A stretch of 64,000 nt of DNA, from NCBI GenBank assembly GCA_004010535.1, contig RQYE01000008.1, positions 1 through 64,000 of the forward strand, written 5' to 3'. Each line of letters begins with the position of its first letter. Positions within the stretch are counted from its first letter, which is position 1. The DNA is from Coriobacteriales bacterium OH1046. Its GTDB lineage: Bacteria; Actinomycetota; Coriobacteriia; Coriobacteriales; Atopobiaceae. Made by a program: the position numbers and the translations under genes. Positions 1 to 64,000 of this stretch are shown here, in pieces. A model generated the notes under the pieces. That model made no database searches. It saw only the letters and a program-made list of their open reading frames with translations, and was not told the origin of the DNA.

Positions 1-142
1 GTCCGAGACCCCCCGACCCCATCCCCCCAACCACCGTCGCGGCAGTTTGCGACAGCAGCGCAACCGATTGTGCCATCGCGCATCGGGAGCAGGCCGCATG
101 GCGTATCCTCTTAAGTGGATCATCCTGCGAGAAAGGACTTCC

Positions 143-2647
143 ATGGCCTACGAGGACATCATCGCCCGCCTCACGCTCGAGGAGAAATGCGCCCTGCTCT
201 CCGGCGAGACGGCGTTCGGCACACGCGGCTATCCCCGCAAGGGCGTGCCTGTCCTGCACTTCTCCGACGGCCCCCATGGTATGCGCGTGCAGGGCGCGGG
301 CGCGAACCATCTGGGCATCGGCGGATCCATACCCGCCACCTGCTTCCCCACGGCCGTGACCGTCTCCAACACCTGGGATCCCGCGCTGGCTGAGGACATC
401 GGCGAGGCGCTCGCCGAAGAGTCCGCCTCCATGGACAACAACGTGGTGCTGGGTCCCGGCCTCTGCATCAAGCGCGACCCGCTCTGCGGGCGCAATTTCG
501 AGTACATCTCCGAAGACCCCTACCTCGCCGGCAAGATGGCCGCAGGCTACGTGCGCGGGATCCAAGGCAAGGGCCTCGCCGCCTGTCCCAAGCATTTCGC
601 TGCGAACCAGCAGGAGACGCGCCGGCAGGCGAGCGACTCCGTACTCGACGAGCGCACGCTGCGCGAGATCTACCTCGCGGGTTTCGAGATCGCCGTCGAG
701 GAATCCCATCCCAAGTCCATCATGACGAGCTACAACCTCGTGAACGGCGTCTACGCCAACGAGAACAAGCACCTCCTGAAGGATATCCTCTTCGACGAGT
801 GGGGCTTCGATGGCGCCGTCGTCACCGACTGGGGCGGTTCCAACGACCACGTGGCCGGTGTCGCAGCCGGTTCGGCCTTCGAGATGCCGGCACCCGGCCT
901 CAACTCGGCTCGCGAGCTCATCGATGCCGTGGCCGCCGGCACGCTCTCAATCGACGATGTCGACGCCCGCGTGGAGGAGGCCCTGAAACTCATCCTCGCC
1001 ACCGACGAGGCCAAGCGCGCCTACCCGAAATCCTTCGATGCGGACGCTCATCACGAGCTCGCGCGTGAGATCGCCGCGCAGGGCATCGTGCTGCTCAAGA
1101 ACGAACCTGTCGACGGCACCCCGCTCCTGCCGCTCTCCCCCACGAAGACCGTCGCGCTTATCGGCGACTATGCCGAGACCCCGCGCTACCAGGGTGCCGG
1201 ATCCTCCCTCGTCAACTGCACCAAGCTCGATACGCTGCTCGATGTGGCCCAAGCCGATAAGGGCATCAAGCTCATCGGCTACGAGCGCGGTTTCGAACGC
1301 AATGGCACCGCGAATGCCACCATGGCCGACGCCGCCATCGACCTCGCCCGCCAAGCGGACATCGTGGTCATGTGCCTCGGCCTCTCCGAGGTCAACGAGT
1401 CCGAGGGTGCCGAACGCATGCGCATGGCTCTCGAGGCCAACCAGACCGAGCTCCTCTCCAAGGTGCGCAACGTCAACCCCAACGTGGTGGTCCTGCTCTT
1501 CTGCGGCAGCTCGATCGAAACCGATTGGGCGAACAACGCCCGGTCCATCGCCTATTGCGCCTTGGGCGGGCAGGCGGGGGCCCTCGCCGTCGCCGACGTG
1601 CTCACCGGCCGTGTGAACCCCTCCGGCAAGCTCGCCGAGACCTGGCCCGTACGCTACGCGGATGTCCCCACTTCGGGCAAGTTCCCCAGCGAGAAGCTCA
1701 CCTCCGAATACCGCGAGGGACTGTACGTGGGATACCGCTACTTCCTCACCAACCGCATCCCCACGGCATACTCCTTCGGCTACGGCCTTTCCTATACGAG
1801 CTTCACGTACTCAGATCTCGAGATCGTCGACGAGGGCGTGGAGTTCACGCTCGCCAATACCGGCAGCGTGGCCGGCACCGAGATCAGCCAGCTCTACGTG
1901 GCCCTGCCCGAGCATAAGGTCTTCAGACCCGAGCAGGAGCTCAAGGGGTTCTCCAAGACCGCGCTCGAACCCGGTGCATCCAAGCGCGTCCTCATCAGGA
2001 TCGACGACAAGGCCTTCCGCTACTTCAACGTCAAGACGGGCAGGTGGGAGATCGAGGGAGGCACCTACGAGCTGCGCGTGGGAGCTGCCTCCGATGATAT
2101 CCGCCTAGGCGTGCGCCTCGAGGTGGCGGGCACGAATGCCCCCAACCCCTACGAAGGCCTCGACATCCCCGCCTACGAGACGGGTGCGGTGAAGAACGTC
2201 CCCGATGCCCAGTTCGCCGCCCTGCTCGGCCACGCCATCCCGAGCTCCGAGACCAAGATCGACCGCAACGTGTGCTTCCGCGATCTCGGCAAGAGCCGCT
2301 CGCCTATCCTCATGCTCGTCTCGGCTATCGTGACCACGCTCGTGAGGAGCTCGTACAAGAAGGGCACGCCCGATCTGAACGCCCTCTTCATCTACAACAT
2401 GCCCCTGCGCGCCATCGCCAAGATGGCCGGCGGCATGGCTTCGATGGGGTTGGTCGACGCGCTCGTGCGCGAGGCGAAGGGCTGGGGGCTCATCGGCGCC
2501 ATCCCCTTCCTGCTTATCGGCATCCTCTCCCATAGGTGGGGCCTCGCCGTGCTCGTCTGGATACTCTGGACGCTCGCGCCCATCATCTTCGAGTTCGTGA
2601 AGAACCTCGTCGAGAACAGCCAGCTTGCCGCCAAGCTCTCCAAATAG
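143..2647 (+). CDS. GH3 beta-glucosidase-type enzyme with C-terminal membrane domain
   Basis: Retaining glycoside hydrolase of family 3, 834 aa, probably releasing terminal beta-linked glucose or a similar sugar. Domain order is canonical: GH3 N-terminal barrel (about 1-290), GH3 C-terminal domain (about 300-560) and a fibronectin III-like domain beginning after FGYGLSYTSF. The nucleophile is Asp229 in VVTDWGG and the acid/base is probably Glu421 in NESEGAERM. After about residue 690 there is an extra tail with two hydrophobic stretches near the C-terminus (LIGAIPFLLIGIL and AVLVWILWTLAPIIFEFV). No signal peptide is seen, so the catalytic part is probably cytoplasmic and tail-anchored. The frame is open back to position 47, but the ATG at 143 has a GAAAGGA ribosome site and starts at the usual family N-terminus. 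A GtrA-like gene follows 24 nt downstream. Substrate is unknown. Confidence 0.9.
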   Translation: MAYEDIIARLTLEEKCALLSGETAFGTRGYPRKGVPVLHFSDGPHGMRVQGAGANHLGIGGSIPATCFPTAVTVSNTWDPALAEDIGEALAEESASMDNNVVLGPGLCIKRDPLCGRNFEYISEDPYLAGKMAAGYVRGIQGKGLAACPKHFAANQQETRRQASDSVLDERTLREIYLAGFEIAVEESHPKSIMTSYNLVNGVYANENKHLLKDILFDEWGFDGAVVTDWGGSNDHVAGVAAGSAFEMPAPGLNSARELIDAVAAGTLSIDDVDARVEEALKLILATDEAKRAYPKSFDADAHHELAREIAAQGIVLLKNEPVDGTPLLPLSPTKTVALIGDYAETPRYQGAGSSLVNCTKLDTLLDVAQADKGIKLIGYERGFERNGTANATMADAAIDLARQADIVVMCLGLSEVNESEGAERMRMALEANQTELLSKVRNVNPNVVVLLFCGSSIETDWANNARSIAYCALGGQAGALAVADVLTGRVNPSGKLAETWPVRYADVPTSGKFPSEKLTSEYREGLYVGYRYFLTNRIPTAYSFGYGLSYTSFTYSDLEIVDEGVEFTLANTGSVAGTEISQLYVALPEHKVFRPEQELKGFSKTALEPGASKRVLIRIDDKAFRYFNVKTGRWEIEGGTYELRVGAASDDIRLGVRLEVAGTNAPNPYEGLDIPAYETGAVKNVPDAQFAALLGHAIPSSETKIDRNVCFRDLGKSRSPILMLVSAIVTTLVRSSYKKGTPDLNALFIYNMPLRAIAKMAGGMASMGLVDALVREAKGWGLIGAIPFLLIGILSHRWGLAVLVWILWTLAPIIFEFVKNLVENSQLAAKLSK

Positions 2648-2671
2648 CTGCCGGACCCGAAAGGAAACGAT

Positions 2672-3259
2672 ATGAGCTTCATGAGCAGCTTCGCAGAAAA
2701 GCACCCCAAGGCAGCCCAGTGGATCCGCGAGGGAGGCCTGTTCGTCCTCTTCAGCTATGTGGTCACCTTCATCAAGTATCTCCTGCTCACCTTCTTGCCG
2801 GCGCTCTTCGTCAGCATCGTGGGCGATGTCGAGTGGACCTGGCCCGGCATACAGATCGAGGTCCTGGGCGTGCCCCTCACGCTTGCCATCATCGGCAACA
2901 GCTTGGCCGACGGGGGCCTCGCCTTCACGCTTGCCAACTACACCACGATCCTTCTCGGCGAATGCATCAACTTCCCGCTGCAGCGCAACGTCACGTTCCG
3001 CAGCCACGGCCCCGTGCTGCCGCAGATCCTCTGCCATCTTGCCGGTACCATAGCGGTCATGCTGGTCATGAACCTCTTCACCTGCATCTGGAATCCCGTC
3101 ACGGCCGCGCTCGGCGTACCCGACGCCGTACGCAACATCGTCACCACCATCGTCACCGGCGGTGTGGCCATGGTCATCATCTTCGCCATCGACAAGACCA
3201 TCTTCGCGCCGGGCTTCATGAACCCCGGCTACGTCGAGGAAGAGGCCAAGGCCGAATAA
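2672..3259 (+). CDS. GtrA-like membrane protein
   Basis: Small integral membrane protein of 195 aa with about four transmembrane helices and the GtrA family signature FPLQRNVTFRS just before the third helix. GtrA-family proteins are thought to move polyprenyl-phosphate-linked sugars across the membrane or to assist cell-surface glycosylation. The ATG is preceded by AAGGAAA and lies 24 nt after the GH3 stop codon, so the two genes are probably cotranscribed. No glycosyltransferase gene is adjacent, so the usual flippase partner is not visible and the link to the GH3 enzyme is inferred from position only. Confidence 0.8.
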   Translation: MSFMSSFAEKHPKAAQWIREGGLFVLFSYVVTFIKYLLLTFLPALFVSIVGDVEWTWPGIQIEVLGVPLTLAIIGNSLADGGLAFTLANYTTILLGECINFPLQRNVTFRSHGPVLPQILCHLAGTIAVMLVMNLFTCIWNPVTAALGVPDAVRNIVTTIVTGGVAMVIIFAIDKTIFAPGFMNPGYVEEEAKAE

Positions 3260-3289
3260 TCGCGCCGCATCCCACCGCACGTCCCCCTG

Positions 3290-3324
3290 CCCCGCCCGGT
3301 TCCCGCCGGGAGGGGTGTCTTTTA
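3290..3324 (+). terminator. Rho-independent terminator after the GH3-GtrA pair
   Basis: A CCCCGCCCGG arm pairs with CCGGGAGGGG across a six-base loop with one mismatch, followed by TGTCTTTTA. It lies 30 nt past the GtrA stop codon. Confidence 0.65.
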
Positions 3325-3395
3325 CGGGTGTTTCAACTTGCTGCTCCTACGCAATCCGCCACACGTTCCTCTCCCCAACCGTTTCTCTCCCCCCT

Positions 3396-3495
3396 TAAAA
3401 CTACGCATTGGTTTTCTCCCAAACCGTATTCGCCACAGGCTATCTGGGCTTTTTCGATACAGCATCTTTCTAGGAGAGAAGTAATGTGTAGTTCT
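3396..3495. repeat. Left 100-bp imperfect palindrome flanking the nuclease-like gene
   Basis: This segment aligns without gaps to the reverse complement of 4696-4795; by hand count 86 of 100 positions are identical. Each copy is itself an imperfect palindrome: its ends read AACTACGCATT and AATGTGTAGTT, and about 18 of the outermost 24 positions pair. The core contains GGCTATCTGGGCTTTTTC, which recurs with one change in the palindrome at 59474-59549. The copy ends 25 nt upstream of the ribosome site of the gene at 3539, so it may also carry that gene's promoter. Confidence 0.85.
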
Positions 3496-3538
3496 GCTAT
3501 GGTGTTGGGCATTCTAAAACAGGAGGAGAGGAGCAACC

Positions 3539-4636
3539 ATGCCCTACGCCTTCATCAGCCACGCATCCGCTTGCGAGGCGCTCCGCATCAACGGGCTCGC
3601 GGGAGAGCCATGGCCCAGCAGGAGCCGCATGCTCCCCCATCGAGGGAGCTGTATCAGGCTCCAGAGGGATATTGCGCAGCTCGCCCGCACTGTCGACCTG
3701 AAAGCGCTCGGCATCATCAGCCAACCGATCGACATCCTGGTGCCCTCATCCTCCGTCCGCTCGCGCGGAAAGCGGGCGTGCACGCACAGCTGGGCGACGA
3801 TGATCCCGCCTGCATCGATGCTCCGTATGCACAAGAGCGTCATCGTGAGTACCCCCGAGTTCACCATCCTGCAGCTGGCGCATCGCCATGTCAGACGCAT
3901 CCCCGTATACGACAAGATGATCGACAGGCACCTCGCCGAGAAGGAGCTGCTCGCACAGCATGGCATCGACGCTCCGGCACCTGTCGAGGATTTGCTTGAG
4001 TGGGAGCACATGCGGCATATCGTGAGCATCGCGCAAACGGCCATGGAGTTTGCGGGAACATACCGCCTCGCCACGCCCGCAACCGACGTAGCATACAAGA
4101 TGCCGCAGCTCATGACTATCGAGTCTGCTCTTGCACTCCTCGATTCGTCGTACGAGCGCAACGATTCCCCGCGCGCGAGAAGAGCCCTCTGCCTCGCAGC
4201 TAACGGTTCGGCATCGCCCATGGAGACGGCGCTATTCCTCATGCTGACGCTTCCTGTGGAGATGGGTGGGTTCGGCATGCCCAGACCCGAACTCAACAGG
4301 AGCGTCCCCGTACGCTTGGGCGACGAGAACCTTGCACCCGACATCCTCTGGCGCGAGAAGAAACTGGTCATCGAGTACGAGAGCGAGGAGTTCCACGCAG
4401 GTCTGGGGCGCGATAAGACCGACCGCGACATCATGCGGGCAAACGAGCTCCGCTCCTCAGGCTATCAGGTGCTCGAAGCTACACCCGGCATCGCCTGCCA
4501 ACTTCCTAGGGCCAAGATGCTCGTTGAGCAGGTCGCGCGGCTTCTGGGCGTCGTTCTCCCCATGCCCGATGACAACCAGCGGAGGATGCGGGAACGTCTG
4601 CATCGGGAGCTTTTCTTGGGAAATGACAGCAGATAG
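3539..4636 (+). CDS. PD-(D/E)XK-like putative endonuclease flanked by inverted palindromes
   Basis: A 365-aa protein of a type I recall as multicopy in Coriobacteriia and usually annotated as hypothetical or DUF559/AbiEi-like. Its marks are VSTPEF near residue 103, an AGTYRL segment, NGSASPMETAL near 225, a GGFGMPRPELN stretch, and a nuclease-like core with Asp268 in DILWREKK and Glu279 in VIEYESEEFH. These are consistent with a PD-(D/E)XK or Vsr/DUF559-like fold, where Asp and Glu hold the metal; this is a family-level inference. A strong AGGAGGAGAGG ribosome site sits 8 nt before the ATG. There is no neighbouring toxin, methylase or integrase; instead two inverted 100-bp palindromic repeats bracket the gene. 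Role unknown: homing-like endonuclease, orphan restriction or antitoxin-like factor are all possible. Confidence 0.7.
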   Translation: MPYAFISHASACEALRINGLAGEPWPSRSRMLPHRGSCIRLQRDIAQLARTVDLKALGIISQPIDILVPSSSVRSRGKRACTHSWATMIPPASMLRMHKSVIVSTPEFTILQLAHRHVRRIPVYDKMIDRHLAEKELLAQHGIDAPAPVEDLLEWEHMRHIVSIAQTAMEFAGTYRLATPATDVAYKMPQLMTIESALALLDSSYERNDSPRARRALCLAANGSASPMETALFLMLTLPVEMGGFGMPRPELNRSVPVRLGDENLAPDILWREKKLVIEYESEEFHAGLGRDKTDRDIMRANELRSSGYQVLEATPGIACQLPRAKMLVEQVARLLGVVLPMPDDNQRRMRERLHRELFLGNDSR

Positions 4637-4695
4637 CTCTTTTCCTTTGCGCGGGTAAGGCCGATAACGGACAGCCTTTATCATCCGCACGGACC

Positions 4696-4795
4696 AGAAC
4701 TACGCATTACTTCTCTTTTAGAGAAATATCGCATCGAAAAGGACCAGATAGCCTATGGCGAATACGGTTTGGAAGAAAACCAATGCGTAGTTTTT
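4696..4795. repeat. Right 100-bp imperfect palindrome, inverted copy of 3396-3495
   Basis: Inverted partner of the left copy, beginning 60 nt after the gene's stop codon. Its ends, AACTACGCATT and AATGCGTAGTT, pair more perfectly than those of the left copy. The most divergent block between copies is around 4719-4732, where 5 of 10 bases differ. The copies are therefore old enough to have diverged and are not a cloning or assembly duplicate. Confidence 0.85.
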
Positions 4796-4874
4796 CATCG
4801 AGACGGGGGGCAATTTCAGGCGAGAGGCGGTTTCAGACGGGAAAACCGCCCGATAAGCGCGTTCGAGACACACG

Positions 4875-4902
4875 AGAAGGGCTCCCCGAGGGGAGCCCTT
4901 CT
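4875..4902 (-). terminator. Strong hairpin terminator after the reversed GH3 gene
   Basis: A perfect 13-bp stem (AGAAGGGCTCCCC with its complement) and a minimal GA loop, 32 nt past the stop codon of the minus-strand GH3 gene at 4934. The central 18 bp (GGCTCCCCGAGGGGAGCC) recurs in the terminator at 59569-59590. It also lies downstream of the plus-strand gene ending at 4636 and could act in both directions. Confidence 0.75.
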
Positions 4903-4933
4903 TTGGGAAAGGAGAGAGCTGCTGAAAAGACCC

Positions 4934-7900
4934 TTATGCTTCCTCGCGCTCCTTCTTGCGCTTGACATGGTTGCGGATACCGGTGCCGAGAATGGCTGCG
5001 AGGCCGACGCCGGAGATGATATTCACCGCAAGGCGAATCCGATCGAGCGGCTGCATGCCGGGAACGTACGCGGAGCCCGGCACGGCACCGTTCATGGCAC
5101 GGCTGTTGACCGTGGTGTAGAGCAGGTGGTGCGCCGCTTCGCGGGCATAGCGGTACTCAGCGCTGCTGGTAGCGTCGAACGCATAGGTGTTCTCATTGGA
5201 GCGCAGGTATGCATCTGCACCGGCACGGATCATCTGGCTCTGGTCGAAGGCAGGACTGCCCGCGTTGGCCGAGTCGGTGATGATGAAGCCGTCGAAGCCC
5301 CACTCATCGCGGACAAGCTGCTGGATAAGCGGGTAGCTGCCGCCGGTCCACGTGGCTCCAAGACGATTGAACGCCGTCATGATCCCCTGGGCGGCACGAA
5401 CGCCGGTGGTGTTGAGCGTATAGGCGCCGCCGGCATCGATCGTATAGTAGGTCAGTTCGACATCGGGCGCATGCATGCACAGCTCGAACGGACGCAGGTA
5501 GATCTCGCGCGCGGCCTGCTCGCCCACCCATGTGGCAACGGAACGGTCGACGCCGCCATCGCCGCGATGGTTCTCCTGGTCGTTGAAGGCGAAGTGCTTG
5601 ATCATCGAGTAGACGCCCAGTTCGGCCGCACCGTGGATCTCGCGCGCGGCGACGGTGCCGGAGATGATCGGATCCTCGCTGTAGTACTCGGCGGCACGCC
5701 CGATGAACTGCGTGCGGTGGATGTTCATCGAGGGAGCGTACCAGCCCATGGCGCCGCTCGTGCCTTGGAGGTTTGCCTCGGATGCCAGCATGCGTCCGTA
5801 GCTCTCGGCGAGCTTCTGGTTCCAGGTCTGCGCCATCACGATGGGCGAGCAGAACATCATGCCCGTGGAGCCGTAGATGAGGCCGGCTGCCGTGTCGGCA
5901 TCGATCACGAAGGGCTTGCCCACGCTCATGAGGTACTCGCTGCCGTAGCCGGAATGGCCGACGATCTCGGCGTAATCCTCGGCAGTGAGCTGATCGAGCA
6001 GGGCATCCCACGCGGGATCGTCATAGGGAAGGCCGCGCAGCTCGATGAGAGTCATGCCGTTGTCGGCGCCGTATACGGGCTCGTCGACGATGCTCGCGTC
6101 GTCTACGGGGTTGAGCGAGTCATGGCTCTCGAGCTGGGCGATGAGCTCGCCGGTCGCAGGCTTGCCCCACACGAGCGAGGCGGCATTGCCCTCGGCATCG
6201 GTGCCGTTGATGGCGTTGCCCCACGTGGAGATGTAGCCCTCGATGGGGGTGCCGTCGGGAGCGGGGAAGGTTCCCGTCCAGTCCGCGCGGGTAAGCTGGG
6301 CACTCTCGGGCTCGGCATAGCTCAGGATCGCAGTTATATCGCCGCCGGAGTAGGCGTCGGTCGAGAAGGTCTTGGCATCTACGGTCGGCGCGCTCGCGAG
6401 AGCGTTCTCGGCATCGATGACGACCTCATGCTCAGCGGCGAGACTGGCATCGCCGGCTGCCGTCATGCCATCTGCAACGCCCTTGCCCTTGACGGCGAGG
6501 ATGTTGTTCACGGCATCGTGGGCATCTTGGCCGATGGCGATGTAGTAGGTGCCGTTCTCGATGATGTAGGTGCCGGCACCGTGAGCGTCGAAGCTTGCGA
6601 GCAAGGCGGGATCGATGGCGATCTCGAGGGTCTGGCTCTCGCCGGGCGCAAGCAGCTTGGTCTTGTCATAAGCGGCGAGGGAGACAGAAGCCTTTTCGAT
6701 GCCGTGCTCCTGATCATACTCGGTGTAAGGCGCCTGAGCGTAGATCTGGATGGCATCCCTGCCGGCAACATCGCCGGTGTTGGTCACCGTGATCGTTGCG
6801 GTGATGGACTCGAGGCCCTTCCACTCGACTTGCAGATCGGAATACTCGAAGGTGGTGTAGGACAGACCATGGCCGAAGGGATACACGACCTCGGCGGAGT
6901 AATCGAAGTCGCCGGCGTTGCCCTGCTCCAGAACCGTGTCCTCGTAGCGGGTCTCGTAGTAGCGATAACCGACGTAGATGCCCTCGAGATAGCTCACGTA
7001 GTTGTAGCTTGCGGGATTGCCGCTCCCATCGAGGTACTCGAAATCGCCATAGTTCTGGGCGGCAGGGCTGGCGAGGGCATCGGCTGCGAAGGTGTCCACC
7101 GTATGGCCGCTCGGATTCACGGAACCGGAGAAGATGCCCGCCAGAGCCTCGGTGCCATACGTACCGGTGGAAGGCACGAAGAGGATGGCCTTGATGGACG
7201 GGAAGTCCGACACCCAGTCGAGCTCGAGCGCACTCGCGGTGTTGACGATAAGCACAACCTCGTCGTAGTTGTCATCGAGATACTGCAGGATCTCGAGCTC
7301 GGCGGTATCGGGCTCGATGTAGCTCCTAGCCTGGTCGGCAGGGTTGTCGGCATGGTTGTGCATGGAGCGGGGCATGTCGCGCCCCTCGCCCGCCACGCGC
7401 CTCCACACGAAAACGGGCACGGTGCCTTGGGCGCTCTCGAGCACGCCGTCTGCCGCCTGGAGCATGGAGAGCGGGCACTCGTTGATACGGAAATCCTCGG
7501 CCTCGCCGAAGTTGATGGAGCCGGGACCCATGGTGTAGTCCTTGCCGGCACCGGTGATGTAGAAATCCATAAGGGTTCCATTGACTGCGAGGCCCTCCGC
7601 CTCGAAAGCGCTCACCAGCAGGTTCTGGTCGCCCGAGGCACCGGTGAACTGCGTCATGATGGACTGCGTGGCGGTGAGGTTCTTCACGTTCTCGGAGAAG
7701 AACGAGAACGTGGTGCCCGGGGCGAACGGCATCACGGCATCGTCGTTCTTGAGCAGAACGTATCCTTCGCTCGCGATAGCATAGTCGAGCGCGTGCTCGG
7801 CATCGGCAATCTCATCCTGCGAGAAGTCGCTCTTGTAGTATTGCGCGTCCACGTCCTCGGCTCCGGCAGGCGTGGTCCAGCCCTGCTGATAGCCGAGCAT

Positions 7901-8050
7901 GTTGTTGGCCATACGCGTGATCATGCCCATGCCGGGCACGACCGCATTCATAATGAACACGAGCGCGACAAGCACGAGCGCGACGACCGCTTTGATGATG
8001 GTCTTGATCGCCCGCCCTACCTTGCGTGCGGTCGAGATCTGCTGCGCCAT
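4934..8050 (-). CDS. Membrane-tethered GH3 glycosidase, reversed domain order (1)
   Basis: A 1038-aa GH3 enzyme with circularly rearranged order: the GH3 C-terminal domain first (EGYVLLKNDDAVMPF near residue 85), then the fibronectin III-like domain (FGHGLSYTTF), then the catalytic barrel. The nucleophile is Asp926 in IITDSANAG; the acid/base is probably Glu222 in AGEGRDMP. This order is known from some Ruminococcus and Butyrivibrio beta-glucosidases. An N-terminal transmembrane helix follows a basic stretch (about residues 20-40), and a second helix (about 1005-1025) precedes a basic tail, NHVKRKKEREEA. Predicted topology is inside-outside-inside, so the catalytic body is pinned to the outer face at both ends. 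First of three similar paralogues in tandem orientation. The ATG has AGGAAAGGTGGGGAG upstream. Substrate unknown. Confidence 0.9.
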   Translation of the reverse strand: MAQQISTARKVGRAIKTIIKAVVALVLVALVFIMNAVVPGMGMITRMANNMLGYQQGWTTPAGAEDVDAQYYKSDFSQDEIADAEHALDYAIASEGYVLLKNDDAVMPFAPGTTFSFFSENVKNLTATQSIMTQFTGASGDQNLLVSAFEAEGLAVNGTLMDFYITGAGKDYTMGPGSINFGEAEDFRINECPLSMLQAADGVLESAQGTVPVFVWRRVAGEGRDMPRSMHNHADNPADQARSYIEPDTAELEILQYLDDNYDEVVLIVNTASALELDWVSDFPSIKAILFVPSTGTYGTEALAGIFSGSVNPSGHTVDTFAADALASPAAQNYGDFEYLDGSGNPASYNYVSYLEGIYVGYRYYETRYEDTVLEQGNAGDFDYSAEVVYPFGHGLSYTTFEYSDLQVEWKGLESITATITVTNTGDVAGRDAIQIYAQAPYTEYDQEHGIEKASVSLAAYDKTKLLAPGESQTLEIAIDPALLASFDAHGAGTYIIENGTYYIAIGQDAHDAVNNILAVKGKGVADGMTAAGDASLAAEHEVVIDAENALASAPTVDAKTFSTDAYSGGDITAILSYAEPESAQLTRADWTGTFPAPDGTPIEGYISTWGNAINGTDAEGNAASLVWGKPATGELIAQLESHDSLNPVDDASIVDEPVYGADNGMTLIELRGLPYDDPAWDALLDQLTAEDYAEIVGHSGYGSEYLMSVGKPFVIDADTAAGLIYGSTGMMFCSPIVMAQTWNQKLAESYGRMLASEANLQGTSGAMGWYAPSMNIHRTQFIGRAAEYYSEDPIISGTVAAREIHGAAELGVYSMIKHFAFNDQENHRGDGGVDRSVATWVGEQAAREIYLRPFELCMHAPDVELTYYTIDAGGAYTLNTTGVRAAQGIMTAFNRLGATWTGGSYPLIQQLVRDEWGFDGFIITDSANAGSPAFDQSQMIRAGADAYLRSNENTYAFDATSSAEYRYAREAAHHLLYTTVNSRAMNGAVPGSAYVPGMQPLDRIRLAVNIISGVGLAAILGTGIRNHVKRKKEREEA

Positions 8051-8241
8051 CTCCCCACCTTTCCTGTCGGGGTATACCGCCCCGCCTATCTATACTCTTC
8101 TTATTCTAACTAAGTATCGCTCCCGCAAAATAGGCTACGATCATGCCAAAGGTGGTGCATTCCCGGGATGGAAGCATCATACGCACATCGGGGAGCGTCC
8201 AGAGGAGATCCGGGCGTCCATAGCATCGGTCCCCGTTCCGT

Positions 8242-8274
8242 AAAAAGGCCCCACCGGACGGATCCGGCGGAGCC
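8242..8274 (-). terminator. Rho-independent terminator after the second reversed GH3 gene
   Basis: Read on the minus strand, a 13-bp GC-rich stem with G-T wobbles (AGGCTCCGCCGGA with TCCGGTGGGGCC) is followed directly by TTTTT. It lies about 20 nt past the stop codon of the gene at 8293. Confidence 0.75.
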
Positions 8275-8292
8275 TCGGGGAAGGAGGCGCGG

Positions 8293-11049
8293 CTACACGG
8301 CCGTCTCGACCTGCCGGGCCTTCCACGCCTTGAGCTTCTTGTGGCGACGGAAGAGATACCGCGCGAAGAGGGCGATGGGTACGAGGCACGCAGCGTAAAG
8401 CGCGAGCTGCACAGGATACGGGTCGAAGCTCGCCACGCCGTTGGAGCCGGACTGGACTGCCGTGTAGAGGATGTTCTTGGTGGCCTGGCGGAGCATGTGG
8501 TGACCGTAGTTGGTTTTGAGCGTGGAGTCGTCGAGGCCGGGCAGGATCTGGCCGAATGAAAGCTCGAGGTCGTTGCCGGCGCGGATGGCACGGTCGAAAT
8601 CGCAGGTGGTGGCAGCCATCACGCAGTCGGTGACGACGGCACCGCGGAAGCCCCATTCGTTGCGGAGCACCTCGGTGAGCAGCGCGTGGCTCTCGGCTGC
8701 AGGCACGGCGCCGATGCGGTTGAAGGAGCTCATGATGCCGAGCGCACCGCCCTGCTTCACGCCCATCTCGAAGGGCCTGAGGTAGATCTCGCGCATGGCC
8801 TGCTCATTGGCCCAGGTCGCGAGGCCGCCGTTGTCGCGGTTGGTCTCTTGGTCATTGAGCGCGAAGTGCTTGATGTAGACGTGCACGCCGGCACTCTGGA
8901 TGCCGCGAACCTCGGCCTCCACGATAGCGCCGGAGATGAAGCCATCCTCGGAGACGTACTCGTAGTTGCGGCCGGCAAACGGCGAACGGTGGATATTGCA
9001 GGCGGGGGCGTAGATGCCGCCGGCACCGATGGTGCGGGTCTCGGTACCGAACACGATACCCATACGGTATGCGAGCTCGGTATTCCAAGTGGCACCCAGC
9101 ATGGATTGACCGGTGTACTGGTTGCCGCCGAGGTTGCCGATGGGGAGGTTGGGACCGTTGGGGCCATCGGTGTCGATGACATGGCCCTTGCCCACGCTTG
9201 GCACGGCGGTATTCATCCAGCCGCCCATGGTGGTGAGGAAGGCCATCTCGTTAACGGGAATCTGCTCGAGCAGGAGATCCCACTGCGGATCGTCGTAATC
9301 GAGACCCGCCATATCGGAGAGCTTGAGCCCATGGTTGGCGACGACGATGTCCTCCACCTCAGGGTTGTCGACCGAGGCATCGGTGAGGATGGCGATCTGC
9401 TCGGGCGTGGCCTCGATGGTGGAAGCGCGGCGCGCAGTGGGCATGGTGCCCGCCCAGTCGGCACGGGAGACATAGGCGAGGCCGGCACCGAAGCTCATGT
9501 CATCGAAGCGGTTGACAGCTGTGATGAGGTCGCTTTCGCGTTTGCCGTCGTTGGCATCGTTGTAGATAACATCGTCGGCGACGGTGAAGGCACGGGAGTC
9601 GAGCATGTCGTGAGAGTTGTCCTGAAGGCGCACCTCATAGGCGCCGGCCTCGAGCACGTAGGCACCGCCCTCGGCCTTGATGCCGCTGTAATCGTAGGAG
9701 GCCATATCCTCCTTGGCGAAGGCGATTTCGACGGTGGTGCTCTCGCCGGGCTCGAGGAGCTTGGTCTTGGCGAAGCCCACGAGCACGACCTCGGCCTTCT
9801 CGATGCCGCCGGCGGTGTAGGGGGCATTCACGTAGATCTGGGCGACATCCTTGCCGGCCACATCACCGGTGTTGGCGACCCTGACCGTAACGGTCACGGT
9901 GTCACCCTCGGCTGAGAAGGATTCGATGGCCTTTTCGAACGTGGTATAGCTCATGCCGTAGCCGAAGGGATACTGCACGGTGGCATCGTAGTCGATGAAA
10001 CCATCCGCAGCGGCTGTCTCATAGTAGCGGTAGCCCACGTAGATGCCTTCGATGTACTCGACGTAGTGGTAGGGCAGGCCCTCGCCCACCTCGGAGCTGC
10101 CGCCCAGACCGGCGTTGGCGTAAGTCACGTTGGTATAGTCGAACGCACCGACGGCAAAGTAGCTGGGGGCAGATTCGACCTCATAGGGATAGGTATCCAC
10201 TAGGTGGCCGGAGGGGTTCACGGCACCGGTAAGCACGTTACCGATGGCGTTGGTGCCGGTGGAGCCGGGGGTGCCCACCCAGATGGCGGCGTCGATACCC
10301 TCGTCCTCGAGGAAGCCGAGCTCCATGGCATTGGCGGAATTGATGATGACGATGACGCTCTCGTAGTCGGCCTTGGCCATCGCGAGCAGATCCTCCTCAT
10401 CGGGGGTGAGCTCGAGGTAGTGGCGATCGGCGGTGGAGCCGGTATAGCCCTCCATGCTCTGCGGCAGGTCGGCGCCCTCGCCGGAGCGGCGGGTGATCAC
10501 CACGATGGCGGTATCGGAAAAACCCTGCGCACCAGCAAGCAGATCGGCGGGATAAGCGCTCTGCGGGATTTCGTAGAGGTTCCAGTCGGTGCCCACGAGG
10601 CCCATCTCCTGCTTCTCGGGTGTGTTCTCCTTATACCAAGAGGCGAGGTCCTCGTTCACCACGAGACCGGCGTTGCGCAGACCGTTCATAAGACTCGTAT
10701 TGACGCTCTCATCGGCAGCACCCGACCCTGTGCCGCCGTAGGTGAACTGCTCGATGCCCACGCCGAAGACATTGACCTTGGCACCGGGGGCGAGCGGTAG
10801 CGCGCCGTCGTTCTCGAGCAAGACGATGGCTTCGCTCTCAACCTCCTCGGTCATGGCACGCGGCTCGGCTCGGTTCACCTCGGTTGAGAGGTTAGGCTGG
10901 ACGATGAACTCGTTCAGAAGTGCAAAGTAGGGACGCGCAATCGTGGTGCCCAATGCCAGCACTACGATGAACGGGATGACGAGGATCCACAAGATCCAGA
11001 GCAGCGGACGGTTGGGCCTCCTCACCTTCTTGTCGGGATCTTTCGCCAT
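8293..11049 (-). CDS. Membrane-tethered GH3 glycosidase, reversed domain order (2)
   Basis: A 918-aa paralogue with the same reversed order: GH3 C-terminal domain, fibronectin III-like domain (FGYGMSYTTF), barrel. The nucleophile is Asp808 in VVTDCVMAA and the probable acid/base is Glu191 in SGEGADLP. Helix one follows a basic start (MAKDPDKKVRRPNRP) at about 16-38; helix two (LALYAACLVPIALFARYLF) sits near the C-terminus before a basic tail, again placing the enzyme body outside. The open frame runs back to 11946, but the ATG at 11049 has AAGGGAAGGAA upstream and begins a sensible membrane anchor; the extension would overlap the divergent regulator gene. The regulator starts 144 nt away on the other strand, suggesting control by that two-component system. 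Confidence 0.9.
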   Translation of the reverse strand: MAKDPDKKVRRPNRPLLWILWILVIPFIVVLALGTTIARPYFALLNEFIVQPNLSTEVNRAEPRAMTEEVESEAIVLLENDGALPLAPGAKVNVFGVGIEQFTYGGTGSGAADESVNTSLMNGLRNAGLVVNEDLASWYKENTPEKQEMGLVGTDWNLYEIPQSAYPADLLAGAQGFSDTAIVVITRRSGEGADLPQSMEGYTGSTADRHYLELTPDEEDLLAMAKADYESVIVIINSANAMELGFLEDEGIDAAIWVGTPGSTGTNAIGNVLTGAVNPSGHLVDTYPYEVESAPSYFAVGAFDYTNVTYANAGLGGSSEVGEGLPYHYVEYIEGIYVGYRYYETAAADGFIDYDATVQYPFGYGMSYTTFEKAIESFSAEGDTVTVTVRVANTGDVAGKDVAQIYVNAPYTAGGIEKAEVVLVGFAKTKLLEPGESTTVEIAFAKEDMASYDYSGIKAEGGAYVLEAGAYEVRLQDNSHDMLDSRAFTVADDVIYNDANDGKRESDLITAVNRFDDMSFGAGLAYVSRADWAGTMPTARRASTIEATPEQIAILTDASVDNPEVEDIVVANHGLKLSDMAGLDYDDPQWDLLLEQIPVNEMAFLTTMGGWMNTAVPSVGKGHVIDTDGPNGPNLPIGNLGGNQYTGQSMLGATWNTELAYRMGIVFGTETRTIGAGGIYAPACNIHRSPFAGRNYEYVSEDGFISGAIVEAEVRGIQSAGVHVYIKHFALNDQETNRDNGGLATWANEQAMREIYLRPFEMGVKQGGALGIMSSFNRIGAVPAAESHALLTEVLRNEWGFRGAVVTDCVMAATTCDFDRAIRAGNDLELSFGQILPGLDDSTLKTNYGHHMLRQATKNILYTAVQSGSNGVASFDPYPVQLALYAACLVPIALFARYLFRRHKKLKAWKARQVETAV

Positions 11050-11111
11050 ATCGATTCCTTCCCTTGACGGTCCGACATAAGATGCATCGGGTTTACCTTC
11101 CCTCACGCGCG

Positions 11112-11143
11112 ATAGTATTAGAGCAGAGCATTCCGAGCGTCCA
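11112..11143 (-). promoter_or_regulatory. Candidate promoter for the second reversed GH3 gene
   Basis: On the minus strand TGGACG (11143-11138) is separated by 17 nt from TAATACTAT (11120-11112), resembling -35 and -10 boxes. It lies about 65 nt upstream of the start codon in the divergent spacer shared with the LytTR regulator gene. No clear pair of LytTR-type 9-bp direct repeats was found there by eye. Confidence 0.35.
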
Positions 11144-11193
11144 TTTGACTCAGATTGCTCCTTGCTGTGACCCAATCGGTTGAGGAGGTGCCG

Positions 11194-11904
11194 ATGTACC
11201 GGATCCTGATCGTGGAGGATACTCCCGCTGAGGCGGACGCCCTGCGCGCAGCGCTCGATCGCTACGGCGCTGAGACGGGAGAGCGGTTCTCGGTGACGGT
11301 GCTCCCGCAGGCGCTCGATTTCGTGGAGCGATGTCCTGCTGCAGATCTCATCTTCATGGACATCGAGATGCCCGGCATCAACGGCATGGAGGCTGCCGAG
11401 GCCCTGCGCGCCTACGATGCCGAGACGCCCCTCATCTTCGTGACCAACCTCGCGCAATACGCAGTGCATGGCTATGCCGTGGATGCGCTCGACTTCATCG
11501 TGAAGCCGATGATCTACAACGACTTCCGCCTGCGCATGGACCGCGCCATGCGCCAGCTCCGCAAGAACGACGGCGCCATGATCACTCTGCCCACAGCCGA
11601 GGGCATGCGCGTGGTGCGCCTGCGCGACATCATCTACGTGGACATTCTGCGCCACGACCTCTACTACCACGTGGATAGCCTGCCCGAACCCCTGCGGTTG
11701 CGCGGATCGATCAAGGGGGCCGCCAACGAACTGGGAGCTGACTTCGTACGCGTCTCGTCGGCCTGTCTCGCCAACATGTGCCACGTGAGGCTCATCCGGC
11801 AGGGCTCGGTGGTACTCTCGAACGGCGAGGAGCTGTACTTCTCGCGCGGCTGCCACAAGGCAGCGCTCGAGACGCTCAACGCCTTCGTCGGCCGGAGCAT
11901 CTGA
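11194..11904 (+). CDS. LytTR-family response regulator
   Basis: Cytoplasmic response regulator of 236 aa: receiver domain (about 1-125) with phosphoacceptor Asp56 in FMDIEMPG and the conserved KP pair in DFIVKPMIY, then a LytTR DNA-binding domain (about 140-236) with LRGSIKGAANEL and the ANMCHVRLIRQGSVVLSNGE strand region. Such AgrA/ComE-like regulators bind paired direct repeats. The chosen ATG is preceded by GAGGAGG; an upstream in-frame start at 11155 has no site. Its stop codon overlaps the kinase start by one base (TGATG). Divergent from a GH3 gene, the likely target by position. Confidence 0.88.
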   Translation: MYRILIVEDTPAEADALRAALDRYGAETGERFSVTVLPQALDFVERCPAADLIFMDIEMPGINGMEAAEALRAYDAETPLIFVTNLAQYAVHGYAVDALDFIVKPMIYNDFRLRMDRAMRQLRKNDGAMITLPTAEGMRVVRLRDIIYVDILRHDLYYHVDSLPEPLRLRGSIKGAANELGADFVRVSSACLANMCHVRLIRQGSVVLSNGEELYFSRGCHKAALETLNAFVGRSI

Positions 11905-13169
11905 TGGACCTTTCCTCCGTACTCCACGGTTTCCCCTCGATCGCATGGTCTTTGGGCCGCATCATCGCGGGCGTCGCGCTCTTCGCGGCAGCGCTTCCTC
12001 TGCGCGACGGAGCGCGATGGCGCATCCCCGCCGCCATCCTGGGCCTCATGGCAGCCTACGTCGTGCTCTCGGTTCTCCTGCTCATGCCCACCCGAGAAGG
12101 AGGTCTGGCCTTCTCTCTGGGACAGCTCGCCACGTACTCGCTCCTGCTGATCTCATGCGTGGGAGCGGTGCTGGCCGTCTGGGACACTGTCGTGTGGACG
12201 GCACTTTTCTGCTGCGCGGCAGGATACAGCGTGCAGAACCTCGCATCGGGAGCGACCGAGCTCTTCTACGTGCTGCAGGCGGGAGGGCATCCCGGCCTTG
12301 TGGGCTACACCTCGCAGGAGCGCCTTCTCATCGAGATTACCTGCACGGCAGTCACCTACGCAGCCGCGTTCGCCCTCATCACCCGGCCGCTTTTGCGCGA
12401 CGGCCTCTCCCCCACTCGCGACCGGTCCATGCTCGTCATGATGGCCGTGGTCATCATCGTCATCATCGGCTTCGATCTCGTAATCAAGTGGCTCACCGAG
12501 CAGGGCATCGCCCTGGGAGCCATGATGCTGCTGCGCCTCTTCCACGGCCTTGCCTGCATCTTCACGCTCGCTATGGAGTTCGAGCTGCTCGTACGGCGTG
12601 AGGCGGAAGCGGAGCGCGATACGCTGAGGCAGGTCATCGCCGAGCACGAGCGCCAATACGAGCAGGCACGAGAGAGCGTTGCGGCCGTGAACGCGCGTAT
12701 GCACGACATCCGACATGCCGTCGCGCAGCTCGGCGCTGCGGAGGGCATGGGCTCCGAGGCGCTGCGCGAGATGGTGCGCGAGATCGCCGTCTACGACACC
12801 ACGGTGCGCACCGGCAACGAGGCCCTCGACACCGTGCTCTCCGAGCGCCGCTTCCTGTTGGAGCGCGAGGGCGTCGCGCTCTCCTGCATGGCAGACGGAG
12901 CGGCGCTCTCGTTCATGGCCCCCGCCGATATCTACACGCTGTTCTCGGCGATTCTCGACGGTGCGGCGGCCGCGGGCACGCCGTCCATCTCGCTCGTCAT
13001 CCGCGAGGCGTTGGGCACCGCCTCCATCCACGTGGAATGCTACGGGGGGACCCCTGACGGCGCGTGGCTCGAGACGGGCCGTACGGTTGTGCGCCGCTAC
13101 GGAGGGACCTTCTCGACAGCTGCCGAGGACGGAACCCTGCACATCAACGTGCTCTTCCCGGCACGGTAG
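11904..13169 (+). CDS. AgrC-like sensor kinase with degenerate ATP-binding domain
   Basis: A 421-aa membrane sensor with about six transmembrane helices (residues 10-230), a short coiled linker, a histidine box (NARMHDIRHAVAQL, His267) and a C-terminal GHKL-type region. The upstream part matches its paralogue at 62194, but ATP-binding motifs are gone: the N-box position reads LFSAILDGAAAAG instead of LFGNALDNAIEA, and no GFGL-type glycine box follows. The protein still ends in a final strand, LHINVLFPAR. It may therefore be unable to autophosphorylate and act as a sensor-phosphatase, a scaffold or a partner for another kinase; alternatively it is decaying. It overlaps the regulator gene by one base, so the pair is translationally coupled. 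Confidence 0.85.
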   Translation: MDLSSVLHGFPSIAWSLGRIIAGVALFAAALPLRDGARWRIPAAILGLMAAYVVLSVLLLMPTREGGLAFSLGQLATYSLLLISCVGAVLAVWDTVVWTALFCCAAGYSVQNLASGATELFYVLQAGGHPGLVGYTSQERLLIEITCTAVTYAAAFALITRPLLRDGLSPTRDRSMLVMMAVVIIVIIGFDLVIKWLTEQGIALGAMMLLRLFHGLACIFTLAMEFELLVRREAEAERDTLRQVIAEHERQYEQARESVAAVNARMHDIRHAVAQLGAAEGMGSEALREMVREIAVYDTTVRTGNEALDTVLSERRFLLEREGVALSCMADGAALSFMAPADIYTLFSAILDGAAAAGTPSISLVIREALGTASIHVECYGGTPDGAWLETGRTVVRRYGGTFSTAAEDGTLHINVLFPAR

Positions 13170-13341
13170 CATCCCCCACCCCACCGCATAGGTCTCGGCC
13201 CACCACATAATCCTCCCCGCTTTTGTGGCGAATTTGCATTTCGGCAGGTAAGACGATCATTCAAGTTTTGATAAGAACAGATATGTGGTGGATTCGAGTT
13301 TACGTGGCGCGGGATAGGATGGATCTCGTCAAGAAATACGA

Positions 13342-13378
13342 AGCGGCCCCGGAGCGAGGCAGGTACTCCGGGGCCGCT
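13342..13378 (-). terminator. Terminator between the convergent kinase gene and third reversed GH3 gene
   Basis: A perfect 12-bp stem (AGCGGCCCCGGA with its complement) and a 13-base loop, about 25 nt past the minus-strand GH3 stop codon and followed on that strand by the T-rich CGTATTTCTTG. It could also serve the converging kinase gene that ends at 13169. Confidence 0.65.
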
Positions 13379-13403
13379 GGGAGAAGAGTTGGCTATCAGA
13401 CGG

Positions 13404-16262
13404 TTACTCCGTCTTGCCGGACTTGAGCCACTTGACGAAGCCGAGCACCACGCCGATGCCGATGACGGCGGAGACGCCGTAGAGCACCATCTGCCACGGA
13501 GCGAGACCGTAGGTGATGATGGTGCCGGGAACGACGCCGTTCATGGCGTTGGAATTGACAACGGTATAGCAGATGTTCTTGATGGAGTTGCGCATGGAAG
13601 CCACGGCGGCGGGACTGGAGGTGTCGTCGATCGGGGCAGCGAACGAGGCGATCGTGAGCATATGGTCGGTGCCCGCATAGAAGCCCTGGTTCTTGTTCAT
13701 GTAGTCATACAGGTTGAAGTCGGTGATGGCGAAGCCCTCGAAGCCCCACTCGTCGCGCAGGATCCCGGTCATGAGGGATGGGCGGCCTCCGGCCCACTCG
13801 GTACCGATGTAGTTGAACGACGACATGATGGCGGTGCAGGCCGGCATCTCCTTGGTGGAGACGGTACCTTGGCTGTCGGATATGTACTTCATCTCGATGG
13901 GATCGGCCTTGACGCAGTATTCGAACGGGCGCAGGTAGATCTCGCGAATGGCCTGCTCGGTCGCCCAAGTCATGAGGTGGGCGGTACGGTTGGTCTCCTG
14001 ATCGTTCAAGGCGAAGTGCTTGAGGTAGGCATAGCAGCCGTTGGAGGCGGCACCGCGGACGACCTGGGCGGCAAGCTCGCCGGCAAGGACGGGATCCTCG
14101 GAGTAGTACTCGAAGTTGCGTCCGGCAAAAGGACTGCGGTGCGTATTCATGGCAGGCGCGTACCAGCCGTTATAGCCGGAGGACAGGGCCTCCTGGCCGA
14201 TCATCTGGCCGACGCGGTACATGAGCTCCTTGTTCCAGGTCTGAGCCATGACGACTTCGGAGCACCAAGCGCAGTTGCCGGTGGAGCCCATGAGGCTGGT
14301 GAAGCCGGCGGGGCCATCGGGATCGGAGGTGGCGGGCTTACCGATGGATGGGATCTCACCGGTGTTGTAGGCGCCGTCATTCAGGACCGCGACCATCTCC
14401 TCGACGGTGACCTGGTCGAGCAGCTGATCCCACAGCGGATCATCCTTATCGGCACCGCGAAGATCAATGAGCTGGAGACCATTGGAAGCGCCCGTGGTGG
14501 GCATCGCAACATCGGCGTGCTCGGATGCGTAGGCTGCGGCATCGAACATCGCGACGGTGATACCCGCCTCGGCCGTGGTCTTGTCGGATGCACCGTCGGG
14601 GAAGGTGCCCGCGAAATCAGCGCGCGAGAAGTTCGTGGCGTTGGACTGCATGTAAGCGGTAGTGTCATCGAATTTGTTGGAGGTCGGGCTGCCGGTAGCG
14701 GAATCGGTCTTGTAGACCTCGGCACCGAGGGCGAGGATCTCCTCGGCGATGACGTCATGCGAGTTGGCGCGGAGCGAGATCACATAATCGCCGGCATCCT
14801 GGACGTAGGCACCTTGGGAACTGTCCCAGCTGGCCATGGTGCGGACGGGGAAGCGGATCTCGAGGGTCTGGGAGGCGCCGGGCTCGAGCAGCTTGGTCTT
14901 GTCGAAACTGCCGAGGACGACGGCGCTCTTCTCGAGGCCGCCCTTGGTGTAGGGAGCGCTGTAGTAGATCTCGACGACATCCTTGCCGGCAACGGAGCCG
15001 GTGTTGGTGACGGTCACCTTGGCAACGACCTCATCGCCGTCGATGGCGACGGAGTCGAGGGCCTGCTCGAAGGTGGTGTAGGACAAGCCGTAGCCGAACG
15101 GGAAGACGACGGCCTCGTCGTAGTCGATGAAGCCCTCGGCGGCAGCGGTCTCATAGTAGCGGTAGCCGTAGTAGATGCCCTCCTCGTACTCGACGAAGTA
15201 GGCGCCGTCGCCGGCTTGGGTGTAGTAACCCGAGACATCGGTGTACTGGAAGCTGCCGAAGTTGTCGAAGGTGGGATCCTTCGTGAAGTCGGCGGCCCAG
15301 AGATCGGTGGTACGGCCGGAGGGGTTGATCTGGCCTGCGAGGACCTGGCCGACGGCGGTCGCGCCCGTGGCACCCAAGGAGCCGACCTCGATGATGGCGT
15401 CGACCTCGTAGTCGCCCTCGGTGAGGATGCCGACCTCCATGGTGGTGGAGAGATTCAGGACGACGACGACCTTGTCGGCACCGGCCTTGGCGGCGGCGAT
15501 GACGTCCTTCTCCTCCTGCGTGAGCTCGAGCTGGTGCTGGCCTTCGACGTAGTTGGCGGTTTCGGCGTTGGCCGTGAAATTCGAGGAGGCGCCGGAGTTC
15601 AGCGTGCCGAGGAGGTCCTGGCTGAGGTCGCCGCCCTCGCCGCCGCCGCGTCCGATCACGACGACTGCGGTGGTGCCGGCGATGGAGTTCTGGGCGTCGG
15701 CAGGATAATCGGTCCAGGGAATCTCACCCGCGTAGTAGGCTGAGGTCTGGGGGCTGTCCATGACGATGCTCGCCTTGGGGTAGTTGGCATAGTTGGCCAA
15801 CGCGAACTGGTACAGGGAATCGTTGACCGCGAGGCCGGCGTCGGTAAGGCCGGCAAGGAAGTCGATGCACGACGCAGGGTCGACGGTGCCCGAGCCGGCA
15901 CCGCCGTAGATGGGATCGGCGGCATAGCGGCCGATGAGCGACACGGTGGTGCCGGAAGCCAAGGGCAGGGTCCCGCCGTCGTTCTTCATGAGGACGATGC
16001 CCTCGCCCTCGACCTCGGCCACGAGCTCCTCGGCAGCCTCTGTGGCCTGCACGCGGCCACGGTATTCGGCGGTGTAGTACTGGGAGTCCCAGTTCTCGGA
16101 ACCCTCGGCGATGGTGACCGTCGCAGGGTTGCCGCCGCCCGGCGCGTATTTGTCGAGCGTGGAATCGAACATGGCCGCAGCGATGTTGGCACCGATGACG
16201 ATAGCCGCGAGAATCGCGAGGATAACCGGCAGGCCCTTGCTGCGCCCTCCTGTCTTGCCCAT
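13404..16262 (-). CDS. Membrane-tethered GH3 glycosidase, reversed domain order (3)
   Basis: A 952-aa third member of the reversed-order GH3 set. The probable acid/base is Glu209 in GGGEGGDLSQ in the leading GH3 C-terminal domain; a fibronectin III-like domain follows FGYGLSYTTF; the nucleophile is Asp848 in AITDFNLYD in the trailing barrel. One helix at about 10-30 (LPVILAILAAIVIGANIAAAM) and one near the C-terminus (MVLYGVSAVIGIGVVLGFV) before a short basic tail give the same double-anchored topology. Start ATG has GGAGG five nt upstream. A run of Gly, Ser, Thr and Asn residues (LNSGASSNFTANAET) interrupts the first domain, a local insertion relative to the other two. Substrate unknown. Confidence 0.9.
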   Translation of the reverse strand: MGKTGGRSKGLPVILAILAAIVIGANIAAAMFDSTLDKYAPGGGNPATVTIAEGSENWDSQYYTAEYRGRVQATEAAEELVAEVEGEGIVLMKNDGGTLPLASGTTVSLIGRYAADPIYGGAGSGTVDPASCIDFLAGLTDAGLAVNDSLYQFALANYANYPKASIVMDSPQTSAYYAGEIPWTDYPADAQNSIAGTTAVVVIGRGGGEGGDLSQDLLGTLNSGASSNFTANAETANYVEGQHQLELTQEEKDVIAAAKAGADKVVVVLNLSTTMEVGILTEGDYEVDAIIEVGSLGATGATAVGQVLAGQINPSGRTTDLWAADFTKDPTFDNFGSFQYTDVSGYYTQAGDGAYFVEYEEGIYYGYRYYETAAAEGFIDYDEAVVFPFGYGLSYTTFEQALDSVAIDGDEVVAKVTVTNTGSVAGKDVVEIYYSAPYTKGGLEKSAVVLGSFDKTKLLEPGASQTLEIRFPVRTMASWDSSQGAYVQDAGDYVISLRANSHDVIAEEILALGAEVYKTDSATGSPTSNKFDDTTAYMQSNATNFSRADFAGTFPDGASDKTTAEAGITVAMFDAAAYASEHADVAMPTTGASNGLQLIDLRGADKDDPLWDQLLDQVTVEEMVAVLNDGAYNTGEIPSIGKPATSDPDGPAGFTSLMGSTGNCAWCSEVVMAQTWNKELMYRVGQMIGQEALSSGYNGWYAPAMNTHRSPFAGRNFEYYSEDPVLAGELAAQVVRGAASNGCYAYLKHFALNDQETNRTAHLMTWATEQAIREIYLRPFEYCVKADPIEMKYISDSQGTVSTKEMPACTAIMSSFNYIGTEWAGGRPSLMTGILRDEWGFEGFAITDFNLYDYMNKNQGFYAGTDHMLTIASFAAPIDDTSSPAAVASMRNSIKNICYTVVNSNAMNGVVPGTIITYGLAPWQMVLYGVSAVIGIGVVLGFVKWLKSGKTE

Positions 16263-16598
16263 TTTTCCTCCTATCCGATAAGGAACATCCTCTTTGTCGC
16301 CGAGCCGTTATCCGACAGGACTCGAGTGACACACATCCAATTGTGAGGATACCATGAAGGAAATCCTATCGATGCCGGACGGCACAGGTTGTCGCATTGA
16401 TGGCGCAAATGGCAGGGAGCTGCGTCGCCGTGCGGAGGTGTGGCCCCGCATGCAGATGCGCCGCCCCGTGGCCACAGGACGGCGCAGCATAGCGTTTCCG
16501 GTAAGGCGGGCAGCGACTATGACATCGCCCCGCACTCGCCGGGACTCCTTTCTCGGATGCATGCACCTCGAAGGGAAGGAGGTTGCACCGGGAATGGG
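16263..16598. other. Intergenic stretch between GH3 gene and SIS-domain gene
   Basis: A 336-nt gap without a convincing gene. It must hold the promoter of the minus-strand GH3 gene. At 16457-16487 there is a hairpin with 10-bp arms (TGCGCCGTCC with GGGGCGGCGCA, read on the minus strand) but no T-run after it; it could be a weak end for the PTS operon that stops at 16599. Short frames here match nothing I recognise. Confidence 0.5.
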
Positions 16599-17339
16599 TC
16601 AATACCGATAGTTGATCCAGTCCGCATACTCCCCAAGAAGGCGGCGGTTCATCTCGTCACCCCCATCGACATTGGCGCTGCAGAACACCGGGGGGGCCAG
16701 AACCCCCCTGCGCACGAGTTCGTTCGCGGTCTCCGCATAGATGGCATTAAGCATGAGCACACCGATGACCGTCGAGGTTGGAGCGGCCTTCTGCCCGGTA
16801 CCCGCTATATCAACGCAGGCATCGCCGATATCTCCGTGATTGTCGAGAACAATATCGCAGAACTCGTACATATTCTTGCCGAGCGGATGACGGGAGGAGA
16901 CGGTCCTGGAGTACGCAAGATTGGTGATGCCGATGACGGTCATGCCGACTTCACGGGCGGCGATGGCGATCTCAATCGCCACTGGATTGCGCCCGGACAC
17001 CGAATGAACGATGAGCACATCGCCTCTTTTCATCGGATAGGCTTTCGCAATCGTGGTGCCATAGCCGACGCAGCGCTCCATCTCGCTCGTGAGCGTAATG
17101 GGTTCGCGATCGACGAGAACCTCGCGCGCCCAGATAGGTGTGATGGGCATGAGACCACCCGCGCGATAGAATGACTCCTGCGCAAGGATGCCCGCATGGC
17201 TTGCGCCGAAGATATAGATGGAGTGCTTGCCCAAGATGGCATCCGCAAGCACGCACACACAGTCCTGCATGTTCGGGGCCTCTTCGTCCTCGACCCTGTC
17301 GATCAGCTCCCGTATGCGATCTATATATGCAAAACCCAT
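16599..17339 (-). CDS. SIS-domain phosphosugar-binding protein
   Basis: Cytoplasmic SIS-fold protein of 246 aa, like the sugar isomerase domain-containing proteins of COG4821. Family members bind phosphosugars and act as isomerases, etherases or regulators. Visible marks are IYIFGASHAGILAQESFYRAG, DVLIVHSVSGRNPVAIEIA (the sugar-phosphate loop), and VIGITNLAYSR. The start at 17339 has GGAGGG upstream; the longer open frame back to 17558 overlaps the EIIC gene and lacks support. Last gene of the PTS operon, 65 nt after EIIC, so it probably acts on the phosphosugar delivered by that transporter. Confidence 0.82.
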   Translation of the reverse strand: MGFAYIDRIRELIDRVEDEEAPNMQDCVCVLADAILGKHSIYIFGASHAGILAQESFYRAGGLMPITPIWAREVLVDREPITLTSEMERCVGYGTTIAKAYPMKRGDVLIVHSVSGRNPVAIEIAIAAREVGMTVIGITNLAYSRTVSSRHPLGKNMYEFCDIVLDNHGDIGDACVDIAGTGQKAAPTSTVIGVLMLNAIYAETANELVRRGVLAPPVFCSANVDGGDEMNRRLLGEYADWINYRY

Positions 17340-17404
17340 GGGATAACCCTCCTCTCGAACGGGGGGTGCGCAAAACGTCCCCCCCCGAATAGTCCCGTAG
17401 ATCA

Positions 17405-18682
17405 TCAAACGAGGAGCCTTGCGAGGAAGCCTTCGATAATTCCCCAGAGCGAGAAATCCTGACCGCCGTATACCAGCATCCAAGACTGAATGGTGCTGTT
17501 GAAGAAGTACGCTCCTAATCCGACAAGGACAACCATTACTATGCCGTTGACGGCGCACGCGATAATGGTACCGCGCCTACCGCCATAGGCATTCGCGACG
17601 ATTGCGGCACAGCCATTCTCGAAGAAGCAGGTCACAACCAGCGGGATGACGACGGTCGGGAACCGCCCTGCCGTCACGATGATGGCGATGGTCGAGGTAA
17701 TCATCGCCGTGATGAATCCGATAATGAGCGAATTGGGCGCATAACCGAACAGCATGGGGCAATCGAGTGCGGGGATCGCTCCCGGAACGACCTTCTCGGC
17801 GATGCCCTTGAATGCGGGGACGATCTCCGCGATGAGCATGCGCACGCCCTGAAGCATGATCGTCATACCGACACCGAAATAGATCGCGTGCGTAAAAAGA
17901 TAGGTAAAGAAGCCGGTACCGCCCTCGGCAAAGCCCCAGACCTCACCGGGGATGAGGCCGTTGGCGAGGAGAATAAGGTAGAGGATCGCATAGACCACGG
18001 CAATGGAGATGGAACCCGTGATAGGCACCTCACGCAGGAAGCCGAGGGATTTGGGCACCTCGATCTTCTCGCAGCTGTCATTCGGATCACCGACGAGCTT
18101 GGCAATTCCCGCGGAGATGAGCGAGAGCGTAGTCGTGGGATGGCCGATAGTGAAGTCATCCTTACCGGTGACCTTCCTAACGAGCGGGTGCATCAGGTTA
18201 GGGGCAACCACAAAATAAGCAGCTGAGAATACCGCTGCGAGGCCGATGAGTTTGCCACCGGTAAGACCGGCATCCACACCCGCTGCGATGAAGACGAACG
18301 GATACCAGTAGAGCATGTGCCCGGTGAGGAACACCGATTTCCACTTAGTGAATCGCGCAACAAGAAGATTGATGGCGAATGCGATGATCATGACTATGCC
18401 GATCTGCGTTCCATAGGCACCACCGATGTCCACGGAAGACGCAGCTGGCGCAGCCTCAGGTAGAAGGGCTCTGAACGCTGCCGATATGCCATCGATAGAG
18501 TTGCCAATGATGAGGCCCGTGCCCGCGTTGAGTACGAAGAAGCCCACGGCGGTCATGATCGTCCCGCGAATGATGTCGGATACAGCTTTCTTCTGGAGGA
18601 TCAGGCCGATCAAGGCCACAAGCGCCAAGAAGATCGCCCCCTGGCCGAAGATCTCGTTGATGATGAAGCTGAGTATCGCCAT
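17405..18682 (-). CDS. UlaA/SgaT-type PTS EIIC permease
   Basis: Membrane component of a PTS of the ascorbate superfamily, 425 aa with around ten or more transmembrane segments. It carries the sugar across the membrane while EIIB donates phosphate. Family-like stretches are GTIMTAVGFFVLNAGTGLI, DCPMLFGYAPNSLIIGF and FFENGCAAIVANAYGGRRG. The ATG at 18682 has GGAAGGGG just upstream; an in-frame start five codons earlier has none. EIIB lies 51 nt upstream. Ascorbate is the archetypal substrate, but relatives with SIS partners move other sugars, so I leave the substrate open. Confidence 0.85.
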   Translation of the reverse strand: MAILSFIINEIFGQGAIFLALVALIGLILQKKAVSDIIRGTIMTAVGFFVLNAGTGLIIGNSIDGISAAFRALLPEAAPAASSVDIGGAYGTQIGIVMIIAFAINLLVARFTKWKSVFLTGHMLYWYPFVFIAAGVDAGLTGGKLIGLAAVFSAAYFVVAPNLMHPLVRKVTGKDDFTIGHPTTTLSLISAGIAKLVGDPNDSCEKIEVPKSLGFLREVPITGSISIAVVYAILYLILLANGLIPGEVWGFAEGGTGFFTYLFTHAIYFGVGMTIMLQGVRMLIAEIVPAFKGIAEKVVPGAIPALDCPMLFGYAPNSLIIGFITAMITSTIAIIVTAGRFPTVVIPLVVTCFFENGCAAIVANAYGGRRGTIIACAVNGIVMVVLVGLGAYFFNSTIQSWMLVYGGQDFSLWGIIEGFLARLLV

Positions 18683-18733
18683 AGTAACCCCTTCCAATCG
18701 TGGTGTTTCGCCATAGGCTCGCAGCTGCCGGGC

Positions 18734-19015
18734 TCATCCGAGAGAACCCAAATACGCAAGCGTCTTCTCTTCGAGCTCAGCACTGTCCATGAGATCGTCG
18801 ATCACGACGATCCCAACATCCGCCCGATCACGGATACGCTCGGCGAGCTCTTTGGAGATGAAGATCACGTCGCATGGATTGCTAAGGCATGTTCCCACGT
18901 CTCCCGTGAAGGTTTCCGCCTCCAACCCATGCTTCCTGAGCACATCATCTAGGGCCATGCGCAGCATCAGCGATGACCCGCACCCGAACCCGCATACACA
19001 CTGTATTTTTTGCAC
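18734..19015 (-). CDS. PTS EIIB component (UlaB-like)
   Basis: Small phosphocarrier of 93 aa. The N-terminal strand and P-loop VCGFGCGSSLM carries the phosphorylated cysteine, most likely Cys8. The start codon is GTG at 19015, with GGAGGGG upstream at good spacing. It takes phosphate from EIIA, whose gene is 18 nt upstream, and passes it to the sugar bound by EIIC. Confidence 0.87.
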   Translation of the reverse strand: MQKIQCVCGFGCGSSLMLRMALDDVLRKHGLEAETFTGDVGTCLSNPCDVIFISKELAERIRDRADVGIVVIDDLMDSAELEEKTLAYLGSLG

Positions 19016-19033
19016 CGTATCCCCTCCTTCCCC

Positions 19034-19468
19034 TTAACCGTTGATGAGCTGATACAGCTCTCCCCTCGACTCCGCCCGAGAAAGCTTGCCAATCATGTTG
19101 TCCTTCATGAGAACCGAAGCGATCCTGCCGAGCCCCCCGAGATGAAAGGCCCTATCCGTGCAGGCGAGACACATAACAACGTTCACCGGGCCTTTCGTAC
19201 TACCGAAGTCCACAGGAGCCTTCAGTGTGATAAGCGACACAGAGTCCCTTTTCACCAAATCGCTCGGCGCAGCGTGTGCGAGTGCGAAACCCGATGTGAG
19301 TACGATGTAGGGGCCGTATTCCTCGACGCTGCCGATCATATCGTCGATATAGGCGGGGTCGATTGCTCCGCTTTCTGCGAGAGGCACGCCTGCAGCGCGA
19401 ATCGCCTCCTGCCAGTCTCCTGCAGCAACCTTGGCCTTGATATGCTTCATAGGTACGAGCTCCGGCAT
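19034..19468 (-). CDS. PTS EIIA component (UlaC/mannitol-fructose type)
   Basis: A 144-aa EIIA domain protein that accepts phosphate from HPr on His65 in SGFALAHAAPSD, followed by VDFGSTKGPVNVVMCLA, typical of the EIIA-2 fold. ATG preceded by AAGGAAGAGG. Lies 17 nt after the PRD regulator gene and 18 nt before EIIB, so regulator, A, B, C and SIS genes form one operon. Confidence 0.87.
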   Translation of the reverse strand: MPELVPMKHIKAKVAAGDWQEAIRAAGVPLAESGAIDPAYIDDMIGSVEEYGPYIVLTSGFALAHAAPSDLVKRDSVSLITLKAPVDFGSTKGPVNVVMCLACTDRAFHLGGLGRIASVLMKDNMIGKLSRAESRGELYQLING

Positions 19469-19485
19469 CCGCCTCTTCCTTTCCT

Positions 19486-21423
19486 TTAGTTGTGCAGGTT
19501 CGCGATAATCTCCTTGGTGACGAAGTCCTGCGCGAGCACGCGTCGATTCGCATCCTTCGAGAAGATATCGACAAGGTCGAGAAGGATGGTCTTCTCACGA
19601 TTCTTCACGCCGAGCACAACGATGGTACGCACGAGCTTCGCCCCCCTATCACCGAAGACGACGGGGTTCCTCAGTACAAGAAGGGCGCTGCAATCCTCGT
19701 GGATGCCATCTTCCGTGCCTGCATGGACGAAGGCCGTCTCGGGCAGCAGAACCATATACGTTCCCAGCTCGATAACGGCATCGGTCATGCAACCCACATA
19801 ACGGGACTCGAGCTTCCCCTTGCGAATGAGCGGCTCGGCGGCAATGCGGATCGCTTCCTTCCATGATGGAACGGCATCGAGAATGCGCATATCCCCGATA
19901 TCCATGAGCTCATGGAGGTAGGTTTTGCCCCGATTCCTCTCAACTAGCATGCAATAGCCTCGCATGAAGCTGCTGCACATCTTGGCATAGGAGATCTGGT
20001 AGAGCTGAGAACGGATCAGCTCGGCATCATCCTTGTGGAGAAGCGGGCTTACCCGGAGAACCGGATACCCGTCGTAACATTCATCGGCAGTACTAATGAT
20101 GAGGTCCACGTCTCCGTTCTCAAGATAGGATTTCGCCTCCTTGCGCGAGAAAGGTCCGACGAGCTCACAGTCCGGTACCATCTGTCTGATACGAGAGAAA
20201 AGGATGGTACCCGCCGTCATCCCGAAGGGACAGACTATCATGACACGCACCGCAGATGTGACTCGAACGCTCGTCTCGTAGGCGCTCGCCACGTACATAG
20301 CTATAAAGGCGACCTCGTTCTCGTCGAACGTCACCCCATAGTCCTTCTCGCAGAGGAGGAGCTGCTGTCGGGTATACTCGTAGATAAGGGGGATGCCTAT
20401 GCGGATCTCGTCGAGAATCTCACAGGTGATGGGAACGCGGTTTCGCAGACGATAAAGCGCCACACCCAAATGGGTGCTTAATCCTGAGAGGAACCGTTGT
20501 CGCTCATCGTCTTCAATGGGATGCAGCGCCTCGAGCTTCTCCATGAGGAAGAGCGCTATGCCCCGGGCATCACCCTCATTCGCGGTACCGTCATCGGGAT
20601 ATCTCACTTTACCGTTCATAAGCAGCCAAATCAGGTAGGTTCTCTCGATGGGCTCGAGGGCAAAAGGCGATAGCGCCTTGGCATAGCGTGCATAGTCGGG
20701 CAGCTCCCCTATGGAGCGCAAGTGCTCGGGAAGAGCTCCTTGTCCGAGCATATGGCCGCATCGGGCGCGATACAGGCAGAAAGCGATGAGCAGCTCGACA
20801 AGCTCAGATTCGAAATAGCTCAACGATAGGGCCGTCTCGACGCTTTGTAGTATCGCATGCGCCTTCTCGCGATCTGCCTGTGACCGGAAAGGCAGAACGG
20901 CAATGAGCTCAACTGCAAGGGGATCCTCATCCAAGACCGCAGAGAAAGCATCCCTCACAGCTACCTCGCACCCCTCGACGGACAGACCGCGGCCCCGCTC
21001 CTTATGCACGACAATCCGATGCCCAGCCAACAGCCTCTCGACATCCGGAAAGGCTTTCACAACAGATTGGCGGCTGATCCGGCAGGCCTCGGCAAGAGAT
21101 GCATAGGTACTGTTTTCCTGCACGAGAAGGAAGGCGGCCATTGCGGGAACGCAATCGGATGCAGATACGCTCCTCGCCCCTTCAAGCTTCGCGAGAATGG
21201 CGATCTTCTGCTTCTGGGCAGCTTTGATCCTCACGCCATGGCGCGGCACGGTATTCATCTCGATATCGTTAAGCTTCAGGTATGTCTTTATCGAGGAGAG
21301 ATCGTAACGGATTGTCCGTGCGCTTACATCGAATCGGGATGCAAGATCGGCAATGGTGACGTACTCATCTTTGAGCAGCAGGTATTGTATGAGGTGGATC
21401 TGTCTGTCTCCCAGAGAAACCAT
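19486..21423 (-). CDS. PRD-containing PTS-regulated transcriptional activator
   Basis: MtlR/LicR-like regulator of 645 aa: N-terminal winged helix (IADLASRFDVSARTIRYDL near 24-42), a second HTH segment, two PTS regulation domains (about 180-400), an EIIB-like domain with a phosphorylatable Cys in MIVCPFGMTAG, and a C-terminal EIIA-like domain with FVHAGTEDG. In this family, phosphorylation of PRD, EIIB and EIIA residues by the PTS tunes DNA binding according to sugar supply. First gene of the PTS operon, hence likely autoregulatory. The start at 21423 is an ATG at the beginning of the HTH region. Confidence 0.87.
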   Translation of the reverse strand: MVSLGDRQIHLIQYLLLKDEYVTIADLASRFDVSARTIRYDLSSIKTYLKLNDIEMNTVPRHGVRIKAAQKQKIAILAKLEGARSVSASDCVPAMAAFLLVQENSTYASLAEACRISRQSVVKAFPDVERLLAGHRIVVHKERGRGLSVEGCEVAVRDAFSAVLDEDPLAVELIAVLPFRSQADREKAHAILQSVETALSLSYFESELVELLIAFCLYRARCGHMLGQGALPEHLRSIGELPDYARYAKALSPFALEPIERTYLIWLLMNGKVRYPDDGTANEGDARGIALFLMEKLEALHPIEDDERQRFLSGLSTHLGVALYRLRNRVPITCEILDEIRIGIPLIYEYTRQQLLLCEKDYGVTFDENEVAFIAMYVASAYETSVRVTSAVRVMIVCPFGMTAGTILFSRIRQMVPDCELVGPFSRKEAKSYLENGDVDLIISTADECYDGYPVLRVSPLLHKDDAELIRSQLYQISYAKMCSSFMRGYCMLVERNRGKTYLHELMDIGDMRILDAVPSWKEAIRIAAEPLIRKGKLESRYVGCMTDAVIELGTYMVLLPETAFVHAGTEDGIHEDCSALLVLRNPVVFGDRGAKLVRTIVVLGVKNREKTILLDLVDIFSKDANRRVLAQDFVTKEIIANLHN

Positions 21424-21581
21424 CGCATCCCCCTGTTCGGCTTCATCTTAAGTGGCAGAAAACGGCTTTTCAATCACATAAGCTTGCACCGATTGCGGCA
21501 ACTTTCAGATTAATGGGAGATGGGATTTCATCCACGTATTTAGAGGGCGAGATTCCTTTCCGGGACGCTCCCGACTGCATC

Positions 21582-21962
21582 CTAGCCGAAAACAGCTTCG
21601 GTCTCGGGCTCGGTAAGCGATGCGTCCTCGTACTTTGCCACGCGCCCGCCATCGATCACGCCGGGCCAGTTGAGACCGTAGGCGAAGTAGCAGAGTTGCC
21701 CTTCGAGTCGACGTGGCAGTCCATGTCACGCGGCACATCCTCAAGCTGAGTCTCGACGGCATCCATGCTCGCAAGCTGTTAAGGCCTCGCCAGCCATATC
21801 CTCGTCGATGGCAAGCTCGAAGTACGGGTCGAATTTGTCTATGAAGCTGCCGACGACGCCGGGAGACGTAAGCCTCGAGCTTGTTGCCGAGACCGCCCTC
21901 GTTGAGAACATCGTTGCCCTTACCCTTGAGCACGACGATGGGCTTCTCAACGGTCTCGAGGG
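21582..21962 (-). pseudogene. Remnant of a GH3 glycosidase C-terminus
   Basis: Read on the minus strand across at least two frame changes and a stop codon, pieces match the end of the intact GH3 enzyme at 59651. QLEDVPRDMDCHVDSKGNS corresponds to QLEDTSRDMDVYVDADGNA, and FAYGLNWPGVIDGGRVAKYE to FGFGLNYAGKIEDERTAKYC. Further upstream, VVLKGKGNDVLNEGG and FIDKFDPYFELAIDEDMAGE are in other frames and less certain. No catalytic barrel remains. It lies in the 600-nt gap between the PTS regulator and a small lipoprotein gene; the rest of that gap (21424-21581) shows nothing. Confidence 0.65.
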
Positions 21963-21970
21963 CGAAGAAA

Positions 21971-21992
21971 GACCGGCCCCGTAGGGCCGGCC
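21971..21992 (-). terminator. Terminator after the small lipoprotein gene
   Basis: On the minus strand a 9-bp stem (GGCCGGCCC with GGGCCGGTC, one G-T pair) is followed by TTTCTT, 35 nt past the stop codon at 22027. Confidence 0.65.
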
Positions 21993-22026
21993 TTTCCGGA
22001 AGGAAGGACTATCTGCGCTGGATTGC

Positions 22027-22506
22027 CTAGCCGTAGAAATCGAAGTTGATGATCTCGAAATCGGCGATGCCGAAATCGGCGGCGTTCCCGCTCAACTTAG
22101 CGGTATCGACCACGGTGAGGATGATGTCGCCGGAGTCAAGATGCAGGGTTACCGACTCCTCGGTGCCATCCCAAGTGCCGGAACCAGACGGCAGGTCGGC
22201 ATGGGCCTCAAGCGGGGTGACCTCGACGGTGCCGTCCTCGGCGAAGACGACGTCGAGCATCGGCTCGTTACCGCCGGCATTGCCGTAGACGGTCTGGCCG
22301 GTAACCTCGACCGAACCTCTCCACTGGCCCGTATAGAAACCGGCGGCATCGAAGGTGCCGTCGGCGGGCGCGGACTGCGTGGTGCCGGAGCCGCCGTTAT
22401 CGGAGTCGGCAGGCGTGGTGGTGCCGGAGCCGCCACCATTGCAGGCGGCCAGGGTAAGTGCCAGGGCCGCTGCACCCAGAAGCTTCGCAAGCTTGCCATC
22501 GATCAT
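22027..22506 (-). CDS. Small secreted lipoprotein of unknown function
   Basis: A 159-aa lipoprotein: signal peptide of about 21 residues with lipobox LTLAAC (lipidated Cys22), then a low-complexity Gly/Ser/Thr linker (about 23-55) and a folded C-terminal part rich in alternating polar and hydrophobic strands (YTGQWRGSVEVTGQ and GTEESVTLHLDSGDIILTVV). I cannot assign a family; it looks like a small beta-sandwich or lipocalin-like domain. It sits between decayed GH3 and kinase fragments, so it may be the survivor of a former carbohydrate-response locus. ATG has AAGGAGAG upstream; an AT-rich TATATATAG stretch about 80 nt upstream may be its -10 region. Confidence 0.75.
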   Translation of the reverse strand: MIDGKLAKLLGAAALALTLAACNGGGSGTTTPADSDNGGSGTTQSAPADGTFDAAGFYTGQWRGSVEVTGQTVYGNAGGNEPMLDVVFAEDGTVEVTPLEAHADLPSGSGTWDGTEESVTLHLDSGDIILTVVDTAKLSGNAADFGIADFEIINFDFYG

Positions 22507-22822
22507 GTTTCTCTCCTTGTCTTTCCACCCGTATAGGGGCTTTGCCTCTCAGTTCTGCCCTTCGACAGCCTTGCTATATATACTATTGAACCGCAAATGC
22601 GCCCGCTTGTCCTGTTTCGTCGTAAACTGTCCATATCTCAGCGCAACCTGTACGGCAGTATGGAGGTCACGCGATGCATCGCGTTCCATCCATCGAGGAC
22701 AACCGGGACGACGAGAGCATCCTGAGTCCCTGTGCCGAGCGCTACGCCTACGGGACGGGTCTCGACCCCTCCATCACCTAGAAGACGAGCACCTTCGATC
22801 TGGTGGAGGGAGACGAAGCAGG
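22507..22822. other. Non-coding spacer with decayed sequence
   Basis: Holds the probable promoter of the lipoprotein gene and then sequence without a supported gene. A short plus-strand frame, 22674-22782, starts well but ends at TAG after 35 codons and matches nothing I recognise; it may be an eroded upstream part of the kinase remnant that follows. Confidence 0.4.
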
Positions 22823-23032
22823 ACGGGCGATAGCCCGCTTGACGTGATCCTTACCGAGAAAAGCCTGCTATGCCGCCGCGTGGGGATCGCCTTATCGTGC
22901 ATCGCTGACGGCCATGCGTTCGATTTCATGGCTGCTCCCGACATCTACACGTTCGTGGGCAACGCCATCGCTGCCGTCTCAGACATCGATGGGGATGTCT
23001 TCCATGTGGATATCCTCATCCCGCAGAGCTGA
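22823..23032 (+). pseudogene. Fragment of a LytTR-partner histidine kinase
   Basis: A 69-codon open end whose translation matches the two intact kinases here: TGDSPLDVILTEKSLL corresponds to TGNTALDTVLTEKSLL (62194 gene), and GIALSCIADGHAFDFMAAPD to GVALSCMADGAALSFMAPAD (11904 gene). After VGNAIAAV about 60 residues of the ATPase domain are missing and the frame jumps to the terminal strand DVFHVDILIPQS. No start codon, transmembrane region or histidine box is left. The following 216 nt up to 23248 hold no gene I can see. Confidence 0.7.
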
Positions 23033-23248
23033 GCCGCCTGGCAAACGGCTGACCGCCTGCTTCGCGGACCCGTGGATTCTGTGTCGAAATGATGGCATTG
23101 TCTCATGACATACCCCCGCATATGCCTCGCTCCGATTGAAACCAACCGTTCGCGAGGAGGCACATTTGCCCATCCATAATGCGGATAGGCTCCAAGATGT
23201 ACACATCCCGCGCCCTATGGCCGGGGAAGCCGACCCAAGGAGGTTTTC

Positions 23249-24286
23249 ATGATCAACCGGGAGAAGATTCGCGTCGTCCAGTACGGGTGTGGTTTGATGT
23301 CCAAGATGATCGTCCGCAATCTCTACGATCACGGCGCTGAGGTCGTGGGGGCCATCGACGTCAACCCCGACGTCGTGGGCAAAGATCTCGGCGATGCGCT
23401 CGACCTTGGATTCAAGACCGGCGTGGTCATCTCATCCGACGCCGACAAGGTACTCGACGAGACCGACCCCGATATCGCCATCCTCACGCTCATGTCGTTC
23501 ATCTCGGATATCTATCCCATGGCCGAGAAATGCCTGTCCCGCGGCATCGACGTCATTACCACCTGCGAGGAGGCCACCTACCCTTGGACGACGAGCTCCG
23601 CACTCACCAACAAGCTCGACGCGCTCGCCAAGGAGAACGGCTGCACCATGGTGGGTTCCGGCATGGAGGACGTGTTCTGGGTCAACTCCATCGGCATGTT
23701 CGCAGGCGGCGTGAACCGCATCGACAAGATCGTGGGCGCCGTGTCCTACAACGTCGAGGATTACGGCCTCGCTCTCGCCAATGCGCACGGCTGCGACCTC
23801 ACGCCCGAGGAGTTCGAGGCCACGCTGGCCCATCCCGAGGTCATCGAGCCCGCCTACGTGTGGAACTCCAACGAGGCGCTCGTCAACATGTTCGGCTGGA
23901 CCATCAAGAGCGTGAAGCAGGAGAACAAGCCCTTCATCGCCGAGGCAGACACGCCGTCCGCCATCGTAGGCCATGTCATCCCCGCCGGCAAGGTCATCGG
24001 CATGAGCACCGTCGTCACCACCGAGACCGTCCAAGGCCCCATCGTCGAGACCAGCCAGATCGGCAAGATCTACGGCCCTGATGACGGCGACCTCTGCACG
24101 TGGCGTATCGAGGGCCAGCCCGACGTGTCGTGGGAGGTACGCAAGCCCGATACTCCGGAGCACACCTGCGCCACCATCGTCAACCGCATCCCCACGGTGT
24201 TGAACGCCCCCGCCGGCTACATCACCCTCGAGAAGCTCGAGCCGCTGCAGTACCTCAGCTATCCCATGCACCTCTACGTAGAGTAG
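23249..24286 (+). CDS. DapB-like NAD(P)-dependent dehydrogenase
   Basis: A 345-aa soluble oxidoreductase of the dihydrodipicolinate reductase-like group (COG3804), related to 2,4-diaminopentanoate dehydrogenase. The Rossmann start is [20 protein letters not shown] near residues 7-26, followed by an acidic strand end, [17 protein letters not shown], and [13 protein letters not shown]. True DapB is about 250 aa; this length and sequence instead fit the amino-acid-dehydrogenase branch, which acts in fermentation of amino acids such as ornithine. The ATG has AAGGAGG seven nt upstream. No ornithine-pathway neighbours are present, so the substrate is open. Confidence 0.75.
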
Positions 24287-24388
24287 CGTTTCTCGTATAC
24301 CGAGCGGTGCGGGCCCGGAGTGATCCAGGCCCGTCGTATCCAAAGCGTCGGCGATTGCTTTCCATGTATCCACGCGATGCTGTCTTAC

Positions 24389-24539
24389 TGGCGAATTATT
24401 CCGCTTTTCTGCCGTTTTTATGTGTATGTTTGTCATCGGACGAAAAGGGAGCCATCATTTCCGCAGATAAACAATGGGGTAATCGATACCCCTCTTTTCA
24501 TGAGGCCCAGATTCGGCAGAAAAGCGGGATAATTCGCCA
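24389..24539. repeat. 151-bp foldback element with 26-bp terminal inverted repeats
   Basis: The left arm at 24389-24414 (TGGCGAATTATTCCGCTTTT then CTGCCG) and the reverse complement of 24514-24539 differ at one of 26 positions. The interior is AT-richer than the surroundings and contains a smaller palindrome, GGGGTAATCGATACCCC, near 24476-24492. No coding frame. This fills most of the 315-nt gap between the dehydrogenase and YwaF-like genes. The size and long arms resemble a MITE; no flanking target duplication is obvious. Confidence 0.75.
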
Positions 24540-24601
24540 CGCTGGCGTTTTCGCGTGACGCGAACTCTCCCTGCTGCAGATCGACGCACTACCATTGGCA
24601 T

Positions 24602-25366
24602 ATGGACATCATGACCGCGATAGCCGATTTCCTGACGCCGCTGCCCGTGTGGACCGAGCGCGGCGAGATCCTCATGCCGCTCTTCGGCAGGGAACATCGA
24701 GTATGGCTCATCATCTGCCTGCTTCTGGGCATCGGCCTGGTCCGGACGCGCCAGCTGCTCGCACACGATCGCAGGATGCGCCGACGCCTCGACCTCGCCG
24801 TGGCGATGGCACCGCTCGTGCTGCTCACTATCCACATCATCTCGATACTCGTATACGGTGCCTTCAATGCAAGCTGCCTGCCGCTGCACATCTGCAACCT
24901 CTGCGAGGTGCTGGTGCTCGTATACGCGCTCACGGGAAATGAGCCCGTGGGGTCGGTGCTCTATGGTGTGGGCACCGTGGGCTCGCTCGCAGCCCTTCTC
25001 TTCCCTGGCTGGACCTATGCGCCGGCCCTCTCGCTGCCGTCCGTCTGCGGCTTCATGGAGCATCTGCTCGTGCTCGCCCACATCGCCATGCAGCTCATCG
25101 ACGGCGCCATCAAACCGTCCTTCGGACGGATGTGGCAGCCCATCGCATTCACGGGTGCCTACGCCGTTGCCATCTATCCTGTGAACAAGCTCTACGGCAC
25201 CAACTTCGCCTTCATCAACTGGGCACCGCCGGACACCCCGCTCGCGCTCTGGGAAAGGATGCACGGCGATCCCGGTTATCTCGCCATCTATGCCCTCGCG
25301 TTCATCGCGCTCGAGGTCGCCCTCTTCTTGCCGTGGCGCACCACGGACGCGAGGAACGCAGGCTAG
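24602..25366 (+). CDS. YwaF/TIGR02206-like integral membrane protein
   Basis: A 254-aa protein with about seven transmembrane helices, beginning with a short acidic start and containing the family-like motif CLPLHICNLCEVLVLVYAL near residue 90 and a late YPVNKLYGTNFAFIN segment, both typical of YwaF-like proteins (TIGR02206). Function of the family is unknown. No good ribosome site precedes the ATG at 24602; the second Met (24611) is possible. The convergent PIN toxin gene overlaps its end by 4 nt (25363-25366). Confidence 0.75.
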   Translation: MDIMTAIADFLTPLPVWTERGEILMPLFGREHRVWLIICLLLGIGLVRTRQLLAHDRRMRRRLDLAVAMAPLVLLTIHIISILVYGAFNASCLPLHICNLCEVLVLVYALTGNEPVGSVLYGVGTVGSLAALLFPGWTYAPALSLPSVCGFMEHLLVLAHIAMQLIDGAIKPSFGRMWQPIAFTGAYAVAIYPVNKLYGTNFAFINWAPPDTPLALWERMHGDPGYLAIYALAFIALEVALFLPWRTTDARNAG

Positions 25367-25785
25367 CGCCCGTACCTATCCTGTTCGATCACCGCAGCTA
25401 TGAATTCCCGCGGCGTCATGCTCTTGATGGGAGAACTCGCAAACGCAGCCGTATCGCGCGTGATGATGAAGTCGGCATCGTTAGGCTCGGCGCTTGAACG
25501 CACGAGCCCATCTTCGAAATCGGGCTCGTTGGAGAGAAGCGCGTCGAGGCACTCCTCGCATCCCAAGGAGCCGATGGACAGCAGCTCCGCCAGCCACTGG
25601 ACCGCTTTGCGCGCCACAGGCTCCGAGTAGCGCTTCCCCATGATGCAATACACGTCTTTGAGGGAAGCGGATGCAGCCATCCCCCTATCTCCGCCGCCGT
25701 TGCACCACGAGAGAATCCCGCGCGCCGGCTCCGATTCGGGACGGCTGGGATCAACGGCGTCGAGTAGAACGTTGGTGTCGATCAT
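25363..25785 (-). CDS. PIN-domain ribonuclease toxin (VapC-like)
   Basis: A 140-aa PIN-domain protein, likely the toxin of a type II toxin-antitoxin pair that cleaves RNA using clustered acidic residues. MIDTNVLLDAVDP carries the first Asp (residue 3), ASASLKDVYCIMGKR a middle helix, and AEPNDADFIITRDTAAFASS the conserved C-terminal Asp cluster. Starts 4 nt after the antitoxin-like frame, the normal layout. The acidic residues look intact, so the toxin is probably active if expressed, although its antitoxin gene lacks a clear start. Confidence 0.82.
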   Translation of the reverse strand: MIDTNVLLDAVDPSRPESEPARGILSWCNGGGDRGMAASASLKDVYCIMGKRYSEPVARKAVQWLAELLSIGSLGCEECLDALLSNEPDFEDGLVRSSAEPNDADFIITRDTAAFASSPIKSMTPREFIAAVIEQDRYGR

Positions 25786-25789
25786 CAGC

Positions 25790-26065
25790 CTATACGTAGC
25801 GGCTCACCTTGGTTGCAAGAATCTCCTCATCGGACAGATGCGCATACTCCGCATGGGGCTGGGGAAGCTCGCCAAGCCATGCCTCGAACGCGGCAAAGCG
25901 CGCCTGTCGCTGGGAGAGCTTGTCATCGCGCGAGGGCGCAGCGGGAAGCTCTCCCGTTTGGGCGATCATCATCCAAACATTGTTGATGACCTCGGATGCG
26001 CTCGAACCCGCACTGCGGACGATACCATCAACCCGACTTTTGAGGTCCGCATCAGCCGGGAAATG
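25790..26065 (-). pseudogene. 5'-truncated RHH-type antitoxin
   Basis: The frame can be read from the codon after the larC stop to TAG at 25790. It begins HFPADADLKSRVDGIVRSAG, whose ADADLKSRVD part is typical residues 8-17 of RelB/ribbon-helix-helix antitoxins, but no ATG, GTG or TTG precedes this in frame: larC's TAG is the codon immediately before. The first usable codons are two ATGs at 25967-25972, which would give a 60-aa product without the DNA-binding part. The C-terminal part (AHLSDEEILATKVSRYV), expected to hold the toxin, is complete. Either a short toxin-binding-only antitoxin is made, or the gene was broken when it was joined to larC. Confidence 0.65.
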
Positions 26066-27325
26066 CTATCCGATGCTATCCCGAGCCGCCGCGATCACCG
26101 CTTGGTAGACCGCTTGATAGCTCACATCGGCCACGCGCGAGAGCGCCGCAACCGAGGTGTACTCGGGGTAGATGCGCACCTCCCCCGTGGGCAACACGAC
26201 ACGCTTGGCGAGCGCCGTGCCGTAGGGCGTTGCACACGAGACCTCCTCGCGCGGCAGTGCCGTGCGCTCCATGCGCATGCGGCGGATGCCGATGGTGGTG
26301 GTGTCCTCGAAGATGACCTGCTCGAGCACCGGGATATCGGCGCTTACGCAGAGCACCTCGAGCTGGTAGCCGGGACGGTTCTTCTTCATGAAGCAGGGCA
26401 GGAAATGCGCCTCGCAGGCACCCGCGCGCAGCAGGCGGTCGAGCACGTGCCCCAGCGCCTCGCCCGGGCAATCGTCCACCTCGGTCTCGAGCTTCCAAAG
26501 GTCGGAGGGACCTCCAGCGGACGCGGCCTCCTCGATGATGAGGGCGCGCAGCACGCTGGGCATCTCGTAGACGCGCTTGCCGGCACCGTATCCAGCTGCC
26601 TTGATCGTATAGGCTGCGGGCAGCGCGTCATCGGTGCGGATGGCTGCGGCGAGGGCGGCTCCCGTGGGAGTCACGAGCTCGCCCGTACGACCTGTCGGCG
26701 CGAGCACGAGGCTATGGGCGGCGCATATGTTGACGACGGCGGGCACGGGGATGGGAAGCCTGCCGTGAGCGGTGCGGACTTGACCCTCCCCTTCCGCAAG
26801 CGGCGAGATATACGCGCGCTCGATGCCGAGCGCGTCGAGGCAGTACGCAGCAGCCACGATGTCGACGATGGAATCTACAGCACCGACCTCATGGAAATGG
26901 ACCTCATCGGGCGTGGTGCCATGGGCTTTGGCCTCCGCGTCGGCAAGGATGCGGAAGGCCTTCTCGGCAATCGCCTTCGCACCAGTCGTAAGCTCCGAGT
27001 CCTCGATGATGGCGAGGCAATCCGCAAGGCCTCGATGCTCGTGATGATGGCGCTCGTGATCGTGGCTGTGGTCGGAGGCATCGCCGTAAAGCCATGCCAT
27101 ATCGTGGTCGTGATTCTCATGATCCCCGTCGAGAACCACATCGAAATCGCAGGCTGCCAGCGCGCCGGCCATGGTGCGGGTGATACGGATCTCGTAACCC
27201 TCGAGCGGCAACGTCGCCAGCGCCGCGCTCAGCCCCTCCTCGTCGGCACCGAGATCGATGAGGGCGGCCACCAGCATGTCCCCGGCGATACCCGTCCCGC
27301 AGTCAAGGTAGAGCGTCTTACCCAT
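26066..27325 (-). CDS. larC: LarC, nickel insertion for nickel-pincer nucleotide
   Basis: A 419-aa cytoplasmic protein that inserts nickel into the pyridinium dithio-dicarboxylate mononucleotide, the last step of the nickel-pincer cofactor used by lactate racemase and relatives. MGKTLYLDCGTGIAGDMLVAAL is the family start; a His-rich loop lies at about 68-98 (HSHDHERHHHEHRG), a probable metal store; DEVHFHEVGAVDSIVDIVAA follows. LarC is one continuous frame here, unlike Lactobacillus plantarum, where a programmed frameshift joins two parts. Start ATG lies inside the end of larB (8-nt overlap), giving coupled translation. Its stop codon directly abuts the truncated antitoxin frame. Confidence 0.92.
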   Translation of the reverse strand: MGKTLYLDCGTGIAGDMLVAALIDLGADEEGLSAALATLPLEGYEIRITRTMAGALAACDFDVVLDGDHENHDHDMAWLYGDASDHSHDHERHHHEHRGLADCLAIIEDSELTTGAKAIAEKAFRILADAEAKAHGTTPDEVHFHEVGAVDSIVDIVAAAYCLDALGIERAYISPLAEGEGQVRTAHGRLPIPVPAVVNICAAHSLVLAPTGRTGELVTPTGAALAAAIRTDDALPAAYTIKAAGYGAGKRVYEMPSVLRALIIEEAASAGGPSDLWKLETEVDDCPGEALGHVLDRLLRAGACEAHFLPCFMKKNRPGYQLEVLCVSADIPVLEQVIFEDTTTIGIRRMRMERTALPREEVSCATPYGTALAKRVVLPTGEVRIYPEYTSVAALSRVADVSYQAVYQAVIAAARDSIG

Positions 27326-28112
27326 GGTCGACCTCCCTCTGCGCGGTCCGCGCATGATCGATGAGCGCGGCCTGGTAGCCTGCGCCGAAACCGTTGTCGA
27401 TGTTGACGACCGAAACGCCGCTCGCACAGGAGTTGAGCATGGCGAGCAGCGCGGCCACGCCATCCATGGAGGCCCCGTAGCCCACGCTCGTGGGGCAGGC
27501 GATCACCGGGCAGGCGGCAAGGCCGCCCACCACGCTCGCGAGCGCGCCCTCCATACCGGCGACAGCCACGATGGCAGACGCGCCGGCGATATCATCCGCA
27601 TGCGCGAGGAGGCGGTGGATGCCCGCCACGCCCGCATCGTAGACGCGTAGCACCCGGCTGCCGAGCATCTCGGCCGTGAGGGCTGCCTCCTCGGCCGCGT
27701 AGATGTCGCTCGTGCCCGCGCACATCACGAGCACGTAAGCATTGCCATCGGATTCGGGCGCGGCCCCGTAGATGCCCATGGAGCACGCGGCATGGTAGAC
27801 GAAGGCGCGCTCGATCCCAGGGGCCAGAAGCTTGCGGAGCTCCGCTTCCCTGCCGGCATCGAGCCGTGTCACCATGATGCGCTTCTCGCCTGCCGAGACA
27901 AGGGCTGCGAGGATCCCGGAGATCTGCGCGGCACTCTTGCCGGCACCGTAGATGACCTCGGAGACGCCTTGGCGGAGTCCCCTATGGAGATCGGGTTTGG
28001 CATAGCCTAGGTCGACGAAGGGCTGGCTGGCAAGGCGGGCCGCAGCCTCATCGACCGATACGGTTCCCTTGGCAACCCCATCGAGCAGGGTGCGGACATC
28101 CCTACGCTCCAT
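27318..28112 (-). CDS. larB: LarB, nicotinate dinucleotide carboxylase/hydrolase
   Basis: A 264-aa enzyme that carboxylates nicotinic acid adenine dinucleotide at C5 and cleaves the phosphoanhydride, the first step of nickel-pincer cofactor synthesis. The C-terminal half resembles PurE-type AIR carboxylase: VLVMCAGTSDIYAAEEA, VAGMEGALASVVGGL and CPVIACPTSVGYGAS. The start at 28112 (AGAGGGG upstream) replaces a longer frame that lacks a site. Overlaps larC by 8 nt; divergent from the dipeptidase-larE pair with 107 nt between starts, so one spacer controls both halves of the pathway. Confidence 0.92.
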   Translation of the reverse strand: MERRDVRTLLDGVAKGTVSVDEAAARLASQPFVDLGYAKPDLHRGLRQGVSEVIYGAGKSAAQISGILAALVSAGEKRIMVTRLDAGREAELRKLLAPGIERAFVYHAACSMGIYGAAPESDGNAYVLVMCAGTSDIYAAEEAALTAEMLGSRVLRVYDAGVAGIHRLLAHADDIAGASAIVAVAGMEGALASVVGGLAACPVIACPTSVGYGASMDGVAALLAMLNSCASGVSVVNIDNGFGAGYQAALIDHARTAQREVDHG

Positions 28113-28219
28113 ACCGCCCCTCTTCGGAGATGATGTCGTTTCGTCCCCATTATACGCGCGCACCCGCGCCGCCGACCCGCTACACTAAGAGAACAGGCAC
28201 TGTCGAGAAGGGATGGATT

Positions 28220-29644
28220 ATGTCGGATATGCTGCTCAAAGAGCAGGTAGATGCCTATGTCGACGAGATCTGGGACGATGCGGTGGAAGATATGCGCACA
28301 CTCATCGCCATCGAATCCGTCGAGGATCTCAGCCATGCTGCGCCCGGTGCGCCCTACGGCCCCGCACCTGCGGAGGCTTTAAGACGCGCGCTCGAGATCT
28401 CCAAGCGCCTGGGGCTCTCCCCCACCGACTGCGACGGCCGCATCGGCTTCTCCGACCTTCCCGGCGAGAGCGCCACCCAGATCGCGACCATCGCCCATGT
28501 GGACATCGTGCCGTTGGGCCTGGGTTGGAACTACCCGCCCCTCGACGTGACCCGCGACCGCGGCTTCCTCATCGGCCGCGGGATCCAAGACGACAAGGGC
28601 CCCTATATCCTCTCGCTCTATGCAGCCCACTTCTTCGTCCGGCAGGTTGCGGCTACGGGCAGGAGATTGCCGTATACGCTTCGCTGCATCGCAGGGTGCA
28701 ACGAGGAGGCCGGCATGGCCGATGTCGATTGGTACCTCGAGCACTTCGATGCCCCCGCATTCTGCTTCACGCCCGATGCGGACTACCCGCTCATCTGCGG
28801 CGAGAAGGGCGTGTACCATGGCCTCTTCTCGAGCAAACCGGGCCTTGTGGGAGGCGCGCTCGTCGAGATCTCGGGCGGCACGGTGCCCAACGCCATCCCC
28901 GGACGCGCCGAGGCGGTGGTCGCCGTTGCGTCGGAGAAGCTGCCCTCAGCTGATGGCATCGCACTCGAGGCCCTTGAGGATGGTCTTACCCGCATCGTCG
29001 CCACCGGCAAGGGCGGCCATGCATCCCTGCCCGCAGGCACCGAGAACGCCATAGACATGCTCGTCGGCTACCTCGCAGCAAACATCGAGCTCACCGACGA
29101 TCAGGCAGTGTTCCTCTCGCTCGTGAAGCAGGTCGTCTCCACCACCGACGGCTCCGCCGTGGGCATCGACGTATCCGATGATAAGTTCGGGTCATTGACC
29201 TGCATCGGCGGCACCATCGCGACCTTTGGGGACGGCCATGTGGAGCAGACCATCGATGCACGCTATCCCACCTCCATCACAGGAGAGCGCATCACGGCCC
29301 GCATGGCAGAGCTCGCCGAGGAACACGGCACCGGCTATCGGCTGCTTTCAGATGCCGCGCCCTTCTACATCGAGCCCACGAGCCCCGAGATCCAGACGTT
29401 GCTCGCCACCTACCGCGAGTACACGGGCAACAGGGCCGATCCCTTGGTCATCGGCGGCGGCACCTATGCGCGCCATTTCCCGCGCGCCTGCGCCTTCGGC
29501 CCCAACGAACCCGGCGACGCCAACCCCGATTGGGTGGGCATCGAACACGGCCCCGACGAGGGCATCGCCGAGGAGCGCCTCAAGAATGCGCTCAAGATCT
29601 ATATCGTCTCGATCGCGCGTCTCATGGAGCTCGATCTCCCATGA
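28220..29644 (+). CDS. PepV/Sapep-like M20 metallodipeptidase
   Basis: A 474-aa zinc dipeptidase of family M20A. The metal site is marked by TIAHVDIVPLGLGW (His and Asp), GRGIQDDKGP (bridging Asp), GCNEEAGMADVDWY (catalytic Glu-Glu) and CFTPDADYPL, with a late GGGTYARHFP holding the last His. A lid domain lies between about 190 and 380. It cleaves unsubstituted dipeptides in the cytoplasm. The ATG at 28220 has GAAGGGATGG upstream; the frame extends back to 28130 without support. Overlaps larE by 4 nt (ATGA), an odd pairing of a peptidase with a cofactor gene. Confidence 0.88.
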   Translation: MSDMLLKEQVDAYVDEIWDDAVEDMRTLIAIESVEDLSHAAPGAPYGPAPAEALRRALEISKRLGLSPTDCDGRIGFSDLPGESATQIATIAHVDIVPLGLGWNYPPLDVTRDRGFLIGRGIQDDKGPYILSLYAAHFFVRQVAATGRRLPYTLRCIAGCNEEAGMADVDWYLEHFDAPAFCFTPDADYPLICGEKGVYHGLFSSKPGLVGGALVEISGGTVPNAIPGRAEAVVAVASEKLPSADGIALEALEDGLTRIVATGKGGHASLPAGTENAIDMLVGYLAANIELTDDQAVFLSLVKQVVSTTDGSAVGIDVSDDKFGSLTCIGGTIATFGDGHVEQTIDARYPTSITGERITARMAELAEEHGTGYRLLSDAAPFYIEPTSPEIQTLLATYREYTGNRADPLVIGGGTYARHFPRACAFGPNEPGDANPDWVGIEHGPDEGIAEERLKNALKIYIVSIARLMELDLP

Positions 29645-30441
29645 ACGCGCTCCATGCCAAATCGGAGGCCTTGCGATCCGCACTCTCCAACATGGGGCAT
29701 GTGGTCGTCGCGTTCTCGGGCGGCACGGATTCGGCACTTCTCCTCGACGTTGCCCGCGAGACGCTAGGAGAACGCGCCATCGCGATCACGGCGTGCATCC
29801 ATTCGCTTCCCGCTGCGGAGCTCGCCGGAGCGCGGGCCTTCTGCGCCGAGCGCGGTATCCGCCACATCGTCGTCGAGCAGGACGAGCTCGCCATCCCGGG
29901 CTTCGCCGACAATACCGCGGATCGCTGCTACATCTGCAAGAAGACGCTCTTCTCGAGGATGCTCGAGATCGCTGCGGCAGAAGGATGCGCCGTCCTCGCC
30001 GATGGTTCCAACGTCGATGACGAGGGAGATTACCGACCCGGTATGCGGGCGCTCACCGAACTGGGCATCAGGAGCCCGCTGCGCGAGGCGGGCCTCGCCA
30101 AGGCGGATATCCGCGCACTCAGCCGCGAGCGCGGGCTTGCGACATGGGACAAGCCCTCGGCGGCATGCCTCTCGTCGCGCATCCCCTACGGCGAGACCAT
30201 CACGGCAGAAAAGCTCGCACGCATCGAGGCGGCCGAAGATTACCTGCATACCCTCGGTTTCTCGCAACTGCGCGTGCGCAGCCATGGCACCCTGGCCCGC
30301 ATCGAGCTCCCCGTTGGGGATATCGAGCGGGGCGCCTCCCTCGCCCGCGCGATCGCAGCCCGCCTGAGGGAGCTGGGGTTCGCCTATGCCACGCTCGACC
30401 TCGAGGGGTTCCGCTCGGGCAGCATGAACGAGATCCTGTAG
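29641..30441 (+). CDS. larE: LarE, sacrificial sulfur transferase for nickel-pincer nucleotide
   Basis: A 266-aa PP-loop ATPase that adenylates the LarB product and donates sulfur. The PP-loop FSGGTDSALLL lies at about 25-35, DRCYICKKTLF near 98-108, and the donor cysteine is Cys176 in SAACLSSRIPYG, the same number as the sacrificial cysteine of the L. plantarum enzyme. This is therefore the single-cysteine type rather than the Fe-S type with three cysteines. Start overlaps the dipeptidase stop by 4 nt. Converges on the aldo/keto reductase gene 18 nt away. Confidence 0.92.
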   Translation: MNALHAKSEALRSALSNMGHVVVAFSGGTDSALLLDVARETLGERAIAITACIHSLPAAELAGARAFCAERGIRHIVVEQDELAIPGFADNTADRCYICKKTLFSRMLEIAAAEGCAVLADGSNVDDEGDYRPGMRALTELGIRSPLREAGLAKADIRALSRERGLATWDKPSAACLSSRIPYGETITAEKLARIEAAEDYLHTLGFSQLRVRSHGTLARIELPVGDIERGASLARAIAARLRELGFAYATLDLEGFRSGSMNEIL

Positions 30442-30459
30442 CCGAGCACCGGCCCGCCG

Positions 30460-31566
30460 TCAGCCGGCCATCGCCGAAAGCTCGGCCATGATCGCGGGCG
30501 TATCGATACCCTGCGGGCAGCTGCCCACGCAGAGCCCGCAGCCGATGCAGTCCCCGGGATGCCCGCCCTCGAGCTGCCCGATCTTGGCGAGCGAGGTCTG
30601 AGAGCCCATCTTGATCTTGTTGTAGAGCTCGAGCACGGCGGGGATATCGATCCCCGCAGGGCATCCTTCGGTGCAGTAGCGGCATCCTGTGCAGGGAACG
30701 GAGATCTCGGCGTGGAAGGAGTCGCGGGCGCGCTCGAGCACCGCGAGGTCATCTGCCGAGAGCATCTCCTTCGCAGAGAAGGTCGCCACGTTGTCGAGCA
30801 CCTGCTCCACCGTCGTCATACCCGAGAGCACGGTCTGCACCTGCGGAAGCGAACGCACCCAGCGCATGGCCCAGCTCGCGATGGACCAATCGGGATGCGC
30901 GTCTTGGAGCAGGGCGTTCGCGTTCGGGGTGAGCGAGGCGAGACGGCCGCCGCGCACGGGTTCCATCACGATGATGGGGAGACCCGCCTCCGTGATGATG
31001 TCGTGCTCCTCATGCGCGGTGGAGTACTCCCAGTCGAGGTAGTTGAGCTGGATCTGCACGAACTCCCAATCTCCCGCAGCAAGGAAGCGCCTCAGGTTGG
31101 CGGGAGCCGCGTGACTCGAGAAACCCAGATGGCGGATACGCCCGGCGGCGCGCTGCTCCGTCAGGTAGTCGATGCAGCCGCAGGAGAGATACTCGTCGAT
31201 GGTGTTGTCCATCACCGCGTGGACAAGATAGAAATCGAGATGGTCGGTCTGGAGACGCTCGAGCTGCGTCTCGAACACGAAGCGGTAATCGGGATGGGCA
31301 TGGATGTTGAACTTGGTCGCTATAGCGAAGGAATCGCGCGGATGGCGGGCCACGAGGGCTTTGCCCACGAATTCCTCCGATGTCCCCTCGTGATAGGGCC
31401 ACGCCGTGTCGAAATAGGTGATGCCGTTATCGTACGCGCAATCGACGACCTCCTCGGCGCGCGCATAATCGATGGGCGCGCCATCCTTGCCGTCGATGCG
31501 GGGCAGGCGCATGGTACCCATGCCCAAACGCGAGATCCTGCCGCCTTGGAATTCCCTATACTCCAT
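30460..31566 (-). CDS. Aldo/keto reductase with C-terminal 4Fe-4S domain
   Basis: A 368-aa oxidoreductase: NADP-dependent aldo/keto reductase barrel (about 1-275; GTMRLPRIDG, active-site Asp and Tyr in FDTAWPYHEGTSEE, LDFYLVHAV) followed by a ferredoxin-like domain with two cysteine clusters, CTGCRYCTEGCP and CIGCGLCVGSCP. This architecture is common in anaerobes and is thought to reduce carbonyls using low-potential electrons; the substrate is unknown. The ATG at 31566 has a GGGAGGGGG site; an upstream Met at 31599 is less well placed. Confidence 0.87.
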   Translation of the reverse strand: MEYREFQGGRISRLGMGTMRLPRIDGKDGAPIDYARAEEVVDCAYDNGITYFDTAWPYHEGTSEEFVGKALVARHPRDSFAIATKFNIHAHPDYRFVFETQLERLQTDHLDFYLVHAVMDNTIDEYLSCGCIDYLTEQRAAGRIRHLGFSSHAAPANLRRFLAAGDWEFVQIQLNYLDWEYSTAHEEHDIITEAGLPIIVMEPVRGGRLASLTPNANALLQDAHPDWSIASWAMRWVRSLPQVQTVLSGMTTVEQVLDNVATFSAKEMLSADDLAVLERARDSFHAEISVPCTGCRYCTEGCPAGIDIPAVLELYNKIKMGSQTSLAKIGQLEGGHPGDCIGCGLCVGSCPQGIDTPAIMAELSAMAG

Positions 31567-31631
31567 GGTTCCCCCTCCCGAACAAGGCCAGCCGATCATG
31601 ACAGCACCCTCTCCCGGGATGCCGCTGCGCC

Positions 31632-32219
31632 CTAGCTGCGGTCGTATCCCTCCTTGTATTCGTCTTTGAGCTTGAGGTCTGCATCCAACGGGCTCTCATC
31701 CGAGAGATACCTGTCGACATTGAACGGCTGGAACGGGTTGACGGGTTTGGCGGGGCCATCATAGACAGCCGGGCCGTATCCCAGCAAGAGGGCGTAGAGC
31801 GGTTCCGCAAGCAGCAGCGCGGCGGCTGAGGGGATATCCTTCCCGAATGCGGCCGACAACCTGAAGCACTGGTATGCATAGAAGAACAGCGCGAGCGCGT
31901 CCACGAACGACCCGGCCTGTCCGGTATCCGCACCCACCATCCCCGCGAGGGCAGGCCAGGAGGCGCCGAGCGCGACCGTGACGGCATAGGCCGTGAACAA
32001 CAGGGGACCGGCACCGCTGATCCGATACGCCGTGAAGACATCGAGCACGGGGACGAACGCCTTGGCACGGGGCTTTCCCGCCTTGGCGAATATACCGGCA
32101 TAGCCGATCGCGCAGAACAGGAACAGCATGCCGGCCACGATCCGCGCCGCAGATGCCCCGATCATCTGGGCGAAGGGAGAACCGGGCACGAGCAGCCGTG
32201 CGATGAGCATCGGATACAT
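31632..32219 (-). CDS. DUF5684-like membrane protein
   Basis: A 195-aa protein with about four transmembrane helices. The segment GYAGIFAKAGKPRAKAFVPVL, a helix end followed by a basic loop and a proline-containing helix, resembles DUF5684/signal-peptidase-associated proteins. The C-terminal 50 residues are hydrophilic and acidic (NPFQPFNVDRYLSDESP onwards). Starts 4 nt after the stop codon of the gene at 32224, so the two are coupled. No function assigned. Confidence 0.6.
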   Translation of the reverse strand: MYPMLIARLLVPGSPFAQMIGASAARIVAGMLFLFCAIGYAGIFAKAGKPRAKAFVPVLDVFTAYRISGAGPLLFTAYAVTVALGASWPALAGMVGADTGQAGSFVDALALFFYAYQCFRLSAAFGKDIPSAAALLLAEPLYALLLGYGPAVYDGPAKPVNPFQPFNVDRYLSDESPLDADLKLKDEYKEGYDRS

Positions 32220-32223
32220 GGGC

Positions 32224-32505
32224 TCATCCCAAGGCACCGGAAGAGAGCGCGGCAAGGGCAGCCCCCATCGCGGCTGCGGCCACAAGGCCGACAACGATCA
32301 GGACGACCCTCGTGAAGGTACGTGCCAGACGCGCCGATGAAGCACGCTGGTAACGCCCAAGCGAATACTCGTCACGCGAGAAGGGCTTGTAATCCGGCGC
32401 GCTCAGCGTGTCGCGGCGCAGCGTGGGCTTGCCCCCCTGCGCATGGGCATTCTTGCGGGCGATCAGCATCCGGTCGACGGGACCGTATGAATCCAAGACA
32501 CTCAC
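32224..32505 (-). CDS. Small single-pass membrane protein
   Basis: A 93-aa protein, hydrophilic and basic for about 65 residues, then one transmembrane helix (VVLIVVGLVAAAAMGAALAAL) ending near the C-terminus. I chose the GTG at 32505 because AGGAG sits 7 nt upstream; earlier in-frame ATGs (32535, 32562) have no site. Not recognised. It is followed closely by a polytopic membrane protein gene and may be its partner. Confidence 0.55.
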   Translation of the reverse strand: MSVLDSYGPVDRMLIARKNAHAQGGKPTLRRDTLSAPDYKPFSRDEYSLGRYQRASSARLARTFTRVVLIVVGLVAAAAMGAALAALSSGALG

Positions 32506-32572
32506 GATCGGCTCCTGTCCGTTTAAGCTGCACATGCGATCGATAGCGCTATTGTAGCGCATGGCCGCATCG

Positions 32573-33757
32573 CTATGAGAGGACGATGCCGCCCAACCAG
32601 CCCCAGCGAGGGGTCGAGGTGACGCCGAACTCGCTGATCCACGATGAGAGGCTCTGCGTTATCACATACCCGCTCGCGCTGTGGCGCACGAGGCCGTTGC
32701 CGATGTAGATGCCGATATGGCCGTAGAGGATGGCCGCATAGGAGTACGGTTCGGTGGGAACGGCGATGATCATGCCCGGCTGGATCGCAGACGGGTCGGA
32801 TGTGTAGCAGTAGGCCCAGTACATATCGCAGGCATTGCCGTAGATGGCGCCGACGCCGGCGTTCACGAAGACGTTGGTCACCCATGCGGCGCAGAACCCG
32901 ACGCCTGCGGAAGGCGTCCATGACGCAGCATCGATGACCGCGCTCTGGGAACCCGAAGCGCCTTCGAAGGACACCGAACCGGAGTAGGAACCACCCGCCG
33001 CGATAGCGGCCTGGCGCTCGCGCTCGAGGCGCTCCGCCTCCTCCTTGGCCGCCAAGATCTCGGCGTCGCGCTGCTCGATGAGCGCCTTGACCTCGTCGTC
33101 CAAATCGTTCAGGACGTCTTGGACCTCGGCTTGCTTGTCTTGGAGCGCTTTAAGCTCGTCCTCCTGCTGCCGGCGCAGGCTCTCGAGCTCTTCCTGCTGC
33201 TCCTCGAGGTTGCGCTTATCCTGCTCGAGGGCTTCCTTATCCTCCTTGATGCTCTCGATCATATCGCGGTCGGACTCGGTGATCTTGTCGAGATAGTAGA
33301 TATTGGATGTGAGCTCGTCGAAGGAGGTGGCGGAGAGGAGCAGGTCGAGCATGCCCTGGTTGCCCGACTTGTAGGCGCTCGACATGCGGGCGCCGAGACG
33401 CTCCTGCTTGCGCTCGATCTCGCGCTGCTTGCGCTCGATCTCGCGCTCGAGAGCCTCTATCTCCTTGGTCACGCGCTCGATCTCATCGAGCGTCTTGGAG
33501 TGCTGCGAGGCGAGATCCGCATATTCCTGGCCGATGCGATCGAGCTCGGCTGCGACCTCGTCGTAGCGCGCCTGCGCATCTTCGAGGGCGGCCATGGTCT
33601 CCTCGCTTGCCTCGAACTCGTCGTCGGCGTGGGCGAGACGGGGCGCGGCGGACAAGGCGGCGCCGAATCCCATGATGAGGCGCAGCGCATCGCGCCTGGT
33701 GACCGTACGCGAAGGAAGGAGGTGCATACCGCGCTTGCCTAGATGCCTTCCGGCCAT
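32573..33757 (-). CDS. Secreted coiled-coil protein with cysteine-hydrolase (CHAP/NlpC-like) domain
   Basis: A 394-aa cell-wall hydrolase candidate. The N-terminus has a twin-arginine-like signal (TRRDALRLIMGFGAALSAA) ending near AHADDE; residues about 50-265 form a long charged coiled coil like PcsB or RipA; the C-terminal domain (about 275-394) has probable catalytic Cys289 in GVGFCAAWV and His347 in YGHIGIYIG. Such proteins cut peptidoglycan cross-bridges during division, with the coiled coil as inhibitor or FtsEX contact. AAGGAG precedes the ATG at 33757. No ftsEX genes are adjacent. Confidence 0.82.
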   Translation of the reverse strand: MAGRHLGKRGMHLLPSRTVTRRDALRLIMGFGAALSAAPRLAHADDEFEASEETMAALEDAQARYDEVAAELDRIGQEYADLASQHSKTLDEIERVTKEIEALEREIERKQREIERKQERLGARMSSAYKSGNQGMLDLLLSATSFDELTSNIYYLDKITESDRDMIESIKEDKEALEQDKRNLEEQQEELESLRRQQEDELKALQDKQAEVQDVLNDLDDEVKALIEQRDAEILAAKEEAERLERERQAAIAAGGSYSGSVSFEGASGSQSAVIDAASWTPSAGVGFCAAWVTNVFVNAGVGAIYGNACDMYWAYCYTSDPSAIQPGMIIAVPTEPYSYAAILYGHIGIYIGNGLVRHSASGYVITQSLSSWISEFGVTSTPRWGWLGGIVLS

Positions 33758-33888
33758 TCGAACTCCTTGCGACGTTTAGGATGCATTGACATACGCCTAC
33801 GATTCTATCGCAAATAGCATCCTGTATGCGAAATACACATCAGGGCGATACCGATGGCAGGGTATCATAGGCCCATGAGGCATAATCC

Positions 33889-36012
33889 ATGAGGGGAAAT
33901 GCGGCCATGGCTTGGTGTAGCGTCGAGGGCGGCAAGGGGGGATGGCATTGGCGCCTCGAGCACTTCGCGATGGCGCTTTCGCTCATATTCCTCGAGATCG
34001 TGTTCAAGCTCGCGACCGGCTCGCCCTTCTTCCCCGCCATCATCCCCATCATCCTACTCTCGTCTGCCATCGGCCTCGCCGCAGAATTCCTCGTCTCGCT
34101 CCTGCCGCCCTTAGCGGCTTCCATCGTACGGCGCCTCTCCCTGCTCTCCTTCGGGGCCATCTTCGGCATCGAGTACTTCGTCTTCCGCGCGTTCAAGGTC
34201 TTCTACGACGTCAAGACGGTCCTCGGCGGGGCGGGCGGCGTCGCGAACCAGTTCGCCGGCGAGGCCCTGAGCCTCATCCTCACGCCCTCGGGCATCATCC
34301 TCGTCATCTTGTTCCTGCTTCCCTTCGCACTCTCGTGGCGCATCCCCATCGAGCGGGGCGCGTATGGACGCGAGAAGAGCTGGCCCGCGCTGGCCTTGGC
34401 GGGATCGTCGCTTGCGCTATGCTTGGCGGCGCTTCCCACCATGGGACCGTTCGGCGAGACCTTCTTCGCCCGCTACAACTTCCAGACCTCCGTGCCCAAT
34501 TTCGGCCTTGCGACCAGCATCATCAAGGACATCCATGCTGCCGGCGCAGGCTCTGCGGCAGAACGTGGATTCGATATCGGGCAGGAGACGGACGTTCCCG
34601 CAATCGTGCTGCAGGCGGGCAGGGGCATCGCATCGCCGCTCTTCCGCAGCATCGGGAACTATGTCGATGCCGATAGCTTCGAGCCGAACATGATGAGCAT
34701 CGACTTCGCAGCGCTCTCCGATGATTTCGAATACACCGACGCCTATGTGCGATCGCTTGCACCCACGGCGCGCAACGCCATGACGGGCATCTTCACAGGA
34801 TACAACCTCATCTTCATCTCCGCAGAGGCCTTCTCGGCCGAAGCCATCCGCGCGGATACCACGCCCACGCTCTACCGCCTGGCCAGCAAAGGAATCCAGT
34901 TCACCGACTACTACCAGTTTGCAACCGCCGGCACCACGGGCGGCGAATGCGCCAATATCTTCGGCTGCCTTGCCACCGAGGGAGGCGACTCGGTCAAGGG
35001 CAAAGCCTACGACAACAACTACTTCACCATGGGCAATGTCCTCAACCGCCTCGGATACAACGGCTGGGCGTTCCACAACAACACCCACACCTATTACGAT
35101 CGCGACATCACCCACGAGAACCTCGGGTACAACAACGGTTTCATGGGTTATGGCAACGGTATGGAGCAGTGGGTCGCGTGGCAGTGGCCCGAATCCGACC
35201 TCGAGATGATGCAGGGCACCTTCGATGACCTCTATGGCAACGCAGAACCCTTCAACGTGTACTACATGTCCGTCTCCGGCCACGGCGGATACTCGTGGGA
35301 CGGAAACATGATGTCGAGCAAGAACCGGGAGGTCGTCGAAGCGGCGCGCCTCGACTATTCCGAGCCGGTCCAAGCCTACCTCGCCGCCAACGTGGAGCTC
35401 GACCGTGGCGTGGGCTACCTCGTCGAGCAGCTCGAGGCGCGCGGCATGGCGGACCGCACCGTCATCGTCATCAGCGCCGACCACTTCCCCTACGGGCTCG
35501 ACTCCGACGGCTCGCTCTCCTGCCTCTCCGAACTCTACGGCTACGATGTCGAGAACAGCATCGAGCGCGACCACAACCGCCTGATCATCTGGTCCGGCAG
35601 CCTCGAGGGTGCGGATCCCATCGTGGTGGATGACCCGGTCTCGGCGATCGATATCCTACCCACCCTCCTGAACCTCTTCGGCGCGGAGTGGGATTCGCGC
35701 CTGCTTCCCGGTCGCGACGTCTTCTCGGAAGCCCAGCCCGTCATCTTCAACCTCTCCTATGACTGGGTAAGCGATCTGGGCGTCTATTTCGCCGACTCGG
35801 GCACCTTCATCCCCAACGAGGGTGCAACGATTCCCGACGGCTATGTGGAGGCGACCACCCGCTCCGTCGAGAACAAGGTCAACTTCTGCGCAGTTCTTCT
35901 GGAGTACGACTACTACGGCCATCTTTTCGGCGCAGCGGGCGACGTGCAGGCTGTGCATGATGCGGGTAAGGAGCGCTACGTACCGCCCCAGGACTCAGAC
36001 GCCGGCGGATGA
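33889..36012 (+). CDS. LTA synthase-like membrane sulfatase-family enzyme
   Basis: A 707-aa enzyme of the LtaS/MdoB family: about five transmembrane helices in the first 200 residues, then an extracellular alkaline-phosphatase-like domain (about 300-640). Metal and catalytic stretches are NLIFISAEAFSAEA (metal Glu), TAGTTGGECAN (probable nucleophile Thr), YYMSVSGHGGYSW and VIVISADHFPYG (metal Asp and His). Family members polymerise glycerol phosphate from phosphatidylglycerol or add phosphoglycerol to surface glycans. GAGG lies before the ATG at 33889; the ATG at 33907 is also possible. Polymerase or transferase activity cannot be decided from the sequence. Confidence 0.83.
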   Translation: MRGNAAMAWCSVEGGKGGWHWRLEHFAMALSLIFLEIVFKLATGSPFFPAIIPIILLSSAIGLAAEFLVSLLPPLAASIVRRLSLLSFGAIFGIEYFVFRAFKVFYDVKTVLGGAGGVANQFAGEALSLILTPSGIILVILFLLPFALSWRIPIERGAYGREKSWPALALAGSSLALCLAALPTMGPFGETFFARYNFQTSVPNFGLATSIIKDIHAAGAGSAAERGFDIGQETDVPAIVLQAGRGIASPLFRSIGNYVDADSFEPNMMSIDFAALSDDFEYTDAYVRSLAPTARNAMTGIFTGYNLIFISAEAFSAEAIRADTTPTLYRLASKGIQFTDYYQFATAGTTGGECANIFGCLATEGGDSVKGKAYDNNYFTMGNVLNRLGYNGWAFHNNTHTYYDRDITHENLGYNNGFMGYGNGMEQWVAWQWPESDLEMMQGTFDDLYGNAEPFNVYYMSVSGHGGYSWDGNMMSSKNREVVEAARLDYSEPVQAYLAANVELDRGVGYLVEQLEARGMADRTVIVISADHFPYGLDSDGSLSCLSELYGYDVENSIERDHNRLIIWSGSLEGADPIVVDDPVSAIDILPTLLNLFGAEWDSRLLPGRDVFSEAQPVIFNLSYDWVSDLGVYFADSGTFIPNEGATIPDGYVEATTRSVENKVNFCAVLLEYDYYGHLFGAAGDVQAVHDAGKERYVPPQDSDAGG

Positions 36013-36093
36013 GGGAAGGCGCCCGACCAGTAGCTGACGCAGCGATGGCGCGGCGATCGTCTCGGCGTGGAGGGGCGCGCATGCCCTCCCGAT

Positions 36094-36495
36094 TCAGCCG
36101 AAGAGCTCGCGATCGAGGGCGTCGAACTCCTCGGGGACATGCGCGAGATCGCAGCCGAACTGTCCGGCGATGGCCTCTGCTTGGGCGCGCCGAAGACCGG
36201 CCATGCCGTCTTCCCCCCGCTCCTCGTAGATATCCGCAACGCGATCGAGGGCGTAGCCCACATACGCCGCGAGGCCCTCGCCCATACCCGAGAGGATCAT
36301 GAGCTGCACGAGGCTTTGCGGCGCAAGGATCGACGCCGTATCGGGATCGAGCCCGAGAAGCCCGGCCACGGCACGCTCGGCCTCGATGCAGCCATCGCCG
36401 TCCTTCTCGAGGACGGCCCTACGCAGGGCACGGGAGAGCAGCTCGACGAAGCGTATGATGATGTCGAGCAGATAGTCGTGCTGCAGCATGGTCAC
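36094..36495 (-). CDS. DUF6483-like helical protein
   Basis: A 133-aa, wholly alpha-helical, acidic soluble protein. The start [21 protein letters not shown] resembles DUF6483 proteins of Firmicutes and relatives; function unknown. The GTG start at 36495 overlaps the ruvB stop codon (GTGA), with AGGGG upstream; ATG at 36489 is an alternative. It is the fourth gene of the ruvCAB run and converges on the LTA-synthase-like gene. Confidence 0.65.
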
Positions 36496-37553
36496 GAAAC
36501 CCCTTGGGGAGGCATGATGCGGAGATGGTCGAACGCGGTAAGCGTTGCCATGCGGCCCTGCGGGGTGCGCAGCATGAGGCCGCGCTGCATGAGGTAGGGC
36601 TCGTAGACATCCTCCAGCGTTGAGGGATCCTCGGAGATGGCGCTTGCGATGGTCGAAAGCCCCACGGGACGGCCGCGGAAGGTCTCGCAGAGGGCGTGGA
36701 GGATCTTGAGATCCATGGAATCCAAGCCCAGCTCGTCGATCTCGAAGAACTTGAGCGCGGTGGCAGCGAGCTTTGCACCGATGGTGCCGTCGCCGCGGAC
36801 CTGTGCGTAGTCGCGCACGCGCTTGAGCAGGCGGTTGGCGAGACGCGGCGTGCCCCGGCTGCGCGATGCGATCTCGAGGGCGCCCTCCGCGTCGATCTCG
36901 ACGTCGAGCAGATGGGCGGAGCGCCGGACGATCTGGGCGAGCTCTTCGGTGGAGTAGTAATCCAGGCGATAGGAGATGCCGAAACGATCGCGCAAAGGAC
37001 CGGTGAGGAGGCCCGTGCGCGTGGTGGCGCCGACGAGCGTGAAACGGGGCAGGTCGAGGCGGATGGAGCGGGCCGCAGGGCCCTTACCGATGATGATATC
37101 GAGGAAGAAGTCCTCCATGGCAGGGTAGAGCACCTCCTCGACCTGGTGATTGAGGCGGTGGATCTCATCGACGAACAGGACATCCCCTGCTCCGAGGTTG
37201 GTGAGGATGGCGGCGAGGTCCCCCGTGCGCTCGATGGCGGGACCGCTCGTGGTATGGAGCCGCGCATCCATCTCGTTGGCGACGACACCCGCGAGCGTGG
37301 TCTTGCCCAAGCCCGGAGGGCCCGAGAAGATGACATGGTCGAGCGGCTCGTTGCGGCTCTTGGCGGCTTGGATGAGCACGCGCAGGTTGTCGCGCACGCG
37401 CTGCTGGCCGCAGTACTCGTCGAGCGTCTTGGGGCGCAGCGTGCGGTCCTGATCGAGATCCTCGGAGGTGAGCTGGCCCGTCACATCGCGTGCAGCGCTC
37501 TTGGGAGCTTGGGCGGCATCTGCGAACAGGTCGTCATCGGAGGCCTCCCACAT
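36492..37553 (-). CDS. ruvB: RuvB, Holliday-junction branch migration ATPase
   Basis: A 353-aa AAA+ motor that drives branch migration with RuvA. Walker [13 protein letters not shown], Walker [11 protein letters not shown], sensor 1 [17 protein letters not shown], and a C-terminal winged helix ([19 protein letters not shown]) that contacts DNA. The ATG at 37553 overlaps the ruvA TGA; a GTG one codon earlier is equally possible behind GGAGGTGA. Order ruvC-ruvA-ruvB with overlapping codons implies one operon. Confidence 0.96.
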
Positions 37554-38179
37554 CACCGCTCACCTCCCAAGCGCTTGAGGGCATACGAGAGCAGCTCCTT
37601 GGTGTCCGAGACGCCCGCCTCGGCGGCTCCCGCGAGGGCAAGCTCGACCTCGGCCGACGTGAAGCCCATGGAGAACAGGGCGTCGGCAGCCTCTGCGGCG
37701 GGGCCGCCAGACGCGTCCTCCTTCGCGCCGCCCGGTGCGTCGGTGAGGCCGACGAGCTGCTTGAGCTCGCTGTTCCTCTGGAAGACATCGGAGAGCTCGA
37801 CGAGCAGGCGCGATGCCTTCTTCTTGCCCACGCCCGGTACCCGGGACATGCGCGTCGCATCCTGCAGGGTGACGACCGTGGCGAGTTGGGCGGGCGTGAA
37901 GGTGGAGAGCACGGAGAGGGCGAGCTTGGGACCCACGCCCGAGATGGCGCGGAGCTGGTCGAACAGCGCGCGCTCCTCACGCGTGGCGAAGCCGTAGAGC
38001 TCCTGGGCGTCTTCGCGCACGATCAGGCGCGTGAGGACGGTGACGCCGGAAGTGCCCGCCACCGGCAGCGACGAGGCGGTGAGGGCGGATATGCCGAGCT
38101 CATAGCCCACGCCGCCGCAATCGATGACCGCATGGGTGGGCAGGATCTCGATAAGCGTTCCCGTAAGCTGGACTATCAA
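37553..38179 (-). CDS. ruvA: RuvA, Holliday-junction binding protein
   Basis: A 208-aa tetrameric junction-binding protein: OB-fold ([20 protein letters not shown]), two helix-hairpin-helix motifs ([16 protein letters not shown] and [19 protein letters not shown]) and a C-terminal domain III ([18 protein letters not shown]) that contacts RuvB. The start is TTG at 38179, with GGAGGTG upstream, overlapping the ruvC stop (TTGA). Confidence 0.95.
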
Positions 38180-38691
38180 GGGGACACCTCCATCGCGATC
38201 GAGGATCCCGCAGGGACATAGCTGTTGGAATGGTGGGCATGGCAGAGAGCCGCCGCAAGGGCGTCTGCCGCATGATCGGGCTCGGGATCGTGGTCGAGCG
38301 CGAGCACGTGGCGCACCATATAGGCAACCTGCACCTTATCGGCGGCTCCGGTACCCACAACCGCCTGCTTGATCTGCAGGGGCGTGTATTCCCCCACGGC
38401 AAGCCCCGATGCGGCGCAGGCGGCGATGGCCGCTCCACGCGCCTGCGCGGTGGGAATGGCCGACCGCGCGTTCTGGCCGAAGAAGATGCTCTCGATGGAG
38501 AGGTCGGTAGGACCGTACTTCCGGATGACCTCCGTGATAGCGCGGAAGATACGGCCCAAGCGCATGTCGATGGGCTCGTTTGCCGTGCTGGCGATGCAAC
38601 CGTAAGCGCGGGCGCGCGCAAGCGGGCCGCGTGTCTCGACCACGCCCCAACCGGTATGAGCGAGACCTGGATCGATGCCGAGGATGATCAC
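38176..38691 (-). CDS. ruvC: RuvC, Holliday-junction resolvase
   Basis: A 171-aa endonuclease that cuts Holliday junctions. Catalytic acidic residues are visible in ILGIDPGLAHTGWG, SIESIFFGQN and DHAADALAAALCH. I chose the GTG at 38691 because it gives the family N-terminus and follows GGAGGG; a second GTG four codons earlier (38703) keeps the frame but adds MGGH. Overlaps ruvA. Confidence 0.93.
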   Translation of the reverse strand: MIILGIDPGLAHTGWGVVETRGPLARARAYGCIASTANEPIDMRLGRIFRAITEVIRKYGPTDLSIESIFFGQNARSAIPTAQARGAAIAACAASGLAVGEYTPLQIKQAVVGTGAADKVQVAYMVRHVLALDHDPEPDHAADALAAALCHAHHSNSYVPAGSSIAMEVSP

Positions 38692-38755
38692 ATGCCCTCC
38701 CACAGATGCTCGAACGTCCGTTCTATTCTACCACAGCCTCCACCCGGACATCCCA

Positions 38756-40552
38756 TCAGTTATCGGAAAAAGGGATGCCGAAGGGCCAGGCGGTATCCCC
38801 GTCTCCAAGGTGCGGGCGCTGCGAGGAATCCCTTTCCTGCGGATTCTGCGCGCCGAGACCGCCGAACAGCCCGCCCGCGAGCGCGAGATCGCGCAGGAAG
38901 CCCAGCGAATCCTCGAGCTCCCGATGCATGGCCGCAGACGGGGACGCGTCTGGAGAGGAGCCGAGCAGCCGCAGATAGCTGTCCAGATGCCGCCAGTCCT
39001 GTTCACCGCCGGCGCGCGCACGGTCGTGCCAGCGCATACCGAGGGGCTGGACGGTTTCCATAAGCGATTGCGAGGAGATGACGAGGACGCGCGGCGCCGC
39101 GAGGCGCGCCCTGCGGCGGATGCGCAGGAGCTCGAGGATACGCTCGGCAAGCTCGCCCCCCCTATCCTCCTCGACGATCTGGGTATGGCTGCGACCCCAT
39201 TCGATCCTTCCCGAAAGCACATAATCGATGAACTCGAGTTGGGAATCGGCGGTGATATAGCGCTCCATCATTCCCTCGACTGCAGGAGCCTTCCATGCCC
39301 GCATGGAAGCGGGGCTGATAACCTGGGAGATGGTGTTGCGCAGGCGGGCGAGGGCCACCACGTCGGAGCGGTACACATCGCCCAGGGGCGCAAGGCCCCC
39401 CACGGACAGCGCACCCGAGCGATTCTCGAGCGCGAACCCCGTCTTATCGAGGTTTATGAGGGGAAGCGCATCGGAGCAGCGGACGAGTTCGGCGCGCTTG
39501 AGCTCGGCGCAATCGAGGGATGCACCCTCGGGAATCTCCGTCGCGTCGATGCGCAGGCGGGCAGCGAGCTCCCTCGCCGCGCGGTCGAGCTCGGGCGAGG
39601 CCGCTCCGCCCACGACGGCATGGACATTCATGGGACCCAGCGCATCGCAGGCGAGCGTGGCGACAACGGAGGAGATGAGCGAGCCGTCCATGACGAGGGC
39701 GACATCGCGGACACCCTCCGCCGCGCAGAATCCGGAAAGGCCCGAGATGAGCGCATTCATGAGCGTGAGCAGGCGATCGGGAACATCGGGCGTGAGCGGC
39801 TGCGCCAGCGGGCCCTCGGAGGCGGGATCGACGGCGCAGAGGAGGAGGGCCTCTTCGAAGGAAGGGGCCTCGGCCGCAAGCTCGCCCCAAGGCGCCAGCA
39901 CGAACGAGGCGCCTGGGAACACCTGCGCGTCGTACACGCCGAGCGAGCCGACCGCTGCGAACCATGCACCCATATGCTCGACATCGGCGATGAAGCGCGA
40001 TTCCGCGAGCGCGGACGCAAGATGGGTCGAGGGATTGTCGTGGCAGAATCCGTATGTCGGCGCATACACGACGAGGTCGTAGGCATGGCCGAGGGAGCCC
40101 AGCGCGTCCAGCTCCTCGAACGTGAAGGCGACGGCGATACGCACGCCATCCATCTCGAAGGAGGGGATGCCGCGCGCACCCGCGCCGCCGTTCTTTTCAG
40201 CCAAGCCCTGCTTGAAGGATTCGAACTCGGCTTCCATGCGCAGCAGGCGAAGCTCTCCCGCGCGTATGAGGACGACCTCGTAGAGCGGTACGCCCTCGAG
40301 CGATGCAGCCACGGGGATGAGGCAGTCGAGCGGTGCCTCATCGGCGAGATCACGCAGGTTCTGGATAAGATCGCCCAAGAAGCCCTCCTGATCCGCCCCA
40401 TCCACCGGGCAACCGCCCGTCAGGACGTGCGCGGGGAAGATGGCCAAACGGGCACCGGATTCCCGGGCGCGGTGCGCGAACCCGAGCATCCGCGTGCAGG
40501 TCTCCTCGAAGGCGCCTGCGATCGATTGCATCTGTACGATAGCGATGTTCAT
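38756..40552 (-). CDS. NadE-like protein lacking catalytic motifs
   Basis: A 598-aa protein with the layout of glutamine-dependent NAD synthetase: nitrilase-like N-terminal domain (about 1-260) and an NAD-synthase-like C-terminal domain (about 270-560, with NTISQVISPASM and LEFIDYVLSGRIEW). The conserved FPE glutamate of the glutaminase triad reads FPAHVLTGGCP, no clear Lys or Cys partner is seen (YAPTYGFCHDNPS is the nearest Cys), and the ATP pyrophosphatase loop SGGxDS reads MDGSLISS. It is probably a pseudoenzyme or has a new activity, and unlikely to make NAD. It lies alone between ruvC and the desulfoferrodoxin gene. Length and an uninterrupted frame argue against a pseudogene. Confidence 0.7.
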   Translation of the reverse strand: MNIAIVQMQSIAGAFEETCTRMLGFAHRARESGARLAIFPAHVLTGGCPVDGADQEGFLGDLIQNLRDLADEAPLDCLIPVAASLEGVPLYEVVLIRAGELRLLRMEAEFESFKQGLAEKNGGAGARGIPSFEMDGVRIAVAFTFEELDALGSLGHAYDLVVYAPTYGFCHDNPSTHLASALAESRFIADVEHMGAWFAAVGSLGVYDAQVFPGASFVLAPWGELAAEAPSFEEALLLCAVDPASEGPLAQPLTPDVPDRLLTLMNALISGLSGFCAAEGVRDVALVMDGSLISSVVATLACDALGPMNVHAVVGGAASPELDRAARELAARLRIDATEIPEGASLDCAELKRAELVRCSDALPLINLDKTGFALENRSGALSVGGLAPLGDVYRSDVVALARLRNTISQVISPASMRAWKAPAVEGMMERYITADSQLEFIDYVLSGRIEWGRSHTQIVEEDRGGELAERILELLRIRRRARLAAPRVLVISSQSLMETVQPLGMRWHDRARAGGEQDWRHLDSYLRLLGSSPDASPSAAMHRELEDSLGFLRDLALAGGLFGGLGAQNPQERDSSQRPHLGDGDTAWPFGIPFSDN

Positions 40553-40640
40553 GGATATCCCTCCGCATCTCCCTCATACCATCTTAAGGCTTGGGAAGGT
40601 GCGGAGGGACGATATGCTGCTCCGATGTCGATGGAAACGG

Positions 40641-41018
40641 CTAGCAGTCGGCCTTCCAGAGTCCGTGGAGGTTGCAGTAGGCGTAGACGACCGCATCCTC
40701 GCCGGTCTTGCGGAATGTCGCCTCGGGAGCGTCGCCGGGGTTCAGGTACTTGACGGCGACCTTGGTTCCATCGGCGAAGGCGATCCACTCGATGTAGTGC
40801 TCGGGGAGCATGGGATGGTCGACCGAGCCCACGCGGGCGATGACCGTATCGCCCTCGAGCGTGACGGCGGGGACGTGCTTCTCGACAGCCGCATCGATGG
40901 CCCCGGCGGCGAGCAGCTCCATCTCCTCACCGCAGCAATGAGGCGTGACACCGCCGTCCTTGACGACCAAGACGATATTGCCGCAATGGTTGCAGCGATA
41001 GAACTTGACTTCTGCCAT
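40641..41018 (-). CDS. dfx: Desulfoferrodoxin (superoxide reductase)
   Basis: A 125-aa 2Fe superoxide reductase that protects anaerobes by reducing superoxide to peroxide. Center I cysteines are Cys9, Cys12, Cys28 and Cys29 in the N-terminal rubredoxin-like domain; center II ligands are His48, His68, His74, Cys115 (YCNLH) and His118, all at the canonical spacing. The active-site lysine is Lys47 in EKHVP. ATG at 41018 has AGAGAGGAA upstream; the frame extends to 41075 without support. A 97-nt spacer to the acyltransferase gene probably holds its promoter. Confidence 0.96.
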   Translation of the reverse strand: MAEVKFYRCNHCGNIVLVVKDGGVTPHCCGEEMELLAAGAIDAAVEKHVPAVTLEGDTVIARVGSVDHPMLPEHYIEWIAFADGTKVAVKYLNPGDAPEATFRKTGEDAVVYAYCNLHGLWKADC

Positions 41019-41114
41019 GTGGGTTCCTCTCTCTTGTAGGGTTTCCTCCCCCCTCGCTGATAACCATAGCATCAAACGACAGCGGGCAGGGCGGCAAAAA
41101 CGTGCGGGAATCCC

Positions 41115-42122
41115 CTATCCGATGAGCTCGAAGAGAAGCAGGACCAGGATATCGAAGGTCGTGCGGGCAAGGGATGCGGTGAGCGCCGTGCTGCCGAGCA
41201 GGGGGATGCTCACCGCGGACCAGGCGAAATGGAAATCGAGGCAATGGATCAGGTAGAGGCGCATGCACGAGCGGCCGATATATGTGCCGCCCGAAAGGAT
41301 GCGCTGGAAAAGCGCCCTCCCGGGTGCAGACGAGAGCAGCCCCTCGATGACGAAGCACGCCTTCATGAGCAGGAAGCTGGCGCTGATGGCACCCGCGAAC
41401 GCCAAGGGGAGGAACAGGTACGCGCGGCCGAGCATGCTGACCGCCTGGACCCGCTCGGGCATGCCCGTGGAGATCTCGGCGATCCATACGCCGAGCGATA
41501 CGAGGATATGGACCGGCTTGTCCGCACGCTCCATGGATCCGCTCGCGCGCAGGGCATGCCCGCACCACAGAAAGAAGCATCCCACCAAGCCGATATCGGC
41601 GGCAAGGGGAAGCCAGATGCCGAGCACGCCGCCGATAAGGTGGCCCGCCCCCGCAACGGCCGCGCATGCGATGCCCTGCGCGGGCAGCGGGAGCTTGCGC
41701 CTCTCGAAGATGTGGAGCAGTGCGTTGAAGACGACGCGCGCTACGAAGAGCGCGACGAGGAACCAGGTCGCGCCCACGGACGGGATATCGTGGTTGTCGC
41801 CGGCGACGTAGACGAACGATTGCGCCAGCGCGATAAGCTCGCCCATGCGCCCGCTCTGCGTCCAGATGAGGAGGTCGGGGATGGAACCGGCGATGTACAT
41901 CAGGGTATAGGGCAGCAGCAGGCGTTTCGCCGACGAGGCGGCCATGCGGCCCATCGGCTTCCTGGAGAACGTGTATCCTGCGATGACGAAGAAGAACGGC
42001 ATGTGGAACGAGTAGATGATCGGGCGGATACGGGAACCCACGGGGAAGGTATGGCCCCACACCACTGCCACGAATGCCATCGCCTTGGCAAGATCGACCC
42101 ACCCTAGACGTTTTCCCTCCAC
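41115..42122 (-). CDS. Acyltransferase family 3 membrane protein
   Basis: A 335-aa integral membrane acyltransferase (Acyl_transf_3) with about ten helices. The catalytic-type His is in VAVVWGHTFPVG, and RPIIYSFHMPFFFVIAGYTFSRK is the classic second signature. Such enzymes acetylate or acylate extracytoplasmic glycans or lipids. GTG start at 42122 follows a GGAGGGTGGGG site. It follows dnaE by 39 nt and may be cotranscribed with it. Acceptor unknown. Confidence 0.82.
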   Translation of the reverse strand: MEGKRLGWVDLAKAMAFVAVVWGHTFPVGSRIRPIIYSFHMPFFFVIAGYTFSRKPMGRMAASSAKRLLLPYTLMYIAGSIPDLLIWTQSGRMGELIALAQSFVYVAGDNHDIPSVGATWFLVALFVARVVFNALLHIFERRKLPLPAQGIACAAVAGAGHLIGGVLGIWLPLAADIGLVGCFFLWCGHALRASGSMERADKPVHILVSLGVWIAEISTGMPERVQAVSMLGRAYLFLPLAFAGAISASFLLMKACFVIEGLLSSAPGRALFQRILSGGTYIGRSCMRLYLIHCLDFHFAWSAVSIPLLGSTALTASLARTTFDILVLLLFELIG

Positions 42123-42161
42123 TACCCCACCCTCCTCGAACGAGACGCCCGCGACCCCACC

Positions 42162-45100
42162 CTAGACCACGCGGACGGTGGCGAGACGATCGAAGAGCTC
42201 GACGACCTCCGCCAAGAGGACCATGTTGTGGGCATCGATGCGCGACGGAAGCTCCATGCGCATGGTCTCGCCCGAGGAGCCTACGACCCGAAGCTCCACG
42301 CGATCCATGCCCCGGTAGCGCCCGAACACCGTGCCGAGCTCGTCCATGCGGGAGCGCGAGAGCATGCGGGCGGGGATGTCGATCTCGACGACCTTGGCAC
42401 GATTGGCCTCGTCGGAGAGGACGAGCGGCTCGACGCTTTGGCAGATGAGCTGGTCGCCGCGATCGGAACGCTCGAGCTTGCCCGAGAGCCTGACGAAGAC
42501 GTTGGCGCTCGCCTCCCCGGTACCGGCATCCACATGGCCGGCAAGGGCTGCGGCGCACTCCCGGTAGAGCTTGGGGAAGACGACGCACCCCACCTCCCCC
42601 TCCATATCCTCGAGCGTGAACACCGCCATGGCGTCGCCGTTCTTGGTGTTCTTCTTCGAGAGGCCCGTGACCATGCCCGCAAGCCTGATGGTCTGGCCTT
42701 CGGGTACCTTGTGGCGCACGCGCGCGGCACCCGTCGCGGAGTCGACGGACTCCTCGGAGCTCTCGATATCGCCCACGGTATAGTCGCGCGCTTTGGCGAG
42801 CGCGTACTCGTAGGGGCGCAACGGGTGATCGGAGACGTAGATGCCGAGCATCTCATGCTCGAATGCCAGCTTGAGGCTGCGATCCCATTCGATGCCGTCG
42901 GACGGGGGGATGTTGCTCGAGAAACCGTCGATATCGCCGAACAGGTCGAACATGGAGAGCTGGCCCACCGCGCGCTCCTTCTGGCGGCGGGCGCTGGCAT
43001 CGATGATGTTCTCGGGATTGCCCTCGTCGATGAAGCGCATGAGCTGCATGCGGGTGTAACCGGTGGAGTCGAATGCGCCGCTCTTGACGAGGGCGCCGAT
43101 GACGCGGCGATTGGCTTGGGTGTTATCCACACGCTCGCAGAAATCGTAGAGGCTCTTGAACGGACCGCCTTTCTCGCGCTCGGAAAGGATGGCCTCGCCC
43201 ACGCCCTCGCCCACGCCGCGGATGCCCGCGAAGCCGAAGCGGACGCCTTCGGCGGTAGCCGTGAAATCCTTGCCGCTCTCGTTGATATCGGGGGGGAGGA
43301 TGGCGATGCCCTCATGGCGGCAGGCCGAGATGTAATGGGTGATCTTATCGGTCTTGCCCATGTAGCTCGTGAGCACCGAGGCCATGTATTCTTTGGGATA
43401 GTGCGCCTTGAGCCATGCCGTCTGCATGACGAGGATGGCGTAGCCCGCGGAGTGGCTCTTGTTGAAGGCATAGGACGCGAACTCGAGCACGTCATCCCAG
43501 ATGCGCTGGGCGGTCTCGCGGGAGAATCCGTTGCGCACGGCACCGTTCATCCAGTGGTCGCGCATGGTCTCGTCGGTGCCATCATCCCAATGCTGCACGA
43601 CGGTCTCCATGAGCTCGATATGCTTTTTCGCGACGGCCTTGCGCACCTTATCGGACTCGCCCGCCGAGAAGCCGCTCATGCGCATGGAGATCTGCATGAC
43701 CTGCTCTTGGTAGACGATGGTGCCGTACGTCTCGTTCAGGATATCGGAGAGGCGGTCATCGTAGAAGACGATCTCCTTCTTGCCGTTCATGCGGTCGATG
43801 TAGAGATCGACCATGCCGGCGCCGATGGGCCCTGGGCGGTAGAGGGCGATCAGGGCCGTGACCTGAGCGTAGGTACGCGGCCGCATGCCCTTGATGGTGG
43901 CCGTCATACCTGCGGACTCGATCTGGAAGACGCCCGCGGTGCGTCCCTCGGCCATGAGGCGGTAGATCTCGGGATCGTCGAAGGGGACCTCGTCCACGTC
44001 CACATCGATACCGTAGTTCTCCTTGATGTTCTTGAGCGCCTTGGAGATGACCGTGAGGGTGCGCAGGCCCAAGAAGTCCATCTTGAGAAGCCCCATGTCG
44101 GCGACGAGGCCGCCCGCATACTGGGTGATCTCGACGCCGCCCTTGGTATCGAGCTTGGTGGGCACGTGGTCGTTCACGGGTGTGGGTGTGATGAGGACCG
44201 CGCAGGCGTGCACGCCCTCGCCGCGGGTGAGGCCCTCGATGGCGAGGGCGGCGTCGATGATGCGGTGGTTCGTCTCGTCCTTATCGGCCTCGACGAAGTC
44301 GGGGGAGTACTGGTCGGCGTGCTTGGGATCTTTCTTGAGCGCGTACGCGAGCTTGGCACCCGGAGAGTTGGAGATCATCTTGGAGAGGCGCTGTCCCAGC
44401 CAGACGGGCTGGCCGAGCACGCGCGCGGCATCGTTGATGGCCTGCTTGGCCTTGATGGTGGAGTAGGTGATGACATGGCTCACGCGCTCCGCGCCGTAGA
44501 GCTGGCGCACGTGGTCGACCACCTCGAGGCGGCGCTCGTCATCGAAATCCATATCGATGTCGGGCATCTCGGAACGCTGCGGCGAGAGGAAGCGTTCGAA
44601 GAGCAGGCCGTTCTCGAGCGGGTCGAAGGTGGTGATATCCATGGCATAGGCGACGATGGCGCCGGCCGCCGATCCGCGGCCCGGCCCCACGCCGATGCCG
44701 TTCTGCTTGGCCCAGCGGACGTACTCCTGCACGATGAGGAAGTAGTCGGCGAAGCCCTTCTCGCAGATGATCCTGTACTCGTACTCGAAGCGCTCGGCGA
44801 CCTTGATGCCCGCTATCGAGATGTTTCGCCAATCCGGCCCGTAACGGCGTTCGAGGCCCGCCTCGCACTCTTTGCGGAAACGCTCCTCGGAAGTCTCGCC
44901 ATCTTCGAGCAGCGGGAACTTGGGCAGGTACATATGGGACCAGTCGAGCTCGTAGGAGCACGCATCGGCTATCGCGACGGTGTTCTCGAGCGCCTCGGGG
45001 CACCAGGAGAAGAGCGCGCGCATCTCCTCCTCTGATTTGAGGTAGAACTCCGACCCCTCCATGTGCTTGCGGTTGGCCTCGTCGATGTTGGATGCGGTGC

Positions 45101-45977
45101 CGATGCAGCTCATGATGTCCTGCGTGGCGGCATCCTCGCGCCTGAGGTAGTGGATGTCGTTGGTGGCGACCACCTTGATGCCGAGGCGCTGGGCGAGCTT
45201 GACCAGATGCCGGGAGAGCGATTCGTCCGTCCAGCCATTCCTGAACGAGAGGCCGTGGTCTTGGATCTCGATGTAGAAATCGTCGCCGAAGATCTCCTGG
45301 TAGGTGAGGGCCCATTGCTCCGCCTGATCCGTGAAGCCGTCGAGGATGCTCTGGGGGATGATGCCCTGCACGCAGGCCGAAGTGCAGATGATGCCCTCGT
45401 GGTAGCGCTTGAGCATATCGAGCGTGGTGCGGGGCCGATAATAGAACATCTCGTTGGCGGCCTCGGACATCATCTTGAGGAGGTTGTGGTAGCCCGTCTC
45501 GTTCTTGGCGAGCAGGATCATGTGGTAGCGGCGCTGGTTGGCGGAGACCTTCTCGACGGCGTCGTCGGTGATGAAGTAGGCCTCGCAGCCGAAGATGGGC
45601 TTGATGAGCGGCGTGGGTTTGACGGCATCGACAGCAGCCAGGGAATGGGTGCTATTCCAAGCAGCCACATCCCGCTCCCATTGGGCATGGGCGCGCGCAT
45701 GGGGGGCGGCACCGGGCGCATCGGGCTGGGGCTCCTCGAGATCCCACCCTTTCTGGAAGCACTCCCGATCATGCTCCCACTGCTTGAAGTCGGCCATGCC
45801 GCTGTTGTGCTTTCGGCAGGCAAGGTCGAAGTTGGGGATGCCGAAGAGGTAGCCGTGGTCGGTGAGCGCGATGGCGGGCATGCCCAGCTCGACGGCAGCA
45901 TCGACCATGGTGGAGATGCGCATCGCCCCATCGAGGATGGAGAAATCGGAGTGGTTGTGGAGGTGTACGAACGCCAT
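42162..45977 (-). CDS. dnaE: DNA polymerase III alpha subunit
   Basis: A 1271-aa replicative polymerase. The N-terminal PHP domain keeps its metal residues (FVHLHNHSDFSILDG, ALTDHGYLFG); the palm carries GVGPGRGSAAGAIVAY and the catalytic aspartates in PDIDMDFDDERR; helix-hairpin-helix (FAGIRGVGEGVGEAIL) and a C-terminal OB fold (IRLAGMVTGLSKKNTKNGD) follow. A Pro/Ala/His-rich insert near residues 85-105 (PDAPGAAPHARAHAQWERD) sits within the PHP region. AAGGAG before the ATG. Starts 44 nt after addA. Confidence 0.95.
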   Translation of the reverse strand: MAFVHLHNHSDFSILDGAMRISTMVDAAVELGMPAIALTDHGYLFGIPNFDLACRKHNSGMADFKQWEHDRECFQKGWDLEEPQPDAPGAAPHARAHAQWERDVAAWNSTHSLAAVDAVKPTPLIKPIFGCEAYFITDDAVEKVSANQRRYHMILLAKNETGYHNLLKMMSEAANEMFYYRPRTTLDMLKRYHEGIICTSACVQGIIPQSILDGFTDQAEQWALTYQEIFGDDFYIEIQDHGLSFRNGWTDESLSRHLVKLAQRLGIKVVATNDIHYLRREDAATQDIMSCIGTASNIDEANRKHMEGSEFYLKSEEEMRALFSWCPEALENTVAIADACSYELDWSHMYLPKFPLLEDGETSEERFRKECEAGLERRYGPDWRNISIAGIKVAERFEYEYRIICEKGFADYFLIVQEYVRWAKQNGIGVGPGRGSAAGAIVAYAMDITTFDPLENGLLFERFLSPQRSEMPDIDMDFDDERRLEVVDHVRQLYGAERVSHVITYSTIKAKQAINDAARVLGQPVWLGQRLSKMISNSPGAKLAYALKKDPKHADQYSPDFVEADKDETNHRIIDAALAIEGLTRGEGVHACAVLITPTPVNDHVPTKLDTKGGVEITQYAGGLVADMGLLKMDFLGLRTLTVISKALKNIKENYGIDVDVDEVPFDDPEIYRLMAEGRTAGVFQIESAGMTATIKGMRPRTYAQVTALIALYRPGPIGAGMVDLYIDRMNGKKEIVFYDDRLSDILNETYGTIVYQEQVMQISMRMSGFSAGESDKVRKAVAKKHIELMETVVQHWDDGTDETMRDHWMNGAVRNGFSRETAQRIWDDVLEFASYAFNKSHSAGYAILVMQTAWLKAHYPKEYMASVLTSYMGKTDKITHYISACRHEGIAILPPDINESGKDFTATAEGVRFGFAGIRGVGEGVGEAILSEREKGGPFKSLYDFCERVDNTQANRRVIGALVKSGAFDSTGYTRMQLMRFIDEGNPENIIDASARRQKERAVGQLSMFDLFGDIDGFSSNIPPSDGIEWDRSLKLAFEHEMLGIYVSDHPLRPYEYALAKARDYTVGDIESSEESVDSATGAARVRHKVPEGQTIRLAGMVTGLSKKNTKNGDAMAVFTLEDMEGEVGCVVFPKLYRECAAALAGHVDAGTGEASANVFVRLSGKLERSDRGDQLICQSVEPLVLSDEANRAKVVEIDIPARMLSRSRMDELGTVFGRYRGMDRVELRVVGSSGETMRMELPSRIDAHNMVLLAEVVELFDRLATVRVV

Positions 45978-46021
45978 CGGCTCTCCTTACCATGCAAAGG
46001 CCGTATCTATTCAGCATAGCA

Positions 46022-49000
46022 TCAAAAAAACGAATGTATGTTCGATGCATCGAAGCGGTAGCGCGCGACCACGGGCTCCTCGGATCCGTCCACCAACTCA
46101 ACACAAACGAACGCGCACGCGACGCTCTCGTAGCCGAGCTCCATCAGCACGCGCGCATAGAAGTTCGCCTGCATGGCATGGCGAGCGGCGATTCCCTCGG
46201 GCGTGAGGCCCACATCGCCCGTCTTGTAGTCGATGACCAGGGCATGCTTCGATCCCGGATCGGTGCAGAGCAGGTCGATGGCACCCTCGAGGTACGAGCC
46301 GTAAGGAGCATCGATCTTGAGGAAGAACGGCACCTCGGCGCGGCGGGTGGCGAAAGAGAGCGTCTCCTGCCTGATCGAGGACGTCCACCAGCGTTCGAGC
46401 GCGGAGACGAGGCGCGCGCGTTGGGAGCGCGTGAGCTGCCAGATGCGCGCAGCGGCATCGATGCGCTCCTTCGAGGGAAAGCCGCCGCTCTCGACTATGG
46501 TTTGGGCGAGCTGGTGGAAGGCCGATCCGAGATCGGTGGCCTTGTCGGCGTCGTCTGCAGAGGGCGGCGGCACGGCACCGTCTTCCTCCGCGATGGGCGC
46601 GGCAGAGCGGATGATCTTGTCCGGGGGCTCCTGCCCCCCGTCCTCGGATCCCCGTCCTCGACCGCGCAGAAGCTCCGCATGGACCGAGGAGTAGCTGAAG
46701 ACGCCCACGCGCATGCTCCAAGGCCGTGCGGCACGGCGCGCCTCGGCGATGCCGTCAAAGACGGCGGGATCGTAGAGCTCGACGGAGGATGCCCGCACTT
46801 CGGCGATGCCGATCGGCTCGAACGCCCCCCCGCCATCGAACGGCGGGAAGGGGGTGCCCGATCCATCGACGGCGGGCTTCTCCACCTGCACGCGGCGCAC
46901 CAGCGCGGGCGCGCTGCCGCCGTACTCGATCTGGGAGAGGCCCGGTGCGGGCAGATCGGCTCCGAAGAGCGCCGCACAGGCATCGCTCGCAAGCTGCGGC
47001 GCCCAATGCGTGCCGCCGGCATTGGCGCTCTTGGTGACCTTGACCGAGACGCAGAGGATGAGGGCTTCCCGGGCGCGGGTGAGGGCGACGTAGAGGAGCC
47101 GCCCGCGCTCGGCCTGCTCGGATTGCCTGCTGAGAAAGCTCAGGTAGCGCGCCCAATCCTCGATTGGGGCGGAGGTGGATGAGGGGGGCTCGGGCACGGC
47201 GTCATCCTCAAGGTGCGCGGATGCCGATGCGGGGATGAGCGCCGCGAATATATCGGAGCCGATGTGCTCGCTGACGATGCTGCCGTCAGAGGCGCGGGGC
47301 GAACCCCAGAGCTCGGCTACCGCGCAGACGGGGAACTCGAGGCCCTTCGAGGCGTGGATCGTCATGACACGCACAACGCCTTGGGCGCCCACGTCGAGCG
47401 AGGCGAGTCCTTGACGCGTCACGGCAAGCCAGTTCGAGAACTCGTGCGCCGCGCGGGAGATGCCGTAGCCTCCTTGATCGGCGAGCTCGGAGGCGAAACG
47501 GATGGCGGCGAGCGCATTGGCGGCCGCAGCGATGCCCTGGGGACCCCTCTTCTCGAGTCGGGAGATCCAACCCGATTCGCGGACGATGCCCTCGAGCACA
47601 TCTGCGAGCCGCCAGCTGCGCATGCGCCCGAAGGCACGGCCTATCACATCTGCGGCACGCAAAAGGCATGCGGAAGGTCGGGCGTGCGCGCACAGGGACT
47701 TCGGGCCTCCCTCTATAAGGGCGAGGAAGCCCTCGGCGAGCTGGCGCTTGTCGAATCTTCGCGTATCGGCCTCGTCGGCAGGCACATGATCGCGCGTGGC
47801 GAGCAGGCAGATATCGTTGGCATCGCAGTAGAAGAGCTCGCTCGTGAGAACCGGGTAGAGGCCCGATCGGGTCGCATGGGGATTGGCGAGCAGGTTCACG
47901 AGCGCGCAGACGAGGCCGACCTCGGCGGCATCGGTGAAGGTTGAGCCGCCCGACACCACGCAGTCGATGCCGAGGGAGCGCAGCGCATCGAGGTAGACCT
48001 CAACATGGCGGAGGGTCCCCATGAGCACGGCGACGTCGGAGGCGGAGCCGCCGGCATCGAGATAGGCCTTGACGCGCGTCGCGAGCTGCTGGGCGCCGAT
48101 GGCACGGCGCGCGGAATCGGTGCCGTGGGCGCCCGAGGTGAGCTCGACCGTGATGCGCGGAAGGCTGCGGGTCTTGTAGCCGTCTGCACGCGCAGGCGAG
48201 GGGGCAAGCGGCATGAAGCCCCCTATGATACCGCTCGAGCAGACCCGCTCGACAAAGGAGAGGATATCGGCATGGCTCCTGAAGTTGGTGGTGAGGCTGC
48301 GCCGGCAACCTGCATCGACCTGCTCCCCGCGATGGGTGAAGACGCGCACATCGGCACCTTGGAAGCGGTAGATGGACTGCTGCGCATCGCCCACCGTGGC
48401 AAGATGCTCGGCATGGTCGCCTGCAAGCGCGGAGATCATCTGCACCTGCTGCTCGTTGGTATCTTGGAACTCGTCGACCATCACGAGCTTGAACCTGGTG
48501 CTGTAAAGCGCGGCGATCTCGGGGTGGCGTGCGAAGGCATCGTGGGTTAGGCGCAGGAGATCTTGGTTGTCGACCATGCCGAGAGCGGCTTTACGCGCAC
48601 GGAAGGAAGCCTCGACCTCGGATGCGAGATCCACGAGCTGCGTCCTGAGCGATGCGACCGAGATAAGCTCTTTGGAGAGGATGAGGCGCCTGTACTCCTC
48701 GCGCAACCCCCTCCAGCTGTCCTTGAGGCCTTTGGAACCGAAGGCGCGGCCGTTGGGAGCGGCGAGCCGATCGACGCAGGCGGCTGCCGCAGCATCGGAT
48801 AGATCGGACCCGGAAAGAAAGCCCTGCACCGCCTGGATGTGCTGGAGGAGGCGGGCGTGGGCCCCGTCGTTGGTAGGGCCGGCTTTGAATCCCATGCTAT
48901 CGAGCAGCTGCTCCATGGCACGGCATGAACCGAGATACGCGGAGAGCCGTGCAGAGAGCGGCTCGACGATTCCGGGAAAGCTGAGGGAGCCGAACCCGTC

Positions 49001-49573
49001 GACGCCCGAAGCTGCGGCAGTGCACAGCTGTTTGACCATGCCGACGATGGAGGAACCGCGATCCTGCGCGCCGAAGCTCCGCGTGCGGATCTCGAAGGCC
49101 GCGGAGAGCCGTGCGTATCTGTCGTCGGAGGAAAGGTCGCGCACGCATTCGTCGATCACGCGCTCGAGCAGCTCGGATGAGCGCGTCTCGGGAATGAGGG
49201 AGAGCTCGGGGTCGAGGCCCAGCTCGAAGGCGTGGGCCTTGAGGATGCGGATGCACATGCCATGGATGGTGCTGATCCACGCAGCGTCGACCTCGAGGGC
49301 ATGGGGGGCGAGCCGCTCGTCTTGGCGCAGGCGCATGCGGATCTTCTCGCGGATCTCATCGGCGGCCGCGTGGGTGTAGGTGATGACGAGGATCTGGCCG
49401 AGCGAATCGATATAGGGCGTACCGAGCGATCCGGATCCCGGCGTGAGCGCCCATGCGACGCGTTCGGCAAGCGTGGCGGACTTGCCCGATCCCGCCCCTG
49501 CCGCAACGAAGAGCGGGGTGTCGAGGGTGGAGATGATAGAGCGCTGCTCCAAGGTGGGGGTGCGTTCGGACAT
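46022..49573 (-). CDS. addA: AddA-like UvrD helicase-nuclease
   Basis: A 1183-aa SF1A helicase with C-terminal PD-(D/E)XK nuclease, the motor subunit of the AddAB/RexAB complex that resects double-strand ends. Walker A AAGAGSGKSATLAERV (Lys31), Walker B VMVDEFQDTNEQQ, motif III GDAQQSIYRFQGADV, motif V TIHASKGLEFPV, motif VI LLYVALTRAREAL; nuclease core EGAIDLLC and ALVIDYKTGDV. The ATG at 49573 lies 1 nt after the addB stop; the longer frame is a read-through of noncoding codons. Operon with addB. Confidence 0.9.
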   Translation of the reverse strand: MSERTPTLEQRSIISTLDTPLFVAAGAGSGKSATLAERVAWALTPGSGSLGTPYIDSLGQILVITYTHAAADEIREKIRMRLRQDERLAPHALEVDAAWISTIHGMCIRILKAHAFELGLDPELSLIPETRSSELLERVIDECVRDLSSDDRYARLSAAFEIRTRSFGAQDRGSSIVGMVKQLCTAAASGVDGFGSLSFPGIVEPLSARLSAYLGSCRAMEQLLDSMGFKAGPTNDGAHARLLQHIQAVQGFLSGSDLSDAAAAACVDRLAAPNGRAFGSKGLKDSWRGLREEYRRLILSKELISVASLRTQLVDLASEVEASFRARKAALGMVDNQDLLRLTHDAFARHPEIAALYSTRFKLVMVDEFQDTNEQQVQMISALAGDHAEHLATVGDAQQSIYRFQGADVRVFTHRGEQVDAGCRRSLTTNFRSHADILSFVERVCSSGIIGGFMPLAPSPARADGYKTRSLPRITVELTSGAHGTDSARRAIGAQQLATRVKAYLDAGGSASDVAVLMGTLRHVEVYLDALRSLGIDCVVSGGSTFTDAAEVGLVCALVNLLANPHATRSGLYPVLTSELFYCDANDICLLATRDHVPADEADTRRFDKRQLAEGFLALIEGGPKSLCAHARPSACLLRAADVIGRAFGRMRSWRLADVLEGIVRESGWISRLEKRGPQGIAAAANALAAIRFASELADQGGYGISRAAHEFSNWLAVTRQGLASLDVGAQGVVRVMTIHASKGLEFPVCAVAELWGSPRASDGSIVSEHIGSDIFAALIPASASAHLEDDAVPEPPSSTSAPIEDWARYLSFLSRQSEQAERGRLLYVALTRAREALILCVSVKVTKSANAGGTHWAPQLASDACAALFGADLPAPGLSQIEYGGSAPALVRRVQVEKPAVDGSGTPFPPFDGGGAFEPIGIAEVRASSVELYDPAVFDGIAEARRAARPWSMRVGVFSYSSVHAELLRGRGRGSEDGGQEPPDKIIRSAAPIAEEDGAVPPPSADDADKATDLGSAFHQLAQTIVESGGFPSKERIDAAARIWQLTRSQRARLVSALERWWTSSIRQETLSFATRRAEVPFFLKIDAPYGSYLEGAIDLLCTDPGSKHALVIDYKTGDVGLTPEGIAARHAMQANFYARVLMELGYESVACAFVCVELVDGSEEPVVARYRFDASNIHSFF

Positions 49574-49574
49574 C

Positions 49575-52500
49575 TTAGCCGAGCCTCCTATCGCAACGCA
49601 GCACCGGGCAGAAACGGCATGACTCGGCATCGCGCGGATCCGCCTCGATGCGGGCGGAAGCCAGGCGTTCGACGGCCGCCGCGACAAGCTCCTCGGTAGC
49701 ATCGAGCAGGCCGTGGAAATCCGTGCCGCGCGGAGGGCACATGGCATTTCCCCATTCCCGCGCGGCATCCTCTCCCATAACGCGCACAAGCGTCTCCTCG
49801 GTTGCAAGCCCTGCAAGCGCGTGCTTGTCGGGCACCGCCCCCTGCGTCGAGAGGTATAGGGCGCCGACGACGTTGAGCTTAGGGTAGATCCTCCGAATGA
49901 TCTGCGCATAGGCGAGCGTTTGGATATGGCGCGGAAGCACGAAGCCATCGAGGGCGAATCCCTCGCCGGGACCCTTCTTGGGAAAGACGTTATAGTCCGA
50001 AACGATGCTGAGGGCGCTTTTATGCTTGTAATCGATGACGAGGGCCTCGCCGCGCCCGTTCACGTCGATACGGTCGATGGTGCCCACGAACCCCGCCCCG
50101 GCGTAGCGCGCCGTGCGCATGCCCTCCCCGCATCCGAAGCGCAGCTCGAAGTAGCGCGGCTCGAAGCCCGCGAAGCGCTCCTGCTCGAAGGCGAGCGTGG
50201 CGTGCAGGTCGCGGCGCAAGAGCTCGACCTGGTACTGCTCGGAAGCGGTATGGGGGACGAGCGAGTGGGACTCCTTGCGCAGGGCCTTCTCACGTTGCAG
50301 GGCGAGATGCTCATCGAAGACGGCATCGAGGATCCGCGCCGCCTCGTCGAGGTTGGAAGCGCTTATGCGTGCGCCCGCGATGCAGGCGGCTTCGAGATTA
50401 TCGATAGGCTCGCCCTCGGCGAGCAGCCCTTGGGCGACGGCGGCACGGTACAGCAGCTCGCCGTGCGTGCGCTCGAGCACCACATGGGCAAAGGAGCCCT
50501 TCTGCATGTTGGTGAAATCGGCATCGATGCCATCGACCCTGATACGGTTCTGGGCGTACCACTTGAGCGGACAGTCGAGGTAGGTCTCGATCTGGGTGGC
50601 GGACAGCAACAGCCCCCGGGGTTCCCCGGAGCCGGAATGCGGCAGGACGAGCATGGAGCGGTCTTGGATGCAGTCCTCTCCGGGCAACTCCAAGACGGCC
50701 GTTTGGAGAAGAGGCGCACCCGAGGCGGACAGCTTGGCGGCAGGCTGGTCTTCCGTCCCCACGATGACGGGCGGCACGGCATCATCGGCGTAGCTCGCCA
50801 GAAGCTCGGCGAGGACCACGGCGGGATACGTGGATCTGGCATCGCGGTCATGGAGGCTCATCTCGAGGATGACGGAATGGCGCGCAGCAGCGAGGGAACG
50901 GGCGAAGCGGTGGCGGGCACGTGCGAGCGGATCGGCAGGCACGGCGAGCCCGAGCTTGGCGAGCAGGTTCGCGAGCGCGTCGTCCCTCTGCTTGAGGGGC
51001 CACTCCGCAGATGTGAGGTGCGTGAATACGAGGGCGTCGCTTGACGCGGGAGCCAGCCGGGCCGCCTCGGCACGCGAGCAGATGCGCACCGTCACGGGCT
51101 CTTCCCCCGTGCCGATGCAGAGGCTCCTGCCAAGGGGAATCTCCCCGCACATGAAGGCGAGCAGCTCGACGAGCTCCGGGATGGCACGGCCCTTAGCGCC
51201 GGCAGCGGTCATGCCGAGGCGGGCGACAGAGGCTTGGAGCTGGGCGATGAGCTCGAGGGCGCGGACGTCGTCGGATGCGGGATCCGCGCCCGTCTCGATA
51301 AGATTGCGCGCAAGCAGATGCGCTGCGGAACCGATACGGCCCTCGATGATCAGACGGACCGCCTGGGCGCAGGCGTGGGAGGTGGTGCCCTCGCGCTGCA
51401 GGAGCATCAGGACCTCCCGAGGGCTCAGGGCGCGGTTGCCCCGCAGACGTTTGTCGAGGTTCCATGCCGCCTCCTCCGACACGCCCGAGATGGACGAGAG
51501 GAGGAAGTCGACGATAGGACGCGGAGGCCACCACGACATGGGGGGGAGGCCATGTCCGTCGCCCGATTCCCACTGCCGGTCAGCCTCGGCAAGATCGCAG
51601 ACGCCCGAGGCGAGGGAGAGGAATGCGCGGCAGGCGCCCGCCAAGCACGCGGGACGCTCGTCGGTCCCCTGCACGAAGAGGCCGCGTGCAGCGAGCCGTG
51701 CGGAGAGGCCATCCCAGGCATCCCCGGCATTTGGAGCGCAGATGACGATGGAGCGCGCGCCCTCCTCGACAAGACGCTCCACCTCGCGCACGACGAGCTC
51801 GGGCTCGGCGAAAGGGCCGGTGGCATGGGCGAGGCGCACGGCACCGGTGGCAACGGGACGCACGACACCCGCCTCTCCTGCGCGGAAGAGGGCCTGCCCG
51901 AGCAGGGCAAGCTCATCGGAGGCGGCAGGCGAGGAGCTGCGTGCCGCACGCAGTTCCTCAACCGCGATCCCACGGGCGCGGGCCGCATGGATGAGGGAGG
52001 CGACGAGACCGCGCGCGGATTCCGTCTGGGGGCGGCCATCCTCGCAGACGCTCACGCAGACCGGACAGAGCACCGCAAGATCGGCAAGGAAGCCGATGAC
52101 GGCGAAGGATGCATCGGAAAAGCCCGCGACCACGATCTCGGGCATCGAGACGCCCCGCGCGGCGAAGATGCGCGGCAGGGCGGCCATGGCCTCGCAGGGC
52201 TCGGCAAAGCCGCGCTCATGCAGCACCGCCCCATACCGCAAGGCGAGGTCGACGACCTCCTGCTCGCGACCGGAGAGCCCCGCCACGGCATGCGCAGGGA
52301 GCCAGGCGAGGGCTTCTCGGGCCAAACGGGACAGGCTGAGCGCCATGCCGGGCGTATGGGAGAGCCCGTCTTGGGCTTCCTGCGCCCCCTGGACGGCGAG
52401 ATGGTAGGAAAGCGCCAAGCGGATCTGCTGATCGGCAAGCGCGCGGCCATCGCCCCAGACCTCCCAGCGCTCGCGCACCCATGCGGCAGGCGTGGTGCAG

Positions 52501-52679
52501 GCGATGCCCAGCGAGAGCTCGGGATAGGCGGCGAGCGAGCGCGAGGCATCGAGCGCCTGCGAGAACGAGGGGACGAGCAGCACCGCAGGACGCCCATCCG
52601 CGCAGGCGGCTCGGAGCAGCCCGATGAGCTCGGGGGTCAGGATCTCGGGATTGTCTGACGCCAGTACCTGCAGTGACAT
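49575..52679 (-). CDS. addB: AddB/RexB-like recombination nuclease subunit
   Basis: A 1034-aa inactive-helicase-like protein with a C-terminal nuclease. No Walker A loop is present at the N-terminus (MSLQVLASDNPEILTPEL), as in RexB rather than Bacillus AddB. The nuclease core is GTIDRIDVNGRGEALVIDYK. Cysteines in TYLDCPLKWYAQN and the terminal ESCRFCPVLRCDRR (C-x2-C-x4-C) fit the 4Fe-4S staple of AddB. The chosen ATG at 52679 is preceded only by a weak AAGGTG; the frame runs further to 52790 without support. Confidence 0.85.
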   Translation of the reverse strand: MSLQVLASDNPEILTPELIGLLRAACADGRPAVLLVPSFSQALDASRSLAAYPELSLGIACTTPAAWVRERWEVWGDGRALADQQIRLALSYHLAVQGAQEAQDGLSHTPGMALSLSRLAREALAWLPAHAVAGLSGREQEVVDLALRYGAVLHERGFAEPCEAMAALPRIFAARGVSMPEIVVAGFSDASFAVIGFLADLAVLCPVCVSVCEDGRPQTESARGLVASLIHAARARGIAVEELRAARSSSPAASDELALLGQALFRAGEAGVVRPVATGAVRLAHATGPFAEPELVVREVERLVEEGARSIVICAPNAGDAWDGLSARLAARGLFVQGTDERPACLAGACRAFLSLASGVCDLAEADRQWESGDGHGLPPMSWWPPRPIVDFLLSSISGVSEEAAWNLDKRLRGNRALSPREVLMLLQREGTTSHACAQAVRLIIEGRIGSAAHLLARNLIETGADPASDDVRALELIAQLQASVARLGMTAAGAKGRAIPELVELLAFMCGEIPLGRSLCIGTGEEPVTVRICSRAEAARLAPASSDALVFTHLTSAEWPLKQRDDALANLLAKLGLAVPADPLARARHRFARSLAAARHSVILEMSLHDRDARSTYPAVVLAELLASYADDAVPPVIVGTEDQPAAKLSASGAPLLQTAVLELPGEDCIQDRSMLVLPHSGSGEPRGLLLSATQIETYLDCPLKWYAQNRIRVDGIDADFTNMQKGSFAHVVLERTHGELLYRAAVAQGLLAEGEPIDNLEAACIAGARISASNLDEAARILDAVFDEHLALQREKALRKESHSLVPHTASEQYQVELLRRDLHATLAFEQERFAGFEPRYFELRFGCGEGMRTARYAGAGFVGTIDRIDVNGRGEALVIDYKHKSALSIVSDYNVFPKKGPGEGFALDGFVLPRHIQTLAYAQIIRRIYPKLNVVGALYLSTQGAVPDKHALAGLATEETLVRVMGEDAAREWGNAMCPPRGTDFHGLLDATEELVAAAVERLASARIEADPRDAESCRFCPVLRCDRRLG

Positions 52680-52853
52680 ACGCGCGCACCTTATCCGATG
52701 CTTGTTCTCCGAAGACCATGATACCGTGCGCGGCAGACAAAAGCCTCTGGAAGCCGGACATGAACGGGGATCCCCCACGCGTCGGGACATGCATGGACCG
52801 CATGCTGCACGCGCGCCCCTATCGCATGCGCATTCCCGCAGGAAGAATCCTCA

Positions 52854-52867
52854 TGACGGTACCGTCA
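52854..52867. promoter_or_regulatory. Perfect 14-bp palindrome upstream of addB
   Basis: TGACGGTACCGTCA is a perfect dyad 175 nt before the addB start in a 256-nt gap that otherwise shows no gene. It could be an operator, but its distance from the start and the lack of a second copy leave this open. Confidence 0.3.
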
Positions 52868-52935
52868 CCGGAAGCCTCGCAGGGAAACCTCATCGAGGGG
52901 CGCCTTGGAGCGGGGATGCAGCGAGCCCGCGGCTT

Positions 52936-53811
52936 TCACGGCACGAGCAGGGCCGCTCCCACGAGCCCGGCATCCTCGCCGCACGCGGCAAGCGCGAAGG
53001 CGAGCGCATCGGGCGCGAGGACGTAGCCCCTGGCCTTCTCATGGATAAGATCGATGAAGCCCGGATTGTTGAGCGCAACCGATCCGCCCCACACGAAGAT
53101 ATCGGGATCGATGACGGCCGCCACGTTGTTCACCAGTTTGGCGATGTTGACGGCACCGCGCTCAACAACCTCGGCAGCATCGGCATCGCCCTCCTGCCAG
53201 AGCGCGAAGAGTCCGCGCGCATCGATCGTGCGCCCCAAGCGCTCGCTTGCCATGCGCCCGAGCGCCGTCCCGCTGCACTGCAGCTCGACGCAACCGGGGT
53301 TGAGCCCCGGGCGCACGTAGGGATCGTCGTTCACGATCATCGAGAACACCTCGGCACCGAGCGAATGCGCGCCGCCCACGATCTTGCCCTGGTAGATGTA
53401 GCCGCCGCCCAAGCCGGTGGAGACGGTGAGGAAGAAGACCGAATCGTAGCCCCTGCCCGCACCCATGAGCGCTTCGGCAAGCCCCGCCACATTGGCATCG
53501 TTGTTGAGGAAGGCCGGTTTGCCGGTGGCCTCGTTGAAGAAGCGCACGACCTCGAATCCCTCCCACGCGGGAAGGTTGGGCGGATTCAAAAACCTGCCTG
53601 CGGAGAAATCCGCAGGGCCGGGACCGCCGATGCCGATGCCCCCGTAATCGATGCCCCAGCGCATGAGGGCGGATACGAGCCGGCCTAGATTCTCTTCGGG
53701 GCCGCAGGCACGGTCGTTGGGAAATGCCTCCTTGAAGAGGATCGCGCCCTCGCCGTCGCAGGCGGCGACCCTGAGCTGGGTGCCGCCGATATCGATGCCG
53801 ATACGGTTCAT
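52936..53811 (-). CDS. ROK-family sugar kinase
   Basis: A 291-aa soluble kinase of the ROK family, probably glucokinase or an N-acetylhexosamine kinase. MNRIGIDIGGTQLRVAACDG is the ATP-binding start; FLNNDANVAGLAEALMGAG holds the catalytic Asp; STGLGGGYIYQGKIVGGAHSLGAEV is the sugar-binding stretch. The ROK zinc motif is partial: LNPGCVELQCSGTAL has two cysteines where the consensus has three or four. GGAGGAG precedes the ATG. It could phosphorylate glucose freed by the GH3 enzymes, by function only; it is not next to them. Confidence 0.85.
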   Translation of the reverse strand: MNRIGIDIGGTQLRVAACDGEGAILFKEAFPNDRACGPEENLGRLVSALMRWGIDYGGIGIGGPGPADFSAGRFLNPPNLPAWEGFEVVRFFNEATGKPAFLNNDANVAGLAEALMGAGRGYDSVFFLTVSTGLGGGYIYQGKIVGGAHSLGAEVFSMIVNDDPYVRPGLNPGCVELQCSGTALGRMASERLGRTIDARGLFALWQEGDADAAEVVERGAVNIAKLVNNVAAVIDPDIFVWGGSVALNNPGFIDLIHEKARGYVLAPDALAFALAACGEDAGLVGAALLVP

Positions 53812-53882
53812 GCCGTCTCCTCCCGCCTATGCCATCACGACGCTATGATAATCGAGTAGGCTCTATGAGGAAGGATGCTGCC

Positions 53883-54173
53883 ATGAAGTTCGCCTATTTT
53901 ATCTTGGGAAGCTCATTCGACCCCGCGCGCGATCGCGCGAGCATCGGAGACGGCAAAGCGACGATCGTGGGCGTCCCGAGCATCGAGGCCGCCTGCGAGG
54001 TGGCGCGCGAACTTGCCGACGACGGCATCGCGGCCATCGATGTCTGCGGGGGCTTTCGCGAGGAGGGCGCCCGCCGCCTCATCGAGGCCACGGACGGCCG
54101 CGTATGCATCTGCCCGGCCCATCACCTCCCCGAGCAAGAGGAGCTCAACAGAAGCCTGTTCTCCAAATCCTAG
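53883..54173 (+). CDS. DUF6506-like small protein
   Basis: A 96-aa soluble alpha/beta protein. KFAYFILGSSFDPARDRASI, VGVPSIEAACEVARELADDG and IAAIDVCGGFREEGARRLIE resemble DUF6506, a family without known function. The ATG at 53883 has GAGGAAGG upstream; the frame is open to 53829. Divergent from the ROK kinase gene and 84 nt before a MATE exporter gene. Confidence 0.7.
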   Translation: MKFAYFILGSSFDPARDRASIGDGKATIVGVPSIEAACEVARELADDGIAAIDVCGGFREEGARRLIEATDGRVCICPAHHLPEQEELNRSLFSKS

Positions 54174-54257
54174 GACCGCCTGCGGGCTTTGCGGAGGCGG
54201 CTCGCGCGGTGGTATGCTACTGGCTGCATATGGCGGGAACCCCGAGAGCAGCAGGGC

Positions 54258-55634
54258 ATGGCGCGCATACAACCCGATCGATCGCTGGACGTCACCGAGG
54301 GCGTTATCTGGAGGCAACTCCTCCAGTTGGCCGTCCCCGTGTTCCTCAGCGCATTCTTCCAACAGGCCTACGCTATCGGCGATGCGCTGGTCGTAGGCCG
54401 ATTCGGGACCGAGAACTCGCTCGGCGGCATCCAAGCGACCACGGGCCTTGTGGATCTCGCGCTGGGATTCGCCATGGGTATCGGCGCGGGGGCGACCATC
54501 ATCTGCGGGCAGTTCTTCGGTTCCGGCGATCATGGGCGGCTCCGCGATTCCGTGCATACGGGCATCGCCTTCTCGCTCCTCGCCGGCATCCTCATCGCGG
54601 CCCTGAGCGCCATCCTGTGCGAGCCGCTGCTGCGCGCCTTGGGCACTCCCGCCGAGCTGCTCGATGAGGCGCTCGTCTACGCCCGCGTGTACTCGTCCGG
54701 CATGGTCTTCTCCATCGTCTACAACATGGGCGCATCGGTTCTGCGCGCGGTGGGCGATACACGCACGCCCTCGATCATCGTAGCCGTCTGCTGCGCAATC
54801 AATATCGCGCTCGATCTGGCCTTCGTAGCCGGATTGGGCATGGGCGCCGCAGGCGCCGCGCTTGCAACCGCACTATCCTTCTTCCTCGCGGCCTCCCTGG
54901 TCATCCGGGCGCTCGTGCGCTCCGAGGGGCCCTGGAGGCTCGAAGCCGGGCGTCTGGGCATCGATGGGCATCTCTGCTGGCTCATCATCAAGACGGGTGT
55001 GCCGCTCGGCATCCAGACGTCGGCTTACTCGCTCTCCAACATCATCTTGCAATCGACCATCAACTCGTTCGGTGCCGATGCGGTGACGGCATGGGGCATC
55101 GCAACGCGCCTGAACTTCTCGCTCGCCATGCTCGTCGAGTCCTTCGCGGTCTCGGTGGCCGCCTTTTGCGCGCAGAACTTCGGGGCGCGGCGCTACGACC
55201 GCATGAGGCGGGGCCTCATGGTGGGGCTTGCGCTCTGCATCGTCCCCATGACGGGCATCTCGGTTGCGATGATGATCTTCTCGCTCCCGCTGGCCTCGCT
55301 CTTCACCCCCATCCAAGCCGTCAGCGGGCTGGCCGCGCATATGTTCTGCCAAGTCACACCCTATTACGGCATCTACTGTGCAACCCAGCTCATCTCGGGT
55401 GCCATCCGCGGCTCGGGCGAGAGCCTGCGGCCCATGCTCATCAACCTTTCCGGGACCTGCGGCCTGAGGCTCTTGTGGCTGCTGCTGTTCGTGCCCGCCC
55501 ACCATACGATCGACTTCGCGCTCCTCTGCTATCCCCTCGCCTGGATCGCCACCACCATCGTGTTCGCCCTCTACTACCGTTTCGGGCATTGGCTTGCACA
55601 CGGCGAGGATCACCGGGCGGAGGCGCTCGCATAG
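54258..55634 (+). CDS. MATE-family efflux transporter
   Basis: A 458-aa exporter with 12 predicted helices. Family marks include LLQLAVPVFLSAFFQQAYAI at the first helix, ALVVGRFGT, the paired GASVLRAVGDTRTP and the second-half GAIRGSGESLRPM. Such transporters expel drugs or metabolites using sodium or proton gradients. The start at 54258 is the first Met of the usual N-terminus, though it has only GGG upstream. The next gene begins 79 nt on. Confidence 0.86.
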   Translation: MARIQPDRSLDVTEGVIWRQLLQLAVPVFLSAFFQQAYAIGDALVVGRFGTENSLGGIQATTGLVDLALGFAMGIGAGATIICGQFFGSGDHGRLRDSVHTGIAFSLLAGILIAALSAILCEPLLRALGTPAELLDEALVYARVYSSGMVFSIVYNMGASVLRAVGDTRTPSIIVAVCCAINIALDLAFVAGLGMGAAGAALATALSFFLAASLVIRALVRSEGPWRLEAGRLGIDGHLCWLIIKTGVPLGIQTSAYSLSNIILQSTINSFGADAVTAWGIATRLNFSLAMLVESFAVSVAAFCAQNFGARRYDRMRRGLMVGLALCIVPMTGISVAMMIFSLPLASLFTPIQAVSGLAAHMFCQVTPYYGIYCATQLISGAIRGSGESLRPMLINLSGTCGLRLLWLLLFVPAHHTIDFALLCYPLAWIATTIVFALYYRFGHWLAHGEDHRAEALA

Positions 55635-55713
55635 GATATCCGCATGCGGGCACGGGCCCTCTTCCTCGAAACGTGCCATACTGGTAGCGGTCCGATCGTC
55701 CACAGGAGATACC

Positions 55714-56640
55714 ATGCCCGCATTGATCACCCACCACATCTTCGGCCAGGATGCCGTCGCCAAAATTCCCGAGGGCCTCATCGAGGGACAGGAGGAGCTG
55801 CTCGCCTTCCTCCTCGGCAACCAAGGACCCGACCCCTGTTTCACGCGCATGCTGGGCAGGCCCTCCGCCACGGCGGCGGTTCGCAGGCTCGGCAGGGAGA
55901 TGCATGCCGCGCACGCGTCCGAAGCGCTCTTCGCGGCCCGCAACGCCATCGCCCACCTCCCCGCCTCGGACAGCCGCGTGGGCCGTGCCTTCGTGCTGGG
56001 GCTCGTGGGCCACTACGCGCTCGACAGCATCGCCCATCCCCTCGTCTACGCAGGTCAGAAGGAGCTCGCGTCCCTGCACGGCGACCTTTCGGACGCCGAA
56101 CGCGAACTGCATGGCCTCATCGAATCAGAGCTCGATACCTGGGTCCTCTGGGAGAAACGCAGCCAGGATGCGTCCGATTTCTCGCCTTCGACCGCACTTG
56201 CCCGCACCGATGCCATCGACCGCGTCTCGGGTGCCGTCATGAGCGCTGTGGCGCTCAAGGTATTCGGCATCTCCATCTCCTCGGCCGAGTTTCCCGCCGC
56301 CGTGCGCGACTACGAGATCTACCTCCGCGCCATCGATGCATACGATTCCCCGAGATCCCTGCTGATCTCCTCGATCGAGACGCTCGTGCGCCCGCACTCG
56401 CTCACGCGCGCCATGGCGCATCGCCCGAATCGCACGCATGAGTGCCCCGCTGCGAACCTCGACCGCAACGGCTGGGTGAACCCTTGGACCGGAACGGCAT
56501 CCACGGCGAGCTTCGCCGACCTCTACGATGAGGCGCTCGAGAAGTACCCGCGTATGGCAGAGACGCTGGTCCGCGGGGATCGCGCGTCCTTCGACAGCAT
56601 AGGTGCCGGACTCTCCTATGAGGGAAAGCCCGGCACCTGA
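55714..56640 (+). CDS. Zinc-dependent phospholipase C-like protein
   Basis: A 308-aa protein of the zinc-dependent PLC fold (PF00882-like). The likely metal ligands are the early MPALITHHIFGQDA, RLGREMHAAHASEALF and GHYALDSIAHPLVYAG, whose His and Asp spacing matches the family. No signal peptide is seen, so it probably acts in the cytoplasm on phospholipid or another phosphodiester. AGGAG before the ATG at 55714; overlapping in-frame codons back to 55594 lie inside the MATE gene. Not linked to any known toxin. Confidence 0.72.
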   Translation: MPALITHHIFGQDAVAKIPEGLIEGQEELLAFLLGNQGPDPCFTRMLGRPSATAAVRRLGREMHAAHASEALFAARNAIAHLPASDSRVGRAFVLGLVGHYALDSIAHPLVYAGQKELASLHGDLSDAERELHGLIESELDTWVLWEKRSQDASDFSPSTALARTDAIDRVSGAVMSAVALKVFGISISSAEFPAAVRDYEIYLRAIDAYDSPRSLLISSIETLVRPHSLTRAMAHRPNRTHECPAANLDRNGWVNPWTGTASTASFADLYDEALEKYPRMAETLVRGDRASFDSIGAGLSYEGKPGT

Positions 56641-56664
56641 ATCGCACGCGTGTGCGGGATCGGA

Positions 56665-57051
56665 TCAGTCGGCGCGCACGAAGGTCATCACATCATCGCC
56701 TTGGACGAGGAGGAGCTGGCCCTCGCCGTCGAGTTCCAGGTCGGCATACTGATCTTCGGTCTCGAAGCTGCCTGCCGAAGCGCTCTCGGCCTTCCAGCTG
56801 CAATCGCCCTGGTCCTCGCCGAAGAGCACGAACACGGCGCTCCCGTCCTCATTGAGGGAGAGATCGACCGTGAGGCCGGCCTCCTTCATGGTCTTGATGT
56901 CCTCGGCGCTGACCTCGTTGGGGCCGGCGATCGAGACGAGCTCCCAATCACCGATGAAATTGGCCCTGTCCTCCGCGCTGCCGCCGCACCCGATGAGGGT
57001 CGCGCAGAGCACGGCGAGAACCGCCAGAAAGCCGATGAGACGCTTCTTCAT
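56665..57051 (-). CDS. Small lipoprotein, lipocalin-like
   Basis: A 128-aa lipoprotein with a 21-residue signal and lipobox TLIGC (Cys22). The mature part, FIGDWELVSIAGPNEVSAED, a helical KTMKEAGLTVDLSL segment and later DGSAVFVLFGE and DLELDGEGQLLLVQGDDVMTF, reads like one small beta-barrel of lipocalin type; ligand unknown. A leader hairpin with 10-bp arms sits directly before the AAGGAGAG site (57069-57114). The frame is open far upstream, but those codons match nothing. Confidence 0.75.
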   Translation of the reverse strand: MKKRLIGFLAVLAVLCATLIGCGGSAEDRANFIGDWELVSIAGPNEVSAEDIKTMKEAGLTVDLSLNEDGSAVFVLFGEDQGDCSWKAESASAGSFETEDQYADLELDGEGQLLLVQGDDVMTFVRAD

Positions 57052-57068
57052 GATGCTTCTCTCCTTAC

Positions 57069-57114
57069 GCGATGGTGTGAGAAGGGGCACTTCGTGAAAA
57101 GCGTACACCATCGC
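57069..57114 (-). promoter_or_regulatory. Leader hairpin before the small lipoprotein gene
   Basis: On the minus strand GCGATGGTGT and ACACCATCGC form a perfect 10-bp stem with a 26-nt loop. The 3' arm ends 2 nt before AAGGAG, so folding could limit ribosome access or protect the 5' end of the message. Confidence 0.4.
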
Positions 57115-57199
57115 ATCCGGATATGCGCCGCCCTGCGGCGTCCATGCATAAAATACCCGTGAATGAGCTGAGCAGCCCGTCATCGGACCGAAGAGCTGC

Positions 57200-59650
<2,451 letters not shown>

Positions 59651-62086
59651 CTATGCCTGGACCGCCGTCAGGACGGGCACGCAGTACTTCGCGGTGCGCT
59701 CATCCTCGATCTTGCCCGCGTAGTTCAGGCCGAAGCCGAAGTCGTAGGCGTTGCCGTCGGCATCGACGTAGACGTCCATGTCGCGGGATGTGTCCTCGAG
59801 CTGCTTCTCGACCGCGACCATGTCGAGCGGCATCTGCATGGGCAGGAGTCCGGAGGGCTCATCCTTGCCGGCGACGATACGGCAGGCGGCCTCGGTGGAG
59901 CCGGACATGGACACGAGGATGGCGTCGACCTCGGGCTCGAACTCGTGGACGCACATGGGCTGCGTGATATCGAGGATGACGATGCAGGGCTTGCCGGCCT
60001 CCTTGGCGAGCGCGGCGGCCTCGAGGATCTGGTCGAGCTGGGCTTCGTTGTTGACCATGGAGGACTTGCCGAAGTAGGAGCGGTTCTCCTGCGTGCCGTC
60101 GGCAAGCTTGTCGCCGGCGATGGAGGTCTTGCGCACGAACTCGCTGTCGGCGGTGTAGGGACGGTATTGCACGGACAACGGGATGAACTCGCCGTTCTCG
60201 TCTTGGCCGCGACGGGATGATGCGTTCGCGGGTGCCGCCGCGCAGACGAGCACGCAATCGCAGTCGGCGATGTCGGCGGCGGTGAGGCGCGTGAGATCCT
60301 CGAGCGCGGGCGTGGGTTTGCCGTCGGCATCGGTTGGGCCGGTCAGAGTCTCGGCGAGGGTATCGGTCACGACCTCGAAGTACTTCTCGAGCGTGCCCTG
60401 GGTAAGCGGGAGCTCGCATTTGGCGGGGTTGTCGGTCCATCTGGCTACGCCCATGGAAGACGCGGTCTTGGAGGCGGCGGTGTAGCGCATGGGAACGTAG
60501 ACCTTGGGCATGGCATCGCCCTCGGCGGCCTTGAGGGCGCCCTCGTGGTTCTTGAGCATGACGATGCCCTTGACTTGGGCGTCCAGAGCAGCGGCGATGG
60601 TCTCCTCGATGCCCTTGTCGATATCGGCACGCGCGGTGGCGACGGAGACGTAGGGATCCTCGAACAGGCCGGTGTTGAAGTAGCCCAGCAGCAGGCGCTT
60701 GGCGGAGGCGCGGAAGTTCTCCTCGGCCTTCTCCTCGCCCAGCTCGGCCTTCATATCCTCGTAGGCGCTCATGAGGAGCTGCGGGTCGTTGCAGCCGCCC
60801 ATCTGATCGACACCCACCTCGACCGCCTTGGAGGCGCGCTTGGCAGGGTTCCAGACGCCGGTATCCTCGAGGCCCCAGCAGGTCCAGATGCCCTCGCCCG
60901 GATCGTTCAGGACCGCCCAGTCGGTGCAGGCGGCACCCTCGAAGCCGAAACGCTCGCGCAGCAGGTCGGTGACCTTGTACTTGCTGAAGCCGGAACCCAC
61001 GAGCTCGCCGTATGCCTCGTCCTCGCTGTAGGCGATGGTGTAGGAGGTCATGATGGTGGCGGCGGTGCCGGTCTTGCCGTCGAGGTTGAAGGCGCCGTCC
61101 ACGAAGGGGATCATGAGGGCCTCGAAGTTATCGGAGGGATAGACGGCGAACTTGCCGCCGTCGGTATGGCCCTCGCGACCGCCCTCGCCCGCACCCTCGG
61201 CGGGCCAGTGCTTGACCATCGAGACGAGCGAGCCGGTGCCCCAACCCTGATCCTCGCCGCTCTCGCTCACCGTGGACTGCAGGCCGTCGATGAGGGCGCG
61301 GCACATGTCGCGCGAGAGCGCGGGATCCTCGCCGAAGGTGCCGTTGAAGCGTGCCCAGCGCGGGTCGGTGGATATGTCGGTCTGGGGGCCGAGGAAGGTG
61401 GAGACGCCCATCTCGCGCATCTCCTTGGCGATGCCGGCACCCGCCTGCTTGGCGACCTGAGGGTCGAAGGTCGCGGCAAGCGCGAGGTTGCCCGGCCAGT
61501 TGGTGCAGTTCCTGCCGTTGCGCGGGTCGGATGAGAAGTTGATGGGGATCTTGTTCTCGGAACCCTCGACGTAGGCCTGCATGGCGTTGGAGAACGTCGC
61601 CTGCTTGAAGGCGGGATAGCTGGACATGGCGTTCAGGACGGCGCGGACGTTGCCGTCGAGGAAGGCCTTGCGCTCCTCGTTCACGAGGTCGTCATCGACG
61701 ATCTCGCGCTGGTGGGCCGAGAAGCACATGAGGCCGGCGATCTGCTCGATGGAGATACGCTGCGCGAGATCCTCGGCACGCTCGTCGGCGGTCTTGCGCC
61801 AATCCTCGTAGGGAACGAGCTCGCCGGTGCCCTCGAAGTCCTTGAAGGCGTAGCCGTCGACCTCGATGAGCTTGAGGCCGGAATCGGGCGAATAGGAGAG
61901 CCGGGCGCCATCGCCGTTGTCGACGACGATGTAGCCGTCCTCGGTCGTGGTCTCGGTGTAGGATCCCGCGGAAGCTGCGGGGGAATCCCCTCCTTGGCCG
62001 GCATCGCCCGCGCACGCGCCGAGAGCGGCTGCGGTGGCGGCAGCGGATGCTGCGAGGAACTTCCTGCGCGACATGGAGTTGGACAT
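59651..62086 (-). CDS. GH3 glycosidase, Tat-exported lipoprotein
   Basis: An 811-aa GH3 enzyme in canonical order. The N-terminus has a twin-arginine signal (SRRKFLAASAAATAAALGAC) with lipobox Cys25, so the folded enzyme is exported and lipid-anchored. The barrel includes a nucleophile-type Asp389 in ACTDWAVLND; the GH3 C-terminal domain follows (GIVMLKNHEGALKAAEGD near 515). No ESEG-type acid/base motif is seen, so another residue must serve. There is no fibronectin III domain; the end, FGFGLNYAGKIEDERTAKYC, is matched by the remnant at 21582-21962. Lies 107 nt after the LytTR kinase gene and could be regulated by it. Confidence 0.87.
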   Translation of the reverse strand: MSNSMSRRKFLAASAAATAAALGACAGDAGQGGDSPAASAGSYTETTTEDGYIVVDNGDGARLSYSPDSGLKLIEVDGYAFKDFEGTGELVPYEDWRKTADERAEDLAQRISIEQIAGLMCFSAHQREIVDDDLVNEERKAFLDGNVRAVLNAMSSYPAFKQATFSNAMQAYVEGSENKIPINFSSDPRNGRNCTNWPGNLALAATFDPQVAKQAGAGIAKEMREMGVSTFLGPQTDISTDPRWARFNGTFGEDPALSRDMCRALIDGLQSTVSESGEDQGWGTGSLVSMVKHWPAEGAGEGGREGHTDGGKFAVYPSDNFEALMIPFVDGAFNLDGKTGTAATIMTSYTIAYSEDEAYGELVGSGFSKYKVTDLLRERFGFEGAACTDWAVLNDPGEGIWTCWGLEDTGVWNPAKRASKAVEVGVDQMGGCNDPQLLMSAYEDMKAELGEEKAEENFRASAKRLLLGYFNTGLFEDPYVSVATARADIDKGIEETIAAALDAQVKGIVMLKNHEGALKAAEGDAMPKVYVPMRYTAASKTASSMGVARWTDNPAKCELPLTQGTLEKYFEVVTDTLAETLTGPTDADGKPTPALEDLTRLTAADIADCDCVLVCAAAPANASSRRGQDENGEFIPLSVQYRPYTADSEFVRKTSIAGDKLADGTQENRSYFGKSSMVNNEAQLDQILEAAALAKEAGKPCIVILDITQPMCVHEFEPEVDAILVSMSGSTEAACRIVAGKDEPSGLLPMQMPLDMVAVEKQLEDTSRDMDVYVDADGNAYDFGFGLNYAGKIEDERTAKYCVPVLTAVQA

Positions 62087-62193
62087 CTTATGGCCTTCCT
62101 TCCCTGAAATGGCCCGGAACGGGCATAAACCTTGTATGCATTGTAGGAAGGGAAGGCCCGATGTTACTAGGCGCCGCGCACAGAATGCCTGTA

Positions 62194-63510
62194 TCAGTTC
62201 ACAGCTTGTGGATCGGAAGAGGCCTCGGCTATGCAGGGTATGAGGATCGCAAGGGAGAAATGGCCGTTACCCGGCGTGATGACCATATTGCCGCCGAGGC
62301 GGTCGACGATCATGGCGATGCTCTTGAGGCCGAATCCGTGGTAGCTTCCGTCATCCTTCGAGGTTGCAGGGAAACCGTCCCTGAGCTCGACGCTTCCTGC
62401 GCAGGTATTCTCGACGCTGATGCGGGCGAAGGAGCCCTGCCGCACGACATGGAGGCTGATCATGCGTTCCTCGGGGTCTGACAGCCGCTCGGTCGCCTCG
62501 ATGGCATTGTCGAGCGCGTTGCCGAAGAGCGTGTAGAGATCGACCGTCCCGATGCCGGCGAGGCAGCCCCCGTCGACCATGCAGGTGAAGTCTATCGAGC
62601 GCCTCTCGCACAGCAGGCTCTTCTCGGTGAGCACGGTATCGAGCGCGGTATTGCCCGTATGCGTCGCGGAATCGTAGAACATGACAGCCTGCTCGAGCGC
62701 GCCGATCGTCTCATCGCGCTCGCTGCCCGCAGGCATATCGCGCAGTGCGGCGATCTGATGCTTGAGATCGTGGCATTTGATGTTGATGAGGTCGACGTTC
62801 TCCTGCGAGAGCCGCTGCTGGCGCTCCCGCTCGACCATCAGATGCTCCATGATCTGGCGCTCCTGCTCCATGGACGAGCGCTTGAACACGTCGAACTCGA
62901 TCATGAGCAGCATGAGGTTGCAGAGGATGGCCAAGATGGCCACGGGAGGCGCGAAGAGCCCGTCCATGCGCACCCACGTGTTGAGCACGTTGGTGACGAG
63001 CAGGGTGAGCACTGCGAACGAGAGCATGAAGACGTTGCTCACGTTGGGCTCGTGCCCGCGCGGATACCGCCGTGCGAGATAGGTGTAGACCAGGAAGGCG
63101 ACGATGAGCGATAGGGCGAATTTGAAGAGGAAGAGCCTCGGTCCTTGGATGGGAAACGACGGGAAATAGCTGTCGATCCACCTGATATAGAAGATCAGGT
63201 TCTCCGTCGCATAGCCCGCAGCCCCGTAGAAGAGCGCGATGCGCTTGGAGCAGGAGAAGATCGCGTGGATCGTCGCAACCGAGGCGGCGAAGATGACCAT
63301 GGTGGTGGCCGAGATGAACCATCCCATCCCGAAGGCATTGTTGATGGCGCGGGAATTGAAGGCCACGAGGAATGCGAGCGAGACGGAGATGGCATGCCCC
63401 GTGCCCCTTCTCAAGCCGAGCGTCGGCATGCAGAAGAGTATCTCGCAGGCGAACAGGATGGTGCTGAAGCACTCGATATGGGACCAGAGATGCAACCAAG
63501 ACTCCAGCAC
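62194..63510 (-). CDS. AgrC-like sensor histidine kinase (intact)
   Basis: A 438-aa membrane kinase with about six transmembrane helices (residues 10-210), a dimerisation coil, His247 in NIKCHDLKHQIAAL, and a complete GHKL ATPase: N-box LFGNALDNAIEAT, glycine-rich HGFGLKSIAMIVDRLGG and a final strand. It autophosphorylates and signals to the LytTR regulator upstream. GTG start at 63510 lies 2 nt after the regulator stop, with AGGGGAGG upstream. Paralogue of 11904-13169, which has lost these ATP-binding residues. The signal is unknown; AgrC relatives often bind peptides, yet no peptide gene is seen nearby. Confidence 0.88.
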   Translation of the reverse strand: MLESWLHLWSHIECFSTILFACEILFCMPTLGLRRGTGHAISVSLAFLVAFNSRAINNAFGMGWFISATTMVIFAASVATIHAIFSCSKRIALFYGAAGYATENLIFYIRWIDSYFPSFPIQGPRLFLFKFALSLIVAFLVYTYLARRYPRGHEPNVSNVFMLSFAVLTLLVTNVLNTWVRMDGLFAPPVAILAILCNLMLLMIEFDVFKRSSMEQERQIMEHLMVERERQQRLSQENVDLINIKCHDLKHQIAALRDMPAGSERDETIGALEQAVMFYDSATHTGNTALDTVLTEKSLLCERRSIDFTCMVDGGCLAGIGTVDLYTLFGNALDNAIEATERLSDPEERMISLHVVRQGSFARISVENTCAGSVELRDGFPATSKDDGSYHGFGLKSIAMIVDRLGGNMVITPGNGHFSLAILIPCIAEASSDPQAVN

Positions 63511-63512
63511 GG

Positions 63513-64000
63513 TCAGCCTCCCCTAGGCCGTGTGAGCGCGTCCATGAAGCTGCGCTTGCGTCCACGGCTCATCTTGAGCTCGTCCCCTCCCTCGACGGTC
63601 ACCATATCCTGGCCGACGCTGATGACGCGTGCGAGATTGACGAGGTAGCAGGCGTTGCAGAGCGCGAAGCCGAAGGGTTCGAGCGTGGTGCAGGCATGCT
63701 TGAGCGTGCCCCACGCCTCGAACGAGCCTCTCACGGTATGGTAGATGAGCTTATGGCCCATGACCTCGACATAGCTTATATCGGAGGTATCGGTGTAGCG
63801 CATGCCCTCGCGCGTGGCCACCGCTATACGGGAGTTGTTCTTGCGCGAAGCGGCCTCCGCCGCTCGGCGGAACTTGAAGGCGAACGAGGCGTAGCGCACC
63901 GGCTTCACGATGAAATCGAGGGCGCTCACCTCGTATCCCTTGAGGGCGTATTGGGCCATGTTCGTCACGAAGATGATCTCGGAGCTCGCCCCCATGCCGC
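63513..64000 (-). CDS. LytTR-family response regulator (5' end beyond window)
   Basis: Partial; the gene enters from the right edge, so the receiver's phosphoacceptor region is not shown. What is visible is the receiver end (FVTNMAQYALKGYEVSALDF followed by IVKPVRY with the conserved Lys) and a complete LytTR DNA-binding domain (RIAVATREGMRYTDTSDISY, LKHACTTLEPFGFALC, DELKMSRGRKRSFMDAL). First gene of a regulator-kinase pair that precedes a GH3 gene, mirroring 11194-13169. Confidence 0.87.
   Translation of the reverse strand, partial: GMGASSEIIFVTNMAQYALKGYEVSALDFIVKPVRYASFAFKFRRAAEAASRKNNSRIAVATREGMRYTDTSDISYVEVMGHKLIYHTVRGSFEAWGTLKHACTTLEPFGFALCNACYLVNLARVISVGQDMVTVEGGDELKMSRGRKRSFMDALTRPRGG

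Follow-up and report, generated by a model that had tools for sequence, protein, structure and literature searches.

Nuclease genes framed by their own palindrome of about 95 bases apparently constitute a large, widespread and undescribed family in Coriobacteriia, a group of gut bacteria. Here we analyzed one such locus in a window of 64,000 nucleotides (contig RQYE01000008.1 of Coriobacteriales bacterium OH1046) together with its homologues in other genomes. The results suggested that, in the module of unit, gene and unit, nuclease and palindrome form a pair that acts as selfish DNA at low copy number, a reading to which we give a probability of roughly 0.58.

A nuclease gene between two inverted palindromic units

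As listed below, the nuclease gene of the window is enclosed by two palindromic units that are inverted relative to each other.

3399..3493, + strand: upstream palindromic unit, 95 bp, core towards the gene (inverted repeat; covariance model match, 60.3 bits)
3399..3412, + strand: left arm of the upstream unit, AACTACGCATTGGT (arm extraction)
3444..3454, + strand: central core of the upstream unit, CTGGGCTTTTT, 45 nt from the unit's left end (offset table)
3480..3493, - strand: right arm of the upstream unit, AACTACACATTACT in - strand reading (arm extraction)
3539..4636, + strand: nuclease gene, 365 aa (ORF)
4698..4792, - strand: downstream palindromic unit, 95 bp, inverted vs the upstream unit (inverted repeat; covariance model match, 62 bits)
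4737..4747, - strand: central core of the downstream unit, CTGGTCCTTTT on the - strand (offset table)

The repeat search of the window detected 100-nt inverted arms at 3397-3496 and 4695-4794 with 87% complementarity, and a covariance model from relatives trimmed the unit to 95 bp on each side (3399-3493 and 4698-4792). The initial annotation had placed the repeats at 3396-3495 and 4696-4795; they are real, but shifted by 1 base, and the functional unit is shorter. Its description of inverted copies, each palindromic, was confirmed by the repeat search and by folding, since the self-folding of each copy was far above that of shuffled sequences (z -4.1 to -5.4); the downstream copy carries a 20-nt inner inverted repeat at its ends. 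The divergence between the copies, which had been taken as a sign of function retained over time, needs correcting in that it is mainly interior, with the arms and the central core kept. The genome search found no third copy of the repeat in the window's genome, giving a total of 2.

Also as first described, the gene at 3539-4636 is the only one between the units, without an accompanying transposase, methylase or toxin gene. The interval holds nothing else, and no AbiEii toxin gene is adjacent to the nuclease gene. The neighbours of the module are a GtrA-like gene and large ORFs resembling glycosidases. No Rfam family matched near its gathering score within 3200-4900.

Fold of the window protein

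The AlphaFold model of the window protein was confident (pLDDT 94) and gave a layout of an AbiEi-like front part (residues ~1-220) followed by a Vsr/EDxHD-like nuclease domain (~226-338). In fold comparison, residues 226-338 matched the catalytic domain of I-Bth0305I (PDB 3r3p) with Z 7.8 and rmsd 2.6 over 97 residues, 3hrl with Z 6.7 and Vsr (1cw0) with Z 6.4, and residues 1-221 resembled AbiEi (6y8q) with Z 5.1. All Z scores were below 8, and Foldseek alone was weak, with structure matches at E above 0.001. The profile match to 3r3p reached E 0.0015, and the MTES_1575 and DUF559 profiles each matched 10/16 family members. In an alignment of 68 homologues, E229, D268, E279 and H286 were invariant and D297 was conserved in at least 90%; the columns of E279 and D297 align with E and D of 3r3p. 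Asp268 and Glu279, the two residues singled out at the outset, are thus among the invariant ones. The nuclease fold suspected then is supported by structure and profile, but it is of the Vsr/EDxHD type rather than a classic PD-(D/E)XK. As judged from the model, the window protein is a predicted nuclease-fold member of the Vsr/EDxHD type, closest to I-Bth0305I, and its DNA cleavage activity is inferred. Pfam scans returned no HUH tyrosine transposase family. One full-length homologue (L032, G033:C26:4604-5707) has a single in-frame TGA in the nuclease domain and is probably a recent pseudogene.

Matched palindromes flank the family genes

The window's genome contains about a dozen paralogues, and homologues were present in 74/100 relatives. 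A scan of GTDB genomes added 80 further loci, nearly all from Coriobacteriia (Olsenella, Thermophilibacter, Collinsella and Eggerthella among them); many of the genomes analyzed are MAGs. To determine the association, the 400 bp before each gene were compared with the 400 bp after it, using ORFs from the same loci as controls. Matched flank repeats were found for 40/68 family genes vs 0/170 control ORFs (Fisher 2e-27), and 30 of the 33 homologues in the closest clade had matched repeats on both sides, so that the repeats occur near homologous genes far more often than near control genes, in line with a check proposed in the initial annotation. Pairs of flanks taken across loci matched in only 25/1500 cases. 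A chance origin was ruled out by the control genes and shuffles.

Among the window-genome paralogues, 7/10 had strong matched pairs and 2 more had short pairs, with different arms for each. Upstream, the units are located some 20-180 bp ahead of the start codon, and downstream 6-160 bp beyond the stop codon. There were 7 to 21 matches per genome, some of them kept at orthologous sites across species. A few distant homologues from other Actinomycetota had matched flanking palindromes too. At four loci of other Actinomycetota (L272, L273, L276 and L283), DUF559-like genes carried matched palindromes or repeats with other arm sequences on both flanks. A window-genome paralogue (L012, G000:C14:146369-149827) has a ~204-bp, 82% palindrome beside its nuclease gene, at locus positions ~1115-1318. 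No paper linking DUF559 or Vsr-like genes with flanking palindromes was found in the open library, subscription papers being outside its scope.

Geometry and concerted change of the units

Nearly all units consist of two inverted arms, which mostly begin AA[C/T], and an asymmetric core in the centre (C[T/A]G[C/G]G.TTTT), whose position within the unit is fixed. In the 36 flanking units of 93-96 bp, the core starts 45 nt (in some, 46-47 nt) from the left end, in units of 73-74 bp 34-35 nt, and the strict core pattern at 45/46 occurred in 50/94 units vs 0.3% of shuffled interiors. Unit lengths fall into classes of 73-75, 83, 91-97 (mostly 94-96), 104-105 and 116 bp, in increments of roughly one helical turn. 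Units of 73-74 bp and of 83 bp are shorter by one turn in each half or in one half. This rule holds for the closest subtypes; for more distant subtypes, of 65-70 bp and 107-175 bp, conformity is not evident or is untested. The inference is that both arms need to be on one face of the double helix. Arm pairing was preserved through changes on both sides in 17/20 pairs, and G.U pairs in the arms were rarer than mismatches, suggesting DNA rather than RNA pairing. An RNA function was rejected given the few G.U pairs, the variable orientation and the absence of an Rfam match.

The arms changed in concert. Arm mismatch was 11% within loci vs 48% between loci. At one site with orthologues in ten species, upstream and downstream arms of a single genome differed by 2%, whereas arms of the same orthologous unit differed by 23% between subtypes. 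Such joint change of all four arms is expected if the arms follow one binding protein. Across all loci, arm distance was correlated with protein distance (r 0.25, p 0.008), but not convincingly so across 23 non-redundant loci (r 0.12, p 0.13). Covariation of repeat and protein subtypes, suggested earlier as a check, was found within loci and also when solo units were compared with the resident nuclease (below), although the deep correlation is weak.

Solo units match the resident nuclease

The covariance model also found units distant from any nuclease gene, dispersed in several relatives; none was found in the window's own genome for the window's unit. As the search model was built on gene-flanking units, the fixed core of solo units partly reflects how they were selected, and distant subtypes are under-counted. 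Solo arms matched those of the resident nuclease (a mean of 1.55 vs 4.11 mismatches of 13; 0/20000 permutations), while the interiors of such units differed despite the common arms. Units were found in 9/10 genomes with a close nuclease vs 10/50 (p 5e-5). For the solo units of G001, G007, G020, G031 and G106, there was no matching nuclease among the loci examined. One relative, G104, has at least 16 units, and several of these, though located at unrelated sites, have left halves that are almost identical. Core-centred copying breakpoints in this genome are suggestive and are not claimed, as just 7 interior bases lie to the right of the core.

Gain, loss and inversion of units

Comparison of relatives showed that units are gained and lost. 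The unit at G104:C147 was absent from three sister species (G042, G109 and G012), where the flanks are contiguous, and two more G104 units were absent from G012. One-unit sites were found at L189 (vs L054) and L192 (vs L066), each retaining a unit and a gene remnant, and given these remnants they are read as nuclease losses. On this comparison, some solo units are recent gains and others relics of lost genes. At L071, the unit was inverted in place relative to L065 and L070. Gene-flanking units were mostly stable at orthologous sites across species, indicating that mobility is slow.

No target-site duplication was resolved, the intergenic flanks being too diverged, and no clean pre-insertion site was found for the gene or for a whole unit-gene-unit element. 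A G002 site by the GtrA gene was ruled out as a clean empty site, since an argC-like gene is there. The intergenic site of G001 that matches the site of the window-genome nuclease L009 has a solo unit of another subtype instead. The empty sites that the initial annotation had proposed to look for in relatives exist for units in sister species, but not clearly for the whole element.

In G001, a sister species, the ortholog of the window gene (L139, G001:C33, reverse complement ~4235-4978) breaks off near residue 184 and gives way to a RAYT-like transposase gene that has GGGGACGGGGG-type repeats of its own; from the sequence, a REP-type element has apparently inserted into this nuclease gene. 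Each of three related species (L060, L066 and L067) lacks a different combination of the genes beside one shared nuclease unit, and the deletions end near it, as though units promoted deletions in their vicinity.

Discussion

Our results strongly support recognition by the nuclease of its own palindromes, although there are no binding data. In the proposed mechanism, the protein, probably as a dimer, would read the two inverted arms of a unit lying on the same helix face, with an arm sequence specific to each nuclease. The Vsr/EDxHD nuclease domain would thereby be placed on the conserved core C[T/A]G[C/G]G.TTTT, and a nick or break there might then be repaired or copied. As an outcome, units would be converted, inverted in place, gained and dispersed, and the gene together with its units more rarely. 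Binding, dimerization, cleavage at the core and spread through repair or copying are all inferred, without binding or cleavage data. The original idea that the protein cuts, copies or binds these palindromes is supported overall, as regards recognition; cutting, copying and mobilization remain inferences.

A homing-type element would explain part of the same data. The units would then be non-mobile targets, the nuclease would cut a unit and break repair would copy the gene into it, with a complete unit remaining at either end, and solo units would be uninvaded targets or relics of lost genes. The closest fold is indeed that of the homing endonuclease I-Bth0305I, some orthologous sites have one unit instead of unit, gene and unit (L189 for L054, L192 for L066), and the G001 solo unit, of another subtype, occupies the site of L009. 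However, the gene remnants at both one-unit sites point to losses, intact units next to the gene would be recut, units were gained without the gene, and several near-identical copies sit at unrelated sites in G104, so we consider this explanation unlikely, while keeping it in view.

Regulation or insulation would make the units operators and terminators of the gene, and the protein a repressor using its nuclease-like domain for binding only. AbiEi binds inverted repeats and autoregulates through them. The likeness of the front part to AbiEi, the close spacing of the units to start and stop, and their ability to form hairpins all fit, but autoregulation needs neither a matched downstream copy nor dispersed solo copies, unit orientation varies and flips, the catalytic residues are invariant in the 68 homologues, and the scarcity of G.U pairs is as expected for DNA, not RNA, pairing; we regard this role as quite improbable. 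Still harder to sustain is a host function, in which nuclease and units would together serve genome maintenance or defence, for example by processing cruciforms or attacking invading DNA that bears units. The number of matches per genome and their retention at some orthologous sites speak for it; but there are no methylase or partner genes, no relatives were confirmed in viral contigs (IMG/VR), copies decay and are lost in relatives, and the G001 gene is broken. PADLOC gave just one weak AbiEi match, and a known anti-phage defence was rejected with this alone to support it; a viral origin was rejected on the IMG/VR result.

Compared with known systems, the selfish nuclease-palindrome pair resembles REP/REPIN sequences with RAYT (TnpA_REP) and TIRtrons (PMC3733652, PMC3116915) in having a nuclease-type gene flanked by palindromes, a palindrome subtype dispersed in the genome and a unit of two inverted arms. 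RAYT is an HUH tyrosine transposase, whereas the present enzyme has a Vsr/EDxHD nuclease fold; the present units also differ in their low copy number (~1-16), fixed central core and length steps of a helical turn, and many subtypes lack the GTAG tag. Without an HUH enzyme, the system works like REP/RAYT and is not a member of it. I-Bth0305I, the closest solved nuclease domain (EDxHD, PDB 3r3p), is multi-domain and forms a dimer on a DNA site that is very long, at nearly 60 bp (PMC3943268), which offers a close precedent for a long site. Unlike it, the present genes are freestanding, chromosomal, in many copies and outside introns, and their palindromes are uninterrupted by the gene, occurring on both sides of it and alone. 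With presumed sites intact on both sides, this is not a standard homing element.

DUF559 / REase_MTES_1575 of Actinomycetota belongs to the same nuclease superfamily by profile, and some of the distant homologues outside Coriobacteriia have matched flanking palindromes; no function or linked repeats have been described for it in the open literature searched. The front part resembles AbiEi (6y8q) of the AbiE type IV toxin-antitoxin, but here it is fused to a nuclease domain, with no AbiEii toxin adjacent. MITEs are likewise short and non-coding, have terminal inverted repeats and vary in presence or absence, but no parental DDE transposon accompanies the present units and no target-site duplication was resolved.

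More tentatively, and at somewhat less than even odds, Vsr/EDxHD nucleases of this kind may represent a new class of mobile DNA, whose private palindromes spread by cutting and repair without a transposase or recombinase. The class would be widespread among Coriobacteriia and, probably, other Actinomycetota. Each nuclease would recognize a unit whose two arms stand in helical register on either side of a shared cut site, and the gene itself would have spread occasionally.

A large family of nucleases without annotation gains a likely DNA target that is readable from sequence, with a presumed recognition site on each side of the gene. Dozens of natural nuclease-site pairs with differing specificities become available, and their function is directly testable. 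The system would add an independent, non-HUH answer to the origin and persistence of dispersed bacterial palindromes.
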